NCBI RefSeq assembly: GCF_013034685.1
Contig: NZ_WQGO01000001.1
Coordinates: 558,001 to 622,000, forward strand
Length of the DNA stretch: 64,000 nucleotides
Reading direction: 5' to 3'
DNA from: Ruegeria lacuscaerulensis
GTDB taxonomy: Bacteria; Pseudomonadota; Alphaproteobacteria; Rhodobacterales; Rhodobacteraceae
In this document: one piece after another, positions 1 through 64,000 of the stretch
Layout of the letters: each line of letters begins with the position of its first letter
Position numbering within the stretch: the first letter of the stretch is position 1
The notes under the pieces: generated by a model
Seen by the model: only the letters and a program-made list of their open reading frames with translations
The model's database searches: none
What the model was told of the DNA's origin: nothing
Translations under genes and position numbers: made by a program

Positions 1-1247
1 TGGCTGCAGGCACGGAGCCCGGTCCGCTGCACGGTGTGCCCGTGACGATCAAAATCAATGTCGACCAAAAAGGACACGCGACCACGAATGGGGTCGTGGC
101 TTTGAAAGACGTGATCGCGCCGGACGATGCGCCCATCGTGCGAAACCTGCAAAATGCTGGCGCCGTCGTCCTAGGGCGCACGAATACGCCCGAGTTTTCC
201 TTTCGCGCCGATACCGACAACGAGCTGCACGGCCGCACACATAACCCCTGGGGGCGGCATATCTCGCCTGGTGGGTCCTCGGGCGGGGCCGGCTCGGCGG
301 TGATGGCTGGGATCGGGGCCTTGGCGCATGGCAATGATATTGGCGGTAGTCTGCGGTTTCCGGCGGCGGCAAACGGGGCTGTGACCGTAAAGCCGGGATT
401 GGGCCGCGTGCCTGCGTGGAACCCGAGCCAAAAGGTGGAACGCGGCCTGTTGGCGCAATCCATGTCGGTGCAGGGGTTGATCACCCGTTCAGCTACCGAT
501 CTGCACCTGTCGATGCCCAGCCTGATCGCCGCCGACCCGCGCGATCCGTTCCATGTGCCGATGCCATGGCGTGGGGCCGCCTATGACGGACCTATCAAGG
601 TTGCTTTTACAAAGAACACGTTCGGCTATGATCTGCATCCAGAAGTCGCAAAGGCCTTAGATACTGCCCGTGACGCGCTGATTGACGCAGGATATGCGGT
701 AACAGAGGTCGATCCGCCTGATGTCTTTGATTGTGGGCGCAACGGATACCGCGCTTTGATGGGCGAAGTACTGACCCTGTTGAAAACTGATATCGAGGCA
801 GCGGGGTCGCAGACCATCCGCGATATATTCGACGTGTATTTTCAGGAGTTTCCGCCGATCACCGGTACAGAGCTGATTGAGATGCTGGCCAAGCGCACAC
901 ACTATGCCCGCGAATGGTCTCTGTTCATGCAGGACTACCCATTGGTTCTGTCGCCTTTCCTGCCGCAACCATTCTTTAGACCCGACCGCGATACAGAAGG
1001 CCCTGAAGGCGTGCATGAGGTGCTGGGCTGCGCGGTTTATTCCTATGCGATGAATTTCCTCGGGTTGCCCGCAGCCTGCGTTCCGGCGCGTTTGGCAGAA
1101 CTGCCAAAAGGAGCGCAGCCAATCAATGTTCAGATCGCAGCCCCGCGCTGGCGTGAGGACATGGCGGTTGATGCGGCCGCGGCCATTGAGGCGCGCGTTG
1201 GGCAGATGTGTCTGCCACTATGGGATAAGATGGGTTCCGCAGAATAA
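1..1247 (+). CDS. amidase (amidase-signature family), 5' end missing
   Basis: C-terminal ~415 residues of an amidase-signature hydrolase; the reading frame is open back to base 3, so the real start lies before the window. The family hydrolyses carbon-nitrogen bonds with a Lys/cis-Ser/Ser triad. The visible fragment carries all three elements: the lysine in VTIKINVD (codon near base 51), the Gly/Ser-rich segment SPGGSSGGAGSA with the cis-serine (bases ~270-300), and the nucleophile serine in GNDIGGSLRFPA (bases ~335-365). The C-terminus (FLGLPAACVPA, then QIAAPRWRED) is typical of the family. The substrate cannot be told; Glu-tRNA amidotransferase subunit A is unlikely because no gatB/gatC neighbour is visible. 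It converges on NAD kinase. Confidence 0.9.
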   Translation, partial: AAGTEPGPLHGVPVTIKINVDQKGHATTNGVVALKDVIAPDDAPIVRNLQNAGAVVLGRTNTPEFSFRADTDNELHGRTHNPWGRHISPGGSSGGAGSAVMAGIGALAHGNDIGGSLRFPAAANGAVTVKPGLGRVPAWNPSQKVERGLLAQSMSVQGLITRSATDLHLSMPSLIAADPRDPFHVPMPWRGAAYDGPIKVAFTKNTFGYDLHPEVAKALDTARDALIDAGYAVTEVDPPDVFDCGRNGYRALMGEVLTLLKTDIEAAGSQTIRDIFDVYFQEFPPITGTELIEMLAKRTHYAREWSLFMQDYPLVLSPFLPQPFFRPDRDTEGPEGVHEVLGCAVYSYAMNFLGLPAACVPARLAELPKGAQPINVQIAAPRWREDMAVDAAAAIEARVGQMCLPLWDKMGSAE

Positions 1248-1265
1248 CCCCCGACAAAAGAAATT

Positions 1266-1291
1266 GACCCCGGGGTTTTGTGCCCGGGGTC
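1266..1291. terminator. hairpin between converging amidase and NAD kinase
   Basis: Perfect 9-bp inverted repeat GACCCCGGG / CCCGGGGTC with an 8-nt loop, 19 bases after the amidase stop. There is no U-run directly after it on either strand, so it may stop transcription only partly or protect the 3' end. It lies in the 259-base gap between two converging genes, where a bidirectional terminator is expected. Confidence 0.55.
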
Positions 1292-1506
1292 CACTTTCTA
1301 AAATATGCCCGGAGATCCGATAACAAGCGTAGCACCACCTACCCTTGTCAGCGCCTAAACTGCGCGGTCATTTCGAAAACACCGTCGGCGGCCACTCACT
1401 CCCGCCTTGGATGTGTCTCCGGGCAAGTTCACATTAACCCGAGGTTAATCAAACTCCTGTGAACTGGTTCACATAAGCGCGAAAAAACCGTGGTCGACTG
1501 TGGAAA

Positions 1507-2268
1507 CTACGTGAATTGCTCAGAAATCAGCCGCTCTTCCAACCCGTGGCCGGGATCGAACAGGATGCGATGCTGAATTGAAGGCTCAGACCGAATCTCA
1601 ACCCAGTCGATATCCGGGAATGAGATCGAATCGGCATCTGCCATCACCGGGCGTTTGTCAGCGTCCAGAACATCGAACCGCACTTTTGCGATCTTGGGCA
1701 GCAAGGCCCCGCGCCAACGTCGGGGGCGAAAGGCGGCAATGGCGGTCAATGCCAGCACATCCGATCCTATCGGCAGGATTGGTCCATGTGCCGAGTAGTT
1801 ATAAGCCGTCGACCCCGCTGGCGTAGACAAAAGCGCCCCGTCGCACACCAGTTCATCCATGCGAACACGCCCATCCACGCTAATCCTCAGCCGGGCGGCC
1901 TGCGGACCGGCCCGCAGCAGCGACACCTCGTTGATCGCCAAAGCCTCATGCATCTTGCCGGATTGATCCATGGCGCGCATGGCCAGCGGATTGATGACTT
2001 CTTCTTCTGCATCGGCGAGGCGTTCCATCAGATCTGCCTCGTGAAACTCGTTCATCAGAAAGCCGATCGTGCCCCGATTCATCCCGTAAACAGGCGTATC
2101 CAGATGCTGCATGTTATGCAGCGTGTGCAGCATGAAACCGTCACCGCCCAAAGCGACAACCACATCCGCGTCGCGCGGGGCCGCATTGCCATAGCGCCGC
2201 ACCAGCGCATCACGGGCGGTCTGGGCCACCTTGGCGTCGCTGGCGAGAAAAGCGATTCTCTGAATCAT
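1507..2268 (-). CDS. nadK: NAD kinase
   Basis: 253-residue NAD kinase making NADP from NAD and ATP in the cytosol. The diagnostic GGDG phosphate-binding motif is at residues 41-44 (VVVALGGDGFMLHTLH), followed by YGMNRGTIGFLMN, the LAINEVSL segment and CDGALLSTPAGSTAYNYSAHGPI, which is the conserved substrate and oligomer region of the family. The frame is open upstream to 2355, but the ATG at 2268 gives the usual alphaproteobacterial N-terminus (MIQRIAFLASD) and normal length. It is divergent from glyA, 167 bases away. NADPH supply and one-carbon metabolism are linked functionally, but the two genes are not an operon. Confidence 0.93.
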   Translation of the reverse strand: MIQRIAFLASDAKVAQTARDALVRRYGNAAPRDADVVVALGGDGFMLHTLHNMQHLDTPVYGMNRGTIGFLMNEFHEADLMERLADAEEEVINPLAMRAMDQSGKMHEALAINEVSLLRAGPQAARLRISVDGRVRMDELVCDGALLSTPAGSTAYNYSAHGPILPIGSDVLALTAIAAFRPRRWRGALLPKIAKVRFDVLDADKRPVMADADSISFPDIDWVEIRSEPSIQHRILFDPGHGLEERLISEQFT

Positions 2269-2435
2269 CGGTTGCAGTTTCCGGTGCTGAACATTTGGTT
2301 CCGAAACAACCATACCTTTCCCCGATAGGCCAGTCTTGACGCCGCAGCGGGCCAAATCGTCGCTTTACAGCTTTTGCATATCTGCCGTTTCCGATAGGAA
2401 ATCCGCAAGATAATTCCAGCCATGCGGAGCCCCCA

Positions 2436-3731
<1,296 letters not shown>

Positions 3732-3754
3732 TTTTTCAGGATATCAAAAAGCTG

Positions 3755-3780
3755 AACGGCGCCCCAGCGGCGCCGTTTTT
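3755..3780. terminator. bidirectional rho-independent terminator after glyA
   Basis: Stem AACGGCGCC / GGCGCCGTT with a 5-nt loop, followed on the + strand by a run of five T (3776-3780). On the - strand it is followed by a T-run a few bases on (complement of 3746-3750), so it can also end the converging membrane-protein gene whose stop codon is at 3780. Confidence 0.85.
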
Positions 3781-4154
3781 CATATGAAGCCCTGCCACCG
3801 CAGAAACACAAGCAGCAGAACCGACAGGGCCAACAGATTGAAAGCCAATCCACCCAGCATCCCCAGAAACCAACCCAGCCTGCGGTCGGCCAGATTGATG
3901 CCTGTCAGATGATCTTGCACCTCTTCTGAGGCGCGGGCCAGCTTGGGCGTATCCAGCACCAACCTCAGCTTGGGATGGGCCGCCATCTGTTCGGCATCCG
4001 CCAAAACCAGCGCCTGTTTGTATATGCGCCGGGGCAGTTGACGTTTGGCTTTTCTGACCGAGGCCGTCAGCGTCTTGTCCCGCACACCCAGCTTGTCGCG
4101 CAACAGCTGCACGGTCTGCGCGATTTGAGTTTGAATATCGGGGTTTTGCGCCAT
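3780..4154 (-). CDS. small C-terminally membrane-anchored protein, unknown function
   Basis: 124-residue protein I do not recognise. Residues 1-90 are hydrophilic and helical (QIAQTVQLLRDKLG, VRKAKRQLPRRIYKQALVLADAEQ), and one long hydrophobic stretch near the C-terminus (GMLGGLAFNLLALSVLLLVFL) predicts a single membrane anchor. The ATG at 4154 was chosen because AGGAGG stands at good spacing before it; the open frame extends further upstream without such support. It is divergent from the alpha/beta hydrolase (93-base gap). Its head resembles cytosolic adaptor domains only in being helical, so no function is proposed. Confidence 0.75.
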   Translation of the reverse strand: MAQNPDIQTQIAQTVQLLRDKLGVRDKTLTASVRKAKRQLPRRIYKQALVLADAEQMAAHPKLRLVLDTPKLARASEEVQDHLTGINLADRRLGWFLGMLGGLAFNLLALSVLLLVFLRWQGFI

Positions 4155-4247
4155 GTGGGGGGGCCTCCTGACGCGGCACCATATCCGGGTGACGTCAGCA
4201 CGACAATGGGGCTGGTTGTTTGGACCGGTGACGGGTAACACACGGTC

Positions 4248-5006
4248 ATGCTGAATACGATTGTCCATGGTGAGCCAACTTCAAACCCCCCGTTGCTGAT
4301 TGCCCATGGGCTCTATGGCTCTGGCCGCAACTGGGGTGTGATTGCGCGCAGATTATCGGATGAGCGGCAAGTCGTTGCCGTCGATATGCGCAACCATTCC
4401 AACAGCGCCTGGATCCAGCAGCATGATTACCCAAGCATGGCCGATGATCTGGCCGAGGTGATAGACCATTTCGGCGGACAGGCCGATGTGGTGGGGCATT
4501 CGATGGGCGGTAAGGCGGCCATGACGCTGGCTCTGCTGCATGGTGAGAAACTGCGCAAGCTAGTGGTCGCCGACATCGCACCCGTGACCTATACCCACAG
4601 CCAGATCAAGTTCATCGAGGCGATGCGCGCAGTTGATCTAACGCAGGTCACGCGCCGCTCGGACGCGGAACAGCAGCTGGCCGATCAGGGGGTTGAGAAA
4701 GCCCTGCAAAGCTTTTTCACCCAGTCGCTAGACATCAAGGGCCAACGCTGGTTGTTGAACCTGGACGTTCTGGCCGCCGAGATGCCCAAGATCATGAGCT
4801 TTCCTGACATCACCGGCACATGTACCAAACCGACCCTGTTTCTGTCGGGGGGCGCGTCGGATTATGTTCTGCCCGACCACCGCCCCGCGATCAAGGCCCT
4901 GTTCCCGACCGCGCGCTTTGCCAAGATCCCCGGCGCAGGCCATTGGCTACACGCTGAAAAACCGCGCGAGTTCGAGGCCTCGGTCCGGGCGTTCCTGAAC
5001 GCCTGA
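4248..5006 (+). CDS. alpha/beta hydrolase (YbfF/ABHD11-like esterase)
   Basis: 252-residue alpha/beta hydrolase. Visible features are the oxyanion HG motif (LLIAHGLYGSGRNWG), the nucleophile elbow GHSMGGK, an acidic residue near SGGASDYV and the catalytic histidine in GAGHWLHAEKP, in the normal order. The layout and the early AVDMRNHSNS segment resemble the YbfF/ABHD11 esterase group, which cleaves short-chain acyl esters or thioesters; the true substrate is unknown. The stop codon abuts the stop of the converging 62-residue gene, so no terminator separates them. Cytosolic, as no signal sequence is present. Confidence 0.88.
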   Translation: MLNTIVHGEPTSNPPLLIAHGLYGSGRNWGVIARRLSDERQVVAVDMRNHSNSAWIQQHDYPSMADDLAEVIDHFGGQADVVGHSMGGKAAMTLALLHGEKLRKLVVADIAPVTYTHSQIKFIEAMRAVDLTQVTRRSDAEQQLADQGVEKALQSFFTQSLDIKGQRWLLNLDVLAAEMPKIMSFPDITGTCTKPTLFLSGGASDYVLPDHRPAIKALFPTARFAKIPGAGHWLHAEKPREFEASVRAFLNA

Positions 5007-5195
5007 TCAGGCTGCGTCGTTATACAGGTCTCGGGCTACCCGCCACGAGACCGGTGCCGCCAACGCAAATCCCAATGCCGCTGCCAATACGATGGTGGCC
5101 ACGGAATTTGTGCCCGCAACCAGAACCGCAATCACAGCCGTTCCGGCCAGAGCAGTGGAAATCATAGCATAAAGAGTTGTCGCAAGACGAAACAT
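5007..5195 (-). CDS. small two-helix membrane protein, unknown function
   Basis: 62-residue protein made almost entirely of two hydrophobic segments (about residues 5-28 and 30-50) with a basic turn and a short acidic tail (RVARDLYNDAA). The ATG at 5195 is preceded by GGGACA at fitting distance; the open frame continues upstream to 5264 but without a better site. It converges on the alpha/beta hydrolase with no gap and follows the rhodanese gene by 87 bases on the same strand. I do not recognise a function. Confidence 0.7.
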   Translation of the reverse strand: MFRLATTLYAMISTALAGTAVIAVLVAGTNSVATIVLAAALGFALAAPVSWRVARDLYNDAA

Positions 5196-5282
5196 GGTCA
5201 GCTGTCCCTTTGTAATGTGTCTGACCACAACTTTAACGCGGCACAGCCCGGCAGACCTTGACATGCGTCAGGCTGAAAATTT

Positions 5283-5660
5283 TTATTCTTTCGACACTTC
5301 ACCACCCGCATTCACCCAATCGGAAAAGCCGCCCAAATTGTAGACCTGAGCATAGCCCATATCCTTGAGCAATTTGCCCGCTAGGGCCGCACGTCCGCCG
5401 GCAGCGCAATAAAGAACAATGGGGCGATCCTTACGCAACTCAGGATCGTAGGACTTCAGCGCCTCATCTGCGCTGAATTCAAGCGACCCGCGAGAGATAT
5501 GATGCGCACCACTGGCACGGCCCGTCTTCTGCAACTCGGCCCCGTCGCGGACATCCAGCAGTAAACCGCCCTGCCCCAGAATCTCGGCGGCGCGGGCCAT
5601 GTCGATCCGCTCCACGCTGGCATTGGCGGCTTCCATCATCTCTTTCACGGTCAAGGGCAT
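5283..5660 (-). CDS. rhodanese-like sulfurtransferase
   Basis: 125-residue single-domain rhodanese. It has the LLLDVRDGAEL strand and loop, GAHHISRGSLEF, and the active-site loop YCAAGGRAAL with the catalytic cysteine that would carry a persulfide; the C-terminal YNLGGFSDWVNAGG is typical. It moves sulfane sulfur to cyanide, thiols or protein acceptors; the partner here is unknown. The ATG at 5660 has AGGAGA upstream. It lies downstream of the type I secretion genes on the same strand with an 80-base gap, so co-transcription is possible but a functional link is not evident. Confidence 0.9.
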   Translation of the reverse strand: MPLTVKEMMEAANASVERIDMARAAEILGQGGLLLDVRDGAELQKTGRASGAHHISRGSLEFSADEALKSYDPELRKDRPIVLYCAAGGRAALAGKLLKDMGYAQVYNLGGFSDWVNAGGEVSKE

Positions 5661-5740
5661 CTGTATCTCTCCTGTTGGTGCTGCCGACAGGGTAACATGC
5701 GAAAATTGGAAGGTGTAGTGGGATCGCCCTACACGGGCGA

Positions 5741-7093
5741 TCAATGTTCGCGGAAGGCACGCGACATGCTGTCTGTCACCGGCTTGGCGATATAGGCCGC
5801 GAAAGTGCGTTCCTCGGTCTGAATCATGATCTCGGCTGGCATCCCCGGCGTGGGGATAAAGCCGCGCACGCGGTCAATCTCCTCCGGCGGCAGCGAGATT
5901 CGGGCCAAATAGACCTCTTGCGGGGCACCCGCCGAGTCCTCGAGCAGGGCATCGGCCGAGACGTAAAAGACCTCGCCGCTCAGCACCGGAGTCGTGCGCT
6001 GGTTCAGGGCGACTAGTCGCACGGTGGCGTCCTGTCCCGTCACGACGCTGTCGATCTCGGTTCTCGGGATTTGCGCCTCGATGATCAGGGGCGCGTCGGC
6101 GGGCAGGATTTCGGCGATGGGTTCACCTGTTTCGATCACCCCGCCCGGCGTGTGATAATGCAGCCGCACGACTGTGCCCGTAACCGGCGCGCGCACAACG
6201 GCGCGGTCCAGAACGCTGCGGGCCTGACGGGCTTTTTCGCGGACACTTTCCAGATCGGCCTCGATCACGCCCAGCTCGTCCAATGCCGCCTCGCGGTAGG
6301 CCGACCGCGTTCGGGTGATCTGTTCTTCGTATTTCAGCATCATCTGGTTGACCTCGGCGGTCTCAGCCGCCAACCGCGCCTGCTGACCATCGGCCTCGGC
6401 CTGCACGCGGCGGATCGTGTTTAGCTCGCCTTTGCGGACCAAACCCTTTTCAAACAGCGCCTCTTTGGTCTCATACTCTTCCTGCAAAATGGCCGAGCGC
6501 ACCCGCATACTGTCCAACTGCGCCTCAAACCCGCTGGAGCGGATGCGCAGCGCTTCCATATTGCGCTGAAGCAGAGCTATATCGTTCAGCAGGGTCTTGC
6601 GCGAGACGTCAAAGCTGATCTTCTGGCCATCCAGGATCGTCATCACCTCGACGTCATCGGTGGCCTTGATCAGATCGGGCGAAAATTCCAGCCGCTCGCG
6701 TTCTTCATACTCGGCCAACAGGCGCTGGCTCATCGCCTGAAGGCGGATTTTACGGATGAACAGCTCACGCTCATTGGCCTCGGCAGAGGTCTGGTCCAAT
6801 GTCATCAGGACCTCCCCGGCCTGCACCGATTGACCTTCGATGACCTTGATATCTTCGATGATGCCGCCTTCCAGATGCTGCACGATCTTGTTGCGTCCAG
6901 TGGCGACAAAGCTGCCCTGCGCAATCACGGCGGCAGCCAAGGGCGCGCGAAAGGACCACACGCCGAACCCGCCGAAACAGACAACCAGCAGCACCATTCC
7001 GACGACAACGAATTTGCTGATCGAGCGTGGAACCTCGGCATACCACACCTCGGGGTCTTTGGGATCATTGTTGACGGGCACCAGATCATTCAT
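5741..7093 (-). CDS. type I secretion membrane-fusion protein (HlyD/PrsE family)
   Basis: 450-residue periplasmic adaptor of a type I secretion system. Order of parts: short cytosolic N-terminus, one membrane helix (about residues 27-48), a lipoyl half (IAQGSFVATGRNKIVQHLEGG, then GQSVQAGEVLMTLD), a long heptad-rich helical hairpin (about 100-290), the second lipoyl half (RAPVTGTVVRLHYHTPGGVI) and a C-terminal beta-barrel ending VTDSM. The start ATG overlaps the stop of the ABC exporter (ATGA at 7090-7093), showing translational coupling. It bridges the exporter to a TolC-like outer-membrane channel, which is not encoded nearby and must be supplied from elsewhere. Confidence 0.94.
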   Translation of the reverse strand: MNDLVPVNNDPKDPEVWYAEVPRSISKFVVVGMVLLVVCFGGFGVWSFRAPLAAAVIAQGSFVATGRNKIVQHLEGGIIEDIKVIEGQSVQAGEVLMTLDQTSAEANERELFIRKIRLQAMSQRLLAEYEERERLEFSPDLIKATDDVEVMTILDGQKISFDVSRKTLLNDIALLQRNMEALRIRSSGFEAQLDSMRVRSAILQEEYETKEALFEKGLVRKGELNTIRRVQAEADGQQARLAAETAEVNQMMLKYEEQITRTRSAYREAALDELGVIEADLESVREKARQARSVLDRAVVRAPVTGTVVRLHYHTPGGVIETGEPIAEILPADAPLIIEAQIPRTEIDSVVTGQDATVRLVALNQRTTPVLSGEVFYVSADALLEDSAGAPQEVYLARISLPPEEIDRVRGFIPTPGMPAEIMIQTEERTFAAYIAKPVTDSMSRAFREH

Positions 7094-9324
7094 GTCGCAT
7101 TTCCCTTCTGGCCTTCGATACCGGGCTGTTTACGCGGCCCGTTCAGCTGTTGCAGCACCTGTTCGCGCTGACCGAACAGGGCGACCCGCCCGTCGGTCAG
7201 CAGCATGATCTTGTCGACCGCATTCAGCAAAGTCGGCTTTTGCGTGATCACCACCACCGTGATCTTGTTCGCCTTGGCCTGCGCAATCGCCCGCGCCAAA
7301 GCCTGATCCCCGGCCACGTCCAAGTTCGAGTTCGGCTCGTCCAGAACCACCATACGTGGGTTACCAAAGAACGCGCGCGCCAGCGCGATGCGCTGCTTTT
7401 GACCGCCGGACAGCGGAGAGCCATCGGCGGCGACAACAGTCTCATACCCTTGAGGCAGCGTGGCGATCATGTTGTGCACATCGGCCAGCACGGCGGCGTC
7501 GTGGATTTGCTCATCCGTCGCGTCCTCACGCATGCGGCCGATATTGTCCTTGATGCTGCCGGGAAACAGCTGCACGTCCTGCGGCAAATAACCAATACTC
7601 TCACCGAATTGGCGCGGGTCCCAGTTGCGGATATCCATCAGGTCCAGTCGCACGCTGCCCGACGTTGGCAGGATCGAGCCCACCAGTGTCTTGCCCAGCG
7701 TCGTCTTGCCCGCCCCGGAATTGCCGATAATGGCCAGTGTCTCACCGGGATTGAGCGAAAACCCGATCCCGTTCAGCACCACGCGCTTGGTCCCGCCGGG
7801 CACGTAAAGAAGCCGTTCGACATCCAACCGGCCTTCGGGGCGCGGCAGGCGCAGCTTTTCGTATTGCAACTCGGACTTGGTCAAAAGGGTCTTGATCCGA
7901 CCAAAGGCAGCGCGGGTCAGCAGGAAGGTGTTCCACCCTTCGATGGATCCTTCGATCGGGGCAAAGGCGCGCCCGGCGATGATCGAGGCTGCAATGACCA
8001 TGCCGCCGGTGATCTCACCTTGCAGGGCAAGATACGCGCCCCAGCCCAGAATTGCGATTTGTGTAAGTAAGCGCACCGCGCGCGAAATCGCAGCAAAGAT
8101 GACGTTCCGATCCTGCGCCCGCACCTGCCATGTCAGCGACTGCGCGGTGTCGCGGCCCCAGATGCGCACCGCCTCGGGGATCATCGCCAAAGCGTTGATG
8201 ATCTGACTGTTGCGCGCCATCGAATCCAGATGCTGGTTGGCCATGGACTGAGCCCGGTTCGCCTCGGCAAAGGGCTTGGCGGTCATGCGCTGGTTGATCA
8301 GAGCGATGATCATCAGTAGCAGCGCAGTCACGATCACGATTGTGCCAAGTTGCGGGTGCACAAGGAAAATCATCAGGATGAACAAGGGCGCGAACGGCAC
8401 GTCCAGAAATGAGATCAACGTGCCCGACACCAGAAATCCGCGGACCTGCTGCAAATCGCCCAGCGTCTGATATTCCCGTCCGGTCCCATGCAGCGAGGCA
8501 TGGGCCGCCGCGCTGAGGATGGGCGCACCCAACCGGGCGTTTACCTCGACCGCTGTGCGCATCAGCATGAATCGGCGCACCGCATCAAAGGCTGATTGAA
8601 AGATCACCGCCCCAGCCACAATCGCGGTCAGCATGATCAACGTGTCCAGAGACCGGCTGGTCAATACGCGGTCGCTGATCTGAAACAGGTAGATCGGGAT
8701 GGCCAGGATCAGGATGTTGGTTGCGCAAGTCAGCACCAGCACAAAAGCCAAATTGCGCAAGATTGCCCGCATCGAAATTCGCAGCGTCTGCTGAAAGTCC
8801 TCGGGCGGAGTGCGTTTATGAAAGGTCTGGGGTGGCCCTTTGCCATCCCCACCGCCCTCTTTCCGGAGCGGCAGAGGTTGGTTTGCCTTGGCCTCGATCG
8901 TGGTTCCCAATTGTCCACCGCCTTTTGAGCGATCCGGGGGGGGCGTCCGGTCGGTCTTCTCCCTGGCGGTTTCCGGATCGGGGCCTTTGGCATCGGCCAC
9001 CCCAGCTTCGCGGCCCTTCTGGAGTTTGTCGTTGACGGGCTGCGGAACGTCACGCCGAAGGGATTTCTCGGCGTGACGGAGGAATGTCGTTTCTTGAGCA
9101 CTTTGCGTGCCCTTTGGTGAAGGTTGCGGTTCAGAGACTTTTGGGGCCTTGGGTGGAAACGTCACCGGATTATGCACACGCAGATCCTGGCTTAACCGCA
9201 AGCTCGCCATTTTGGCGGGTTTGGTCACGGGGCCATCTGCAGGGGCCTTGGTCGGGCCACCACCACCGCGTCCGTCCAGCGGGCTGGCGAACAGGGATCG
9301 GCGCGACGAGAACAAAATCGACAT
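7090..9324 (-). CDS. type I secretion ABC exporter with long disordered N-terminal extension
   Basis: About 744 residues, against roughly 570 for PrtD/PrsD-type exporters. The first ~180 residues are Pro/Lys/Gly-rich and without predicted fold (RSKGGGQLG, KEGGGDGKGPP). Then comes a six-helix membrane domain (from about residue 185, YLFQISDRVLTSRS) and an ATPase domain with Walker A GNSGAGKTT, signature LSGGQKQRIALARAF, Walker B RMVVLDEPNSNLD and a histidine-loop region with glutamine (VVVITQKP) where His is usual. The start is ATG 9324; a TTG two codons earlier is also open. It energises export of the two large proteins encoded upstream (inferred from operon order). Confidence 0.93.
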   Translation of the reverse strand: MSILFSSRRSLFASPLDGRGGGGPTKAPADGPVTKPAKMASLRLSQDLRVHNPVTFPPKAPKVSEPQPSPKGTQSAQETTFLRHAEKSLRRDVPQPVNDKLQKGREAGVADAKGPDPETAREKTDRTPPPDRSKGGGQLGTTIEAKANQPLPLRKEGGGDGKGPPQTFHKRTPPEDFQQTLRISMRAILRNLAFVLVLTCATNILILAIPIYLFQISDRVLTSRSLDTLIMLTAIVAGAVIFQSAFDAVRRFMLMRTAVEVNARLGAPILSAAAHASLHGTGREYQTLGDLQQVRGFLVSGTLISFLDVPFAPLFILMIFLVHPQLGTIVIVTALLLMIIALINQRMTAKPFAEANRAQSMANQHLDSMARNSQIINALAMIPEAVRIWGRDTAQSLTWQVRAQDRNVIFAAISRAVRLLTQIAILGWGAYLALQGEITGGMVIAASIIAGRAFAPIEGSIEGWNTFLLTRAAFGRIKTLLTKSELQYEKLRLPRPEGRLDVERLLYVPGGTKRVVLNGIGFSLNPGETLAIIGNSGAGKTTLGKTLVGSILPTSGSVRLDLMDIRNWDPRQFGESIGYLPQDVQLFPGSIKDNIGRMREDATDEQIHDAAVLADVHNMIATLPQGYETVVAADGSPLSGGQKQRIALARAFFGNPRMVVLDEPNSNLDVAGDQALARAIAQAKANKITVVVITQKPTLLNAVDKIMLLTDGRVALFGQREQVLQQLNGPRKQPGIEGQKGNAT

Positions 9325-9361
9325 ACTCAAACTTTCGAAACACTCGTATCAAAGAGGGAAA

Positions 9362-11299
9362 TCAGGCCAGCATGGTTTGCAGACCATCATCGAAGCTTTC
9401 GGCCATCTCGGACGGGGTCATCTTGTTGTGGCCCGGCGCGTTTTCCGAGTTTCCGGGTCCATCCACCGTGTCAATAAGGACAGCGATGGCATCATTTCCG
9501 ATCTCAACATCCAGATCATCGTCCGGCGTGTCGATCAGACTAGCCTGATGCAGCACGAGGTCGGAATATTCGCCCTCACCGGTCATGACCACGGAATCGA
9601 CGCCGGCTTTTACCACACCCGCGGTATTCAGAACCGCATTTCCAGCCCCCAACGCAGAAGCCACTGCACCGGCTTCCCCGTTAAGGTTGATGTCGTCCTG
9701 GTCTTGCAGGATCGTGATCTGTTCAATCGCGTTAACCTGCACCAGATCGCCGTCGATTTTGAGGACCCGGATCTGTTCCATCCCCGCGAAGTCCGGGTTG
9801 TTCAGCAAGGCGTCTTCCAGCGCTTCGGTGTCCATTTCCTCAAGCGGCAGAACACCCGCCAAGCTGGCGTCCAACTCCTCATGCGTGTCCTCGCCCATCG
9901 TGGTCAGCGCCACCTGATTGACAACAAGATTGTCATCATCCTCATCCGGAATGCCACCGTTGATCTCGTCATCATCGAGGAACACGATTGTCTGGTGAAC
10001 GATATCCACCGAAATCATGTCCCCGCCGATCAGGATCACGTCGTAATAGCTGCCAAGTTGCAGAATCTCGGTTACGTTGATCAGAACATTGTCACCCATC
10101 ACGTAAAGGCTGGACGATGCGGTGATCTCGGTTTCGATATGGTCGATATCGGTGGCGTCGATTTCTTGCTGGATGAAATTCGTGACCACCAGATCGCCCG
10201 CAATCCAGGTCACAGCGACCAGAGGATCCTGCCCCTCGGCCGCGACGTTGTCATCCAGCCAATGGGCCTCGTTGCCTTCAACGGTGATGGTCGAGGTTTG
10301 AACGACCATCGTGTCGCTTTGCGCACCGGCATCGCCGGTGTCAATGTCCGACACTACCGCAACCTGACTGACGACGGTCACGTTGACCGATTGCCCGCCC
10401 ACCGCGATCACTGGCGCGTCGACCCAGGCCACTGTGACGGCAACTTCGTTGACGGCCAGATTGCCACCGGTGGAAACGGTATGCCCTTCGCCAAATTCCG
10501 AGTCTTCGGACTGGTCCCACTCGGCGGGAAGAAGTTCTTCGGGCAGATCCTCTGTCTGGTCCTCATCGGATTGATGATGCTGCGGCAGAAGCTCGCTCCA
10601 GTCAGGGGCCTCATCGACATGTTCGCCGTTCACGATGGTACCCATCGCGTCTTCGCCCTGGAACTGATGCACCGTCGCGCCTTCGACCTCGATGGTCTGC
10701 TGTACCTCTTCGACGAGGGCTTGAATGTGTTCAACCGACTGATAATCGGCGATATTCAGAGACGGGGCCGATACCGCGTGCAGCGACTCCGCAACCGCCG
10801 CCAAGGCGTCGCCCTGCGCCATCAAGGTTTCGACATCGCGGAACTCGGCCTGTCCAAGGGTATCATTGTCGCTTAGACGCAGAGTTTGCACGGTATAGGT
10901 CACGGCCGACCCGATCAGTTCGGGGATCAGTTGCGGTTGCAGAACTACGGTCTGAAATGAGATCGCCGGAAGCTGCACGTCGGAAATGAAATCATCGGCA
11001 TTCGGCACCAGACCGAAACCCGGAACCGGGGCCGCCACGGACATCGCCTGCACGGGTGCAGGGGCTATGTCAGTCTGTGGCGCATCCGTTCTGAATGGCA
11101 GGGCATCATATTTCCCCGGATCCAGCTTCAACCCCGCCTTGACCTTGATGACGGTCGCATCTTCAAGCTCTTCCAGTTCCGCCTTGCGCCTGAATGCGAC
11201 AAATTCGTCATACTGATCCCGCCATCGGGCCTGTTCGCTGGTAAGTTCAAATGTTCCAATAAAATGAGCAATCGTTTCACTGATACTGTCGAGCGACAT
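9362..11299 (-). CDS. large acidic repeat protein of the type I secretion operon, unknown function
   Basis: 645 residues, strongly acidic. Residues 1-70 are helical and charged (TSEQARWRDQYDEFVAFRR). From about 290 onward a degenerate beta-type unit recurs roughly every 25-45 residues: G-D-hydrophobic-x-V-N-x-hydrophobic-x-Q-x-hydrophobic, e.g. GDLVQVNAIEQITIL, GDMISVDIVHQTIVF, GDLVVTNFIQQEI, GDNVLINVTEILQL. No RTX nonapeptides and no signal peptide. Residues 142-154 share the motif LSDND-x-LG-x-A-x-x-R with the upstream gene product. GGAAAGGA precedes the ATG. Position between exporter and Gly-rich protein suggests a type I substrate or a handling partner for one (inference). Confidence 0.85.
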   Translation of the reverse strand: MSLDSISETIAHFIGTFELTSEQARWRDQYDEFVAFRRKAELEELEDATVIKVKAGLKLDPGKYDALPFRTDAPQTDIAPAPVQAMSVAAPVPGFGLVPNADDFISDVQLPAISFQTVVLQPQLIPELIGSAVTYTVQTLRLSDNDTLGQAEFRDVETLMAQGDALAAVAESLHAVSAPSLNIADYQSVEHIQALVEEVQQTIEVEGATVHQFQGEDAMGTIVNGEHVDEAPDWSELLPQHHQSDEDQTEDLPEELLPAEWDQSEDSEFGEGHTVSTGGNLAVNEVAVTVAWVDAPVIAVGGQSVNVTVVSQVAVVSDIDTGDAGAQSDTMVVQTSTITVEGNEAHWLDDNVAAEGQDPLVAVTWIAGDLVVTNFIQQEIDATDIDHIETEITASSSLYVMGDNVLINVTEILQLGSYYDVILIGGDMISVDIVHQTIVFLDDDEINGGIPDEDDDNLVVNQVALTTMGEDTHEELDASLAGVLPLEEMDTEALEDALLNNPDFAGMEQIRVLKIDGDLVQVNAIEQITILQDQDDINLNGEAGAVASALGAGNAVLNTAGVVKAGVDSVVMTGEGEYSDLVLHQASLIDTPDDDLDVEIGNDAIAVLIDTVDGPGNSENAPGHNKMTPSEMAESFDDGLQTMLA

Positions 11300-11353
11300 A
11301 ACACTGTTCCTTTCCCCATCCCGGCCAGAAATTTCCGTTTTGGGTTAAGTTGG

Positions 11354-11422
11354 GCTGAGGCCGCACCATGCGGCCTCAGCATGTTTTTGCCGGAGATCGT
11401 GGGGGTTTAGCCGATCTCCGGC
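11354..11422. promoter_or_regulatory. two tandem strong hairpins between the two large secretion-operon genes
   Basis: Two perfect inverted repeats lie in the 135-base spacer. 11354-11380: a 12-bp stem GCTGAGGCCGCA / TGCGGCCTCAGC with a 3-nt loop. 11389-11422: an 11-bp stem GCCGGAGATCG / CGATCTCCGGC with a 12-nt loop. In the operon's (- strand) transcript they follow the stop of the Gly-rich gene by about 12 bases and no U-run follows. They therefore look less like a full terminator than like an mRNA-stabilising or partial-termination element that would keep the first gene's message more abundant than the exporter's. Confidence 0.6.
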
Positions 11423-11434
11423 TGGGACACCGGC

Positions 11435-13834
11435 TTATACGTCGGTATCGTCGCTGGAGTAGGACGAAGTCATCGATCCACCAACCATGGTCGTATCGAC
11501 CGAGTTGCCAAGCACGTTGGCACCCATGACGATCGACTGGTTGAAGGCCGTGGTGTCCACAACTGCGGCAGACGAAGCATAGGATTCACCCGAAACGATG
11601 CCGTCACCAGCATTGTTCGAGCCCCAGACACCCGCGTTGCCACCGGTGCCACCTGCGCCTGAGTTCGCACCCGAAGCATCGCCACCAGTGACTATCCCAC
11701 CAGCTGTGTGGCCGGTAGTCGCCCAACCGATTGCTTCACCGCTGGTGCCGCCCATACCGGCCCCGGCGCCGCCGCCGCCGCCAAAGCCTGAGGTCGCCGA
11801 CCCGTCCGTCGAACCGGATGCATCAGAGGTGGCATCATTGTCCGAAGACGCGTCACCACCGTATCCGGCAATGGATTCGGCAAGACTGTCCGCCGAGCCA
11901 TCTGTGTCTGCCTGCGCAAACACATCCACCAGACCACCATCTCCGGCCGTGTTCATCGCATCGGCCGAACCGGTGCCCGAACCATCCGACGTCGCACCTT
12001 GCTGGATCGCGCCGCCACCGCCGCCGAAACCATCGGCGGTCGAGGTGCCGGTTCCGGTGCCGCTGGCCGAGCCGTCGGTGTCGTTTGTGCCACCTGCTCC
12101 GCCATCGCCACTGGTGTTCTGCGAGTTGCTGGCCGACCCGTTCACGTCACCCGGAGACTGGGTGATGTTCGGACCGGTTGTCGCCTGATCGCCGACACCC
12201 TGCGCGCCGGCGTTCGCTCCGGCTGTACCGCCTGTCGCGCTACCGCCGGTGCCATCGCCACCCGAGCCGAATCCGCCGGTGCCGTCGCCACCCGAGCCAA
12301 AGCCTCCGGTTCCGTCGCCGCCAGATCCAAACGCGCCGGTTCCGTCACCGCCAGTTCCCGGATTGCCGCCATTGGTGTCGCCACCGCCGTTGCCGGCACC
12401 GGCCTGACCTGCGTTCAGCCCGGACAGACCGTTTTGCTGGTTCAGAGCTGCAAGCGCTGCATCGACCTGACCGGAAGTGCCACCAGTGCCTTCAGCACCC
12501 GTGCCTGCACCACCCGTGCCGTTGCCAGCATCACCGGTACCGCCCATACCTTCTGCGCCGTTGCCCTGGGCCCCAGAGCCTTCGGCACCCGCGCCTTCGC
12601 CACCATCGGCATCAGCGTCGCTGCCTGCCAAGCTGCCAGCCAGACCCAGACCGACATTTCCGGCCGCCGCATCGTTGGCGTCGGTGTCGCTGCTGCTGCC
12701 ATTGCCGGCCTGACCATCCGCATCCGCATCACCGTCGCCACCGGCTGCGCCTTGCGCGGACGAGTCGTTCGCGCCAAGACCCGCGCCAAGCGCCTCTGCG
12801 ACCGAAGCATTGTTGCCACCGGAAGACTGGCCATCATTGTCGGCATTCGACAGGCCCAGCCCCAGACCCAGCCCAAACGAGCTTGCGTCTCCGCCTTCAC
12901 CGCTGGTGCCGTCTGCGTCGGTGTCGGATGAACCTGTGTTGCTTGCTCCAGAGATGCTACCGGCGTCTCCGCCTTCGCCGCCACTGCTGCTGCCGTTGGA
13001 CTCGGCACCCGACACACCGACACCCAGGCCGATGTTGGATGCTGAACCGGTCGAGCCGCCGTCACCACCAACGCCTGTACCATCCGCGTTGCCGGTCAGA
13101 CCACCAAAGGCCAGCGCGTCAGCGCCATGGGTTTGGGCACTTGCCGCGCCGCCATCGGTGCTGCCACCGCTGCCAGAGTTGCCACCATCGGTTGAAGAGC
13201 CGATGCCTTCATGGGCCGTCGCGGTGCCACCATGAGCATTGCCGCTCTGGTCAAATTCGCCTTCGTTGCGAACGGCGGCCGAGCCCAGATGGTCATTGTC
13301 GGACAAGTTTGCGACCTGGCTGCTGATCGAAGACATGTCATTGCCTTCACCGCTCAGGTCGATGTCCAGATTCAGGTCGTCGCCCGGGTCATAGTCCATA
13401 TCGCCTGCAACGGTGATGACATCGCCCAGCTCAGCCGAACCTGACGCGTCAATATCGACAGTGTCATTGTCTTTCGGCAAGCCTTCTCCGTCGCCGAAGT
13501 CGATCGTGACCGAGTTGCTGTTCGAGTTGTCATTGTCGCCATTGCTTTGCGACTGACCCTGACCTTGATCTTGGCCCTGGCCCTGATCCTGGCCTTGGGC
13601 TTGGTCCTGACCCTGACCATTTTCAACAGACGTCGCCTGAGCTTGCGCCTGGTCCTGACCCTGGCCCTGTTCGTTGTCGACATCATTGTCGACATCCGTC
13701 TCTTGCGACGTCAGGTCAGCATCAACATAGGCGTCATCCACATGGATATCTGCGTCGATTGGCGCGATGATCGTATCCACGTTCACCTCGTCAATATCGG
13801 TAATGCTGTTATGGGGTTGTTGACGTTTTGACAT
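11435..13834 (-). CDS. Gly/Asp/Gln-rich low-complexity protein, probable type I secretion substrate
   Basis: 799 residues. Residues 1-55 are acidic (DADIHVDDAYVDADL); about 55-97 is a Gln/Gly/Asp tract of QGQDQ and GQAQ units; about 100-170 is Asn/Ser/Asp-rich; the rest is dominated by Gly, Ser, Ala, Thr and Asp, including a 10-residue tandem repeat GGDGTGGFGS. The C-terminus (MTSSYSSDDTDV) is Ser/Asp-rich, as in many type I substrates. There are no hydrophobic domains, no cysteine-rich parts and no canonical GGxGxD nonapeptide arrays. ATG 13834 is preceded by GGAAA; a GTG four codons upstream overlaps that site. A secreted matrix, adhesive or ion-binding polymer is the best guess; function unproven. 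Confidence 0.82.
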   Translation of the reverse strand: MSKRQQPHNSITDIDEVNVDTIIAPIDADIHVDDAYVDADLTSQETDVDNDVDNEQGQGQDQAQAQATSVENGQGQDQAQGQDQGQGQDQGQGQSQSNGDNDNSNSNSVTIDFGDGEGLPKDNDTVDIDASGSAELGDVITVAGDMDYDPGDDLNLDIDLSGEGNDMSSISSQVANLSDNDHLGSAAVRNEGEFDQSGNAHGGTATAHEGIGSSTDGGNSGSGGSTDGGAASAQTHGADALAFGGLTGNADGTGVGGDGGSTGSASNIGLGVGVSGAESNGSSSGGEGGDAGSISGASNTGSSDTDADGTSGEGGDASSFGLGLGLGLSNADNDGQSSGGNNASVAEALGAGLGANDSSAQGAAGGDGDADADGQAGNGSSSDTDANDAAAGNVGLGLAGSLAGSDADADGGEGAGAEGSGAQGNGAEGMGGTGDAGNGTGGAGTGAEGTGGTSGQVDAALAALNQQNGLSGLNAGQAGAGNGGGDTNGGNPGTGGDGTGAFGSGGDGTGGFGSGGDGTGGFGSGGDGTGGSATGGTAGANAGAQGVGDQATTGPNITQSPGDVNGSASNSQNTSGDGGAGGTNDTDGSASGTGTGTSTADGFGGGGGAIQQGATSDGSGTGSADAMNTAGDGGLVDVFAQADTDGSADSLAESIAGYGGDASSDNDATSDASGSTDGSATSGFGGGGGAGAGMGGTSGEAIGWATTGHTAGGIVTGGDASGANSGAGGTGGNAGVWGSNNAGDGIVSGESYASSAAVVDTTAFNQSIVMGANVLGNSVDTTMVGGSMTSSYSSDDTDV
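12248..12367. repeat. 30-bp tandem repeat, four units, inside the Gly-rich gene
   Basis: Units at 12248-12277, 12278-12307 and 12308-12337 plus a degenerate fourth to 12367. On the - strand they encode the decapeptide GGDGTGGFGS with small changes. In-frame minisatellite of a length that preserves the frame, so copy number could vary between strains. Confidence 0.8.
13547..13672. repeat. six-base periodic tract coding Gln/Gly/Asp/Ala
   Basis: A stretch of imperfect 6- and 12-base units (variants of CCCTGACCCTGGCC on the + strand) that codes QGQDQ/AQAQ/GQGQ near the N-terminus of the Gly-rich protein. The periodic dipeptide pattern with alternating Gln suggests an extended, polar spacer. Confidence 0.7.
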
Positions 13835-14427
13835 ATCAATTTCCACTTATTAAGCGCACTGACCGTCACTCTTTCAAAAACGGTTACGGGCGCGGTTGAA
13901 ACAAACAGCGCACTCGCGCAAAACCTGCGCGGATGCGTATTTCACAGTGAGATTGTCCTCCACCCTCCTTTCCCCGGCTTAGCCGGTCCTGCATCTGCTA
14001 AAGTCGTTCGCGGAAATGCGCGATTCGCAGACACGTTCGGATCTTTCGCCCCGTTAATTGGAGCCGTTCCATGGTTGCAGGAGGAAACCAGTCTGAATAG
14101 CTAGCCGGAAGCACTAGAACGGGTAATCACCTGATTCGGATTGATTATTTCCAAATCACGAACAATGCGCGACTTTTTCGGTTGCTGGTTTTTTAGCCAA
14201 TCGCATATCGAGAAAACTCATTAAATTGCCTCTACTTAAGCGGGTGAAACGCCCTCAATCCTAAACTTAAGTTCTAGAACTGTTTGCGCGTTAAGGACCG
14301 TGCAACCAGGAAATTTGCACTTTTCCCTATAGTCTGCACCGAAAGTGCGTTAATGTTCAGTTAATATTTTTCGAAGTGCCAGTTTGCTATTACGCCGCAT
14401 AGCGGTGCAGGTTTTGACAAGGGGGGA
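13835..14427. other. long divergent regulatory region between secretion operon and LuxR regulator
   Basis: About 590 bases without a convincing gene. It holds a perfect 12-bp palindrome AGTTCTAGAACT at 14270-14281 and a CCGGCT/AGCCGG repeat at 13974-13986. AT-rich stretches occur near 14140-14230 and 14345-14375, and GTTAATG-type sequences sit just before the regulator. Its size and placement fit promoters for both directions and binding sites for one or more regulators, perhaps the LuxR-type protein itself. No -35/-10 pair could be called with confidence. Confidence 0.5.
14270..14281. promoter_or_regulatory. 12-bp perfect palindrome, candidate operator
   Basis: AGTTCTAGAACT, about 150 bases before the LuxR-type gene and 435 before the Gly-rich gene. 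A dimeric regulator could bind it. Evidence is the symmetry and the location only. Confidence 0.3.
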
Positions 14428-15180
14428 ATGATGAGCATTCCGTTTCGGGACAATGCTGCGCAAAACCAATTTGGTTTTGACGAATTCTCAGTAAATTTTA
14501 TTGGTAAAGAGCTTTTCTACTCGGACCAGACCCTGACGGGTGTTGAAACAGAGTTTGGTGTCACCACACACCGCTACGATTCAATCTCAGCCCTGCCGAC
14601 ATATGGCGACCCTACCACCGGCCCCGGTAGGATCGTGATCGTCGATCAGATGATTCTGGAAGATCTTCTGGCCCGTCCCAGACATTATCGCGATTGCGTG
14701 GGCAGCGGCAGCTTGGCCTACGCGTATCGAAAAGAGGAATCTGCCCGCTTTCTGTTTGAGCAATGGGACCGGACTCGCCATGGAGATATCGGTTTTCTGC
14801 CAATGAATGTCGGTCCCGATGTCTGGCGCGCGATCCTTCGATTGTTGCTGCATGAGGAACTATACCTGCCCGGCTTTCTTGCAGACAGCGTCTCCAACTT
14901 GCAAAGCCCACCCAAGCAGCACGCAGGCTCTAGGCCTGCCGCGCCTGAGCCGCACCCGCTTTATTCCAAACTGACCCGGAGGGAAAAGCAGGTCCTGCAA
15001 CAGGTATCAAAAGGGCACAGTAACAAGATCATCGCGGCCAATCTTGGTATAACTGAACACACGGTTAAGTTGCACATGCACAATGTCGCCGGAAAGATCG
15101 GCGTCAGCAACAGAACCGCCGCCGCACAGTTCTTTTTCGAAGTCGCCCCGGACGAAGCCCATGAACTTGCCAGCGACTGA
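14428..15180 (+). CDS. LuxR-family transcriptional regulator (CsgD/VpsT-like)
   Basis: 250 residues. The C-terminal ~65 residues are a GerE/LuxR helix-turn-helix (LTRREKQVLQQVSKGHSNKIIA, then LGITEHTVKLHMHNVAGKIGV). The N-terminal ~170 residues look like a degenerate receiver fold (GRIVIVDQMILEDLLARP) without a clear phospho-acceptor set, as in CsgD/VpsT-type biofilm regulators. The VpsT c-di-GMP motif W[FLM][TS]R is not seen. Two adjacent ATGs (14428, 14431) follow a GGGGGG run; the second has the better spacing. Divergent orientation to the type I secretion operon makes it the likely regulator of that operon (inference). Confidence 0.88.
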   Translation: MMSIPFRDNAAQNQFGFDEFSVNFIGKELFYSDQTLTGVETEFGVTTHRYDSISALPTYGDPTTGPGRIVIVDQMILEDLLARPRHYRDCVGSGSLAYAYRKEESARFLFEQWDRTRHGDIGFLPMNVGPDVWRAILRLLLHEELYLPGFLADSVSNLQSPPKQHAGSRPAAPEPHPLYSKLTRREKQVLQQVSKGHSNKIIAANLGITEHTVKLHMHNVAGKIGVSNRTAAAQFFFEVAPDEAHELASD

Positions 15181-15670
15181 GGATTTCGAAACCCGCTTTG
15201 ACCGTCTTATCCTTTTGGTCGGCAAGCTGAACTATATGTGGACCAATACAGAAAGCCTGCTGATCCACCTGATCGCCGGGCTGAGCGGAACCAACAAGGA
15301 TGTCGCGGTCATCATTTTTCTGACCCTCAACACCACCCGTGCACGCATTGATCTGGTGGAACGGCTGGCAAAGATGGACGGTCGCCCCCCCGATCTGAGG
15401 GATGCGATTCTCGAGCACACCCAGCGCTTGTCGAAACTTTCGGGCATTCGCAACAAGTACAATCACTGCATCTATTCCTTCGACCCTGACAGTGGAAATC
15501 CCAAGACGATTCTTATGCGGATTTCAGACCGGAAAACCGACATCAAGCTGGGACGCGAAGACACCGTTGACGCCGCAGCGCTGACCGAGATTGAAAGCGT
15601 AGTGAAAAAACTCTCGGACGCCAACCGCGATATCTGGCAGTTGATCACAAGGTTAGGCTTTCCGGTCTAA
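15161..15670 (+). CDS. small helical protein with HEPN-like RNxxxH motif, unknown function
   Basis: 169 residues from ATG 15161, overlapping the end of the LuxR-type gene by 20 bases, so translation is probably coupled. Mostly alpha-helical: a long amphipathic first helix (FDRLILLVGKLNYMW), another around VAVIIFLTLNTTRARIDLVERL, then LSGIRNKYNHCIYSF. The segment RNKYNH fits the R-x4-H motif (often RNxxxH) of HEPN domains, which is the RNase active site in many toxins and defence proteins. The resemblance is a short motif plus helical context, so a plain structural protein remains possible. I do not recognise the family by name. Confidence 0.72.
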   Translation: MNLPATEDFETRFDRLILLVGKLNYMWTNTESLLIHLIAGLSGTNKDVAVIIFLTLNTTRARIDLVERLAKMDGRPPDLRDAILEHTQRLSKLSGIRNKYNHCIYSFDPDSGNPKTILMRISDRKTDIKLGREDTVDAAALTEIESVVKKLSDANRDIWQLITRLGFPV

Positions 15671-15723
15671 AGGCGACGTGGTGCGGGTGGTCAGGTTTAA
15701 CAGAACATAAACAGGCCATTTCC

Positions 15724-15776
15724 TTCACGTTCACCTGACTTGATCTATAGTGGCGAGTGTCGCTTTAACTGCGACA
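15724..15776 (+). promoter_or_regulatory. possible promoter and 5' UTR hairpin before a 26-residue ORF
   Basis: TTCACG at 15724-15729, a 16-base spacer and TATAGT at 15746-15751 resemble a sigma70-type promoter. Just downstream TGTCGC (15758-15763) and GCGACA (15771-15776) form a 6-bp hairpin in the would-be leader. The arrangement gives the tiny ORF at 15806 its own transcription unit. Confidence 0.35.
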
Positions 15777-15805
15777 TTATCTTGCTACCCGATCAGGGTC
15801 TTTCG

Positions 15806-15886
15806 ATGTTCAACTATGTTCTGACAACTTCTACCACTTTGATATGGGTCGCAACCGGGCTGCTTGTAGGCTTCCTTTTTATCTAG
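15806..15886 (+). CDS. 26-residue hydrophobic peptide, possible small membrane protein
   Basis: ATG at 15806 to TAG at 15886. The product has a short polar head (MFNYVLTTSTT) and one transmembrane-length hydrophobic run (LIWVATGLLVGFLFI). A weak purine stretch (CAGGG) lies 8-12 bases upstream, and a promoter-like pair and hairpin precede it. The size and layout fit small regulatory membrane peptides or a type I toxin, but chance cannot be excluded for so short a frame. Confidence 0.35.
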   Translation: MFNYVLTTSTTLIWVATGLLVGFLFI

Positions 15887-15933
15887 CCCCCCAGTGCGCG
15901 CCTAACTTGAGCCTGAGAACAGAAGCCTTGAAT

Positions 15934-15950
15934 GGCTTTGTTGCGTAGAG
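15934..15950. repeat. IS903/IS5-like terminal inverted repeat remnant
   Basis: GGCTTTGTTGCGTAGAG closely resembles the known IS903-type terminal repeat beginning GGCTTTGTTG. No second end and no transposase were found nearby, so this would be a solo end left by an old insertion or deletion. Based on remembered consensus only. Confidence 0.3.
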
Positions 15951-16068
15951 GTTGTGTAAGCAGTGAACAGGCACGCCGTCACGGGCAACTGACACCGCGT
16001 AGCGATTCTACCAAAAGCAACGACTGTGGAACGGGTTGCACGCCAAACAACATCGGCTGTGAAATACT

Positions 16069-16154
16069 TGGTGCGGGCGGTGGGACTCGAACCCACACGG
16101 GCATAAGCCCTTCAGATTTTAAGTCTGATATGTCTACCATTCCATCACGCCCGC
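16069..16154 (-). tRNA. tRNA-Leu (anticodon UAA)
   Basis: 86-nt tRNA on the - strand. The acceptor stem is GCGGGCG / CGCCCGC, the D-loop contains GGTAGAC, the anticodon loop is CTTAAAA with anticodon TAA, a class II long variable arm is present (AGGGCTT...GCCC), the T-arm is GTGGGTTCGAGTCCCAC, and the 3' end has discriminator A plus an encoded CCA (16069-16071). No integrase sits at its 3' side. Confidence 0.97.
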
Positions 16155-16319
16155 ACGGCGTATTCCGCTCCCAATTGGGCTGAGGAAATCACTAAGCGGA
16201 TAACGCTGCAAACACAATCCGTTTCAACGACAACCACTTGAATTCTGATTCACGGAGGGCTGACAACCGGAGCGATCGTTGCCAATCGTCAAAGGCTGGT
16301 TAAAATTCGCACGCAAGGA

Positions 16320-16778
16320 TTGCACATAAATTGCCAATCTCTAGGACGGGGACCACCCCTAAGGGATATCATTTTCGATTTTCGGGCAAGTTACGAGTGC
16401 AGAACAAAAGTCCTTTCCAGACTGGATCGCTGGCATCGAACATCGCGCCAAGAGGCCGCCAGCCTGGCACCCCAACGTCGCACAAATACAATCTGGCAAC
16501 GCCTCGCCTATCCCGGAGCCTTCGTCGGGGCGTTCTTTCTGGGGGTATTCGCCGTCTTCCTGACACGCTACATTCAATACCACATGGTAGGCGTGCCCGA
16601 CGCTGGTGACACGAACTTTCCAGGCATCATCGGTATCGGCGTGGCCAGCATGGCGAGTTTCTTTATCTCACTGTTCCTCACAGACAAACAAAAGGAATTC
16701 GCTAGTGCCAGCACGGCAGGCGTTATGACGACCACACTCACCTTCCCAAATCTGGTCTGGGAAAACGACATCGGATGA
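16320..16778 (+). CDS. two-helix membrane protein, unknown function, start uncertain
   Basis: The frame codes up to 152 residues from a TTG at 16320. The C-terminal ~95 residues look like a real protein: YPGAFVGAFFLGVFAVFLTRY and GIIGIGVASMASFFISLFL are two membrane helices, followed by a charged turn (TDKQKEF) and a conserved-looking tail. The first ~55 residues are basic and less convincing, and no good ribosome site marks a start, so the true protein may be shorter. No neighbour hints at a function. Confidence 0.5.
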   Translation: MHINCQSLGRGPPLRDIIFDFRASYECRTKVLSRLDRWHRTSRQEAASLAPQRRTNTIWQRLAYPGAFVGAFFLGVFAVFLTRYIQYHMVGVPDAGDTNFPGIIGIGVASMASFFISLFLTDKQKEFASASTAGVMTTTLTFPNLVWENDIG

Positions 16779-16911
16779 GTATTCGATATGGGCTCGAAGC
16801 CGTTTTTCTCCACGTTGCATACTAATGACTGACCCAAGCCCAGTTTTGACTCCCAGTTTTCTTAGTTCAATTGGTCGAAAACATCTTGTGGATACCTACT
16901 GGAGTGCCAAC

Positions 16912-17799
16912 TCACAGACAAACCCGTTGACTATCTGCTGCTTCCAATAGCGCCGCTGTAACTGCGTCGATCATTTTGGTGTGAGGCGATGCCGTCATGC
17001 TTACTAAGCCAACAATGCGTTCTGGTCCCTTCTGTTCAAGGGGGATCCTTTTGAGCCGCAGATGGTCATATGTCGTTAAACGGTTGTCTGGTATGATTGA
17101 CACGCCAAGTTCAGCGGCCACCATACTGGAGATTGCTTCAAGACTCTCAAGCTCCATCGCGTCTTTGACTTCAATGCCCTTTCTTTGCAGCCAAGTCTCG
17201 ATTTGCCTTCCTACAACCGCATCACGCGTAAAGCGAATAAACGGTGACGCACCAAGCAATTCTCTCGAAGGTAAATCCGGGGTGTTTTCCGAGACAAGCA
17301 GGACCAATTTTTCAGATACAATTTCTGAGAATTCCAATGTGTTTGGCAGAACATCTGGTCGGGAAATGATCGCCGCTTGAATCTGCCCGCGGTCCAACTG
17401 TAGCAAAAGCTGATTAGTCAAACCTGGAACAATCCGTACAAGGATGTCCGGATGCACGGACTTTAGCCTCGCCAACGCAGTTGGCACTAATCCAGTCAGG
17501 GTCGTTGGAACGGCCCCCAAAGTTATTTCACCAGAGAGTTCGTTGTTCGACTTCACCCTTTCCGCCAATCCGTCATATGCGGCCACCACCGCAGCAGCCT
17601 CTCCGACGAACGTTAGCCCGGTATGAGTAAGTTTGGGCGACTTGGATGATCGGTCAAATAATTCGAGCCCCAACGCGACCTCCAGATTCCGCATCTGGTG
17701 ACTGACCGCCGACGGAGTTAGATGCTCCGCCTCAGACGCGGCACGGAAGCTACCATGTCGATGAACTGCGATTAGAGTTCGCAGTGCCCGAATGCTCAT
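16912..17799 (-). CDS. LysR-family transcriptional regulator
   Basis: 295-residue LysR regulator. The N-terminal winged helix-turn-helix covers residues 1-60 (LRTLIAVHRHGSFRAASEAEHL, then TPSAVSHQMRNLE), a linker helix follows, and the effector domain begins about residue 88 (EITLGAVPTTLTGLVPTALARL) with two Rossmann-like lobes. ATG 17799 gives the classical start of the family and has GAGG nearby; the frame is open to 17853. It is divergent from the dioxygenase gene, the usual arrangement for a LysR protein controlling its neighbour, so the dioxygenase and alcohol dehydrogenase are the probable targets. Confidence 0.93.
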   Translation of the reverse strand: MSIRALRTLIAVHRHGSFRAASEAEHLTPSAVSHQMRNLEVALGLELFDRSSKSPKLTHTGLTFVGEAAAVVAAYDGLAERVKSNNELSGEITLGAVPTTLTGLVPTALARLKSVHPDILVRIVPGLTNQLLLQLDRGQIQAAIISRPDVLPNTLEFSEIVSEKLVLLVSENTPDLPSRELLGASPFIRFTRDAVVGRQIETWLQRKGIEVKDAMELESLEAISSMVAAELGVSIIPDNRLTTYDHLRLKRIPLEQKGPERIVGLVSMTASPHTKMIDAVTAALLEAADSQRVCL

Positions 17800-17944
17800 T
17801 CCGATAACCTCGCTAGCGCTAAAACCGTGTTCATTATGTGAAAATTTTTTCACTTATTAGTCAAAGATTTTTCGTTTTTGTTCATTTTTGTTGATGTGTA
17901 CCATGCACACAGCACGCCTTATGAAACCAAACCCAGAGATGCTT

Positions 17945-18793
17945 ATGGTTGCTCCCAAATCCAACGCCTATACTTCCATCGTCGCCAAACCCTTCGCTCC
18001 AAACCTCGGGGCTGAGATCTACGGAGTCGACCTAAGCCGGCCTGTGCCTGACGACCAGTTTGCAGAGATCTGCGACGCTTTTCACACCTACCAGGTGCTG
18101 TTCTTCAAAGAGCAGAAGGAAATACCACCTGCGCAGCACATTGAATTTGGGAAACGCTTTGGGCCGCTTCACGCACACCCCGCAGCCCCAACGATGGACG
18201 GGTATCCGGAGATTTTCGAAATACATGCAACTAAGAATTCCAAGGTAGCAAACGGTGAGTTCTGGCACTCTGACGTCTCTTGCGATGAGACACCGCCCCT
18301 TGGAACTATGCTGCAAATCCATATCGCCCCTCCTTGTGGCGGGGACACTATGTTCAGTGATATGTATGCGGCCTACGATGATCTTTCGGAACCGATAAAA
18401 GATATGATCAACGGGTTATCTGCACTTCATAGTTCCGAGCATATCTACAAAGGCCGCTATAGCGACCGGGGGCAAAAAGACAGCGAAATTGACTGTCCCG
18501 AAGCAGTTCATCCGATCGTCAGGACCCATCCGGAAACGGGCCGAAAGTCGCTGTTTGTGAATCGAACATTTACAACAAAGATTTTGGGCTTGTCGGAAAA
18601 GGAAAGCGACGCGATCCTCAACATGCTTTTCGAGCATGCGGAACAGATCAACTATCAAATCCGGTTCAGGTGGTCACTTAACGACATGGCCTTTTGGGAC
18701 AACCGGTGCTGTATGCATCGTGCGATCTGGGACTATTGGCCCGCTGAGAGAAAAGGGCGACGTGTGACCGTGAAAGGCGATAGGCCTGTCTAG
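17945..18793 (+). CDS. TauD/TfdA-family Fe(II)/2-oxoglutarate dioxygenase
   Basis: 282-residue non-heme iron dioxygenase from ATG 17945 (AGAG upstream; the frame is open from a TTG at 17888 and other ATGs at 17921 and 17939 are possible). Iron ligands are H108 and D110 in WHSD and H258 in MHRAIWDY, with the 2-oxoglutarate-binding arginine in ERKGRR (269-273). The N-terminus NLGAEIYGVDLS is characteristic of TauD/TfdA. Such enzymes hydroxylate taurine, other sulfonates, phenoxyacetates, carnitine precursors and similar; the substrate here is unknown. It is 55 bases upstream of the alcohol dehydrogenase, so the pair may oxidise a substrate and then its alcohol product. Confidence 0.92.
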   Translation: MVAPKSNAYTSIVAKPFAPNLGAEIYGVDLSRPVPDDQFAEICDAFHTYQVLFFKEQKEIPPAQHIEFGKRFGPLHAHPAAPTMDGYPEIFEIHATKNSKVANGEFWHSDVSCDETPPLGTMLQIHIAPPCGGDTMFSDMYAAYDDLSEPIKDMINGLSALHSSEHIYKGRYSDRGQKDSEIDCPEAVHPIVRTHPETGRKSLFVNRTFTTKILGLSEKESDAILNMLFEHAEQINYQIRFRWSLNDMAFWDNRCCMHRAIWDYWPAERKGRRVTVKGDRPV

Positions 18794-18847
18794 ACTCGAC
18801 CGAACCGAATTGCTGGATCAAAGAAACCGAATCTTTAGGAGCGATAA

Positions 18848-19882
18848 GTGCGAGCTGCAGTCGTAAGAAAGTTTTGTGAAGATCTTTCGATTGAGACGGT
18901 CCCGGATCCAACCTGCCCAGACAATGGAGTGGTCCTGGAGGTCGCAGCCTGTGGAGTATGCCGCTCGGATTACCATGGATGGTCTGGCGCGCACCCCAAA
19001 GTTCAAAATGGCTCCATCTTAGGGCACGAATATTGTGGAACTGTGGTAGAGGCAGGGCCTCAAGCGAAGCACAGTGTTGGTGACCGCCTCATAGCGCCAT
19101 TCATCTTGGGTTGCGGCAGCTGCAACGCTTGTCAAACAGGCGTAGCAAACACTTGTGCCAACCAAATCGTTCCAGGATTTGGAACGCCAGGTGCCTATGC
19201 AGAATATGTCGCTGTGCCGTTTGACCATAACTTAGTTCACTTGCCAGAAACGCTCTCTACTTCCTTGGCGGCAGGGCTCGGGTGTCGTGTAACCACTGCT
19301 TGGCATGCTTTGACAGACCGTGCAGATGTCGCAGCTGGTGAATGGGTGGCTGTCCACGGTACAGGAGGTATTGGCTTGTCCGTTCTTCTATTGGCAAAAA
19401 TGCTTGGATGCCGAGTTGTCGTAGTGGATGTGGTTGAAGAGAAACTTGAGCATGCAAAGCTCAACGGCGCAGACGCTACAGTAAATGCCAGCAAAGAAGA
19501 CGCCGCAGCAGCGATCCTAGATATCACGGATGGAGGAGCACAGGTTTCCATAGAAGCGCTGGGGATCGAAACAACGACGAACGCATCCTTAGAGTGTCTC
19601 GCCATACTTGGTCGACACGTGCAAATTGGTATGCCTTCGGGCGACGGCCAGATGCAGGTAAACATGCGTGCAATCTATTCCAAACAACTCTCGTTTTTCG
19701 GCACTCGTGGTATGCCTTCGTGGAAATACCCACGCCTTCTAGGAATGATCGAGCGTGGCGAAGTAGATATCCAGCCAATGGTCGCCAGAGAGGTCCGATT
19801 GGAAGAGGCCAGCAATGAACTTCGCGCAATGAATGGACCAACTTCCCCAGGAACCGCTGTTATCACAAGGTTTCAGCCGTGA
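18848..19882 (+). CDS. zinc-dependent medium-chain alcohol dehydrogenase
   Basis: 344 residues from a GTG preceded by GGAG. Catalytic zinc ligands C38, H60, E61 and C146; structural zinc cysteines C89, C92, C95 and C103; nucleotide-binding GTGGIG at 171-176 with an acidic residue after the second strand (VVVVDV), favouring NAD. Full family length. It probably oxidises a primary or secondary alcohol released in the pathway started by the upstream dioxygenase; substrate unknown. Ends 147 bases before the converging membrane-protein gene. Confidence 0.94.
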   Translation: MRAAVVRKFCEDLSIETVPDPTCPDNGVVLEVAACGVCRSDYHGWSGAHPKVQNGSILGHEYCGTVVEAGPQAKHSVGDRLIAPFILGCGSCNACQTGVANTCANQIVPGFGTPGAYAEYVAVPFDHNLVHLPETLSTSLAAGLGCRVTTAWHALTDRADVAAGEWVAVHGTGGIGLSVLLLAKMLGCRVVVVDVVEEKLEHAKLNGADATVNASKEDAAAAILDITDGGAQVSIEALGIETTTNASLECLAILGRHVQIGMPSGDGQMQVNMRAIYSKQLSFFGTRGMPSWKYPRLLGMIERGEVDIQPMVAREVRLEEASNELRAMNGPTSPGTAVITRFQP

Positions 19883-20029
19883 TCAGCGCAAACGCCTGAT
19901 AGGTATTTATTCAGTCATTCTCTCTGTCATCGTGCGCCCCTTCGCAAATTCAGATACTCACGCAAACTGGCTGTTCAGGGTAATGCAATGAGCGCCTGCT
20001 TTGGGCTCGGTGCAGACGTTCAGCAGAAT

Positions 20030-20620
20030 TCAGTGAGCGTCCGCTGTGCGGACGAAGTCGCCATTGTCCGCCTGGGGACAAAGGTCCGCTTTGGGGAGAC
20101 GCGCCCAGAGAAACCCAGTCAGAAGCGAAAGCAGTACAGCCAAAGTTGTCAGGGCCGATTTAACAATTGTGGCTGTACTGGCGGCATACACCAGTGCACT
20201 TGATACCTCTGGCCAACTCCAAATCATGGCCGCGATTCCAATGTTTTCGAAATAGTCGAAGAAGGCGCAGCCAACCGAGAGAATTATGCCAGAGCGAACA
20301 AGCTTGCTGTCGGGCATACGTCGCCCGAACCAGCTAAACGTGGTTATCAAAGTCAGCGCGAGCATAGCCGGGTAAAATGTATCCAGAGAGAGCTGGTAAC
20401 TAAGATAATACTCGCGCCCTTCCGCTCTTAAGGCTTCAAGAAGCGACGCGGCGTCTTTGGGATTGTAGCCGAGCGGACGCATGTCGAATGGGACGTGCCC
20501 CGAGACAGCTTCGATGTGAGCAAGCGTGACGCTGATCATCAGCACGTAGATGACTAAAGCAATCAACCCGCAGCCAACGGCGGCAAAACCGATGTACCTT
20601 GAAAGAATTGTGTGAATCAT
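20030..20620 (-). CDS. four-helix membrane protein, unknown function
   Basis: 196 residues from ATG 20620, which has a perfect AGGAG site; the open frame upstream to 20722 lacks one. Four hydrophobic segments: about 10-35 (GFAAVGCGLIALVIYVLMISV), 85-105 (FYPAMLALTLITTF), 118-145 and 155-180. A periplasmic stretch holds RPLGYNPKDAASLLEALRAEGREYYL. Not recognised. It is divergent from the Crp/Fnr-type gene (77 bases), which may control it. Confidence 0.8.
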   Translation of the reverse strand: MIHTILSRYIGFAAVGCGLIALVIYVLMISVTLAHIEAVSGHVPFDMRPLGYNPKDAASLLEALRAEGREYYLSYQLSLDTFYPAMLALTLITTFSWFGRRMPDSKLVRSGIILSVGCAFFDYFENIGIAAMIWSWPEVSSALVYAASTATIVKSALTTLAVLLSLLTGFLWARLPKADLCPQADNGDFVRTADAH

Positions 20621-20697
20621 TTTGGGAACTCCTTGATCTGTGCCAAGTTGCCCTTGGGTGAAGCCACACGCATTATCATTTGATAAGGCAAACCAAG

Positions 20698-21261
20698 ATG
20701 GATCTACGGAAATTTCTCGCACAGTCTCCTGACCTGCCTGATATGAGTTTTGCAGACGGTTTTGCGTCTCAGTGGAGAAGTAAGCGTTTGAACAAGGGCG
20801 CGCGCCTTGCCCACCAAGAACAACCTGAATCAGATGAGTTCATTCTTTTGGATGGGTGCCTAGCCAGCAGCATTTGTGACCAAGAAGGCAAGGAAGTATG
20901 CGTTGGGCTCCATGTAGGTCCTTGCGTTGTCACGCCGAATATCGCGCGAACGCGGGATGGAGTGTCCCTTGTGTCCATCGAGGCAACCAAAGACGCTTCG
21001 CTTTATTGGATCAATACTGATCGGCTTACGAACCTGATGATTGAGTCTGAACCAATCCGAAACTGGGCAAATGGTATTCTACGAGACGCATTGAGTGAAA
21101 AGGCGGAACGCGAATGGTGTCTCGCCGCTCTTGGCGGGGCGGAGCGGCTGAACTGGTTCCGCCAAGCATTCCCCAGCTATGAAGACATTTTCACTCATTC
21201 GTTGATAGCATCCTTTTTGGGGATCACGCCTGTCACGATGAGCCGTCTACGCGCTAGGTAG
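20698..21261 (+). CDS. Crp/Fnr-family transcriptional regulator
   Basis: 187 residues. The N-terminal two thirds match the cyclic-nucleotide-binding-like beta roll (LAHQEQPESDEFILLDGCLA, then VGLHVGPCVVTPNIART), and the C-terminus has a winged helix ending in the recognition element FLGITPVTMSRLRAR. No N-terminal cysteine cluster of the FNR iron-sulfur type is present, so it is not an oxygen-sensing FNR. The ATG at 20698 follows an AAGG. A divergent membrane-protein gene is its nearest possible target. The effector is unknown. Confidence 0.85.
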   Translation: MDLRKFLAQSPDLPDMSFADGFASQWRSKRLNKGARLAHQEQPESDEFILLDGCLASSICDQEGKEVCVGLHVGPCVVTPNIARTRDGVSLVSIEATKDASLYWINTDRLTNLMIESEPIRNWANGILRDALSEKAEREWCLAALGGAERLNWFRQAFPSYEDIFTHSLIASFLGITPVTMSRLRAR

Positions 21262-21496
21262 AGTGCAAAAAGAAGGGGGGAACTCACGATTTGGAGATTC
21301 CTACCGTCGCCTACGGAAACCCAACAAGGCAACTCGGCTGAACTATTGGAACTCTCAGAGGCGATATACATTCAAATAACCGACTTTCCTTGAGCCCGCG
21401 TAAGCGGGTGAAGGTTGTTGATATCTGGAAAATAGATAGGGGCGCGAACAATATCGGTGTAGGCAAAAAACTTGCTACAGCACTGCAAAGAGCCAA

Positions 21497-22276
21497 TCAG
21501 GAACAAAGAAGGTTCGACAACTTTTCGGCTCCACCATTCAGGACAGGAAGGAATTCGAGCAACCCTTGCAGTTCATGACGTTGCGTTGGGGCATGAACCG
21601 ACAAAGTGGCGACCAACCTGCCGGTCTCGTCCTGAATTGGCACGGCAACAGCGGTCATGCCGGACATGAATTCTTCGTCATCAGTCGAATAATTTCTGGC
21701 AGAAATCCGGTTCATTTCGGCCCGCAATGCCTCCGGTTCGGTCAGTGTATGCGGCGTCTGGGCGTCCAGCCTACCAGCGGCCAGATAACCGTCCAGAACT
21801 TGTTGCCTAAGCGTCGACAAGTACATCTTGCCGCTAGCGGTGCAGTGAAACGGCACTTGCGTCCCGATCGGCAATTGAATGCGCAAAGGCCACTTTGTCT
21901 CGACCCGGTCAAGATAGATCATCCCTTCGCGGTCGGGGATCGCCAGATTGCACGTTTCGCCGATCTCATCCGCCACGCCGCGCAAAATTGCTAGTCGCGC
22001 CGTACGAAGATGTTCCGATGACACTGTATTCACGGAAAGCTGGCGCAGGCGAGGCCCCGGTCCGAAAGACCGCCCATCCAGATCGCGCTGCAGAAACCCT
22101 TCGGCTTCGGCGGTTTGCAGCAGGCGATGGATCGTCGGTTTTGCCAAGCCCAGAGTTTCGATTAAATCCGATGGCTTCACCGCGACCCCACGCCGGGCGA
22201 TTTCCTCAAGGATCACCAATAGGCGCAGGTTTGTCGGTATCTGAGTTTCTTTTTCGGGTGCATCAGTATAGGCCAT
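21497..22276 (-). CDS. IclR-family transcriptional regulator
   Basis: 259 residues. Winged helix-turn-helix at about 15-75 (LLVILEEIARRGVAVKPSDLI, ETLGLAKPTIHRLLQTAEAEGFL), then the IclR effector domain (TCNLAIPDREGMIYLDRVE, PFHCTASGKMYLSTL, ARNYSTDDEEFMSGMTAVAVPI). It lies directly downstream of the TRAP large permease (11 bases), so it forms the last gene of the TRAP operon and probably senses the transported compound or a breakdown product. A palindrome between the TRAP and GMC promoters is a possible binding site. Confidence 0.94.
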   Translation of the reverse strand: MAYTDAPEKETQIPTNLRLLVILEEIARRGVAVKPSDLIETLGLAKPTIHRLLQTAEAEGFLQRDLDGRSFGPGPRLRQLSVNTVSSEHLRTARLAILRGVADEIGETCNLAIPDREGMIYLDRVETKWPLRIQLPIGTQVPFHCTASGKMYLSTLRQQVLDGYLAAGRLDAQTPHTLTEPEALRAEMNRISARNYSTDDEEFMSGMTAVAVPIQDETGRLVATLSVHAPTQRHELQGLLEFLPVLNGGAEKLSNLLCS

Positions 22277-22287
22277 CCCGGTACATT

Positions 22288-23646
22288 CTAGTTGTTTGGC
22301 AGCAGGATCAAGGCCAGATCAGGTACCAGTGACACCAGTATCCAAACTGATAGCAAAGCCACTAGATACGGCACCGTGTAGCGCAACAATCTGAAATAGG
22401 GCACGCCGGTCACGCCGGACGCCACGTACAAGTTCAATCCATAGGGCGGGGTGATGAAACCGATGGATGCCCCGACCAGAAAGATCACCGAGAAATGGAT
22501 TGGATCGACGCCAACAGACGCTGCTATGGGGGCCAGTATCGGGGCAAGAATGATCGTGACAGGTAGGCTTTCCAACACCATGCCGGAAAAGAATACGATC
22601 ACCATCGAGGTAAACAACACGGCGTGGTACCCGCCCATTGAGGTGACAAAGTCACCGATCGTCTGCTGCGCCCCCAGCAACGACAGGATTTGCTGCATCA
22701 CGACAGACACGGCAATCAGCGGTGCAAGGATACCAGTGATCTGCGCAGATCGGATCACGATCGAGGGGATCTCAGGGATGGTAAACCCTTCAACTACGAA
22801 CATCTCGGCATAGGTTTTCTCAGTCGGCGGAATATTGTTGCGCGCGCCCATGATGCGGTTAATCGGATAACTGACCAGCCCGGCAATCACACAGAATCCG
22901 ACAGTCACGCCGGCGGCTTCGGTGGGTGAAAACTTGCCGGTGTAGATGCCCCACAGTACTAGGCCGATGGCAAAGAACCCAAGCCATGCGCCAAAGGCGG
23001 TTTTCAGGATGCGGTTAAGTTGCAACGGGATCAGATAGCCCCAACCGTTGATGCGGCAGATGATCCAACAGGCCAGTTGCATGCCCATCACCATCAGCGC
23101 GCCGGGCAGAATGCCGGCCACGAACAGCTCGGAGATTGGCAGGTTCATCAGGAACCCGTAGACGATGAAAATAATCGACGGCGGTATGATGATGCCGACC
23201 GTACCACCCGCCGCAGCGGTTGCGGCACTAAAGCGCTCGTCATAACCGCCCTTGACCATTTCCGGGTGCAGCATCGACCCGATCGTCGCGGTGGTTGCCG
23301 AGTTTGAGCCGGAAATCGCCGCGAACAACCCGCACGCTCCCAGCGAGGCCATCGCAAGCCCGCCGCGTATCCAGCCCAGACAGGCATAGGCAAAGTCGCT
23401 TAGCCGGCGCGCAATACCGGATTTGTTGATCAGGTCACCGGTCAGAATGAACAACGGCATCGCCAACAGGGCGAAGCCCTTGTTGAACACGTTCAAGAGT
23501 TCCGCTCCCATATTGTCCAGCGTCAGGCCAAGGACAAAAGAACAGCCGATCACCCAATAGCTGATGACCAGCAGAACCGGCACGCCCAGCATGAACAGAA
23601 AAGTGACCCCTATCGAGATCAGAGTTACCCAGGTTCCGTCCGCCAT
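22288..23646 (-). CDS. TRAP transporter large permease (DctM family)
   Basis: 452 residues with about twelve membrane helices and the DctM landmarks: AMPLFILTGDLINKSG, ISGSNSATTATIGSMLHPEM, GIIIPPSIIFIVYG, and GFITPPYGLNLYVASGV near the end. It catalyses sodium- or proton-driven uptake of a substrate delivered by the periplasmic binding protein. Its start touches the stop of the small-permease gene (shared base 23646), showing translational coupling. Substrate not deducible; the neighbouring GMC oxidoreductase suggests an alcohol or a compound with one. Confidence 0.95.
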   Translation of the reverse strand: MADGTWVTLISIGVTFLFMLGVPVLLVISYWVIGCSFVLGLTLDNMGAELLNVFNKGFALLAMPLFILTGDLINKSGIARRLSDFAYACLGWIRGGLAMASLGACGLFAAISGSNSATTATIGSMLHPEMVKGGYDERFSAATAAAGGTVGIIIPPSIIFIVYGFLMNLPISELFVAGILPGALMVMGMQLACWIICRINGWGYLIPLQLNRILKTAFGAWLGFFAIGLVLWGIYTGKFSPTEAAGVTVGFCVIAGLVSYPINRIMGARNNIPPTEKTYAEMFVVEGFTIPEIPSIVIRSAQITGILAPLIAVSVVMQQILSLLGAQQTIGDFVTSMGGYHAVLFTSMVIVFFSGMVLESLPVTIILAPILAPIAASVGVDPIHFSVIFLVGASIGFITPPYGLNLYVASGVTGVPYFRLLRYTVPYLVALLSVWILVSLVPDLALILLPNN

Positions 23647-24311
23647 CAGTCCGATCCTATCACCGCCTGCTGAAGCAGTGGCTTACCTGTTTTCCAGTTG
23701 TCAAAATCATCTGCCAGGTTCTGAAACACCCGCCCAACCATTAGGAAGAACGACAGCGGCGCGGCCAGAAGGAACCACCATTGCATGATGTTGTCGGTTC
23801 CGAGCACGATCTGAAAATTCGAAGCCGAAAGCGCCACCAGACGTGTCGTTGTCACGATGACAATGACTGCGAAAATGAACCAAAGAACAGCGTCCAATAT
23901 CAGACAGGCCAGCTGCGCGCCGCGCGGCATCCCCGTGCGAAATTCAGTAAAGCTCAGATGTGTACGCAGGCGCACGTTGTAAGACGCCCCAAACCAGGCC
24001 ATCACCATGAACAACAACGGCGGGATGGTCGTCGACCACGGTTCCTGATCGTTGAACACAAACCTGTCAATAACACCCCAAAAGATGATCAGCGCGATGG
24101 CCAGATAGGAGTACACCATGACCGAGCGTTCAAGCTGGCGCTCGATGAACGGTACTTTTCGGTAGATCATCATGATTAGAAAACCGCCGAGCGCGGCGAC
24201 CACCGTTCCGACTACCCAAGCCGCGTCAGACCGCAGTGCGGTTTGAATCTCGAATGAATCCCGGCTGAGTAGGGCGCTGAAAATTGCGCCAATATCTGCC
24301 CACAGCGACAT
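23646..24311 (-). CDS. TRAP transporter small permease (DctQ family)
   Basis: 221 residues, four membrane helices (about 35-55, 65-88, 128-150, 180-200) with DctQ-type features such as the conserved mid-helix region MVMAWFGASYNVRLRTHLSF and a C-terminal ...FFLMVGRVFQNLADDF. Longer at the N-terminus than minimal DctQ proteins. It pairs with DctM to form the membrane unit; it lies 67 bases after the binding-protein gene on the same strand. Confidence 0.92.
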   Translation of the reverse strand: MSLWADIGAIFSALLSRDSFEIQTALRSDAAWVVGTVVAALGGFLIMMIYRKVPFIERQLERSVMVYSYLAIALIIFWGVIDRFVFNDQEPWSTTIPPLLFMVMAWFGASYNVRLRTHLSFTEFRTGMPRGAQLACLILDAVLWFIFAVIVIVTTTRLVALSASNFQIVLGTDNIMQWWFLLAAPLSFFLMVGRVFQNLADDFDNWKTGKPLLQQAVIGSD

Positions 24312-24378
24312 GAACCCCGTCCTCCCAGTCGGTGTTTAGTGGAACCGGCCCGCGAAGGGACCGGTTCGTTCAGTTTAA

Positions 24379-25617
24379 TCAGGCAGTGCCCATCCACCAA
24401 CGGCGGGGTTCGACATTTTCAGGCAGCATGTCCGCCGGAATCTCGCGCGCGATGTCGTAGATTTCCTGATAGGTATCGATGCCACCTGCCCAGTTGTTCA
24501 GACGCTCACGCCATTGCGCCCAGGGTTCAGGGTTGTAGTTCGGCGCACACATTTCTTCGGCAAGTTTGATTTGATCATCAGCCAAGAACGCGGCCCGTAC
24601 ACCGTTTTCGGCAAAGATCGTGTTCGGCAGTTGTGGGTCCGAGAAGCCCACGGTGTTCAGCAACGCAGCCTCGTTCGCACCTTGAATGAGCGCTTGTGTG
24701 AAGTACGAGGATTCCATGACGGCGTCCTGAAGCTCTCCGCTCAGGCTGTCGAACACCTTTGCTGACATCGAGGTGTGTTCAGTACCACAGAAGAACTTAA
24801 GGTTCACCGACTGCGACACAACTGGGGCCATGTTGGCATAAGCCACGGCAGAGGCCCAAGTCTCGGCCCCATCGATCAGACCAGTTTTCAACGCATCCAA
24901 CGTCTCTTCCCACGCGACAGGCACTGGGTTCAGGTTCAGCAGCTGCATTGCGATCCGACCAAGTTGTGTGCCGGTCACGCGGTTCTTAGTACCGAACAAC
25001 TCTTCCAGCTTTGTAACAGTTGGTTTGTCTGCAAAGTTAGAACCCATCTGAAGGCCACGCAGTTCACAATGGGTGAACAAGAACTTCAGCCCATGGCGCT
25101 TCTCAAGGGGGTCTCGTAAGATGCGCTGACTGGCGGGGCTGTAAAAGAAATGATACTGCGCTGCGCGGCTGGGGAACATATAGGCATAGTCCAACACGTT
25201 CAAATACGGCGCGCCGCCTGCCGAGTTCTGGGTTGAAGCGGCATAGATGTCGACGATTCCCTGCTGAGTCTTCTCGACGCAGCTCAGCTGACCGCAGATC
25301 TGGTTGTCGCCGATGAACTCGATGCGAATCTCACCGTCTGTTCGCTCTTCGAGGTCGCGCGCGAACTCGATGGCACCGGCCCGTTCGATCAAAAGGTTGC
25401 GGGTATTGAAGCCGGCTGCACCGAATTTCAGCGTGTGTTTGGGCTCCTTCGAGAACCTCTTTTCATAATTTGACTCAGCGGCTTGCGCCAGATTGGCGAG
25501 GCTCATCGCGCCGCCAAACCCACCAGCTGCCAGCAGAGTCGAGCTCATGCCATAGCGCCCTGCCACACGGAAGAAATCCCGCCGTGAAATGCCACTCAGT
25601 TTCCGTCCGATCTCCAT
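24379..25617 (-). CDS. TRAP transporter substrate-binding protein (DctP family), Tat-exported
   Basis: 412 residues from ATG 25617, preceded by GGGAGG at ideal distance. The N-terminus carries a twin-arginine signal (SRRDFFRV) followed by a hydrophobic stretch and AQA cleavage site, so it is exported folded by Tat. The mature part has DctP traits: KFGAAGFNTRNLLIERAGAIEF, the dicarboxylate-type arginine region LKFLFTHCELRGLQMGS, and a long helical C-terminus. Tat export suggests a bound cofactor or fast folding. First gene of the operon binding protein - DctQ - DctM - IclR, divergent from the GMC oxidoreductase. Confidence 0.93.
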   Translation of the reverse strand: MEIGRKLSGISRRDFFRVAGRYGMSSTLLAAGGFGGAMSLANLAQAAESNYEKRFSKEPKHTLKFGAAGFNTRNLLIERAGAIEFARDLEERTDGEIRIEFIGDNQICGQLSCVEKTQQGIVDIYAASTQNSAGGAPYLNVLDYAYMFPSRAAQYHFFYSPASQRILRDPLEKRHGLKFLFTHCELRGLQMGSNFADKPTVTKLEELFGTKNRVTGTQLGRIAMQLLNLNPVPVAWEETLDALKTGLIDGAETWASAVAYANMAPVVSQSVNLKFFCGTEHTSMSAKVFDSLSGELQDAVMESSYFTQALIQGANEAALLNTVGFSDPQLPNTIFAENGVRAAFLADDQIKLAEEMCAPNYNPEPWAQWRERLNNWAGGIDTYQEIYDIAREIPADMLPENVEPRRWWMGTA

Positions 25618-25649
25618 TGCTATCCTCCCGTTTCGCAATTATTGAGACG

Positions 25650-25662
25650 TTTTGTATCAAAA
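25650..25662. promoter_or_regulatory. 13-bp palindrome in the TRAP/GMC divergent promoter region
   Basis: TTTTG-TAT-CAAAA, perfect, within the 107-base gap between the divergent TRAP operon and GMC oxidoreductase genes. IclR-type regulators bind short palindromes in such gaps, so it is a candidate site for the IclR protein of this locus. Chance occurrence in AT-rich DNA is possible. Confidence 0.35.
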
Positions 25663-25724
25663 AATGCTAGTATAGTTCTGGCAATTTGCATAGAGTTTTT
25701 TGACGACTTTGGGAGGAGACGGTC

Positions 25725-27320
25725 ATGGAAGTGGATTATGCGGTTGTCGGGGCGGGGTCTTCTGGCTGTGTCATTGCCAACCGCCTAAGCGCTGATCCCA
25801 ACACCAAAGTCGCCCTGCTTGAAGCGGGCGGGCCAGATACGAACCCGTGGATTCACATCCCTGTTGGGTATTTCAAAACCATGCACAACCCGGCGGTCGA
25901 CTGGTGCTACCGCACCGAACCCGACCCAGGGTTGAACGGTCGTTCCATCGACTGGCCGCGCGGCAAAGTACTGGGTGGATCATCCTCGCTAAACGGTCTC
26001 CTTTATGTACGCGGACAAAAAGAGGACTACGACCGCTGGCGCCAAATGGGCAATTTCGGCTGGGGATGGGAAGATTTGCTGCCCCTATTCAAACGCAGCG
26101 AAGATCAGGAACGCGGCAAGGATGCTTTTCACGGCACAGGCGGCCCGCTGTCAGTATCGAATATGCGTATACAACGTCCGATCTGCGACGCCTGGGTCGC
26201 CGCTGCGCAATCCGCGGGCTATCCGTTCAACCCGGACTACAACGGTGCGGAACAAGAAGGCGTCGGGTATTTTCAATTGACGACGCGCAACGGTCGCAGG
26301 TGCAGCGCTGCGGTGGCTTATCTCAAGCCGGTCCGCGACCGCACCAATCTGAATATCATCACCCACGCTATGGTGTCGCACGTCACATTTAACGGCAAAA
26401 AAGCGACCGGACTGGAATATCGCGACCGATCTGGAGCTGTGCAGAAAATCACCGTTCGTCGCGAGATCATTCTGTCCGGCGGAGCAATCAACTCGCCGCA
26501 GATATTGATGCTATCGGGCATTGGTGATCCCGATCACTTGAAGGATAACGGGATTGAGCCGATCCACGCGTTGCCTCGCGTTGGCAAAGGTTTGCAGGAT
26601 CACCTGCAGGCGCGACTTGTATTCAAATGCAACGAGCCCACGCTGAATGACGAAGTGCGTAGCCTGTTCAATCAGGCCCGGATTGCGCTAAAATATGCGT
26701 TGTTCCGCGCAGGTCCCATGACCATGGCCGCTAGCCTTGCCACCGGGTTTCTGAAAACGCGCCCTGAAGTGCAAACGCCCGATATCCAGTTCCACGTCCA
26801 GCCGTGGTCGGCGGACAGTCCTGGCGAGGGGGTACACCCGTTTTCTGCCTTTACCATGTCGGTTTGCCAATTGCGCCCGGAAAGCCGAGGCGAGCTGCGC
26901 TTAAATGGGCCCGATCCATCTGAATATGTCAAAATCTTCCCGAATTACCTGTCTACGGAAACCGACTGCCGGACGATCGTGGACGGTGTGAACATCGCTC
27001 GAAGGATTGCACGACATAACCCATTAGCATCAAAAATTTCGGAAGAGTTCCGGCCTGACGCGCAGCTATCCTGCGATGATTACGAAGGCACACTGGACTG
27101 GGCACGGTCGAATTCTGTTTCGATTTACCATCCGACGGGCACTTGCGCGATGGGCGCGTCGGGCGATGCAGTCGTAGACCCCAAACTGAAAGTCAACGGA
27201 ATAGAAAATCTGCGGGTCGCTGATTGCTCGATCATGCCAGAAATCGTCAGCGGAAACACCAACGCACCTGCGATCATGATCGGTGAAAAGGCGAGCGATT
27301 TAATACTTGCGGATGCCTGA
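25725..27320 (+). CDS. GMC-family FAD oxidoreductase (choline-dehydrogenase-like)
   Basis: 531 residues. N-terminal FAD motif YAVVGAGSSGCVIANRLS and the ALLEAGG strand; GMC signature 1 around GKVLGGSSSLNGLLYVRG; signature 2 SGGAINSPQILMLSGIG; the catalytic histidine in YHPTGTCAMG and the second active residue, asparagine, in SGNTNAPAIMIGEK. It oxidises a primary alcohol to an aldehyde with FAD; soluble or membrane-peripheral. GGGAGGAG precedes the ATG. Paired with a divergent TRAP uptake system and an IclR regulator, so it likely starts degradation of the imported compound. Confidence 0.95.
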   Translation: MEVDYAVVGAGSSGCVIANRLSADPNTKVALLEAGGPDTNPWIHIPVGYFKTMHNPAVDWCYRTEPDPGLNGRSIDWPRGKVLGGSSSLNGLLYVRGQKEDYDRWRQMGNFGWGWEDLLPLFKRSEDQERGKDAFHGTGGPLSVSNMRIQRPICDAWVAAAQSAGYPFNPDYNGAEQEGVGYFQLTTRNGRRCSAAVAYLKPVRDRTNLNIITHAMVSHVTFNGKKATGLEYRDRSGAVQKITVRREIILSGGAINSPQILMLSGIGDPDHLKDNGIEPIHALPRVGKGLQDHLQARLVFKCNEPTLNDEVRSLFNQARIALKYALFRAGPMTMAASLATGFLKTRPEVQTPDIQFHVQPWSADSPGEGVHPFSAFTMSVCQLRPESRGELRLNGPDPSEYVKIFPNYLSTETDCRTIVDGVNIARRIARHNPLASKISEEFRPDAQLSCDDYEGTLDWARSNSVSIYHPTGTCAMGASGDAVVDPKLKVNGIENLRVADCSIMPEIVSGNTNAPAIMIGEKASDLILADA

Positions 27321-27773
27321 CCACTCGGCACGTGCGATCACTTCGGACAGGAGCACGGCGACAGCGGGCGGCCCCAACCGAAGCAACTTGGCTGCGCGTC
27401 TCAAAGATGTCCGACTAAAAAAGGGATGCACTCTAAAGGCTTTGGCCAATGCATTGGGTGTCGAACACCACACTATGATCAGCCAAATGGAACTTGGCAA
27501 TGTGGCAGTACCTTCGAACCTATGGGTAACACTTGCCGAACCTCTCAATTTGGATCGCTATATCTGGGTGCGTCTTTGAACCCAAGAATATCATCCCGAC
27601 ATGCATTGGTCGCTCTTGGCAACCTGAGCCGCCGGGAAGTAGCGAACTTCTTGGATGCCTTGCGCAAGGGGCAACTGAATGACTTGCTGAAACAGCAGAA
27701 CCAACAACCCAAACCAAAATCCACACCTGAAGACCTGACCTCTGCATGCCCAGCGCAAAGCGGATCGATTTGA
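27313..27773 (+). pseudogene. XRE-family regulator, frameshifted
   Basis: The first frame (to 27579) codes a Cro/C1-type helix-turn-helix: LAARLKDVRLKKGCTLKALA, NALGVEHHTMISQMELGNV, then SLWV-like NLWVTLAEPLNLDRY. The downstream frame, shifted, continues with what looks like the rest of the same protein (LVALGNLSRREVANFLDALRKGQL, to 27773). Joining them near 27565-27580 gives a single ~150-residue regulator of a known pattern, so a frameshift has broken it. The start overlaps the end of the GMC gene. Its place next to a decayed integrase suggests a relic of a mobile element. Confidence 0.65.
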
Positions 27774-27827
27774 CGTGTCCGAAGTTCGGATGCGCTGGAT
27801 CTTCTTGGTGTCTAAAGAAAGAGCCCA

Positions 27828-28867
27828 ATGAATATCTCCAAACACAAAGGCAGCTCGTACTACTACAAGTTCATGATCGGCGGGTAAGAGTACAAGGCCA
27901 GTACCAAGCGCAAAGACTAGGCTATTGCTAAACGCGTCATGCCGGTCGAATACAGCGAGGTCATGGCCATTCGCCAACATGGGGAGAAGCCGGAGAAAAC
28001 GCTCCGAGACGCCTGTGCGCTCACGGTGGCCAGTGTCCAAAGTCGGACCAAAGAAAGCTACCAATACAACATGAACAAAATGCTAGGGCTGACCAATTTC
28101 TTCCACGGCCACTGTTCGCTTGATCCGGACCGTCCTCTTTCTCCTTGGACCGGTGGCGACGTGGATCACCTAAGGATGGCACGTCGGGCAGAAGGTATGA
28201 CGGCAAACACGACTAGAGTCGAACTTCGCTTTCTCAAGCGAGTGAACAACTTTTGCAAAAAGAAGAACAAGGTGAACCCTGACCTGGATACTGAATTCGA
28301 CCGTGGCTTAGTGAAATGCCAAGTTTTTTCTGAAACCAAAGAAAATGCCATTCCCCAGTTTCCCAACGCCAAGGCATCTGAGGGAAACGCCGCATATCAG
28401 AAGGCGGCCGATCTGTTCGACTACCTAAAAAATAAAGGTTTAAGGCTGATTGAAGCCATTCTGGTCGAGTAAGCAGATATGATCTGGAAAACAGAGCAAC
28501 CAGCAACCGGGGCCACAAAACCAAGAAGTCCGTGTTAGTCCCAATCAGCGACCGGCTCTACGACGTTTTTTACAAGGCTCCCTGAGCAGCCAAAGCCTTT
28601 CGTCTCAATGGACCGGGCCGTCAAACACCAGCGGCAAGCCTAACGGACAACTAAGTTTCAAGTGCCTGTGTGTTGGCGGAGAAAGGAGCGGCAACAATTC
28701 ACTCCTGCAGGGATACCTATGCAACTCGGATGCTGAACAAAGGTACTCGACCTGAGGAAGTGTCTCATCTCTTAGGTCACTGGACGGTCACTCCGACACA
28801 AAAAAACGCCAAGTTCGCGAATCTGACCACGTCAGACAAAGCGCGCGAATTGCTAAACGCAGCCTAA
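27828..28867 (+). pseudogene. decayed tyrosine integrase
   Basis: Pieces of a phage-type integrase in order. MNISKHKGSSYYYKF starts at 27828, with in-frame stops at codons 20 and 31 of that frame. The main open stretch, 27939-28472, holds a core-binding-like domain (SRTKESYQYNMNKMLG). A short piece around 28475-28590 carries GHKTKKSVLVPISDRLYDVF in another frame. The last piece, 28670-28867, has catalytic box II (HSCRDTYATRML), LLGHW and TPTQKNAKFANL. The first catalytic-arginine box seems deleted, and the expected tyrosine in TQKYAKF is asparagine (AAC). It cannot be active. Confidence 0.85.
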
Positions 28868-29351
28868 GGCAAAACCGAAAGCGTCCCAAATTCCGCCCCA
28901 TTCTGAACTTACTGCACTGGGTCAAATCACCCTGATGGGTGTTAAGACTCAGTTTTTTAAGGAATTTTCTGGTGCCCCACACGGAATACACAAACCAAAG
29001 TAAATATATATTGTTAAAATATAAAACATAAACACATACCATACGATACCCCGAATAGTACCCCCAGTGGCAAAATTGCCTCGCCTGCACTTGCAGTGTA
29101 CTTGCGACGACGATTCACCATTTAGAAGTCAATTTTGACCTCGAACAAAGCTACGCCCTCAAAAAAAATAGTCGTTAGTATGACACGAGCTTTGGGATCA
29201 ATCTGGCAACGAGCCAGCTTTATAGGTTTGAACATTGAAGTATATAATCTGATCAATCGCAGATGCATGCTTTAGTGACCGCTGTGCGGACAAAGCAGTC
29301 ATTCGTAGAATCTCTAAAGACGAAGAAGCAAATGCGTGATAGCTCCAGATT
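28868..29351. other. intergenic, AT-rich, contains the proposed island boundary
   Basis: No supportable gene in about 480 bases. It contains the tRNA-Thr-like sequence at 28970-28985 and a very AT-rich run near 28995-29040 (ATATATATT and similar). The EamA transporter starts at its right edge. Confidence 0.6.
28970..28985. repeat. candidate distal attachment site (copy of tRNA-Thr 3' end)
   Basis: TGGTGCCCCACACGGA matches the tRNA-Thr 3' end at 58586-58602 (TGGTGCCCCCACACGGA) except for one missing C. Integrases that use tRNA genes leave such a direct repeat at the far end of the element. It follows the decayed integrase by about 100 bases. The single-base gap means the copy has changed since integration or the match is partly chance. 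Confidence 0.5.
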
Positions 29352-30278
29352 ATGGCCACGGCATCTGCGCGAAATCGAACGCCCATCCCTTACGCATTTG
29401 CGGGTATTGGTGTTCTTTTTGCATCAATCTGTTTCGGGCTGGTTCCCTACTTTAGCCGCAGCCTGACCGATCAGGGCGTTGCACCCTATGCGGTCGCATT
29501 CTACCGATACATTGTTGCGGCTCTTCTTCTGCTTCCTGTTCTCATCGGGCACCGAAAAGAATGGCGAGAGATCATTTGGGGTCTCTCCGCCGGAGCCGTA
29601 ATGGGGCTTGGTTGGATCGGATATGTAACGGCGCTGGAGAAGCTGCCCGCATCGACAGTGGGTGTGCTTTACATGACCTATCCGGTGTTCACCTTAGTTA
29701 TTGCTTGGGCTGTGTTTGGCGATGCACCCACGCGACGTGCCGTGTTGGCCGCTGGCCTGATTGTGGTGGCTGCTGTCATTGCTGGCTCGCCTGCGTCAGT
29801 GGCTGCGGAACATCTACCGACGCTGCTGCTATCCCTTACCGCCCCATTTGGGTTTGGCTTCGGAATCTGCGTCCTGGTACATAGGTTGTCACGGATTACG
29901 CCGTTGGCACGCATCGCGTCAGTTTCTCTGGGGTCTGTACTGGGCCTCGCACCGCTCATCCTGGGTGCTGAGGTTGGAGAGCTTCTCCCAAGGGAACAAT
30001 CCGATTGGCTTTTCATTGTTGGTATTGGTCTGGTTACTGCTTTCGTGCCCCAGCTTATCTACACGATATGCTCACCTGTCATTGGGGCTTCCCAAACGGC
30101 GGTCGTCGGAAGCATCGAATTGCCCACGATGTTTGCCGTGGGATATCTTGCCTTTGGCGAAGCCATCTCTTTACCTCAAGCTTTGGCATGTGCCTTAGTG
30201 CTGGGCGCAATCGCGATCACAAGAAGTAGAAAGACGCGCACCGTATCTACCGTGCTCGCAAAATCACCGAAGCGGTAG
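29352..30278 (+). CDS. EamA/DMT-family transporter
   Basis: 308 residues with ten predicted membrane helices arranged as two EamA repeats; the first begins FAGIGVLFASICFGLVPYFSR and contains LEKLPASTVGVLYMTYPVFTLVIAW, a hallmark near the end of the repeat. The second repeat is less sharp but has the matching SQTAVVGSIELPTMFAVGYLAFGE. Family members export metabolites, often amino acids or derivatives. The start ATG has only a weak upstream site. Isolated gene at the left end of the proposed island. Confidence 0.9.
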   Translation: MATASARNRTPIPYAFAGIGVLFASICFGLVPYFSRSLTDQGVAPYAVAFYRYIVAALLLLPVLIGHRKEWREIIWGLSAGAVMGLGWIGYVTALEKLPASTVGVLYMTYPVFTLVIAWAVFGDAPTRRAVLAAGLIVVAAVIAGSPASVAAEHLPTLLLSLTAPFGFGFGICVLVHRLSRITPLARIASVSLGSVLGLAPLILGAEVGELLPREQSDWLFIVGIGLVTAFVPQLIYTICSPVIGASQTAVVGSIELPTMFAVGYLAFGEAISLPQALACALVLGAIAITRSRKTRTVSTVLAKSPKR

Positions 30279-30392
30279 TACTGGGCTCAAGGAAGACGTT
30301 GGTCTAAATTTCGCGAACGACCACCATGCGGGGAAAACAAGCTTTGATTGAAGATTTTGAAGATTGCCGACTCTACGCGGTTGTGGCGAAAT

Positions 30393-30752
30393 TCAGATAC
30401 CTACAACTTGGTCCTTGAGGCTATATAGAATGTATAAGACCTCTTCTTGTTCCCGTTGGCCGACGTCGTTGGCCTTTAGGGCATTCATGGCGTCGTCCAG
30501 AACTGCGACAAACTCATCTCCGCTGATGTTCATGTGCCGATGCGTAGCAACCATATCCTTGCCCGTATAGATCTCAGGCCCGCCAGAACCAGTTATGAAG
30601 AAGTCTCCTGCCATTTGTTTGAGGTGCTCCATCTCAGTTCCCGCAAATCGTGCAGCGACAACTGGGTTTTTAGAGTGATTGTCCACCAGAACGTCGACTA
30701 TTCGCCGAATACCATCCGTTCCTCCCAGACGTTCATATAGCGTCTTTGACAT
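30393..30752 (-). CDS. truncated hemoglobin, group 1-like
   Basis: 119 residues, the normal size of a 2/2 globin. Starts MSKTLYERLGGTDGIRRIVD (typical LYERLGG helix), has a GxMAGDFFITGSGGPEIYTG mid-region, and the proximal histidine in THRHMNIS. It binds heme and would handle oxygen or nitric oxide in the cytosol. GGGG lies just before the ATG. Neighbour of an adenylate cyclase on the same strand but separated by about 270 bases. Presence in a cluster with an arginine deiminase operon fits low-oxygen or nitrosative stress (inference). Confidence 0.9.
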   Translation of the reverse strand: MSKTLYERLGGTDGIRRIVDVLVDNHSKNPVVAARFAGTEMEHLKQMAGDFFITGSGGPEIYTGKDMVATHRHMNISGDEFVAVLDDAMNALKANDVGQREQEEVLYILYSLKDQVVGI

Positions 30753-31022
30753 GGTGCCCCCGTGTCTGGCTCACCTCAAACCTCGATCTCTAGTGAATGC
30801 TAGCATGTCGCACCGATTGGCGCCAAATCTATAGCATTTAGGCGATTTTTTCATCGGAATCCATCACCAAATGCGATGTCTTTTTTGGGCTCATAACCGA
30901 CGAACGCCGTTACCTGAAGCAATGTCCGTTTTTTGGTTGGTCGGATTTGACCGGCCCATTTTGATTGTAAGCGCATCATTGGCCTGAGACCCATCAGGAT
31001 GGTTGTTTCATGCGCTGCAAAT

Positions 31023-33155
31023 TCATTTCTTCTCGAAACGGTAAACGCCATCCCAAGCGGCCGGTGGTTTAAACGCGAAACGGCTGCAACGTTCGATAAA
31101 GACATCTACAACAAGCTTGTTAGTTGCAATTTCTCGATGCGTCTGGAGGGCTTCTAATGCGTCGGCCCATTTTCCAGACTGATACAAGTCATAGCATACA
31201 CGCCATTCTTCGAGTTCGCGTTTCTTGGCTACGCTTGCCAGAAAGCCACTCTCATCATCTTTTTCCGCGATTAGTTCAAAGATACGACTAGGAAAACTAG
31301 TTCCGGCAGGCACAACATGGTCAACTTCGCGCAGCAGAAACATGCTCTCGACATGAACGGCCACATCTGACGACACGAGAACCCTTGTACCGTAAACTTT
31401 GTTCAACCCCTCCAGTCTGGAAGCAAAATTTACGGCAGCACCCAGTGCTGTGTATTGCAATCTCGAAAGAGACCCAACGTTGCCGACAACTACGCGACCT
31501 GTGTGTAGGCCGAAACGTGTTTGCAACGGACGCAACGGTAACGCGCCATTATCAGAATTGAGACTCGCCTCAGCCTGCAAACACGCCAAAGCTGCTCGGC
31601 AAGCGTGAACAGGGTGATCAGTATCATCGAGCGGAGCATTCCATAGAGCCATAATGGCATCTCCAATGTACTTATCCACTGTACCCTGATTACCAGATAT
31701 CTCTTTTTCCATTGCTTCGAAATACTCGGACAAAGCAGGCATCAGAACTTCTGGTTCAAGTCCCTCGGTCTGGCGCGTAAACCCTTTAAGGTCGGCGAAC
31801 ATCAGGGTTACGTCGCGCGACTCTCCCCCAACGCTAATTCTCTCTGCTTTTGAAAGGATAGAGCGCACCAGTTCCTTTGGTACGAACGCACCGAAACTCG
31901 ACAATCCAGCTTTCATACTTGCAATCGCTGTTTCGAGTTCGGCAACTTCCTGAATATTTGATTTCAGGTTCAAGTCCTCACTTAGTTCAAAGTTACTGAC
32001 TTTTCTTGCTTCAGCTGCCACGCGCACAAGATTTTTGCTCAACAGACGGGCGACAACAAAGGTAAATGCGACGGCCAGGGTCAAAGCAAGTACGCCGAAT
32101 TGCATAGCACGGGTCGTATTTCTTTTTATGTCTCCGATAAACTCATCTTCCGGCACTATAAGCCCGAGCGTAGGTTGGGCACCGAAGACTTCAGGGATTG
32201 GCATCACAGATGTGATATAGCTTCTTCCATCGGATTCTGGAGCTATGCGGAAAAAATCCTGCTGGCTTGCTCGCCATTCATCAATGACACTGTCAATAAT
32301 TTTGCTACTGCCTTCAATTGACCCATTCGTATTGGAACTCACGAAGCGCGGCTCTCCACCTTTGGATCGCGTGCTGGTGTACGAAAGTAGGCGACCTTCG
32401 CGATCTAGCATGAAAACCAAACCATGATCGCCAATCCTGATATCGTCTAGGATTTGCGAAAGTGCTGATATTGTTATGTCGAGCGCGACGACGCCAAGCA
32501 ATTTACCTTCGTTGTCGATTACGGTTTTTGAGAACGTTGCACCCAGACGTCCTGTGCTCTCAAACTGATAAAGCGGTGAAACATAAATACCGCTTTGCTC
32601 CAACGCCCCACGATACCAAGGGCGCGTTCGAGGATCGTAGACAGCCGTTCCACTACGAAATGGCGTGGGCAGCGAACTGCCATTGGACCAAAAGTAAGTT
32701 TCGACACGCTCGCCAGATTGATCGGTGATTATACGTTGGACGCGGTCTACTCCTTCCGGCACTGGCACAGCGGTTGGTCCAAAGGTTTTCCAGTGTTTTG
32801 GCAGGTTTATGTTTTGGAAAAAGTCGCCGGATTTTTCCTCTCCAAAATATAAACCATAATAGTGCTCATTACCCTGCATCTGCGAATAGAGCACTTCCAA
32901 ACCTGCACTTGAGCCAGCATACTCCGAAAACTTAGAAAGAAAGACGGACGCAGAAGATACGACATTTCCCGCTCCGCGTATTACGGTTAGCATCTCTTCG
33001 ACTGACTGATTTCTGGCCTCGGTCATCCGCTCATTCGCGGTACGAATGGCGAGTTCTTTGTTGCCAAAATAGAGAATGGCAACAAGCAATGTTGTTACGG
33101 CTAAGGTGAGGAACGTGAATAACGTCGCAACGCCGATATGAAGACGTACTTTCAT
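31023..33155 (-). CDS. membrane adenylate cyclase with Cache sensor domain
   Basis: 710 residues. One N-terminal helix (VATLFTFLTLAVTTLLVAILYF), a periplasmic sensor of about 300 residues resembling dCache (DPRTRPWYRGALEQSGIYVS, KTVIDNEGKLLGVVALDITISAL), a second helix, a HAMP-like linker (VAAEARKVSNFELSEDL) and a class III cyclase domain. The metal aspartates are in FADLKGFT and YIGDAIMALW, a lysine precedes the latter, and VNFASRLEGL supplies the transition-state Asn/Arg, so the site looks complete and adenylate-specific. It turns an outside ligand (perhaps an amino acid or organic acid) into cAMP. C-terminal ~60 residues are helical. Confidence 0.92.
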   Translation of the reverse strand: MKVRLHIGVATLFTFLTLAVTTLLVAILYFGNKELAIRTANERMTEARNQSVEEMLTVIRGAGNVVSSASVFLSKFSEYAGSSAGLEVLYSQMQGNEHYYGLYFGEEKSGDFFQNINLPKHWKTFGPTAVPVPEGVDRVQRIITDQSGERVETYFWSNGSSLPTPFRSGTAVYDPRTRPWYRGALEQSGIYVSPLYQFESTGRLGATFSKTVIDNEGKLLGVVALDITISALSQILDDIRIGDHGLVFMLDREGRLLSYTSTRSKGGEPRFVSSNTNGSIEGSSKIIDSVIDEWRASQQDFFRIAPESDGRSYITSVMPIPEVFGAQPTLGLIVPEDEFIGDIKRNTTRAMQFGVLALTLAVAFTFVVARLLSKNLVRVAAEARKVSNFELSEDLNLKSNIQEVAELETAIASMKAGLSSFGAFVPKELVRSILSKAERISVGGESRDVTLMFADLKGFTRQTEGLEPEVLMPALSEYFEAMEKEISGNQGTVDKYIGDAIMALWNAPLDDTDHPVHACRAALACLQAEASLNSDNGALPLRPLQTRFGLHTGRVVVGNVGSLSRLQYTALGAAVNFASRLEGLNKVYGTRVLVSSDVAVHVESMFLLREVDHVVPAGTSFPSRIFELIAEKDDESGFLASVAKKRELEEWRVCYDLYQSGKWADALEALQTHREIATNKLVVDVFIERCSRFAFKPPAAWDGVYRFEKK

Positions 33156-33258
33156 ACCCTCAATTAGTCAAAATGTAGTAATAGAAGTCCACCCACTCGT
33201 CGCCACACAAATGAGTATCTTGAGTGCATTTCCCCCTGAGGACAGAAAAGTATTGGCA

Positions 33259-33732
33259 CTATTGCTCTTCCTTGGCTTCTTCAGCGCTTTTGGTTCGCCC
33301 AAACCGAACACTAAAGGACGGCATATCGTGAACCAGCCAATAGGCGAGTGAACAAGCAATCACTAAAAGTGCCAAGCCGACCAAATCCAGTCCGCTAGTT
33401 TTTTCTGTATCGAGTATAATGACCTTCCGCGCGACGGCCATGAGCGCCGTCGCAACCACTATCTTCACATGGATTACATCGTCGCGAAGATAGATTGTGA
33501 TGTTTACGAATATTTCGATAGCGATTAGCACCGCCATGAAGGCGCCAAAAGTCGCTAATATTTCAGAGATTGTCAGGATGAAGACAGGCTGATTGATTAG
33601 TTTCTGATAAAGGGTCCAGGCCACATCCAAGACGCCAAGTAGTATAACCAGAACCATCATTACGGCCAGAATACGGACGGCGAACCGAATTACGACCTGA
33701 AGTTTTTCTACAAATGGATCCTTGTGTTCCAT
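33259..33732 (-). CDS. PsiE-family membrane protein
   Basis: 157 residues, four membrane helices (about 12-38, 50-75, 85-102 weak, 118-138) with the PsiE-type core LRDDVIHVKIVVATALMAVARKVIILD and the mid-protein ILATFGAFMAVLIAIEIFVNI. PsiE of E. coli is phosphate-starvation inducible; its function is not known. GAGGTGATAA stands before the ATG. Separate unit, 103 bases upstream (on the - strand) of the cyclase gene, so both may share a transcript. Confidence 0.85.
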   Translation of the reverse strand: MEHKDPFVEKLQVVIRFAVRILAVMMVLVILLGVLDVAWTLYQKLINQPVFILTISEILATFGAFMAVLIAIEIFVNITIYLRDDVIHVKIVVATALMAVARKVIILDTEKTSGLDLVGLALLVIACSLAYWLVHDMPSFSVRFGRTKSAEEAKEEQ

Positions 33733-34164
33733 TTATCACCTCCCCCTCTTTGCTACTTCAGGACGCCAAGCGGGCGTTCTCTGCGCCACCATCGCTTGCT
33801 CCCCAACGGAAATATCCTATGCTATCAGTGTTTCATTTCAGCCGAGCTTACCTCGACGATTTTCAGCGTCACTCTAGCGCCAAATGTCTTTTTTTCCCGC
33901 AGGACTGGCTCGCTAGCCCCGTTGAAAAAAATCCGAAATCCACACGGCCAACCACAAAAGAAACCTCGATCTGTTTATGGCGCGACTTGCAATCCGCAGA
34001 AGCCGATGACTATTCCTGAGTTCGCTTCAAAACGCGCCGCAAACTAATCCGAGAAGCCTAAAAGATTAAATCCCTCCGTCTACAAGTTTAGTAAGATCCT
34101 CCTTTCCAAGTAAAACACGTGACCACTATTTTTGGATTAGCCATTTTAACCACACTCATTCCGC
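33733..34164. other. intergenic, no gene seen
   Basis: About 430 bases between the PsiE-like gene and the P-type ATPase. Both frames that stay open here (about 100 codons) lack ribosome sites and protein-like composition. No repeat or hairpin of note. Confidence 0.6.
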
Positions 34165-36903
34165 TTAAACGAATTTAAGGTTGAACATTTCCTTTAAGCC
34201 AGAAAGCACGAGTGTCGGAAGCGCCGCGACAAAGAACGTTCCCAGCAGATGTGAAAGAGGCAGCGGAACCGTGCCCAGAACGAAATGGCCCGGAGCGGAA
34301 TAAATTGCCAACAACGATAAAACGATTGAAATGCCAACTGCGCCCAGCAGTATGGTGTTGCCAAGGGGCGACTTACGGTAAAGCGTCGTTGTAGTTCGCG
34401 CGTCAAAGACATGCCAAATTTGGGCAAATATGAGGGTCATGAAGGCTGCTGTTTGCGCGTGCTCCAGAGAGGCGCCGCGTTCGAGAAACTCTTGAAATAC
34501 GTAGTAGGTCAGAAGTCCCAATGCGCTGCCCCTAATCAGAATCCGCTCTTTCATTCCGCCGCCAAACATGTCCTCGTCGCGCGGGCGTGGCGGGCGTCTC
34601 ATTAGATCCGGCTCGCTTTTTTCAAATCCCAGCGCCAGTGCGGGTAAGCCATCTGAAACCAAGTTCACCCAGAGGATCATAAGCGGTGTGATCGGAAGGA
34701 GGGGGTCTGCGCCCATTAGCAGGAAAGCGAAAAGTATAGTGGTAACTTCCGCAACGTTGGCAGTCAGAGCTTGCCGGACGAATTTCAGTAGGTTGTCAAA
34801 GATTCTACGGCCCTCACGAACGGCCGTGACAATAGTCGTGAAGTTATCATCCAGAAGAATCAACGCGGCGCTGTCCTTGGCAACCTGTGTCCCGGTAATC
34901 CCCATGGCGACACCGATGTCAGCCGCGCGAAGCGCTGGCGCATCGTTCACGCCATCTCCAGTCATCGCGGCCACTTCACCATTGGTCTGAAGTGCTTTGA
35001 CGATGCGAAGTTTGTGCTCAGGCGTCACGCGCGCAAACACAGCTGCGTTCTTCACGGCGCTATTTAAATCTTCATCTTTCATTTGATCGAGCTCAGCACC
35101 CGTGAATACGGCTTGCTGTGAACCCGACAGTACACCGATTTGCTCGGCTATAGCCTTGGCGGTGACGGCGTGATCACCAGTAATCATAACCGTACGGATT
35201 CCGGCACCAGTGGCTTCTGCTACGGCATGCGGCACTTCTTGTCGGGGGGGATCCATAATACCATGGATACCAGCGAGCACGATTTCCTGTTCGGGGTTGT
35301 CGTGATCCAGTTCGTCTGGGGAAACTTCGCGATACGCCACCGCCAAAGTTCTGAGAGCCCGCTCACCAAAGCTGTCAATGACATCTTCTATATCAGCTCG
35401 CAGTTCAGGCGTTATTTGGCGCTCCTCCTCGCCGATGCGGACCTTAACCGCTCGCGACAAAATTACGTCAGGCGCCCCTTTTGCGACCAAAACAGTCCGC
35501 CCATCGGGAAGCTGTGCGAAGACGGACATCATTTTTCTTGTTGAATCAAAGGGGAATGATTGAAGAGCCTCGCTCCGACGAGCACTCAATTCTTCGACAT
35601 CAATTCCTGCCTTTGCCGCAGCGACCAGAAGCGCACCTTCAGTCGGGTTACCTTGCACCGAGGTCTCAGCACCTTCACCAATCAACCGGGCATCGTTGCA
35701 AAAAGCGGAGATCATCAGCACAGGCCATAAAGGAGTCCCCTCTTCGACCTTTGTGGCTTCGTTCTTCGAGTCCAGAAATTCACCTGACGTGTCAAAGCCA
35801 GCGCCGCTTACCTCCCATGTTTCGCCCCCAGCCCAAATGCGCATTACCTGCATTTGGTTTTGTGTAAGAGTTCCAGTCTTGTCCGAGCAGATAACAGAAG
35901 TGGCGCCCAACGTTTCCACCGAAGACAGTTTTCGGGCCAGAGCGTTATTCGAAGCCATGTTCTGAGATCCGAGCGTCAAAAGTATTGTGACGACAGTTGG
36001 TAGGCCTTCTGGAATGGCTGCTACTGACAGAGAAATCGCGGTATTTAGCATTTCAGCGAGGTCCATGCCGTTTATAACGCCGATACCAATGACGATAGCC
36101 ACGACGATAAGGGCCGCGATAATAAGTACCTTCGAAAGTGCTTCGATTTTGAGCTGCAGCGGCGTCTTTGGTTCCTTAGCTGCTGACATCAGATCCGCGA
36201 TATGGCCAACCTCGGTTCTCATGCCAGTTCCAACCACGACGCCTTCGCCGGTTCCACCAGTGACAAGGGTACTCATGAAACCCATGTTGAGACGGTCGGC
36301 AAGAACGACCTCCTGGTCGTTGATCTTGCGATCATGTTTGTCCACAGGTTCGGACTCTCCGGTTAGTGCAGCTTCATCAACCTGCATTCTGTTGGCTTGG
36401 AGAAAGCGAATGTCAGCGGCAAGGATATCGCCTGTTTTAACTATCAATATGTCGCCGGGGACCAGATCAGAAGCGGCTATTTGTACCTGGTCACCATCCC
36501 TTCTTACCAAAGCCTGAGGTGCTGACATCTCGCGAAGTGCGGCGAGTGATTGTTCTGCCTTGAACTCTTGCCAAAACGAGATGAAGGCATTGAAGATCGC
36601 GATCACGAAGATCGCCACGGCGTCGATCCAATGTCCGGTGAAAGCTGAAATAACCGCACCCACCATAAGGATTATTAGGAGTGGGCTCTTAAATTGAACG
36701 AGCAGCATTTTCCACGCCGGTTCAGCCTCGGTTTCGGATAGACGGTTCAGACCGTATCGGGAGAGGCGTTCCTTTGCGGTTTCCGAGCTCAAACCGTGTT
36801 TAGGATCTACAGCTAGTGTTTCGGTTAACGCAGTTTTCTCGATCACCCAAGGAGCTGTCGGAAGTGTTTTTCGGTCATCCGTGGCATGGAAAGCATGCTG
36901 CAT
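34165..36903 (-). CDS. P2-type cation-transporting ATPase (Ca2+-ATPase-like)
   Basis: 912 residues. N-terminal cation-ATPase domain (GLSSETAKERLSRYGLNRL), actuator motif TGES at 181-184, PEGLP in membrane helix 4 (298-302), phosphorylated D341 in CSDKTGTLTQ, nucleotide-binding KGAPDVIL and hinge TGDGVNDAPAL, then a C-terminal block of membrane helices (RPPRPRDEDMFGGG loop as in PacL/PMR1-type pumps). It pumps a cation, most likely Ca2+, using ATP. Full length. It is divergent from the arginine deiminase operon, 187 bases apart. Confidence 0.94.
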   Translation of the reverse strand: MQHAFHATDDRKTLPTAPWVIEKTALTETLAVDPKHGLSSETAKERLSRYGLNRLSETEAEPAWKMLLVQFKSPLLIILMVGAVISAFTGHWIDAVAIFVIAIFNAFISFWQEFKAEQSLAALREMSAPQALVRRDGDQVQIAASDLVPGDILIVKTGDILAADIRFLQANRMQVDEAALTGESEPVDKHDRKINDQEVVLADRLNMGFMSTLVTGGTGEGVVVGTGMRTEVGHIADLMSAAKEPKTPLQLKIEALSKVLIIAALIVVAIVIGIGVINGMDLAEMLNTAISLSVAAIPEGLPTVVTILLTLGSQNMASNNALARKLSSVETLGATSVICSDKTGTLTQNQMQVMRIWAGGETWEVSGAGFDTSGEFLDSKNEATKVEEGTPLWPVLMISAFCNDARLIGEGAETSVQGNPTEGALLVAAAKAGIDVEELSARRSEALQSFPFDSTRKMMSVFAQLPDGRTVLVAKGAPDVILSRAVKVRIGEEERQITPELRADIEDVIDSFGERALRTLAVAYREVSPDELDHDNPEQEIVLAGIHGIMDPPRQEVPHAVAEATGAGIRTVMITGDHAVTAKAIAEQIGVLSGSQQAVFTGAELDQMKDEDLNSAVKNAAVFARVTPEHKLRIVKALQTNGEVAAMTGDGVNDAPALRAADIGVAMGITGTQVAKDSAALILLDDNFTTIVTAVREGRRIFDNLLKFVRQALTANVAEVTTILFAFLLMGADPLLPITPLMILWVNLVSDGLPALALGFEKSEPDLMRRPPRPRDEDMFGGGMKERILIRGSALGLLTYYVFQEFLERGASLEHAQTAAFMTLIFAQIWHVFDARTTTTLYRKSPLGNTILLGAVGISIVLSLLAIYSAPGHFVLGTVPLPLSHLLGTFFVAALPTLVLSGLKEMFNLKFV

Positions 36904-37002
36904 AGAAGCCCCTTTCGTTACAACGTGGGTGCAAATTTTCGCGCAAACACAGCGCGAATCACTGCTAGTCTACTTCCTGCCCTCGATTTTTCACTTTCCA
37001 TT

Positions 37003-37018
37003 GAGCCATTTTGGCTCG
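37003..37018. promoter_or_regulatory. palindromic element, copy 1 of 2
   Basis: GAGCCATTTTGGCTCG, arms GAGCCA/TGGCTC, 73 bases before the arginine deiminase operon's first gene. The same 16 bases occur at 52258-52273 before the RND efflux genes. Candidate operator for a regulator carried on the island, or a small hairpin in the leader. Confidence 0.4.
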
Positions 37019-37090
37019 CCAAAAATTGAAACGAATCTAGATACATGCTCGTTTTTTTGCGTCGCTGTACCTTCAACGCGAGAGTTAGTT

Positions 37091-38578
37091 ATGTCCAAAT
37101 TCAAGTTTCCTACTGCATTCACAATCTTGTTTGCTCTGATCGCTATTGTCGCGGTGCTAACTTGGGTTATTCCAGCCGGTGAGTATGACCGTCAGATGAA
37201 CGAAGCTCTGGGCAGCGAAGCTCCTGTTCCGGGCACCTATCACGAAGTCGAGTCTAACCCTCAGGGACTAACTTCGGTAATTCTCGCACCAATTGCTGGG
37301 ATGTATGACCCTGGGCTTCTCGGAAGCTCTTCAAGTGCAGCAATAGACGTTGCGCTCTTCGTTTTGGTTATCGGTGGCTTCCTGATGGTCGTTACCAAAA
37401 CAGGGGCTATCGATGCTGGCATTGGTTGGTTGCTGCATAGGCTTGAAGGCCGCGAGATTTTAATGATCCCGATTCTGATGATCGCCTTTGCCTTTGGCGG
37501 CACAAGCTACGGTATGGCTGAGGAAACACTGGCGTTTTATGCTCTTATAATTCCGGTATTCATACGCGCGGGATATGATTCACTGACCGGTGTTGCCGTG
37601 ATCATGCTAGGTGCTGGAATCGGCACTCTTGGCTCGACCTTCAACGCGTTTGCAACAGTCGTAGCTTCGCAAGGCGCTGGTATTCCATTTACGACTGGCA
37701 TCGTTTTGAGGTTCATTATCCTCATTCTCTGCCTGGCAGCTGGTATCGCTTTTGTCATGAGATACGCAAAGCGAGTAAAGGCCGATCCTTCTGCATCTGT
37801 GGTTGCGGATCAAGCCGAGGAAAACAGAAGACATTTTCTCAAAGGGTCGGCCGGCGATGACGCTTTGCCAGAGTTGACTCGAACCCGTTCCACCATCTTG
37901 CTCCTGTTCGGGATTACCTTCGCCATTATGATCTATGGTGTTGTCGCGCTGGGGTGGTGGATGGCCGAAATGTCCGGTCTCTTCCTGGTGATGTCCATCA
38001 TCGTTTGGTGGGTCGGGAAAACCGATGAAGGGTCCAGAATGGACGAGGGGACTTTTGTGGAAACCTTCGTCGATGGAGCGCGCGATTTGCTGGGCGTTGC
38101 CCTGATCATTGGCGTCGCGCGCGGTGTTGTCGTCATTATGGACGCGGGCAAAATTACCGACACGATCCTTGCTGCAGCCGAGGGGTTTGTCTCGGGGCTG
38201 AGCGAGTTCGCCTTTGTCAACGCGATGTTTGGTATTCAGATCTTGATGTCATTCCTGGTGCCGTCCTCGTCAGGGCTGGCCACGCTTTCGATGCCGATCA
38301 TGGCGCCACTGGCAGACTTTGCGGGCGTCGGTCGTGACCTTGTGGTTACAGCGTACCAGTCGGCAAACGGATGGGTGAACCTGTTCAACCCGACATTTGC
38401 CGTCGTCATGGGAGGGCTAGCCATTGGCCGTGTCTCCTATGACCGGTGGCTACGCTTTGTTTTCCCGCTGCTTGTTATACTTGCCGTGATCATCTGCGCG
38501 GCACTCACCGTTGGGGCCATCACTGATCCGGGGATCGACGGGCCCACAACCGAGACTTCAGACACGACATCGAACTGA
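37091..38578 (+). CDS. YfcC-family transporter (ArcD-like) of the arginine deiminase operon
   Basis: 495 residues from ATG 37091; the frame is open much further left but those codons are not protein-like and cross the divergent promoter region. About twelve helices with YfcC traits: FAFGGTSYGMAEETLAFYALIIPV, IMLGAGIGTLGSTFNAF, a second half with VALIIGVARGVVVIMDAGKITDT and FLVPSSSGLATLSMPIMAPL. Family members transport arginine/ornithine-type substrates or other carboxylates. First gene of a tightly packed operon with an APC permease, arcA, arcB and arcC, so arginine import or ornithine exchange is likely. Confidence 0.9.
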   Translation: MSKFKFPTAFTILFALIAIVAVLTWVIPAGEYDRQMNEALGSEAPVPGTYHEVESNPQGLTSVILAPIAGMYDPGLLGSSSSAAIDVALFVLVIGGFLMVVTKTGAIDAGIGWLLHRLEGREILMIPILMIAFAFGGTSYGMAEETLAFYALIIPVFIRAGYDSLTGVAVIMLGAGIGTLGSTFNAFATVVASQGAGIPFTTGIVLRFIILILCLAAGIAFVMRYAKRVKADPSASVVADQAEENRRHFLKGSAGDDALPELTRTRSTILLLFGITFAIMIYGVVALGWWMAEMSGLFLVMSIIVWWVGKTDEGSRMDEGTFVETFVDGARDLLGVALIIGVARGVVVIMDAGKITDTILAAAEGFVSGLSEFAFVNAMFGIQILMSFLVPSSSGLATLSMPIMAPLADFAGVGRDLVVTAYQSANGWVNLFNPTFAVVMGGLAIGRVSYDRWLRFVFPLLVILAVIICAALTVGAITDPGIDGPTTETSDTTSN

Positions 38579-38587
38579 GCCGTCGCA

Positions 38588-39967
38588 ATGACCGATCGCT
38601 CCGCCACAGAGACAACATCGACATCCGGTGCCCTTGGGCTGACGGCTTGTATAGCTTTGGTTGTTGGAAACATGATCGGGTCGGGAGTGTTCCTTCTACC
38701 AGCGTCACTTGCACCTTTTGGGCCAATTGCAATTGGCGGGTGGGTTTTAACGTCGGCTGGGGCGTTGGTTCTTGCGATCATTTTCGGACGCTTGTCGCGT
38801 GTCGTTTCAAAACCTGGTGGCCCCTACGCCTATTCGCAGGAAGCATTCGGAGACTTTGCAGGCTTCATTATTGCCTGGGGATATTGGATTGCACTCTGGA
38901 CGGGAAACGCGGCCGTAGCCGTAGCCTTAGTCGGCTATCTGGGCTTTCTTTTCCCGATCATCGTCGAAGTCCCCATGTACGGGCTATCGACTGCTCTGGT
39001 CGCGATTTGGTCGCTGACACTGGTTAATATCCGCGGGGTGCAAGGTGCAGGCGTGGTTCAAATCGTGACCACCGTACTGAAGCTTGCCCCGCTCATACTT
39101 ATCGGCACCTTGGGCATCTTCTGGATCGAGCATGAAAATTACCTTCCTGTCAATCAAAGTGGAACGACTGCGGTTTCAGCCATTTCCGCGGCGGCGGCAC
39201 TGACGCTTTGGGCCTATCTTGGACTTGAATCTGCCACCGTGCCCTCTGGCGATGTGGTAGAACCGGAAAAGACCATCCCGCGCGCCACCATCATCGGCGT
39301 TATTATCGCGGCCAGTGTCTACATTGCGGTGACGGCCGTTTCGATGGGCGTCATCCCCTCTAACATTCTGGCAGTATCATCAGCACCGCTCGCCGCTGTC
39401 GGTGAGGTCATGTTCGGCGCATTCGGCGGAATACTCGTGGCCTGCGGCGCGGTTATCTCGACCTTTGGTACGCTTAATGGCTTTACCCTGCTCAGTGGGC
39501 AGGTTCCTTACGGCGCCGCCTTGGACAAAGTATTTCCGGCAGCATTAGGTAAAAAATCGAAATTCGGGACACCCGCAAACGCCTTGATTTTATCGAATGT
39601 ATTGGCCTCGGTTCTGATCATCCTGAACTTCGCGCAAGGGTTGGTTGCCGCGTTCAACTTTGTCATTTTACTTGCAGTAGTCGCGAGCCTTTTGCCATAC
39701 GCGGTCTGCTCTGTCGCCGAGATCATGATCCGCCTGAAGGGTGGTCAGGTTCTGCACGGTCCGGAATTGACCAAGGTCGTTGTCCTCGGCGGCCTGGGCT
39801 TCATCTACTCAGTATGGGCCTTTATCGGGTCCGGAGCGGAAACCGTACTAATTGGCTCTGTATTACTGCTTGCAGGTGTTCCCATCCATGTTTGGGTCCG
39901 CTGGAGCCAGGCCAACGACGACGAAGATATTCAGACAACTGTTGCCTCGAAAGGAGATTTGCCATGA
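38588..39967 (+). CDS. APC-family amino acid permease/antiporter
   Basis: 459 residues, about twelve helices. The start [21 protein letters not shown] has the substrate-backbone motif (GSG) of the APC superfamily, and [19 protein letters not shown] continues it. Resembles the arginine-agmatine/ornithine antiporter branch (AdiC-like), which swaps arginine for ornithine in arginine deiminase operons. Nine bases after the YfcC gene; its stop overlaps the start of arcA (ATGA at 39964-39967). Having both a YfcC and an APC carrier is unusual for one operon. Confidence 0.92.
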
Positions 39968-41187
39968 AGCTCGGCGTTCATTCCGAGATCGGAAAGCTCA
40001 ACAAGGTTATCGTCTCGCGCCCATCGCTTGCACATGATCGACTGACACCGAGAAATTGCGAAGAGTTGCTGTTCGACGACGTCATATGGGTCGAGCAAGC
40101 TCGAAAGGACCATGCCGAGTTCTGTTCGCTCATGCGTGAACGCGGGGTCGAGGTCTATGACATCCAGGATCTATTGGCTGAAGTGCTTAGTGATAGTAGC
40201 GCTAGGTCTTTCATGCTTGACCGATTGATCATTCCAAAAATTGTTGGCCTTGGCGTGTCTGTTGAGATGAGAGCTTGGCTGGACGAGATGAAAGCTGCAG
40301 ATCTCGCGCGCCACATGCTTGGGGGAATCATATTCGCGGAATTACCCAAGGGGACCATTGACCCAAAATTCGACGATTTGATCACCCAAAGTGAGTTCGT
40401 ATTACCCGCTGTGCCGAACGCTCTTTTCCAACGAGATCCTTCGTGTTGGATATTCAACGGTGTGACAACGAACCCGATGTTTTGGCCCGCTCGCAAACCT
40501 GAGACCTTAATGATGCGTGCGGTGTATAAATTCCATCCGATGTTTAAGGAATCCGAGTTTGATATCTGGTGGGGCGATAGCGATGAAGATTTTGCTAATG
40601 CCTCAGTCGAAGGCGGCGACGTACAGCCTGTAGGTAAAGGAACCGTTTTTATCGGGATGGGTGAACGAACGACGAGTCAAGCTGTTACCCTTCTTGCGCA
40701 GGCACTATTCCAAAAAGGTGGGGCAGAGAGAGTTGTCGCATGCGCGATGCCTAAAAGCCGCGCGGCCATGCATCTGGATACTGTCTTCACTTGTCTTGAC
40801 CACGACAAAGTGACTGCATTCACGGAAGTCGCGGATCAGATCACGTGCATTTCACTTCGCCCAGACGACAAGAAACTGTTCGATGCAAGGGTCGAAGAAG
40901 GGCACCTGTTCGACGTCTATAAAGAAGCCCTTGGGCTGAACTCACTTGATGTCATCTCGACCGGTGGCAATGAGTTCCAAGCCGAACGCGAGCAATGGGA
41001 TGACGGGAATAACGTCGTGGCCCTCTCGCCCGGTGTTGTCGTTGGCTATGCGCGCAACACGTTTACGAACGGCAAGATGCGCGCAGCCGGCGTCGAGGTG
41101 ATCGAAATCTCGGGTCAGGAACTAGGGCGTGGTCGCGGCGGTGGCCACTGCATGACCTGCCCGATCGACCGCGATCCCGCCTATTGA
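39964..41187 (+). CDS. arcA: arginine deiminase
   Basis: 407 residues; converts arginine to citrulline and ammonia. Start region [19 protein letters not shown], the [16 protein letters not shown] segment, [23 protein letters not shown], the catalytic HLDTVFT, and the nucleophile cysteine C396 in GHCMTCP near the C-terminus. AAAGGAG precedes ATG 39964. Translationally coupled to the permease. First enzyme of the pathway whose last step (ArcC) yields ATP. Confidence 0.97.
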
Positions 41188-41242
41188 ATTTACCATGGGT
41201 GCAGCCTCCTGCGCCCACTGATTTTTGTTAGGGAGAGACAAA

Positions 41243-42241
41243 ATGGCATTCAATCTCAAAGGCCGTAGCTATCTGAAAATCGCCGATTTCAGCCAGCGTG
41301 AAATGCTGTATCTGCTGGATCTGGCCCGCGATCTGAAACGCGCCAAATACGCCCGCGCCGAACAGCCCTCGCTGACCGGCAAGAACATCTGCCTGATCTT
41401 CGAGAAGACCTCGACACGTACCCGTTGCGCCTTTGAAGTGGCGGCCTACGATCAGGGTGCGAACATTACGTATCTCGATCCATCGGGCTCGCAGATCGGG
41501 CACAAGGAGTCGATGAAAGACACGGCGCGCGTTTTGGGCCGCATGTTCGACGGGATTGAATTCCGCGGTGCTGGTCAGGACATGGTTGAAACGCTGTCAG
41601 AATATGCCGGTGTTCCGGTCTATAACGGCCTGACCGACGACTGGCATCCGACCCAGATGCTTGCCGATATGCAGACCATGATCGAGCACGCTGACAAGCC
41701 CCGCAAGGACATTGTCTATGCCTATTCGGGCGACTGTCGGTCGAACATGGGTAACTCGCTGCTGATGTTGGGCGCGATCATGGGCTGCGACGTCCGGATG
41801 ATTTCTCCGAAAGAAACCCAGCCCCATGACGATGTGCGCGACTTGGCGATGGAGCGGGCTGAAAAGACCGGCGCGCGTGTGACCATCACCGACGATACCT
41901 CGGCCGTAGAGGGCGCGGACTTCATTCATACCGATGTCTGGGTGTCGATGGGTGAGCCTAAAGAAGTCTGGGCTGAGCGGATCAAGCTGCTGAGCCCTTA
42001 TCAGGTCAACATGGATCTGATGAAGAAAACCGGTAATCCAGCCGTCAAGTTCATGCACTGCCTGCCCGCTTTCCACAATCTGGAGACCAAGGTCGGTCAG
42101 GACATTCACGAACAGTTCGGCATCACCGAGATGGAAGTGACCGAGGAAGTGTTCGAAAGCGACATGAACATAGCGTTCGAGCAAGCCGAAAACCGGATGC
42201 ACACCATCAAGGCGATCCTCGTCGCCACATTGGGAGCCTGA
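41243..42241 (+). CDS. arcB: ornithine carbamoyltransferase, catabolic type
   Basis: 332 residues; splits citrulline with phosphate to ornithine and carbamoyl phosphate. Carbamoyl-phosphate site [38 protein letters not shown], and ornithine-binding HCLPAFHN near the C-terminus. GGGAG stands before ATG 41243; an upstream ATG (41225) is open but lacks support. Extent and position between arcA and arcC favour the catabolic enzyme over ArgF, though sequence alone cannot decide. Its base composition looks richer in GC than arcA. Confidence 0.95.
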
Positions 42242-42244
42242 ACC

Positions 42245-43183
42245 ATGGGACGCGTTGTTGTAGCACTCGGCGGCAACGCGCTTCTCAAACGGGGTGAGGC
42301 GATGACAGCGGACAATCAGCGCAAGAACGCGAAGATTGCCGCAGAAGCCCTCGCCCCGCTCTGCGAAGCGCACGAAACCGTCATCACTCATGGCAATGGT
42401 CCGCAGGTCGGGATGCTGGCCTTGCAAGAGATCATGTATACGGATGTCGAGGAGTACCCGCTGGACGTTTTGGTCGGCGAAACGATGGGCATGATCGGCT
42501 ATATGATCGAGCAGGAGCTTGGGAATATCCTGCCCTTCGAGCATCACATCGCCACCCTGTTGACCATGATCGAGGTTGACCCAAGCGACCCGGCCTTTGA
42601 CAACCCGACCAAGTTCATCGGTCAGGTCTATTCCGAAGCGGACGCCAAGAAAGAGGCGGCTGACAAGGGCTGGACGGTGAAACCGGATGGCGAGTACTGG
42701 CGACGCGTTGTGCCGTCGCCCCGCCCGAAACGTATCTTTCAGGTCGAACCTATCCGTTGGATTCTGGAAAAGGGCGCGACCGTGATCGCTGCTGGCGGTG
42801 GTGGCATCCCGACGATGTACGAGGCAGGTGCTGAACGGAAACTGGTCGGGGTCGAAGCCGTCATCGACAAGGACTTTGCCTCGTGCCTTCTGGCGCAGAA
42901 CCTTGGAGCAGATTTCTTTGTTATCGCTACAGATGCAGAAGCCGTGTTCCTGAACTGGGGAACGCCTGAACAAACAGGTATTAGATCGATCACTCCGGAT
43001 TCATTGGATGAGTACGATTTCCCCGCCGGGTCAATGGGCCCCAAGGTCCAGGCTGCACAAGACTTTGTGCGATCCTCGGGCGGTCGCGCCATCATTTGCG
43101 CCCTCGCAGATGTTCCTGCAGCCGTTCGCGGTGAAAAAGGAACAACGGTTTCTGAGAGCGCGGGAGAGACCAAGTTTCACTGA
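42245..43183 (+). CDS. arcC: carbamate kinase
   Basis: 312 residues; transfers phosphate from carbamoyl phosphate to ADP, giving ATP, ammonia and CO2. Starts [16 protein letters not shown], then [19 protein letters not shown]-like [26 protein letters not shown] and [17 protein letters not shown], all hallmarks of the amino-acid-kinase fold. Three bases after arcB, so one transcript. It closes the operon; no terminator is seen in the following 390 bases. Confidence 0.96.
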
Positions 43184-43576
43184 TACAATGGGCCTGACAA
43201 GAAAGTTCTGCTCGAAGCCTTCTTTGTTGTGAACATGTCCCTCTGAGCTGATCCACTAAAGTGGTTCCTAAGAAATACAGTTCCGTCTTCCAGATGCCGA
43301 CTATTGAAGTGCCAAAAATTCAACAGATTAGCAGGGTCGGCTATAGCTTGTAGCTGGCTTGAATGGCGCTGGAATTAAGCGACTTAACAGGCGTTCCTTA
43401 CAAGAGGATGGATTGGCAGACGGGAATGCATGGCTGGCAATTGTATTTAACACTCGCCCTCAAGCTATTGATGTGAGGCATACCACTGCCTGCACAATTA
43501 GCACTTCGCAAATTGGTTTCCAAGATTTCCAGAGCTTAGAAAAAGTTATTTTGGGCTGAAGGAAACTGCGTTCATT
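43184..43576. other. intergenic, no gene seen
   Basis: About 390 bases between arcC and the Omp85-type gene. The only open frame (66 codons at 43359) has no ribosome site or protein-like pattern. No strong hairpin noted. Confidence 0.55.
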
Positions 43577-44887
43577 TCAAAACTGAAATGGTTGTCCAAT
43601 CATCATCTGCAGCCTAACACCTTCGTCAGAAAATGCGGTATCTGCTCTGACTACAAAGCCTTGAACCCATGCGCGCAACCCAATACCAGCGCTCCATTTC
43701 ATGTCAGAATGCAGTTCGCCAAGATCGTAACTGCCTGCGACGCGGCCCATCTCACCAAATGGAACAAACTGCACCCACTCAACACCCAGCAATTCTTGGG
43801 CGGCGGGCCATTGGTCGAATGGATTCCAATACGGGGTCATGCGAAGTTCCGCAGAATAGTAGATGGCAGAACGATCATTGAATCTCTCTTCCGGAAAGCC
43901 GCGCATACGAAACAAACCTCCAAGCGTGGCTCCAGTGTAAGGAGGAGGACGATTGGAGATAACTCCACCATTTTCACTCCATGACGGTGTGTCTGCAGTC
44001 CAGAAATCGAATGCAAGCACACGACTACGAAACCACGCAGACTCACCAAAATCGTGATAGGCATCAAATTCAGCCTGCATCACAGTCCAGGAATCTGTGC
44101 TGTCAAACCAGCCGAAATCCCTTGAGTATTGCAGCTTGAGGCCAACGCCTTTCGTGGGGTTCACCGGAAAGTCACGGTTATCCCAGAAGTAGACGAAATC
44201 AAGACCATTCGTTCGTAACTCGCCGTCGAAATCATCTCCGTCGCTCACCAACGCTCTGTGAAACGGCCTTATCTCAAAAAAGCTTCGCCCACTTTCAAAT
44301 GGGTTCAGAGACGATCCACCTGTCGCGCCGGAAACCAGGAAGCCATCGCGTATACTGTAGTCAGGAACAACTTGATTGCGACCGTGACCTATCGGCAAAA
44401 GATACTTGAACCGGACTCGCGAAAACACGTCCGAACCGCTTCCTGTGACAAAGTTGTCTTTGTTCGAGTCATTCGTTCCAGCTCGCTCCCCTGCGAAATC
44501 CGGATTGCCGTCTACATATGTGTCTGCGTCGTTGTAATAACCGAGAGAAAATATGGGATCGATAAAGAGGCGCTTCCATCGAGGGACCTGTAAGTCTTCC
44601 GCAGCAAGAAAACCTGTTGCTGAGCCAGTGTCACCAGCAATAATTGTGCCAAGTATCCTAGCCTGAGGTTGCAGGTAACCTACCCGTCCTTCTACCCAGC
44701 CTGCGCTCAGACCAAATGTTTCATTGTAAAAGGCAAATGGAAGGCTGAGTCTGAGACCGGAATAGTCCTCAACTTCCTCAGCCAACACCGAAGGCGTTAA
44801 AGCGCTAAACATGAGAAACAAGGCCAAAAGTTGCATGGCGACCGCGTTCGGTCTGCAATCGCGTGGCTTTGGCACCTCAGAAATCAA
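43577..44887 (-). CDS. Omp85/BamA-superfamily outer-membrane barrel (surface-antigen D15-like)
   Basis: 436 residues as annotated. An N-terminal signal peptide with hydrophobic core AMQLLALFLMFSALTPSVLA ends at A-E-E. The body alternates strand-like segments; the L6-loop signature RMRGF and a C-terminal phenylalanine (GQPFQF) identify the Omp85 barrel. No POTRA domains are visible, so this is a barrel-only member. The start is uncertain: TTG 44887 has a G-run upstream, ATG 44836 would shorten the signal. Outer membrane location; role unknown, perhaps a passive or secretion pore for a partner. Confidence 0.82.
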   Translation of the reverse strand: MISEVPKPRDCRPNAVAMQLLALFLMFSALTPSVLAEEVEDYSGLRLSLPFAFYNETFGLSAGWVEGRVGYLQPQARILGTIIAGDTGSATGFLAAEDLQVPRWKRLFIDPIFSLGYYNDADTYVDGNPDFAGERAGTNDSNKDNFVTGSGSDVFSRVRFKYLLPIGHGRNQVVPDYSIRDGFLVSGATGGSSLNPFESGRSFFEIRPFHRALVSDGDDFDGELRTNGLDFVYFWDNRDFPVNPTKGVGLKLQYSRDFGWFDSTDSWTVMQAEFDAYHDFGESAWFRSRVLAFDFWTADTPSWSENGGVISNRPPPYTGATLGGLFRMRGFPEERFNDRSAIYYSAELRMTPYWNPFDQWPAAQELLGVEWVQFVPFGEMGRVAGSYDLGELHSDMKWSAGIGLRAWVQGFVVRADTAFSDEGVRLQMMIGQPFQF

Positions 44888-45173
44888 GTCTAAAGCCCCC
44901 CTTTCATTCGTATTTTAGAATATAAAAGGTCGAAAGATTTTGATAATGATTTTAAGCGCTACCGGTAAAAGAATGTTTCGGTGTGACAATTCAAAAACTG
45001 ACGAATGCCACTTCGCGATACGCAGAAAGTTGGTTCTGGAAAAATAAGCCGCACTCGAAATCTTTGGGTTACCGCCTTCGACCTTTAAAATCATGTGCCG
45101 CGCGCGGACCTCTGTGCGAAGCAACTTTTGCCTTGGCGGCACCGGTACAAGAAACGGCAAAGGAGAAAGTCTC

Positions 45174-45611
45174 GTGATTGGTCAATTGTTGCTGGGCTCA
45201 GTTATCACGCTGTTCTCAATTATGACAGGCGCGATAATGTGGGGCGTTCTCAATGAAGTACTTGAAAAAATGGAGCCGTGGCTTCGCCATTCGGACAACC
45301 GATTTATGTCATTCGTGGTAGTATTGATCATGGTCGTGGTTTGCATAATGAGCGTGACCACATTTGGCGTTTGGTTGTGGGCCCTAGTTTTTTTGCAGAT
45401 GTCAGTATTCAGCACGCTGGAAGAGGCGGTGTACTACTCATTGGTAGCATATACGACCTTGGGTATTGGCGATGTAGTCGTCCCACAGCACCAGAGGTTG
45501 CTTGGCGGGATGACTGGTGCAAACGGTTTTTTCATGTTTGGTTTGATGACGGCAATGCTCACCGACATTTTTCGCCACGTGGGAAGGATGCAGCGCGGCT
45601 TGAAAGACTAG
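45174..45611 (+). CDS. small ion channel (two-pore-helix K+ channel family)
   Basis: 145 residues from GTG 45174, preceded by AAAGGAG. Three or four hydrophobic segments (about 3-28, 45-65, 70-85 and 115-135) and a pore segment AYTTLGIGDVVVP that matches the K+ filter pattern T-x-G-[YF]-G-D with Leu-Gly-Ile-Gly in place of Val-Gly-Tyr-Gly. Position of the filter before the last helix fits Ion_trans_2-type channels. Ion choice is therefore uncertain. Isolated gene; its neighbours are the Omp85 barrel (divergent) and GltS (converging). Confidence 0.82.
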   Translation: MIGQLLLGSVITLFSIMTGAIMWGVLNEVLEKMEPWLRHSDNRFMSFVVVLIMVVVCIMSVTTFGVWLWALVFLQMSVFSTLEEAVYYSLVAYTTLGIGDVVVPQHQRLLGGMTGANGFFMFGLMTAMLTDIFRHVGRMQRGLKD

Positions 45612-46048
45612 TAAATTGCTGTTGGGGGCCAGCAGGAGTTTTCCCAACTCGATAAACTCTGCTGCTAAATGTGTTTGAGCGACCTTCGATTGGGCTCGTT
45701 AACCCCCTCTTGGAACGTAGCTTGCCCGACTAACGCCGCTAAATAATAGGTCCGCGTCAGCATGAAGTGCCCAAATGATGATAGTAGCTTTCCAGTTGAA
45801 CTAAATTCGGGCACGACCTACACGGCAGATTGAGAAGAAAATGGATACACGTCTGTATCCCAGGAAAAAAGCAAAGCAAAATATCCGCTCAATCCGACAA
45901 GCGTCGTTGTAACGCCGAAGCCTTATCGAGATGATTTTTTGATGGCGTGTCGATAGCCGATACGATTGGTAACCAACGACGTTCTTCTCCGCTATCGCTT
46001 TGGCTGCAGGGGTCGACTTCTGGCTATGAAACTCAATTGAGCCTGAAT
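45612..46048. other. intergenic, no gene seen
   Basis: About 437 bases between the converging channel gene and gltS. No open frame of note, no repeat. A short GCTG/CAGC pairing just after the channel gene is too weak to call a terminator. Confidence 0.55.
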
Positions 46049-47284
46049 CTAAGGTAAGTTCGAGACGAACAATTGGATAATAAATGCATTGGCAATATCG
46101 ACAAAAAAAGCTGAAACCAGCGGAAGTACAATGAAGGCAAGCGGAGACGGGCCATATTTATGCGTCACAGCCGTCATGTTGGCTATGGCCGTTGGTGTAG
46201 CTCCAAGAGCGAAACCAGCGAAACCTGCAGACATCACGCCAGCAAAATAGTTTCGCCCCATCGTTCGATAGACAACGAATATGATGAAAGCTGCCGCAGC
46301 CGCAGCTTGAAGCGTCATAGTGACGGCTAAAACACCAGCGGAACCCGCCAAAGTCCAAAGCTGCATACTCATTAGAGACATTGAAAGAAACACTGCTAAC
46401 GAGAAGTCCTGTAATAGTTTCAACGAGGCGGTACCCGTTGGTGTCTTGATCTTCGGAAAAACTCTCGGCGTCAGGTTTGCAAGTAAAATACCGGAAAGAA
46501 GGCATGGCACGAAGAGCGGCAGGTTTGCTCCGGTTAATTCCAGCGACTCATCTGCAATGAAGCCAATCACAATTGCTAGATGCGTCCAAAGAATAGCTCT
46601 CATCATTCCAGGATTCGTCGGGCCACCGGTTGGATCAGTAGAAGCTATCACCTCAATAGCGTCTTGATTGGAACTGGAAATCGATGTTTTCTCTTTCGCG
46701 CTTGGTTCGAGCCGGTCACGCGCAATCAAGTAGCTGGCGATTGGTCCGCCAATTAGACTTGCCATTATTAATCCGATCGTTGCAGCGGCGATGCCAAGCT
46801 CCGCCGCCCCCGCTACAGCGTATTGCTCTTCAACAACTGGGCCCCACGCTATGGCTGTACCATGACCACCGATGAGAGACGTTGTCCCCATCATCACACC
46901 GGCCTGAGATGGCAAGCCAAATAGTGAAGCTCCGAGAATGCCTATTCCATTCTGGATAAACATATACCCAATGGTCAAAACAAGCATGAGGCCGAGAAGT
47001 GGGCCGCCTTTAACTAGGTCTGAGAACTTCGCATTAAGACCAATTGTGGTGAAGAAGTAGATCAGCAAAGAGTCGCGCGACGCCAGATCATAAACTACTT
47101 CTCGCCCAGTCACAGTTACCACGCCTAGTGTCACTAGTGCCGCCAGTAAGCCACCTGAAACCGGCTCGGGGATTGAGTACTTGCGCAAAAACCCAAACTG
47201 CTCTGTGAGCCTTGATCCTAGAAAGTACACAACGATGCCAAGAGTCACAGCAATAAAACTGTCCACCACGATCGGTTCTGCCAT
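46049..47284 (-). CDS. gltS: sodium/glutamate symporter
   Basis: 411 residues from ATG 47284, which has AGGAG upstream; the frame is open to 47383. About ten helices with GltS landmarks: DSFIAVTLGIVVYFLGSRL, PVSGGLLAALV, MMGTTSLIGGHGTAIAWGPV with the GGHGT motif in the re-entrant loop, and its inverse repeat in the second half (AGFAGFALGATPTAIANM). Imports glutamate with Na+. May supply carbon and nitrogen or buffer osmotic stress within the island. Confidence 0.93.
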   Translation of the reverse strand: MAEPIVVDSFIAVTLGIVVYFLGSRLTEQFGFLRKYSIPEPVSGGLLAALVTLGVVTVTGREVVYDLASRDSLLIYFFTTIGLNAKFSDLVKGGPLLGLMLVLTIGYMFIQNGIGILGASLFGLPSQAGVMMGTTSLIGGHGTAIAWGPVVEEQYAVAGAAELGIAAATIGLIMASLIGGPIASYLIARDRLEPSAKEKTSISSSNQDAIEVIASTDPTGGPTNPGMMRAILWTHLAIVIGFIADESLELTGANLPLFVPCLLSGILLANLTPRVFPKIKTPTGTASLKLLQDFSLAVFLSMSLMSMQLWTLAGSAGVLAVTMTLQAAAAAAFIIFVVYRTMGRNYFAGVMSAGFAGFALGATPTAIANMTAVTHKYGPSPLAFIVLPLVSAFFVDIANAFIIQLFVSNLP

Positions 47285-47466
47285 GAACAGACTCCTAACT
47301 TCGCCGCACCACCATGCGGTCTTGAACAAGCTGCACAGGTGCAACCGGAAATTATGGTCCGATGGTAGAGCATGATCGAACAAGGGTGCAACAAAACGAT
47401 CCTGCTGCTAGACTGGGCCGATACTTACAAAAAAGCCAATTTATGAAGAATAGAAGGGCTATCAAC

Positions 47467-47811
47467 GTGAAAAAATTGATCAAAAGCGCTATCAGCATCG
47501 CCCTTTGCAGTGTAGCTGGTGTTCCAGTTACAGCAGATGAAAAGACACATTCTTACTTATTCTTAGGCGAAGAGACGATCCTAACAGGCACCGAAAATTG
47601 TGTTTATGAAATAATGAAACAAGGTGTCGAAGTAGATGAAAACGAAAGTAGAGTATTCTATGAATTAGCGCAGGGAATTATCCTAGTTTATGCACATAAA
47701 TACGTCCGCTATCGAACCACTGGAAAAGTACCGGATTCATACAGTGAAGAAGAAGCCGAAATTTTACAATCAGGTGAGATAGACGAATTTTTCGAACACT
47801 GCTTTAAGTGA
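47467..47811 (+). CDS. small exported protein, unknown function
   Basis: Up to 123 residues; start uncertain between ATG 47443 and GTG 47467, the latter with AGAAGG upstream. Signal peptide (KKLIKSAISIALCSVAGVPVTA) followed by an acidic mature part of about 90 residues (EENETRV-like ENESRVFYELAQGIILVYAH, SEEEAEILQSGEIDEFFEHCF) with two cysteines that could pair. Very AT-rich coding, unlike the flanks. Not recognised. Confidence 0.55.
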   Translation: MKKLIKSAISIALCSVAGVPVTADEKTHSYLFLGEETILTGTENCVYEIMKQGVEVDENESRVFYELAQGIILVYAHKYVRYRTTGKVPDSYSEEEAEILQSGEIDEFFEHCFK

Positions 47812-47946
47812 ACAAACGACGATCAACTAAAGTCTTGTGACAAAACTTTCTGTCTTATTAGGTGGGTGATCCTTTGGACGTGAAGCGGTATAAAAAACGG
47901 GCAATCCAATGGAGTGTGAAAGGATGTGTTCCGACTCAAAGCCCGT

Positions 47947-48750
47947 TTAGTATTTTTGCGGAACAGTATGTTTGAACGAAATGGACTTCGGAGCACCTTT
48001 CCTGTGTTCGCGGCGATTTGGCAATTCCGGAAGCACAAAGGGCTCTTCATTATACGGGATCGACTGAAGTAAGTGTGAAATGCAGTTCAGCCTTGCTAGG
48101 CGTTTGTTGTCTGCGGGAACGCGGAACCAAGGCGCATGTACACTGTCTGTCGCCGAAATCATTCTCTCATATGCTTCTGTGTAGTCCCACCAACGTGCCC
48201 AGGACTCCAAGTCCATCGGGCTTAGTTTCCAGTGTTTTCTAGGATCGATCATGCGGTCCTTGAAGCGCTCCTGCTGAACCTCTCTAGTAACATCAAAAAA
48301 ATATTTCAAAAGTATGATACCTTCCCTGACAAGGTATCGCTCAAAACCAGGCGCATCGGTCAAAAAGTTCTCATATTCTTTGTTGGTACAGAAACCCATG
48401 ACCCGTTCCACTCCCGCGCGATTGTACCAACTTCGGTCGAAAAGGACGATTTCGCCTCCTGCAGGAAGATGTTCAAAATACCTCTGGACATAGACTTGGG
48501 ACTTTTGTCGGTCGCTTGGTGCAGGAAGCGCAACGACCCGAAAAACTCGTGGGCTCACACGCTCGGTAATACGTTTGATGACGCCGCCTTTTCCTGCAGC
48601 GTCGCGCCCTTCGAATACTACAACAACTCTTGCTTTAGTGCGTTGCACCCATCCTTGGAGGTGGCAAAGCTCCACCTGCAATCTCTTCAATTCTGTCTCA
48701 TAGGACTTCTTAGAGATTTTTTTCTTTGCCGCCACGTCCTTTGCCCCCAT
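47947..48750 (-). CDS. ppk2: polyphosphate kinase 2 family protein
   Basis: 267 residues from ATG 48750 (the frame is open to 48858 and no clear ribosome site decides). PPK2 class I: Walker A GRDAAGKGG at 48-56, VSPRVFRVVALPAPSDRQ, Walker B FDRSWYNRAG, lid-like RFKDRMIDPRKHWKLS. It moves phosphate between polyphosphate and nucleotides, most class I members using polyphosphate to make ATP or GTP from the diphosphate. Fits an energy-stress role in the island. Confidence 0.93.
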   Translation of the reverse strand: MGAKDVAAKKKISKKSYETELKRLQVELCHLQGWVQRTKARVVVVFEGRDAAGKGGVIKRITERVSPRVFRVVALPAPSDRQKSQVYVQRYFEHLPAGGEIVLFDRSWYNRAGVERVMGFCTNKEYENFLTDAPGFERYLVREGIILLKYFFDVTREVQQERFKDRMIDPRKHWKLSPMDLESWARWWDYTEAYERMISATDSVHAPWFRVPADNKRLARLNCISHLLQSIPYNEEPFVLPELPNRREHRKGAPKSISFKHTVPQKY

Positions 48751-48894
48751 TAAACAATTGTAGGTAATTGAGTTAGAGTTATTGTGAGTTCGTTTCCTGC
48801 AGTCTTTGCAACCACATAAGCGCTTAAGTCTACGAACAACCGACATCCACTCGTTCAAGCTTTAAGGCGCTGCCAATCCAAACTATTAAACAAC

Positions 48895-49353
48895 CTACGC
48901 GTCCAGAATTTCCGGCGCCTCAATTACTGGCCACCAGATATGCGTAGCAAGCCATTCGTAGTCGGCCCCGCCCACACCATTCGCACCAGTTGACTGCTTG
49001 TGTGCGGAAATTAGCTCTTGGCTAAATCGGTGCCCGCCTCGAACGAACTTTGTCAGTTCGCGATGCACAGTCCAGTTCAAAGCCAATCCCAACTCTGTGA
49101 TTTGAAACCCATCGTCTACACGTTGCACGTTCGGGTTCGCCAGGAAAGTCAGCTGCCGTCTCACGCTTGTCTGAGGCAAATTAGTATATTTAGCCAAACC
49201 GCGAGTTGTCCACGGTTGAGGATGAATAACAAGTGCTTGATGCACCCTCTGCATAGGGGGCGGATACTTAAAATGATCAAACGTGACTTGCCAGCGGCGC
49301 CAAAGTCGTAACCGGTTGCGCTCAGTTTCACTCATCGACATAAGTGCATACAT
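48895..49353 (-). CDS. winged-helix transcriptional regulator, MarR-like
   Basis: 152 residues; alternative starts at 49341 and 49335. The central part reads as a winged helix (PWTTRGLAKYTNLPQTSVRRQLTFL, then the wing NPNVQRVDDGFQITELGLAL), flanked by helices that could dimerise (ERNRLRLWRRWQVTFDHF). No effector domain. Likely a small DNA-binding regulator of adjacent genes; which one is unclear. It lies just upstream (on the - strand) of the PPK2 gene. Confidence 0.65.
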   Translation of the reverse strand: MYALMSMSETERNRLRLWRRWQVTFDHFKYPPPMQRVHQALVIHPQPWTTRGLAKYTNLPQTSVRRQLTFLANPNVQRVDDGFQITELGLALNWTVHRELTKFVRGGHRFSQELISAHKQSTGANGVGGADYEWLATHIWWPVIEAPEILDA

Positions 49354-49423
49354 TAATGATTATGATTTACCTGACAAGCCAACTGAAGCAACGATCCCTT
49401 TGGCGCCAATAAAGTAATCGTGC

Positions 49424-50587
49424 TTACCGAGGCGGACGATCGCTCCAAAGGGTCGCAGAGTTAAAACGCTGATAACCATAGTCAAATAGCGCTTGCATGT
49501 ACTCTGGATCAAACGGCTCAGCTAGAGGATATTCGAAATCAGTTCCAATCCAAGTGGCTTGGTATTCGGCGTCTCGCTGCAGACTTAGTTTGTACGCAAT
49601 CGTAAGATCATCTACGCCTTGCGCCTTGATTAGCGTAGAAAGCGAGCGTGCAGACACTTGGAAGACCCCCGGTTCAATAACTCTAAGTTCTGGCTCAACT
49701 TTGCCGTTTCGGATTGCATACAGCTTGCCACCGCGAGCATATTTCCTTGGGATATCCCATCCAGGCACGTAGGCGGTTTGAGAATATACACCACCATCAA
49801 CGTGAAGTTCATCCCGGACACCTTCATCAGTCTCAACATCAATTAAAACCGGAGGGAAAACGCCCGGAATTGCCGCAGAGGCGAGTATTACATCGGCGAA
49901 TACCTTTTTTGCATTCGCTGAATTGCTGTTAGCGATTGCACCCATATCCCAAAGTACTGGCCTTTGTGCATCCAGGCTTACTGTCTGAACCAACAGACGC
50001 CGTCCGCGACCATGTTCTTTGGCAATTTGCGCTAGAAAATCGTCCGTTATGTAAGACTGTATAAGTTGTTTTAATGGGTCAGAGCTTTTGACAGAAGAAC
50101 CACTTAGGATACCAGTTACAAGTCGTCCTCTGAATATCCGGGACGGTGGTAACCCACCGTACAACTCTTTGAGCTCATCGTCATAGTCAGAACCCAGGAA
50201 GGCGAACGGCGCTGCCAAAGCACCGGTTGAAACTCCGGTAACGACCATAAATTCTGGGCGCGTGCCGGATTCGCTCCATGCATTCAAAATGCCGGCAGCA
50301 AAGGCTCCATCTTCGCCTCCGCCCGATAGTGTTAGTGTATAATCTGAAGATAACCCAGATGTTCGCCTTTGACGTTGAGCTGTTTCCAGCAGTTCACTGA
50401 TATTGACTGGAGCAACATCGGCCCAATAACGAGCACCTTCGATGCCCGGAACTTGTGGACTCTCTAGATCCAATTCGCTTACTGGGTTCCTAGATATATT
50501 TGAGCATCCCAGTTGGAGAAGCAGCAGTAGCAAAATAGTCAGCTTACTCCGATGCCCGCGTCCCGTCTTCTCCACCACTAGCTCCAT
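49424..50587 (-). CDS. patatin-like phospholipase, lipoprotein
   Basis: 387 residues. N-terminal lipobox: hydrophobic run LTILLLLLLQLGC, cysteine acylated, so a lipoprotein anchored in a membrane. The patatin domain has the oxyanion motif GGGEDGAF, the nucleophile GVSTG and the partner HVDGGVY (Asp of the Ser-Asp dyad). Hydrolyses phospholipid or other ester bonds. Preceded by an unrelated MFS gene on the same strand. Confidence 0.92.
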   Translation of the reverse strand: MELVVEKTGRGHRSKLTILLLLLLQLGCSNISRNPVSELDLESPQVPGIEGARYWADVAPVNISELLETAQRQRRTSGLSSDYTLTLSGGGEDGAFAAGILNAWSESGTRPEFMVVTGVSTGALAAPFAFLGSDYDDELKELYGGLPPSRIFRGRLVTGILSGSSVKSSDPLKQLIQSYITDDFLAQIAKEHGRGRRLLVQTVSLDAQRPVLWDMGAIANSNSANAKKVFADVILASAAIPGVFPPVLIDVETDEGVRDELHVDGGVYSQTAYVPGWDIPRKYARGGKLYAIRNGKVEPELRVIEPGVFQVSARSLSTLIKAQGVDDLTIAYKLSLQRDAEYQATWIGTDFEYPLAEPFDPEYMQALFDYGYQRFNSATLWSDRPPR

Positions 50588-50734
50588 TGGGTTAAACTAA
50601 CACACGGGCCAGCAACTTTTTTCTGGACCATAACTCTTGATCGTCGTTCCAGCTCTGGGAGCGCATTGAGCGTCGCAGTCTTTTTGGTTGCGTTCAAGTA
50701 TAGCATGCCAAACAAGCACAAATTTATTATTGCG

Positions 50735-52000
50735 CTAACGTTTCTCGGTAGGAGCCATTTCCGTACTGGTTGGCAAGACTTCAGTGTGAAAAGTCTGCTC
50801 GGCTCGTGACACGGGTTCAACTGACCAAATCCTTTGCCCCAAATACAGTGCAAAGCAAAACATGACCGCAAAATTTACCCAATAAAGCGCGATGTCACCA
50901 AAAAAAGTGGTAACTAAGTTGGCTATCAAGGGGCCGCTTATCGATCCGAGAGTCCAAACCAATAGCATAGTTACCGCTGCCGAAGAGACGTAGACAGGAA
51001 CCGTTCTGTCCAACGCGTGCGCCACAAGCAAAGAATATTGAGTGAGCAAACTTCCACCTAGTAGCATCAGAATAATGCAAAGGATTACGAAGCCGATTGA
51101 GTTGTAGTCGAATGAATTGACGCTGTGGTCGTAGTCCACGTCGACCAGAACCGCCATAAGAAGAAGAACTACTGTTGCGGTTACCGTAGCTATCAAGATT
51201 ACTTTCCGACGGTCCATCTTGTCGGATAGCCATCCAAGCGGAAACTGAAAAAGGACACGCCCGAGATAAATGAGGGCTACCATAAGGGCCACATCGATTA
51301 TTTCGACCCCTAGCTGAGCAGCATTATAGGGGACAACGCTCAACAAAGTTGTAGACACCATACCCATGGCGAATACGCCCAAGACTGCGGCTGGGGCGTC
51401 CTTAAATAAACCGCGTATTCGAATGGGTACCGTGGTTTCATTATTGGGAGGAGATGAGCGAGTAGTCGAGATGACCACAATCGAAATGCAGTAAAACAAA
51501 GCGACGTAGACGAATACCTCTCGAATATCCCCGGGCACTACAAAAACTAAAAACTGACTGAACACGGCGACTACGCCGACTATTATCGCATAGACTGCGA
51601 GAACTCTTCCCCGGGTCTTTTCCTCCGCAGTTTCATTGATCCACGTGTCACCGATCGAAAAAAGCCCTGCGGTGGCCAAACCGGAGAGGAACCGCAAAAA
51701 GACAAGAAATGGTGTGTTGGTGGAAACAGAAAAAAGTATGGCCACCGCTATCGTGATAGCTGCGCCAGAAGCAAATGCACGGATGTGGCCAATATCAGCA
51801 ATCGATCTGGCGACAACAAAACACCCGACTAAAAACCCTGCAGAGTATGCGGACGCCGCAAACGAAGCGGCTTCTTGAGACGCCCCAATTTCAGAAAACG
51901 CGAGTGGAACCAAAGTACCAGATCCAGCAGTGGCCAGCTGAACAGCAGCCATTGCAACGAAGAGTGATTGAAGATTGAGAACTTGGTTTCTGATTGCCAA
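50735..52000 (-). CDS. MFS transporter
   Basis: 421 residues, twelve predicted helices, with MFS motif A-like loops (LGWLSDKMDRRKVIL between helices 8 and 9 and FLRFLSGLATAGLFSIGDTWINETAEEKTRGRV between 4 and 5), the latter typical of the YcaD/UMF-like group. The annotated start is TTG 52000 with a GGAG about ten bases upstream; a later start would cut helix 1. Drug or metabolite export are both possible. Divergent from the RND genes (397 bases). Confidence 0.9.
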   Translation of the reverse strand: MAIRNQVLNLQSLFVAMAAVQLATAGSGTLVPLAFSEIGASQEAASFAASAYSAGFLVGCFVVARSIADIGHIRAFASGAAITIAVAILFSVSTNTPFLVFLRFLSGLATAGLFSIGDTWINETAEEKTRGRVLAVYAIIVGVVAVFSQFLVFVVPGDIREVFVYVALFYCISIVVISTTRSSPPNNETTVPIRIRGLFKDAPAAVLGVFAMGMVSTTLLSVVPYNAAQLGVEIIDVALMVALIYLGRVLFQFPLGWLSDKMDRRKVILIATVTATVVLLLMAVLVDVDYDHSVNSFDYNSIGFVILCIILMLLGGSLLTQYSLLVAHALDRTVPVYVSSAAVTMLLVWTLGSISGPLIANLVTTFFGDIALYWVNFAVMFCFALYLGQRIWSVEPVSRAEQTFHTEVLPTSTEMAPTEKR

Positions 52001-52397
52001 TGTACCCTAGCTCCAAGTTGCACCGAGGCTCGGTAAGTTTTTCCTACTTCTCGCTTCTACTCAGGTAGACGCGCGGTATCTTCCAGCAAACAACGCTACT
52101 CGTTAAAGATCTTAACACCGAGTTCTACTGAAATCGAAAATCGCTGGGCACTACGTTGGACCTTCAGGCTTTCGCGAATTTAGTTTTTTGGTCGGATATT
52201 TCGCTTACGCTTTATAATACAACAATAAAATCTGTCCACTTCCCTGAAGCTCTCGCCGAGCCATTTTGGCTCGGCCCAATTTGTGAAAATCTGCAGGTGC
52301 GGGCAGAGTTGGTTCAAGCGATCTCTTTTCTCGCGAAGCTTGGTGGGCCCCTTGGGTGCGCTCAACGAGCGAGCATCTTAAAAGCAGGTGAAAAACT
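52001..52397. other. divergent promoter region between MFS and RND genes
   Basis: About 400 bases without a gene; AT-rich, with the palindrome at 52258-52273 and a GCCGAGCC / GGCTCGGC extended stem around it. Likely holds promoters for both directions. Confidence 0.55.
52258..52273. promoter_or_regulatory. palindromic element, copy 2 of 2
   Basis: GAGCCATTTTGGCTCG, identical to 37003-37018, 125 bases before the RND adaptor gene. Here the symmetry extends to an 8-bp stem (GCCGAGCC / GGCTCGGC, 5-nt loop ATTTT). Confidence 0.4.
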
Positions 52398-53657
52398 ATG
52401 CATTTGATTTTCCGAGGGGCATTGGCGGTTGTTTTACTTGGTGCTTTACCCATCGTGGCAGCAGCACAAGACGCTCCCACAACGATAAGACCAGCAAAAG
52501 TCTTCACTGTTCTTAAAGCCTCATCTGATTTTGAAAGGATTTATCCTGCAATTGTCTATCCGTCGAAGGAAGTTGAACTCTCTTTTAGAGTCAGTGGACG
52601 AATTACAGAGCTGCCAATTAGGGCCTCTAGCAGTGTCATGCAGGAAGACGTTGTTGCCCAACTAGACACCCGAGACTTTGAAGTCGAGGTAGAAAGGCTT
52701 AACAGCCAACTCGAAGAGGCCGAGGCGAATTTAATTGTGCTGAGGTCAGGTGCACGCCCTGAAGAAATTACAGCTCTAGAAGCCTCGGTTGAGGCAGCTC
52801 AAGCCCAAAGAGACCAAGCTCGGGAAGACTACATCCGCTCAGCTCAGCTTTTGGAGAGGGGGGTAATTCCTACTGCGCAGTACCAACAACGTGAAGCTGC
52901 CTTTCGTCTGGCAGAAGCTGAACTGGTGTCACGAGAAGAGCAGCTTACAATTGGTCGTATCGGTGGACGGCCAGAAGAAATAATTGCTGCAGAAGCGGCG
53001 ATCCGTGGCCTTAAAACACAAATTCAATCGGCAAAAAACGATCTTTCCGATGCTACGCTTCGAGCGCCGTTCGACGGAACGATTGCCAAGCGCAACGTGG
53101 ACAATTTTCGTAATGTTCAAGCCGGTGAAACCATCGCCTTAATCCAAGATCTATCGACTGTAGATGTAAGCTATGACTTGCCCGGCGCTGACATAATCGC
53201 AATGTCGTCAATTGGCTTCGACAATGTTGTTAGCATGGTTACGTTCGACTCGTTGCCGGGCGTAGAAATGAACGCAGACCTTGTCGAGTTTACTACGCAA
53301 GCAGACGCAGCAACACAAACCTATCGAGGTCGTCTATCAGTAACCCCGCCTGAAGACTTGATTGTACTGCCTGGGATGGTAGCGCGCGTGATTATTAGGG
53401 CGGACGGGCAAAGCGACACACATGTTGTGGTTCCACTTTCAGCTTTAGCGGCAAGCCCCGACGGTTCCCCTTATGTCTGGCTATTGGATGGATCCAACAG
53501 CACTGTCAAGCGTCGACCCGTTGAATTGGGAGAAATATCTGAAGACTTCGTGTTCGTAAAAACTGGCCTTGAAGAAGGGCAAATGATTGTAACTGCAGGC
53601 TTGAGCGAACTGCAGGAAGACATGGTAGTTCGCCCGATTTCAAAAGTTGGTGAGTAG
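52398..53657 (+). CDS. RND efflux periplasmic adaptor (HlyD/AcrA family)
   Basis: 419 residues. Signal peptide (residues 1-24, AVVLLGALPIVAAAQ), barrel-sandwich half ELSFRVSGRITELPIRASSSV, a coiled-coil hairpin whose two arms carry similar segments (RPEEITALEASVEAAQAQ and RPEEIIAAEAAIRGLKTQ), closing lipoyl half LRAPFDGTIAKRNVDNFRNV, then beta-barrel and membrane-proximal domains. Joins the RND pump to an outer-membrane channel, which is not encoded here. Stop and next start are three bases apart, so it is an operon. Confidence 0.94.
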   Translation: MHLIFRGALAVVLLGALPIVAAAQDAPTTIRPAKVFTVLKASSDFERIYPAIVYPSKEVELSFRVSGRITELPIRASSSVMQEDVVAQLDTRDFEVEVERLNSQLEEAEANLIVLRSGARPEEITALEASVEAAQAQRDQAREDYIRSAQLLERGVIPTAQYQQREAAFRLAEAELVSREEQLTIGRIGGRPEEIIAAEAAIRGLKTQIQSAKNDLSDATLRAPFDGTIAKRNVDNFRNVQAGETIALIQDLSTVDVSYDLPGADIIAMSSIGFDNVVSMVTFDSLPGVEMNADLVEFTTQADAATQTYRGRLSVTPPEDLIVLPGMVARVIIRADGQSDTHVVVPLSALAASPDGSPYVWLLDGSNSTVKRRPVELGEISEDFVFVKTGLEEGQMIVTAGLSELQEDMVVRPISKVGE

Positions 53658-53660
53658 CAA

Positions 53661-56600
53661 ATGGATCTCGCAAGGTTTGCAATTGAGAAGCGTCTAATTT
53701 CCGCGTTGGTGACTATTCTCATTTTGGTGGCTGGCTATTTTGCATACTTAACTCTTCCTCGTTTCGAAGATCCTGAGTTCATAATAAGGCAAGCTCAGGT
53801 CATAACACCTTATCCGGGTGCCACTGCAGAAGAAGTCGCCGAAGAAGTCACTGAGGTTATTGAGAATGCTCTACAAGAGCTCTCCGGGGTAAAAGAGGTG
53901 AAGTCAGTTTCATCACCCGGACTCAGCACTGTGACGGTCGAGTTTACAATCCCCACGACACCTGATTTTCCGTCACTCCATGCAAGATTTGCCCAATTGC
54001 GCGCAAAGATTCTTGACGCTCAAACAAGCCTGCCGCCGAACGCGCTCCAATCTCAGGTCTACGATGATTTCGGCGATGTGTATGCCTTATATTTTGCGAT
54101 TGTTGGCGATGGCTATTCAATAGCCGAGCTCCACGAGTACGCGAAGGAGCTCCAGAGGGAGTTGGTTGCCGTCAGCGGTGTTTCCAAGGTGGTCTTAAGT
54201 GGTGAACAGAATGAAGCAATCTTTGTAGAGTATGCACCAGCAAGGTTAATAGAACTTGGAATATCACCGCAGCAAATTGGGCAAGTTCTGGAGGGACAAA
54301 ACCTCGTAGCGCCCGCGGGTTCCATAAAGTCCAACTCGCGACGAATAGAGATACGTCCGTCGGCGGCAGTAGCCTCAATTGACGCTATCAAAGACCTAGT
54401 CGTTTCTGTGCCGAGTAGTGGTGCATCATTTCGACTTTCAGATATCGCAACCGTGTCGCGCGGTTACGTTGAACCCGCAAGCCCCCTACTTTTTCGGGAC
54501 GGTCAGCCTGCAATTGGAATTGGAATATCGAATAGCCTGGGCGGAAACGTTGTGAACATGGGCGAAGCCGTGAAGCAACGGATAAACGAGCTGGAGAACC
54601 TAAGGCCAATCGGAATCCAGATTTTGCCAATCTCTGATCAGTCTGCTTCGGTAAAAGAATCGATCAACGACTTTGTCATGAACGTGGTTCTGGCGCTCAT
54701 CATCGTTGTAGGCATATTGCTAATTTTTATGGGGTTAAGATCCGGAATACTCATGGGAGGTATTCTGTTGGTCACAGTCGCAGGCACGCTTGCCGGCATG
54801 CAGCTCCTGGGGCTCGACATGCAAAGGATTTCACTAGGCGCGCTGATCATTGCGCTCGGCATGCTGGTTGATAACGCTATTGTCGTTGTCGAAGGTACGT
54901 TGGTCCGAGTTCAACGCGGCGAAGCCACCAGCGACGCTGCTATCTCTGTCGTAAATCAAACCAAATGGCCGCTGCTCGGAGGAACAGTTGTAGGACTTTT
55001 GGCGTTTTCCCCAATTGGCTTTTCACCGGACAACACTGGAGAATACGCCGGAAGCCTCTTCTGGACCATTTCTATCTCGTTGCTTTTTTCGTGGTTGGTA
55101 GCGATTTGGCTCACGCCCTATTTTTGCACTCTGCTGCTGAAACCAACCTCGGAAAAACCGCCTGCAGAGAATGCAATTCTCCGTGCCTATCGTGCTCTCC
55201 TCGCGTATGCGATCCGGTTCCGGTACCTGACTGTGGGGCTTGTTGTTGCGCTCTTTCTCTCTGCGATCGCAGGGTTTGCGCTGGTACCGCCGGGCTTCTT
55301 TCCCAACAGCACTAGGGCGCAATTTGTTGTGGATTACTTTTTGCCAGAGGGAACCGACATTGAACAAACCAGTCTGGACATGCGAGAGATTGAAGCGCAT
55401 CTCTTAACTCTGCCAGGTGTCAACTCTACTAATCTGTCCGTGGGCAGCGGGCATTTACGCTTCATGTTGGTATACGACAGTGAAGACCAGAACCCCGCCT
55501 ATGGTCAAATTTTGGTGGACGTAGAGGATTACCGGCAGATCGATGCGTTACAGCCTGAAATTCAGTCATGGATTGACCAAAACTACGCTGACTCATATGC
55601 AAAAGTTTGGAAGTTTGTACTGGGCCCCGGTGGTGGATCGAAAGTCGAAGCTGAATTTTCTGGACCCGATCCCGTTGTGCTTCGGGAACTCGCCGAACAG
55701 GCAAAACTGATATTCGCTGAAAATGGAGCCATCGCGATAAAAGACGACTGGCGCGAACAAAAGCCGGTAATTCGACCAGTTATTGACACGGAAAACGCCC
55801 GCAGGCTCGGTCTCACCCAAGCGGAAATTTCCAGGGCAGTTTACTGGCATCAAGTAGGGGCGCCGATAGGGATTTATCGCGAAGGCGACAACTTATTGGA
55901 CATAGTTATGCGCCCGTTCGAAGCAGCCCGAAGCAATATCAGTGACCTAAAAAACATCCAAGTTTATAGCGATGTAGCCGGAGGGTATATTCCAATATCC
56001 CAAGTTGTAGACCGATTTGACCTTGTTTTCGAAGCTGGGAACCTTAGGCGCATCGACCGAAAGCTTGCAATCACCGCACAAGCCGATAACGCACCAGAAG
56101 TACTCTCAGGCGACCTTTTCGCTCAAGTCCGACCACTTGTAGAGGCAATAAAACTGCCAAGTGGGTATTCTCTTGAATGGAGAGGTGAGTACGGGGACTC
56201 GCAAAGTGCGAACGACGGTTTAGCTTCGACTATGCCGCTTGGGTTCGGAGCGATGATTGTCGTAGTTTTCTTCTTATTTAACGCAGTCCGACAACCACTG
56301 ATCATATGGTTGACAGTACCTCTGGCTCTCATTGGAGTCGTCTGGGGGCTCGCGGCAACCAGAACGCCACTCGAATTTATGGCAATACTGGGTATTTTGT
56401 CTCTAACAGGGATGTTAATCAAAAACGCTATCGTCCTTATTGACGAAACCGATACTCAGATTGCCGGTGGAAAACCTCGATTGCTGGCTGTTGTTGACTC
56501 AGCCGTTCTACGCGTCCGCCCAGTGTCACTGGGAGTACTTACTACTGTACTTGGAGTAATGCCTTTGCTGTGGGATCCGTTTTTCGAGTCACTCGCAGTG

Positions 56601-56705
56601 GTGATCATCTGCGGTTTGAGTTTTGCAACCGTTCTTACGCTGATAGTGGTGCCGACTCTGTACTCAATTTTTTTTAGAATAAATGATGACGAAACAGCGG
56701 CTTAA
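53661..56705 (+). CDS. RND efflux transporter, inner-membrane pump
   Basis: 1014 residues, the usual length. RND architecture: helix 1 (SALVTILILVAGYFAYLTLPRFEDPE), first periplasmic loop with PGATAEEVAEEVTEVIENALQELSGV, helices 2-6 containing the proton-relay segment MLVDNAIVVVEG, second large loop, helices 8-12 ending in LTLIVVPTLYSIFF. Exports drugs, lipophilic compounds or metabolites, driven by protons; of the HAE family. The specific substrate is unknown. Followed by about 360 bases without a gene and then the integrase. Confidence 0.95.
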   Translation: MDLARFAIEKRLISALVTILILVAGYFAYLTLPRFEDPEFIIRQAQVITPYPGATAEEVAEEVTEVIENALQELSGVKEVKSVSSPGLSTVTVEFTIPTTPDFPSLHARFAQLRAKILDAQTSLPPNALQSQVYDDFGDVYALYFAIVGDGYSIAELHEYAKELQRELVAVSGVSKVVLSGEQNEAIFVEYAPARLIELGISPQQIGQVLEGQNLVAPAGSIKSNSRRIEIRPSAAVASIDAIKDLVVSVPSSGASFRLSDIATVSRGYVEPASPLLFRDGQPAIGIGISNSLGGNVVNMGEAVKQRINELENLRPIGIQILPISDQSASVKESINDFVMNVVLALIIVVGILLIFMGLRSGILMGGILLVTVAGTLAGMQLLGLDMQRISLGALIIALGMLVDNAIVVVEGTLVRVQRGEATSDAAISVVNQTKWPLLGGTVVGLLAFSPIGFSPDNTGEYAGSLFWTISISLLFSWLVAIWLTPYFCTLLLKPTSEKPPAENAILRAYRALLAYAIRFRYLTVGLVVALFLSAIAGFALVPPGFFPNSTRAQFVVDYFLPEGTDIEQTSLDMREIEAHLLTLPGVNSTNLSVGSGHLRFMLVYDSEDQNPAYGQILVDVEDYRQIDALQPEIQSWIDQNYADSYAKVWKFVLGPGGGSKVEAEFSGPDPVVLRELAEQAKLIFAENGAIAIKDDWREQKPVIRPVIDTENARRLGLTQAEISRAVYWHQVGAPIGIYREGDNLLDIVMRPFEAARSNISDLKNIQVYSDVAGGYIPISQVVDRFDLVFEAGNLRRIDRKLAITAQADNAPEVLSGDLFAQVRPLVEAIKLPSGYSLEWRGEYGDSQSANDGLASTMPLGFGAMIVVVFFLFNAVRQPLIIWLTVPLALIGVVWGLAATRTPLEFMAILGILSLTGMLIKNAIVLIDETDTQIAGGKPRLLAVVDSAVLRVRPVSLGVLTTVLGVMPLLWDPFFESLAVVIICGLSFATVLTLIVVPTLYSIFFRINDDETAA

Positions 56706-57065
56706 TCACTAACCTAAAAATCCCCACCTCTGCCAAACACCTTGCGCTTTCGGCATGTTCCGGGCTTTAAGTGCGTCCTTTTGCATGTACGAACTGATTT
56801 GGATCCCACCTTCAATTCGCACGACCTTTCCAAACCTGCAGAAAACCCCGACTAAAAGTGCGGAACCTAATTTATTACGCAATCCTGAAGGATTCTTAGT
56901 TCCTCACAGAGATTCTTTTGGAACATTGTGAGCGGTAAGTTTGCCTAACCCCGTCTCAGCATGTTCGGCGTTTGGTGAAAGAAATTTTTTGCGCTGTTCT
57001 CGTAGATTTCCGAAGTCTACCTTCTGCGCATCTCCGCCGCTCGTGTTCAGCGCGGTAAATGCCCC
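56706..57065. other. intergenic, no gene seen
   Basis: About 360 bases between the RND pump and the integrase 3' end. One weak hairpin AATCCT-GA-AGGATT near 56881; otherwise nothing recognisable. Confidence 0.5.
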
Positions 57066-58460
57066 CTACTCCAGCACCTCATCTCCATCGCGGGCAGCCG
57101 CACGCCTTTCGGCCAAACGTTTTGCCATGTTGTACTCGTCACTGCCCCGTTCGAAGCGGCTTTCATAGAAGTCGAGCACCATCGCGTTTTCCTTGGCGGT
57201 TAGCAAACCACCAGTAGAAAGCCCCTCGATAATGCTGCGACGTTGATGGTCCGACATTTTTCCATAGTAGATTTCAGTGATTTTTTCGTTCGTATGGCCA
57301 AGATTTAGGGACCAGGCTTTACGGTCTTTGGGAGAGGTGCAAAGCTCATCCCCAAGCGCCTTGAGCGTATCACGAACAGAGTGCGGTGTGCATTTGCGTC
57401 CGATCTGGGAGGTGGCGAGATCAAAGGCGCAGCTCACGGCTGAGGAGGATTTCATCGGGGGTACGGGGCTGATCTCTGATCCTCGTTGTTTCAGATGTGC
57501 AAGCTCAGGGAAGACAGCGTCGTCTTGGGTGAAGCCCATTACCATTAGCTCCGAAAGCCAGCTTACGAAAACCTCTTGGAAGGCTTCAGTACGCGGGAAG
57601 AAAACACTGCGAAAGCTCTTCCCATTCTTTGCGCGCATTTCTAAGGCGTCCTGAACCAGCTCCCCTTTACAAAGGTCAATATGTTTCAGTCTCAGCGTAG
57701 TGAGCGCTGCGGCGCGTAACCCACTGGCATAAGCACAAGCCACCATGGCGCGATCACGGCGCTCCGCAATCGTGCGATCAGGCATCTTCTCCAACATCTT
57801 TTCCGCCTGCTCGATCGTCAGATAGTCGCGATCATCACGCGGCAGGGTTTTGGCGTGTACCGCCTTTGGAAGCTCCAGATAGAGTGGGATGTTTTGACTC
57901 AAACGCTTGTAGCCGTCCTGAAGCCGGAGCCATTCGAAGAACTGGCGAACCTGCGACGCGTGGTGCCGGATGGTAGAATTACCCAAACCACCATGCTCTT
58001 TGAGCGTTTGGCCAAGATTGACCAAATGATCACGAAAGTCTGCGGCGTCCTTTGGCGTGACCTTGTCGAAGGCTTTGCCTCCTAGGAAAACCTCCAGCAT
58101 GCGGATGCTCCGCAGATGGGCGCGTTTGGTCGAAGTCTCAAAGCGCCCAGCATAGACTTGCCACTCATGCACGATCCGATCGTTTGTCGGGTACCAAACC
58201 GTCTCGCGAAAGCCGGGTTTATTCCCGGTATCAGCTGGGATCTCACAATTACTTTCGCCCAGCGCCAGCAGCTTTTCCTTTTGGAACCAACGATACTTGA
58301 AGCGCCAGAGTTTCGAACCGTTCGGCTTCACCAGCAAATAAAGCCCGTCAAAATCGGCCTGCTTGTAGGGCTTCTCCCTAGGTTTCAGAGCCCGAATCCG
58401 TGCGTCGCTCAAAACAGGAATTGGGGGTACCTTCCAGTCACCGTGTGGCACGTACCCCAA
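57066..58460 (-). CDS. tyrosine integrase of the tRNA-Thr island
   Basis: Up to 464 residues. The first ~70 resemble the arm-binding domain of P4-like integrases (SDARIRALKPREKPYKQADF, DGLYLLVKPNGSKLWRFKY). The rest reads as a different integrase core: core-binding domain (TSTKRAHLRSIRMLEVFLGG) and catalytic domain with arginine in GLRAAAL, HSVRD, LGHT and tyrosine in EIYYGKMS. All catalytic residues are present, so it could be active. The start is uncertain: the open frame begins TTG 58460, inside a direct repeat, and GTG 58451 or a codon nearer 58412 is possible. It lies 125 bases from tRNA-Thr and is transcribed into the island. Confidence 0.92.
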   Translation of the reverse strand: MGYVPHGDWKVPPIPVLSDARIRALKPREKPYKQADFDGLYLLVKPNGSKLWRFKYRWFQKEKLLALGESNCEIPADTGNKPGFRETVWYPTNDRIVHEWQVYAGRFETSTKRAHLRSIRMLEVFLGGKAFDKVTPKDAADFRDHLVNLGQTLKEHGGLGNSTIRHHASQVRQFFEWLRLQDGYKRLSQNIPLYLELPKAVHAKTLPRDDRDYLTIEQAEKMLEKMPDRTIAERRDRAMVACAYASGLRAAALTTLRLKHIDLCKGELVQDALEMRAKNGKSFRSVFFPRTEAFQEVFVSWLSELMVMGFTQDDAVFPELAHLKQRGSEISPVPPMKSSSAVSCAFDLATSQIGRKCTPHSVRDTLKALGDELCTSPKDRKAWSLNLGHTNEKITEIYYGKMSDHQRRSIIEGLSTGGLLTAKENAMVLDFYESRFERGSDEYNMAKRLAERRAAARDGDEVLE

Positions 58461-58476
58461 TTTGGTACCCCATTTG
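58452..58476. repeat. tandem direct repeat at the integrase 5' end
   Basis: GTACCCCAATTTG (58452-58464) is followed at once by GTACCCCATTTG (58465-58476). Repeats of this size next to an integrase and attachment site are typical arm or accessory sites; it may also overlap the integrase promoter or start. Confidence 0.45.
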
Positions 58477-58585
58477 GGGGCAGATTACAGCGCACGTGGC
58501 AGGACAACATCGGACAATCCGAAAGTAGAAATCCTGCAACTACAAGCTACTATCAGTCAAAATCGAACGCAACTGGATGTTAAAG

Positions 58586-58602
58586 TGGTGCCCCCACACG
58601 GA
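58586..58602. repeat. attachment site at tRNA-Thr 3' end
   Basis: TGGTGCCCCCACACGGA, the tRNA 3' terminus, matched with one base missing at 28970-28985. The integrase lies just inside it. Confidence 0.5.
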
Positions 58603-58661
58603 CTCGAACCGCGGACCTACTGATTACAAATCAGTTGCTCTACCAGCTGAGCTATAGGGGC
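58586..58661 (-). tRNA. tRNA-Thr (anticodon UGU)
   Basis: 76-nt tRNA on the - strand. Acceptor GCCCCTA / TGGGGGC, D-arm with AGCTCAGCTGGTAGAGC, anticodon stem ACTGA/TCAGT with loop TTTGTAA and anticodon TGT, T-arm GCGGTTCGAGTCCGTGT, encoded CCA at 58586-58588. Its 3' end is the presumed integration site for the island lying to its left. Confidence 0.97.
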
Positions 58662-58824
58662 ACTGGGTGTCGATTACTTTCTCTGCCGCGCGACTGCAAG
58701 CCCGAAATTTCACCGCAACTTAGGGAAATTCTTGTTTCGTCGTTGGCGAGGCAAGCGAAGGGTTAGTTGAGGCGGGTTTGACTGCGCGGGTTGCAACCTG
58801 TAACCCGACAAACGAGGCAAGAAG

Positions 58825-59733
58825 ATGCAGGGACAAGAGCCGGATATGCAGTTTGCGATCCACGCTGGGGCCGCTTTTACGGATCAGGGGCGGCTGCAAA
58901 GGTCGCTTCAGGCGAATGGTGCGTTGCTCAGCGAGTGTGGCGCGCGGTTCTTTGGCCCTCGTCGGTATCGTCAGTATTTCAAACCGAATTTCGGCGGGCC
59001 GGATATTCGAACTCTGTCACCTGACGCAATCAAGAAAATGCGACTGGCCTTGCCTGTGGACGCGGCGACCAAGCGTGCCATTTTCCTGAACGACAATTTC
59101 GTGGGTGATCAGGGGAATCTTCTGCGCGACGGCCAACTTTATCCCGATGCCGGGCGCAGGATGGCGCTGTTGCAGCAGGCCTTTCCAGAAGAACCTATAA
59201 ATCTGTATTTCGCCCTTAGAAATCCGGGCAGTTTCATCCCGAAACTGCTGATGGCCCTGCCCGACCCAGATCGGGAAGAGATTCTGCGCACAACAGATCT
59301 AAGCTGTCTGAGCTGGATTGGCATGATCGAGGATATTCGTGATCTCGCCCCGGATGTGAAGATTACGCTTTGGTGCAACGAAGACACCCCCCTCATCTGG
59401 GGCAATGTTGTGCGCCAAGTCAGCGGGATACCAGAAACCGCAGCCCTGACCGGAGAATATGACCTGATCTTGTCGTTGTTGACTGCAGAGGGGCAAGTTC
59501 TGGCGCAGGCAGCCTTGGACACTGAAGCCAACGATCCTGAAGCCCTTCAGGTCCAGTTGTTCCACATTTTTGAGGAACACGCCGAATCGGACAGGCTTGA
59601 AGAGGAGCTTGAGCTTCCCGGATGGAACGCAGAAATCGTTGATGCATTCTCGGAGCTGTACGAACAGGACGTAGCTCGGTTGGCAAATATGAGCGGGGTT
59701 CAGGTTCTGAGCCCGCGCAACGCGCCCCTCTAG
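58825..59733 (+). CDS. hypothetical protein with degenerate sulfotransferase-like N-terminus
   Basis: 302 residues (a start at 58846 is also possible). The first ~45 residues, IHAGAAFTDQGRLQRSLQANG then LSECGARFFGP, line up with the opening of bacterial sulfotransferase-like proteins (IHIGxxKTGTTSLQxxLxxNR), but the PAPS-binding KTGT is missing, so sulfotransferase activity is doubtful. The rest is mixed alpha/beta (NLYFALRNPGSFIPKLLMALP is also similar to that fold) with an acidic helical C-terminus. GAGG precedes the ATG. First gene right of tRNA-Thr. Role unknown. Confidence 0.8.
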   Translation: MQGQEPDMQFAIHAGAAFTDQGRLQRSLQANGALLSECGARFFGPRRYRQYFKPNFGGPDIRTLSPDAIKKMRLALPVDAATKRAIFLNDNFVGDQGNLLRDGQLYPDAGRRMALLQQAFPEEPINLYFALRNPGSFIPKLLMALPDPDREEILRTTDLSCLSWIGMIEDIRDLAPDVKITLWCNEDTPLIWGNVVRQVSGIPETAALTGEYDLILSLLTAEGQVLAQAALDTEANDPEALQVQLFHIFEEHAESDRLEEELELPGWNAEIVDAFSELYEQDVARLANMSGVQVLSPRNAPL

Positions 59734-59747
59734 GTACAGAGGGATGG

Positions 59748-59772
59748 GCAAACGCCGGGTGTGGGCGTTTGC
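59748..59772. terminator. hairpin between converging genes
   Basis: Perfect 9-bp stem GCAAACGCC / GGCGTTTGC with a 7-nt loop in the 48-base gap between the stops of the hypothetical gene and gapR. No U-run follows in either direction, so termination strength is unclear. Confidence 0.5.
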
Positions 59773-59781
59773 AAAGGGCCT

Positions 59782-60051
59782 TTAGCTCATGCCAAGCGCT
59801 TCTTTGTACATTTCAAGGACCGCCTCTTCCTCGGCGATGTCGTCCTTGTCGCGTTTACGTAGGGCAATGACCTTGCGCATCACCTTGGTGTCGTAGCCGC
59901 GGGCCTTGGCTTCGGCCATAACCTCTTTCTGCTGCTCTGCGATGTCTTTTTTCTCGGCATCCAGACGCTCGAACCGCTCGATAAATTGGCGCAGTTCTCC
60001 GGCGGTCACGCGGTAATTGGCGGTGGCCTGGTCTTCGGTCATATCTTCCAT
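59782..60051 (-). CDS. gapR: GapR-family nucleoid-associated protein (DUF2312)
   Basis: 89 residues, full length. Almost wholly helical with the conserved core AGELRQFIERFERLDAEKKDIA, EQQKEVMAEAKARGYDTKVMRK, VIALRKRDKDDIAEEEAVLEMYKEALG. In Caulobacter GapR binds overtwisted, AT-rich DNA and helps replication and chromosome organisation; the same role is likely here. A second ATG three codons on is an alternative start. Core chromosomal gene, supporting the alphaproteobacterial assignment. Confidence 0.95.
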   Translation of the reverse strand: MEDMTEDQATANYRVTAGELRQFIERFERLDAEKKDIAEQQKEVMAEAKARGYDTKVMRKVIALRKRDKDDIAEEEAVLEMYKEALGMS

Positions 60052-60214
60052 CTACGTCTCTCCCAGAGGTTGCGGTCCTGCCGCGGTGGCAGCGGCAATA
60101 TGCCGGATACATCGCACCCGCCGGCGCCGCAAGCGGTCAATCGCAGGCCGGGCTTGTGCGCCACAATGCGATCCGGTAAGCGCAATGCGCATCAGCAAAA
60201 GATTGCGAGGCCAA

Positions 60215-60433
60215 ATGTTCGAACTCATCACCTGGGGCGGAGCCGCCCTGTCGCTTGCCGGTCTCCTGGGGCTGGTCTGGTGTATCCTGCGCGTGATGAA
60301 GGCCCGCAAATCGGGCCTGTCTGATGATGAACTGCGCGCCGTTGTTCAGGGGGTTCTGCCGTGGAATCTGGCATCCCTGTTTTTGTCGGTCCTGGGCCTG
60401 ATGCTGGTGATCCTGGGAATTTCGTTCAGCTAA
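60215..60433 (+). CDS. small two-helix membrane protein, unknown function
   Basis: 72 residues from ATG 60215, preceded by GAGG. Two hydrophobic segments (about 5-26 and 48-70) with a basic, charged loop between them (RVMKARKSGLSDDELRAVVQG). Not recognised. Converges on the next gene with a nine-base gap and no obvious terminator. Confidence 0.75.
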   Translation: MFELITWGGAALSLAGLLGLVWCILRVMKARKSGLSDDELRAVVQGVLPWNLASLFLSVLGLMLVILGISFS

Positions 60434-60442
60434 ACCTGTACG

Positions 60443-60658
60443 TCATACTGGCAAGTTGTCGAACTGCGCTTCCATTGCATCTTCGCAAAGGGCCGCATCC
60501 AGGCGACGCAGCCGCGATGGCACGTGAACGCCCTGCTGGCGCATCCGATCGATTACCTTTGTAACGCTAGGCTGCAAGGCCAGACGAGTTTCCAGACAGG
60601 CACCCTGCAACTTTTCTTCCAGTCGCGCGGCTTCGGAATACAAATTGCTTGTAGACAT
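60443..60658 (-). CDS. small helical protein, unknown function
   Basis: 71 residues from ATG 60658, which has GGGAGG six bases upstream. Hydrophilic and helical (SEAARLEEKLQGACLETRLALQ, SVTKVIDRMRQQG). Not recognised, cytosolic by composition. Confidence 0.7.
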   Translation of the reverse strand: MSTSNLYSEAARLEEKLQGACLETRLALQPSVTKVIDRMRQQGVHVPSRLRRLDAALCEDAMEAQFDNLPV

Positions 60659-60845
60659 CGTCATCCTCCCAAATGCTGTCTGACTACACCCATATAGGTA
60701 ACTGTTTTAAGACTAGCTGATCCACGCCCGCGGTCGCGCATAAACTTGCCGTTACGTAAGGCAAAATCGGCGGCGAATTGCGGAACGGTTAAAGTCTAGT
60801 CGATTTCCGGCTAATCTGCCTTGACAGGCATCAAGTCACGCAAGC

Positions 60846-60874
60846 TTGATTGCGATATATTCCAGACTTACTAT
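60846..60874 (+). promoter_or_regulatory. promoter of the sulfur-detoxification operon
   Basis: TTGATT at 60846-60851, a 17-base spacer and TACTAT at 60869-60874, about 30 bases before the first gene. An AT-rich imperfect palindrome (ATATA...TATAT, 60856-60876) overlaps the -10 region, the usual place for an ArsR-type repressor (BigR/SqrR) that controls such operons. No repressor gene lies in the window. Confidence 0.45.
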
Positions 60875-60902
60875 ATAAAGAGAAAGACAAGCGGAGGGCA
60901 AG

Positions 60903-61766
60903 ATGACACCCAAGGTCAAGGCATTTTTCGACACCGATACATTCACGGTGTCTTATCTGGTGCAAGAACCCGAAGGCACAGCCTGCGCGATTATCGACAG
61001 CGTTCTGGATTTCGACCATGCCTCGGGTCGCACGAGCACCAGTTCAGCCGACGAGATCATCAGCCATGTCCGCGCCAACGGGCTGAAGGTCGAATGGATT
61101 TTGGAAAGTCATGTCCATGCCGACCACCTGTCGGCTGCGCCTTACCTTCAGCAGGAACTGGGTGGGAAAATTGGCATCGGCGACCAGATCGTCACCATTC
61201 AGGAAACCTTCGGCAAAATCTTCAACGAAGGGACCGAGTTTCAGCGCGATGGCAGCCAATTCGACGCCCTGTTCCGCCAAGGCGACAGTTTTCACATCGG
61301 CCAGATGCGGGGTGATGTCCTGCATACGCCCGGCCACACTCCGGCTTGCATGACCTATGTGATCGGCGATGCGGCTTTTGTCGGCGATACCCTGTTCATG
61401 CCCGATTTCGGAACCGCGCGCTGTGACTTTCCCGGTGGGTCCTCGGAGGTCTTATATGACTCGATTCAAAAGATCCTTTCCCTGCCCGACGAGACTCGGA
61501 TCTTTGTTGGTCACGACTACAAAGCCCCCGGCCGCGATGAGTTCGCGTGGGAAACCACCGTGGGCGAACAAAAGGCGCTGAACGTGCATATCGGTCAGGG
61601 CCGCCCGATCGAAGAATTCGTCGAGATGCGGGATGCGCGCGATGCGACCCTGGGAATGCCGCGTCTGATCCTTCCTTCCCTTCAAGTCAACATGCGGGCC
61701 GGCCAGATGCCGCCAGCGGACGAAAAAGGCGATGTTTTTCTGAAGGTTCCACTGAACAAGCTGTAA
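60903..61766 (+). CDS. metallo-beta-lactamase-fold hydrolase, Blh/persulfide-dioxygenase-like
   Basis: 287 residues. The metal site is HVHADH at 70-75 (H70, H72, D74, H75), with histidine in PGHTPAC and aspartate in GDTLFMPDFGTARCDFPGG, a signature of the ETHE1/Blh branch. The C-terminal VGHDYKAPG histidine completes the set. These enzymes oxidise glutathione persulfide to sulfite using iron and oxygen, and detoxify sulfide. GGAGGGCA precedes the ATG. First gene of a four-gene operon with two YeeE/YedE proteins and a DUF442 sulfurtransferase, the organisation known from BigR/Blh systems. Confidence 0.93.
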   Translation: MTPKVKAFFDTDTFTVSYLVQEPEGTACAIIDSVLDFDHASGRTSTSSADEIISHVRANGLKVEWILESHVHADHLSAAPYLQQELGGKIGIGDQIVTIQETFGKIFNEGTEFQRDGSQFDALFRQGDSFHIGQMRGDVLHTPGHTPACMTYVIGDAAFVGDTLFMPDFGTARCDFPGGSSEVLYDSIQKILSLPDETRIFVGHDYKAPGRDEFAWETTVGEQKALNVHIGQGRPIEEFVEMRDARDATLGMPRLILPSLQVNMRAGQMPPADEKGDVFLKVPLNKL

Positions 61767-61788
61767 CGATCCGTCGAAAGGGCAAACA

Positions 61789-62211
61789 ATGCAAACGGAA
61801 TGGATTTGGGGATTTGGCGGCGGCCTGATGATCGGGATGGGCGCTGCCATTTACCTGTTGGGTAACGGTCGCATCATGGGGGCCAGCGGTATTTTAGGCG
61901 GGCTGATCGACGGCTCGGACCGTACAAAGGAGCGACTGGCCTTTATCGCAGGACTTGTCGGAATGCCCCTGATTCTCAGCCTGCTTCTATCTCCCGCGCC
62001 CGCGACACATCTGACAGGCAATCTCTCGGTCGTCATTATTGCGGGCCTGCTGGTTGGGGTCGGCACTCGGATCGCCAATGGCTGCACGTCGGGGCATGGG
62101 GTTTGCGGCATCTCCCGGTTTTCGCTGCGCGGCATCGTGGCGACGGTAATTTATATTGGCGCCGGTGCCGTAATCTTGGTGTTCCTGCGCCACCTGCTGG
62201 GGTTGATCTGA
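61789..62211 (+). CDS. YeeE/YedE-family membrane protein, subunit 1
   Basis: 140 residues, four helices, with the family's NGCTSGHGVCGISRFSLRG segment containing conserved cysteines and GAAIYLLGNGRIMGASGILGG near the start. Members of the family carry thiosulfate or sulfur compounds across the membrane (TsuA in E. coli). As half of a split pair it probably works with the next protein. Stop overlaps the start of the next gene (62209-62211). Confidence 0.9.
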   Translation: MQTEWIWGFGGGLMIGMGAAIYLLGNGRIMGASGILGGLIDGSDRTKERLAFIAGLVGMPLILSLLLSPAPATHLTGNLSVVIIAGLLVGVGTRIANGCTSGHGVCGISRFSLRGIVATVIYIGAGAVILVFLRHLLGLI

Positions 62212-62642
62212 TGCGTATGGTGATTTCCCTCCTTGCAGGGTCCCTTTTCGGCGCGGGGCTGCTTTTGTCGGGCATGACCGACACCACCAAAGTTCAGGGT
62301 TGGTTGGACATTTTCGGAAATTGGGACCCGACGCTGGCCTTTGTGATGGGCGGCGCGATCGTGCCCATGTTCTTTGCCTGGCGACTGGCCGAGCACCGCC
62401 GCCCGTTGACTGGCGGGACGTTTCCGGCCCCATCCGCTCCCGAGCTTGACCGCAACCTGATCATCGGCTCGGTTATGTTCGGGATGGGTTGGGGGCTGTC
62501 GGGCCTGTGCCCCGGACCGGCCATTGCGTCGATCTCATATGGCGGAGTTGGCGGGATTGTGTTCCTTCTTGCGATGATTGCGGGGATGTATGCGGCCCCT
62601 GCGGTGGGGTCGAAACTGGACAGGGCGGCCAACGCGGCCTAA
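62211..62642 (+). CDS. YeeE/YedE-family membrane protein, subunit 2 (DUF6691-type)
   Basis: 143 residues, about four helices. GSLFGAGLLLSGMTDTTKVQGWLDIFGNWDPTLAF and GWGLSGLCPGPAIASI with the conserved cysteine are typical. The second half of the thiosulfate/sulfur-compound carrier formed with the previous protein (inference from order and overlap). Translationally coupled to it. Confidence 0.9.
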   Translation: MRMVISLLAGSLFGAGLLLSGMTDTTKVQGWLDIFGNWDPTLAFVMGGAIVPMFFAWRLAEHRRPLTGGTFPAPSAPELDRNLIIGSVMFGMGWGLSGLCPGPAIASISYGGVGGIVFLLAMIAGMYAAPAVGSKLDRAANAA

Positions 62643-62651
62643 TCAAACAGG

Positions 62652-63083
62652 ATGGAGATTCGCCCCATCACCCCCCGCTACGCCGTCTCGCCGCAAATCA
62701 CGGTCGAGGATGTCCCAGCCATTGTCGATGCAGGTTTCGTGAAGGTTATCTGCAACCGCCCGAATACTGAGGTGCCGGTCGATATGCAGTCTGACGCAAT
62801 CGGTCAGGCTGTTCGGGCGGCAGGGCTGGAATATGAGGTTCTGGAACTGACCCACCAGACGATGACGCCGGAAAACGTGGCCCGTCAGCGTGACCTTGCC
62901 GAAAACTGCACCGGGCCGGTTCTGGCCTATTGCGCCTCTGGCACGCGATGCTCGGTTGTCTGGGCCTTGGGACAATGTGACCGGATGAGCACCGATGACA
63001 TTCTAGAGGCCACAACCAAGGCGGGTTACGCACTGGAGAACCTGCGCCCGACGCTGGACCAAATTCGCGGCTCGACAGACTGA
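62652..63083 (+). CDS. DUF442 / TIGR01244 sulfurtransferase-phosphatase-like protein
   Basis: 143 residues. The segment AYCASGTRCSVVWAL contains the Cys-x5-Arg loop of dual-specificity phosphatases and related sulfurtransferases (C, then R after five residues), and the N-terminus RPITPRYAVSPQITVEDV matches the DUF442 start. In Blh proteins this domain is often fused to the metallo-lactamase; here it is separate. It probably moves sulfane sulfur in the same detoxification pathway. Nine bases after the second YeeE-like gene. Confidence 0.9.
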   Translation: MEIRPITPRYAVSPQITVEDVPAIVDAGFVKVICNRPNTEVPVDMQSDAIGQAVRAAGLEYEVLELTHQTMTPENVARQRDLAENCTGPVLAYCASGTRCSVVWALGQCDRMSTDDILEATTKAGYALENLRPTLDQIRGSTD

Positions 63084-63092
63084 TCTACCGCT

Positions 63093-64000
63093 TTACCCAA
63101 ATGCATCCGGGTTGTTTTCCAAACCAGCGAGTTTGGAAATTTCGGCGGCGATCTGATCAGAGTCGTTGAATTCCAGTGTCTCTGCTGTCAGATCGGGCTC
63201 CTTTATCGAGGGCTGACCTTCTTGCCTCGCTGTTTCTGCGTGGTGAGGTTGCTCGGTGGCCAACCGGGCTTCCAGAAACTCTTCGGTATTGGCCAGTGCT
63301 GGCAGTGGTGCATATTCATTTAGCCGCACTGCTCGCATCCCGCCACATTGGCCCAATCGTCCGACCGCGGCACGGGTGCGATCTATGGTCAGAACCTCGG
63401 CCCGATCCAACCGGGAGCCGGTAAGCGGCAATACATCGCCCGCCGAGAGCCCCGACAATGCAGCCAGCGGCAGGTTCATCCGGCAAATCACCGTGTTCAA
63501 TTCGGCCCGGACAACCCCGGTTGCCTGCTCCAGGCTCGGCCCCGAGGGGTCTTCGGGCACAATTTCAGCATCCGTGCCCGCCCGCTCGGGCAATAGCAGT
63601 GCAATATGGCCCTGACGCAACCCGCCACTCAATTCGACCGTCAGATCAAAGGTCAAATATGCGTCCTCAACCATGGCCAGGGACAACGATCGCATATCAG
63701 CAAGACGGGCTTTGAATTCATAACCGGTTAGGCCAGGCTGGCCGCCAGTGGGATCGGCTAAAGCATCGGCGCGACGCAGTGCCTCTTCGACCATTGGCGC
63801 GACCATGGCGGCATCCGTGTCTGTGAACGAACGACCGGCAGGAGGGTCAGGCATGACCTCTCCGATCGTTTGCACCTGAAGGATGGCCGATACCACCCCG
63901 ATATCCATACATACCGCTGCCGCGACTCCATCGGGATCTGAGAAGCGCAACAACAACCAATCGTCGCCTGCAAAATCGCCCAGTACATCCGGAGATCTTT
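63093..64000 (-). CDS. FliM/FliN-family flagellar motor switch protein, N-terminus missing
   Basis: The - strand frame runs off the right edge, so the start lies beyond the window; about 300 residues are visible. The SpoA-type region near the middle-to-end (GDVLPLTGSRLDRAEVLTIDR, then AVGRLGQCGGMRAVRL) identifies the C-terminal domain of a FliM/FliN protein, which helps build the switch ring that sets flagellar rotation. The tail after it is Glu/Gln-rich and not part of the domain. Upstream residues (DFAGDDWLLLRFSD) join smoothly. The gene converges on the sulfur operon. Confidence 0.8.
   Translation of the reverse strand, partial: RSPDVLGDFAGDDWLLLRFSDPDGVAAAVCMDIGVVSAILQVQTIGEVMPDPPAGRSFTDTDAAMVAPMVEEALRRADALADPTGGQPGLTGYEFKARLADMRSLSLAMVEDAYLTFDLTVELSGGLRQGHIALLLPERAGTDAEIVPEDPSGPSLEQATGVVRAELNTVICRMNLPLAALSGLSAGDVLPLTGSRLDRAEVLTIDRTRAAVGRLGQCGGMRAVRLNEYAPLPALANTEEFLEARLATEQPHHAETARQEGQPSIKEPDLTAETLEFNDSDQIAAEISKLAGLENNPDAFG

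Follow-up and report, generated by a model that had tools for sequence, protein, structure and literature searches.

Type I secretion systems of the PrtDEF/RTX kind, in which a PrtD-family ABC exporter and an HlyD-family adaptor adjoin their substrates, are the closest described relatives of the locus analysed here, and RTX proteins carry uncleaved C-terminal signals according to the available part of one account (PMC3034196). Within Rhodobacterales, BapA of Paracoccus denitrificans is a type I dependent surface protein needed for attachment, as far as the accessible portion of its description goes (PMC13235738). On the regulatory side, VpsT and CsgD combine a LuxR-type DNA-binding domain with a receiver-like domain. 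Curli and Fap fibres invite comparison by analogy, through regular Asn/Gln repeats and a matrix regulator of the CsgD kind. Here we set beside these systems a six-gene unit from the 4.6-Mb genome of Ruegeria lacuscaerulensis, located in a window of 64,000 nt (the whole stretch of DNA that was analysed, to which coordinates refer unless another locus is named). A search of titles and abstract openings in the open-access literature found no description of this unit.

Four of the genes occupy one strand (-) in the list of open reading frames of the window: an HlyD-type membrane fusion protein (5741..7093), a PrtD-type ABC exporter (7090..9330) whose gene overlaps that of HlyD by four bases, an acidic beta-repeat protein of 645 aa (P645; 9362..11299), and a Gly/Asp/Gln-rich protein (GLY; 11435..13834) of 799 aa if translation begins at the ATG or 803 aa if it begins at a GTG at 13846. 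A LuxR-type regulator with a GerE domain diverges from them on the opposite strand (14428..15180, +), and its 3' end overlaps a sixth gene, ORF195 (15161..15670, +), for which the frame opens at 15083, the likely start is 15161, and the likely product is 169 aa. Five of these genes had been named in a preliminary description based on the sequence alone, and the exporter, P645, GLY and the regulator lie about where it placed them. The HlyD gene is equally real, at a position outside the 7090..15180 interval given for the operon; the reported gap of 590 bases between LuxR and GLY measures 593 bases from the GLY ATG; and ORF195, a conserved member, had been overlooked. Homologues of P645 and GLY are conserved in 17 other genomes, with identities of 48-65% for P645 in 16 other Ruegeria genomes, 33% for P645 in one genome of another genus, and 47-75% for GLY across the same 17, so both open reading frames are more than chance.

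The exporter and adaptor belong to the families found in PrtDEF/RTX systems, with the ABC protein scoring 696 bits against TIGR01842 (PrtD; cut-off 510) and the HlyD protein 361 bits against TIGR01843 (cut-off 209). As in those systems, the candidate substrates adjoin the exporter and have conserved C-termini, which are candidate secretion signals only. Unlike them, the unit pairs its exporter with two non-RTX candidates in which no catalytic domain was detected, and adds a divergent LuxR regulator, ORF195 and, at the N-terminus of the ABC protein, a long extension. This extension covers about 186 residues in the window (8773-9330) and 55-372 aa across 77 of 77 homologues, as estimated from the first start codon. 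Three further PrtD-type exporters over the cut-off, on contigs C12 and C29 of the same genome, lack it by frame length (597-613 residues vs 752 for the ABC protein of the unit). The idea that the extension is a basic arm suited to acidic substrates was rejected, with a pI above 8 in only 48 of 77 homologues and below 6 in 14. A candidate TolC-family channel is encoded outside the window, as the one over the cut-off among three matches in the genome. BapA, by the available part of its description rather than by sequence, differs as one adhesin from the GLY/P645 pair found here.

Homologues of P645 were found in 46 of 101 genomes, comprising 45 of 54 Ruegeria genomes (the source genome included; the other nine gave no match) and one of 47 others. 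We took 34 of the 45 further P645-positive genomes for neighbourhood comparison, and every one of these relatives contained all six genes (34/34). A pattern scan of named genomes, for which the best 80 of 105 relatives were kept, yielded 78 loci from genera that we assign to Rhodobacterales (Roseovarius, Sulfitobacter, Paracoccus, Jannaschia, and others) and to Hyphomicrobiales (Ensifer, Mesorhizobium, Aminobacter, Devosia, and others). By thresholds set in this analysis, the six genes are complete in 67 of these 78; the 11 incomplete loci are five cut upstream and two cut downstream by contig ends, locus L109 of Ruegeria sp. ANG-R, and three with sufficient sequence (two Ensifer, one Aquamicrobium) in which ORF195 is retained and LuxR went undetected. 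GLY is present in 75 of the 78, the others being L109, where it lies beyond the distance filter, and two loci cut by contig ends. Among eight further loci chosen for having P645, four of them distant, all eight encode P645, ABC, HlyD, ORF195 and a GLY-type C-terminus (at least 20 bits), and six encode LuxR, one at only 37 bits. The range of the unit takes in no fewer than two orders of Alphaproteobacteria. The neighbourhood survey proposed as a check in the preliminary description shows that the type I exporter, its pair of non-RTX companions and the LuxR-type gene facing away from them travel as a conserved unit.

Profile searches recovered P645 from 26 of 295 genomes of the family (25 of 294 genera) and from 8 of 398 genomes of the phylum, all eight belonging to the class of the window; a narrower profile recovered it from 2 of 385 genomes of the class. 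P645 also occurs on 32 of 72,556 plasmid records, and a homologue lies on a Paracoccus denitrificans replicon. Across the 30 non-Ruegeria loci that encode all five proteins compared, pairwise distances correlate at 0.67-0.81 (none of 500 permutations reached any of these values), a co-variation that may reflect common, vertical descent alone. Neighbouring rhodanese and esterase genes were considered as further members and rejected: present in 29 and 31 of the 34 relatives, they are absent from the single locus of another genus in that set, and the 25 clusters that recur most often beside non-Ruegeria loci, judged from sequence starts, did not include them.

Several loci depart from the common arrangement. 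In L109, P645 is split into two open reading frames (at 10001 and 10840 of that locus; 272 and 524 aa). In KLH11 (L106, 5552-6820), LuxR and ORF195 form a single frame of 422 aa, either a natural fusion or a frameshift, and in one Paracoccus locus ORF195 and LuxR lie at the opposite side of the unit. In genome G246 (L172, 7012-9006) the single GLY gives way to a pair of Gln-rich genes in tandem that have a GLY-type C-terminus, and genome G626 (L174, 8609-17389) encodes very large forms of 1250 aa (P645) and 1632 aa (GLY).

The two large proteins were put forward as novel, and this stands for the libraries searched: searches of Pfam and NCBIfam up to E 0.1 found no match for either, neither had a convincing match in PHROGs, and PDB sequences gave P645 no match at or below E 0.1. 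Both are very acidic (median pI 4.05 for each, the floor of the method) and Cys-poor (Cys in 18 of 79 P645 and 8 of 76 GLY proteins), and by eye neither carries an N-terminal export signal. Membership of the RTX family is ruled out for the proteins of the window, as previously claimed, with 0 strict repeats in either. The nonapeptide GGxGxDxUx is likewise missing from all 79 P645 proteins, and strict nonapeptides number none in 60 of 76 GLY proteins, one in 13, and two in 3. Complete GLY proteins range from 320 to 1433 aa (median 773, n=73), with Gly contents of 6-32%. Despite this varying length and composition, a C-terminal unit (11438..11668, -; alignment A6, 23 loci) persists in 75 of 75, a count that holds partly by construction because genes were selected by part of that unit. 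A search of the source genome up to E 1 recovered this unit once, and it matches the third repeat of P645 over 33 columns at 42% identity (hhalign E 1.6e-4, probability 51% in a one-to-one comparison).

P645 is itself built of repeats. The pattern Q-x5-D-x-D, which was picked after viewing the alignment, occurs five times in the P645 of the window (138, 312, 378, 436, and 527), a number reached in 0 of 2000 shuffles (mean 0.45), and on average 4.8 times (range 2-6) in 79 homologues; [GDS]-x-N-x3-N occurs three times in the same protein, as many as in only 3 of 2000 shuffles. The AlphaFold model (mean pLDDT 78) is mostly confident from about residue 130 to 592 and rich in beta strands, with a helix at the N-terminus and a disordered tail. 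In the last eight residues (consensus D-V-M-Q-S-M-L-A), Asp occupies position -8 in 52 and Leu position -2 in 50 of 54 homologues. The structure prediction called for earlier has thus provided a beta-rich body, without a significant fold match.

Between GLY and P645 lies a GC-rich hairpin (11354..11380, -). Among 75 such gaps, 74 contain a stem of at least nine pairs, which beats the best of 20 shuffles in 58, and folding against dinucleotide shuffles gives z < -2 in 72 and < -3 in 51; in the exception, L126, the gap is shortened by the choice of start codon and the hairpin appears once it is extended. When pair positions were numbered from the loop in 34 hand-picked hairpins, 10 of 12 varied among four to six base-pair types (read from each predicted fold, where only standard pairs can appear). 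The structure rather than the sequence seems to be kept. A T-run follows in 9 of 75. The hairpin is compatible with a message stabiliser or a partial terminator, and it could be a terminator. The puf operon offers an analogy, and a GC-rich hairpin placed after GLY suggests that GLY is made in excess over P645.

A smaller hairpin, CGGCT-N-AGCCG or a near form, lies in the GLY leader (13974..13986, -) and is found in 27 of the 38 intergenic regions compared within Ruegeria, where shuffles gave at most 2; it was not among the repeats listed for 31 other loci. The divergent promoter region that contains it (13847..14427) has conserved blocks among the 38 Ruegeria sequences. A shared LuxR operator was sought and rejected, since inverted repeats stand out only within the genus: in the 31 other loci the best palindrome is shared by 3, against at most 2 after shuffling, and the best 7-mer by 14, against at most 10.

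The regulator had been described as CsgD/VpsT-like. Its profile (62-240) aligns end to end with VpsT (3kln, residues 46-213; E 1.1e-20) over both the LuxR helix-turn-helix and the receiver-like domain of such regulators, whereas most of the other of the 49 hits cover the helix-turn-helix alone. At the aligned place, W[FLM][TS]R, which we take to be the c-di-GMP motif of VpsT, is found in 0 of 31 members; the WLTR of VpsT aligns with Y-L-P-x, and only one of 31 has Arg in the place of R134. The change R134A disrupts c-di-GMP binding by VpsT, according to the part of the study available (PMC3359988). The CsgD equivalog NF007505 scores 50 bits against a cut-off of 250. Because both domains match and the motif is absent, VpsT-like is a fair label for architecture, not for signal.

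ORF195 is present in all 34 relatives, in 73 of the 78 named loci (contig ends cut short the remaining five) and in all eight further loci. Its AlphaFold model (pLDDT 87.5) is mainly helical, and the conserved R-N-x3-H (RNKYNH in the window) is almost invariant, with Asn and His invariant and Arg in at least 90% of 42 members. The protein of the window has no Pfam match and no significant Foldseek match; NCBIfam gave it nothing over a cut-off, and PHROGs and PDB sequences nothing convincing. HEPN domains are four-helix bundles with an Rx4-6H motif, and ORF195 recalls HEPN RNases in its motif and helices; no HEPN family is among the Pfam matches of the 42 members. PF13556 (PucR helix-turn-helix) matches six of the 42 (best E 0.0009) and is the best of the scattered Pfam matches of other members, which we took as chance; ORF195 may yet bind DNA. 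Five of 385 genomes of the class encode ORF195 homologues, and only two of these (the source genome and G246) have P645, which indicates that the family is wider than the unit. We read ORF195 as a working part because it is present where LuxR was not found and moves with the unit, most likely as a cytosolic partner of the substrates.

Evidence for a matrix role, which the preliminary description had proposed, is indirect and comes from flanking genes. On three Sulfitobacter plasmids (of five Sulfitobacter matches viewed), exopolysaccharide genes follow LuxR-ORF195 at the 3' side on the same strand, encoding a UDP-glucuronate decarboxylase, GalE, a glycosyltransferase and a glycosyl hydrolase. 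A Litoreibacter flank encodes GalE over the cut-off and a glycosyltransferase with CelA-like matches below it, and flanks of exopolysaccharide type occur, by similarity, in Lentibacter and a Roseobacter MAG. However, no such genes adjoin the locus on a Cereibacter plasmid, and they do not recur elsewhere. The exopolysaccharide neighbours are suggestive only. Across 40 non-Ruegeria loci the most frequent flanking genes, those for outer-membrane-factor homologues, are found in 8 (two were scanned, both NodT over the cut-off); ABC ATPases number 7, and sugar-nucleotide enzymes 4. In L132 (15949-21198), and similarly in L131, a frame of 1749 aa with tandem-95 and RTX-like matches lies downstream of HlyD.

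The interpretation offered earlier is thus partly supported, and we consider it probable that the locus is a type I module delivering a major filler, GLY, and a minor beta-repeat partner, P645, to an extracellular matrix. The LuxR-type regulator would turn on the divergent operon, and the hairpin after GLY would hold GLY message in excess, with GLY as the abundant product and P645 as the lesser one. Both proteins would remain unfolded in the cytosol, perhaps with the help of ORF195, until their conserved C-termini guide them to the PrtD-type ABC/HlyD pair, which threads them through a TolC channel encoded elsewhere. Such threading agrees with the narrow channel of AaPrtD, for which unfolded cargo is suggested in the accessible part of the report (PMC8277102). 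Outside the cell, P645 would fold into its beta-repeat body with Asn, Gln, Asp and Gly regularly placed; the repeat-like C-terminal unit of GLY may dock on P645 or on other GLY chains, and the long variable GLY body would fill a hydrated coat, beside exopolysaccharide in some species. Export of the large proteins and the excess of GLY are the strongest of these inferences, and the fibre model considered below is the weakest. Against the module stand the restriction of exopolysaccharide genes to some loci, the lack of a fold match backing an adhesin or fibre, a hairpin that could terminate transcription, and the missing c-di-GMP motif; LuxR went undetected in the three named loci and in two of the eight further ones, the GLY unit aligns with P645 at only 51% probability in a one-to-one comparison, co-variation is explicable by common descent, and nine of 54 Ruegeria genomes gave no P645 match.

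It is unlikely, in our estimation, that GLY and P645 are instead released as free exoproteins, for example to serve as public goods, to bind ions or to act on other cells as effectors. Release is possible for type I substrates; RTX-like proteins that are acidic and poor in K/R occur in Roseobacter exoproteomes according to the available part of one study (PMC3933643); and Asp-rich repeats could bind Ca2+. Yet profile searches found no enzyme domain in either protein, and the free length of GLY around a fixed C-terminal unit, together with the exopolysaccharide neighbours, would suit a structural role better.

A functional-amyloid-like fibre of curli/Fap type fed by type I secretion, nucleated by P645 and polymerised from GLY, is a special form of the matrix module, so that the odds of the two overlap; taken by itself it seems improbable. 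N, Q, D and G make up most of the invariant positions of P645 (54 homologues) and stand in register, GLY carries one repeat-like unit, and Foldseek places FapC first and second and CsgA sixth among PDB matches to the P645 model. None of these is significant, though (best FapC, E 0.038, probability 0.03, TM 0.04), and BFVD gave no match at E 0.001 or better. Several model strands run to about 20 residues, longer than the strands of curli, and the unit differs from curli and Fap in lacking sequence or significant fold matches to them and in having a type I exporter in place of their pathway. Nor do we give much credence to a scheme in which GLY alone is exported while P645, bound to the membrane or the exporter, serves as an accessory to anchor or measure it: the P645 N-terminal helix is conserved, its conserved tail sits on a disordered linker, and its gene lies between GLY and the exporter in the loci examined, but a beta-repeat body with N, Q and D in register would be unusual for a cytosolic accessory.

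Returning to the matrix module, we tentatively raise a bolder and rather doubtful version, in which filler GLY and scaffold P645 would be co-secreted as a new class of extracellular protein polymer, joined by a shared GxNxxxN unit, with type I secretion doing the work of the curli/Fap pathways and ORF195 representing a type I secretion partner of a new kind. Should the matrix module itself prove true, marine and soil Alphaproteobacteria would share an undescribed matrix system, and one easily overlooked. Standard proteomics could easily miss GLY because of its few basic residues and few or no suitable peptides: the GLY of the window has four basic residues and zero tryptic peptides of 7-35 residues, and of 73 GLY proteins six yield none and 35 no more than two. 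A Phaeobacter RTX protein posed the same difficulty, as the available part of that study reports (PMC3933643). The locus offers as targets two new protein families, a seemingly shared conserved unit, and an unexplained helical partner, ORF195.
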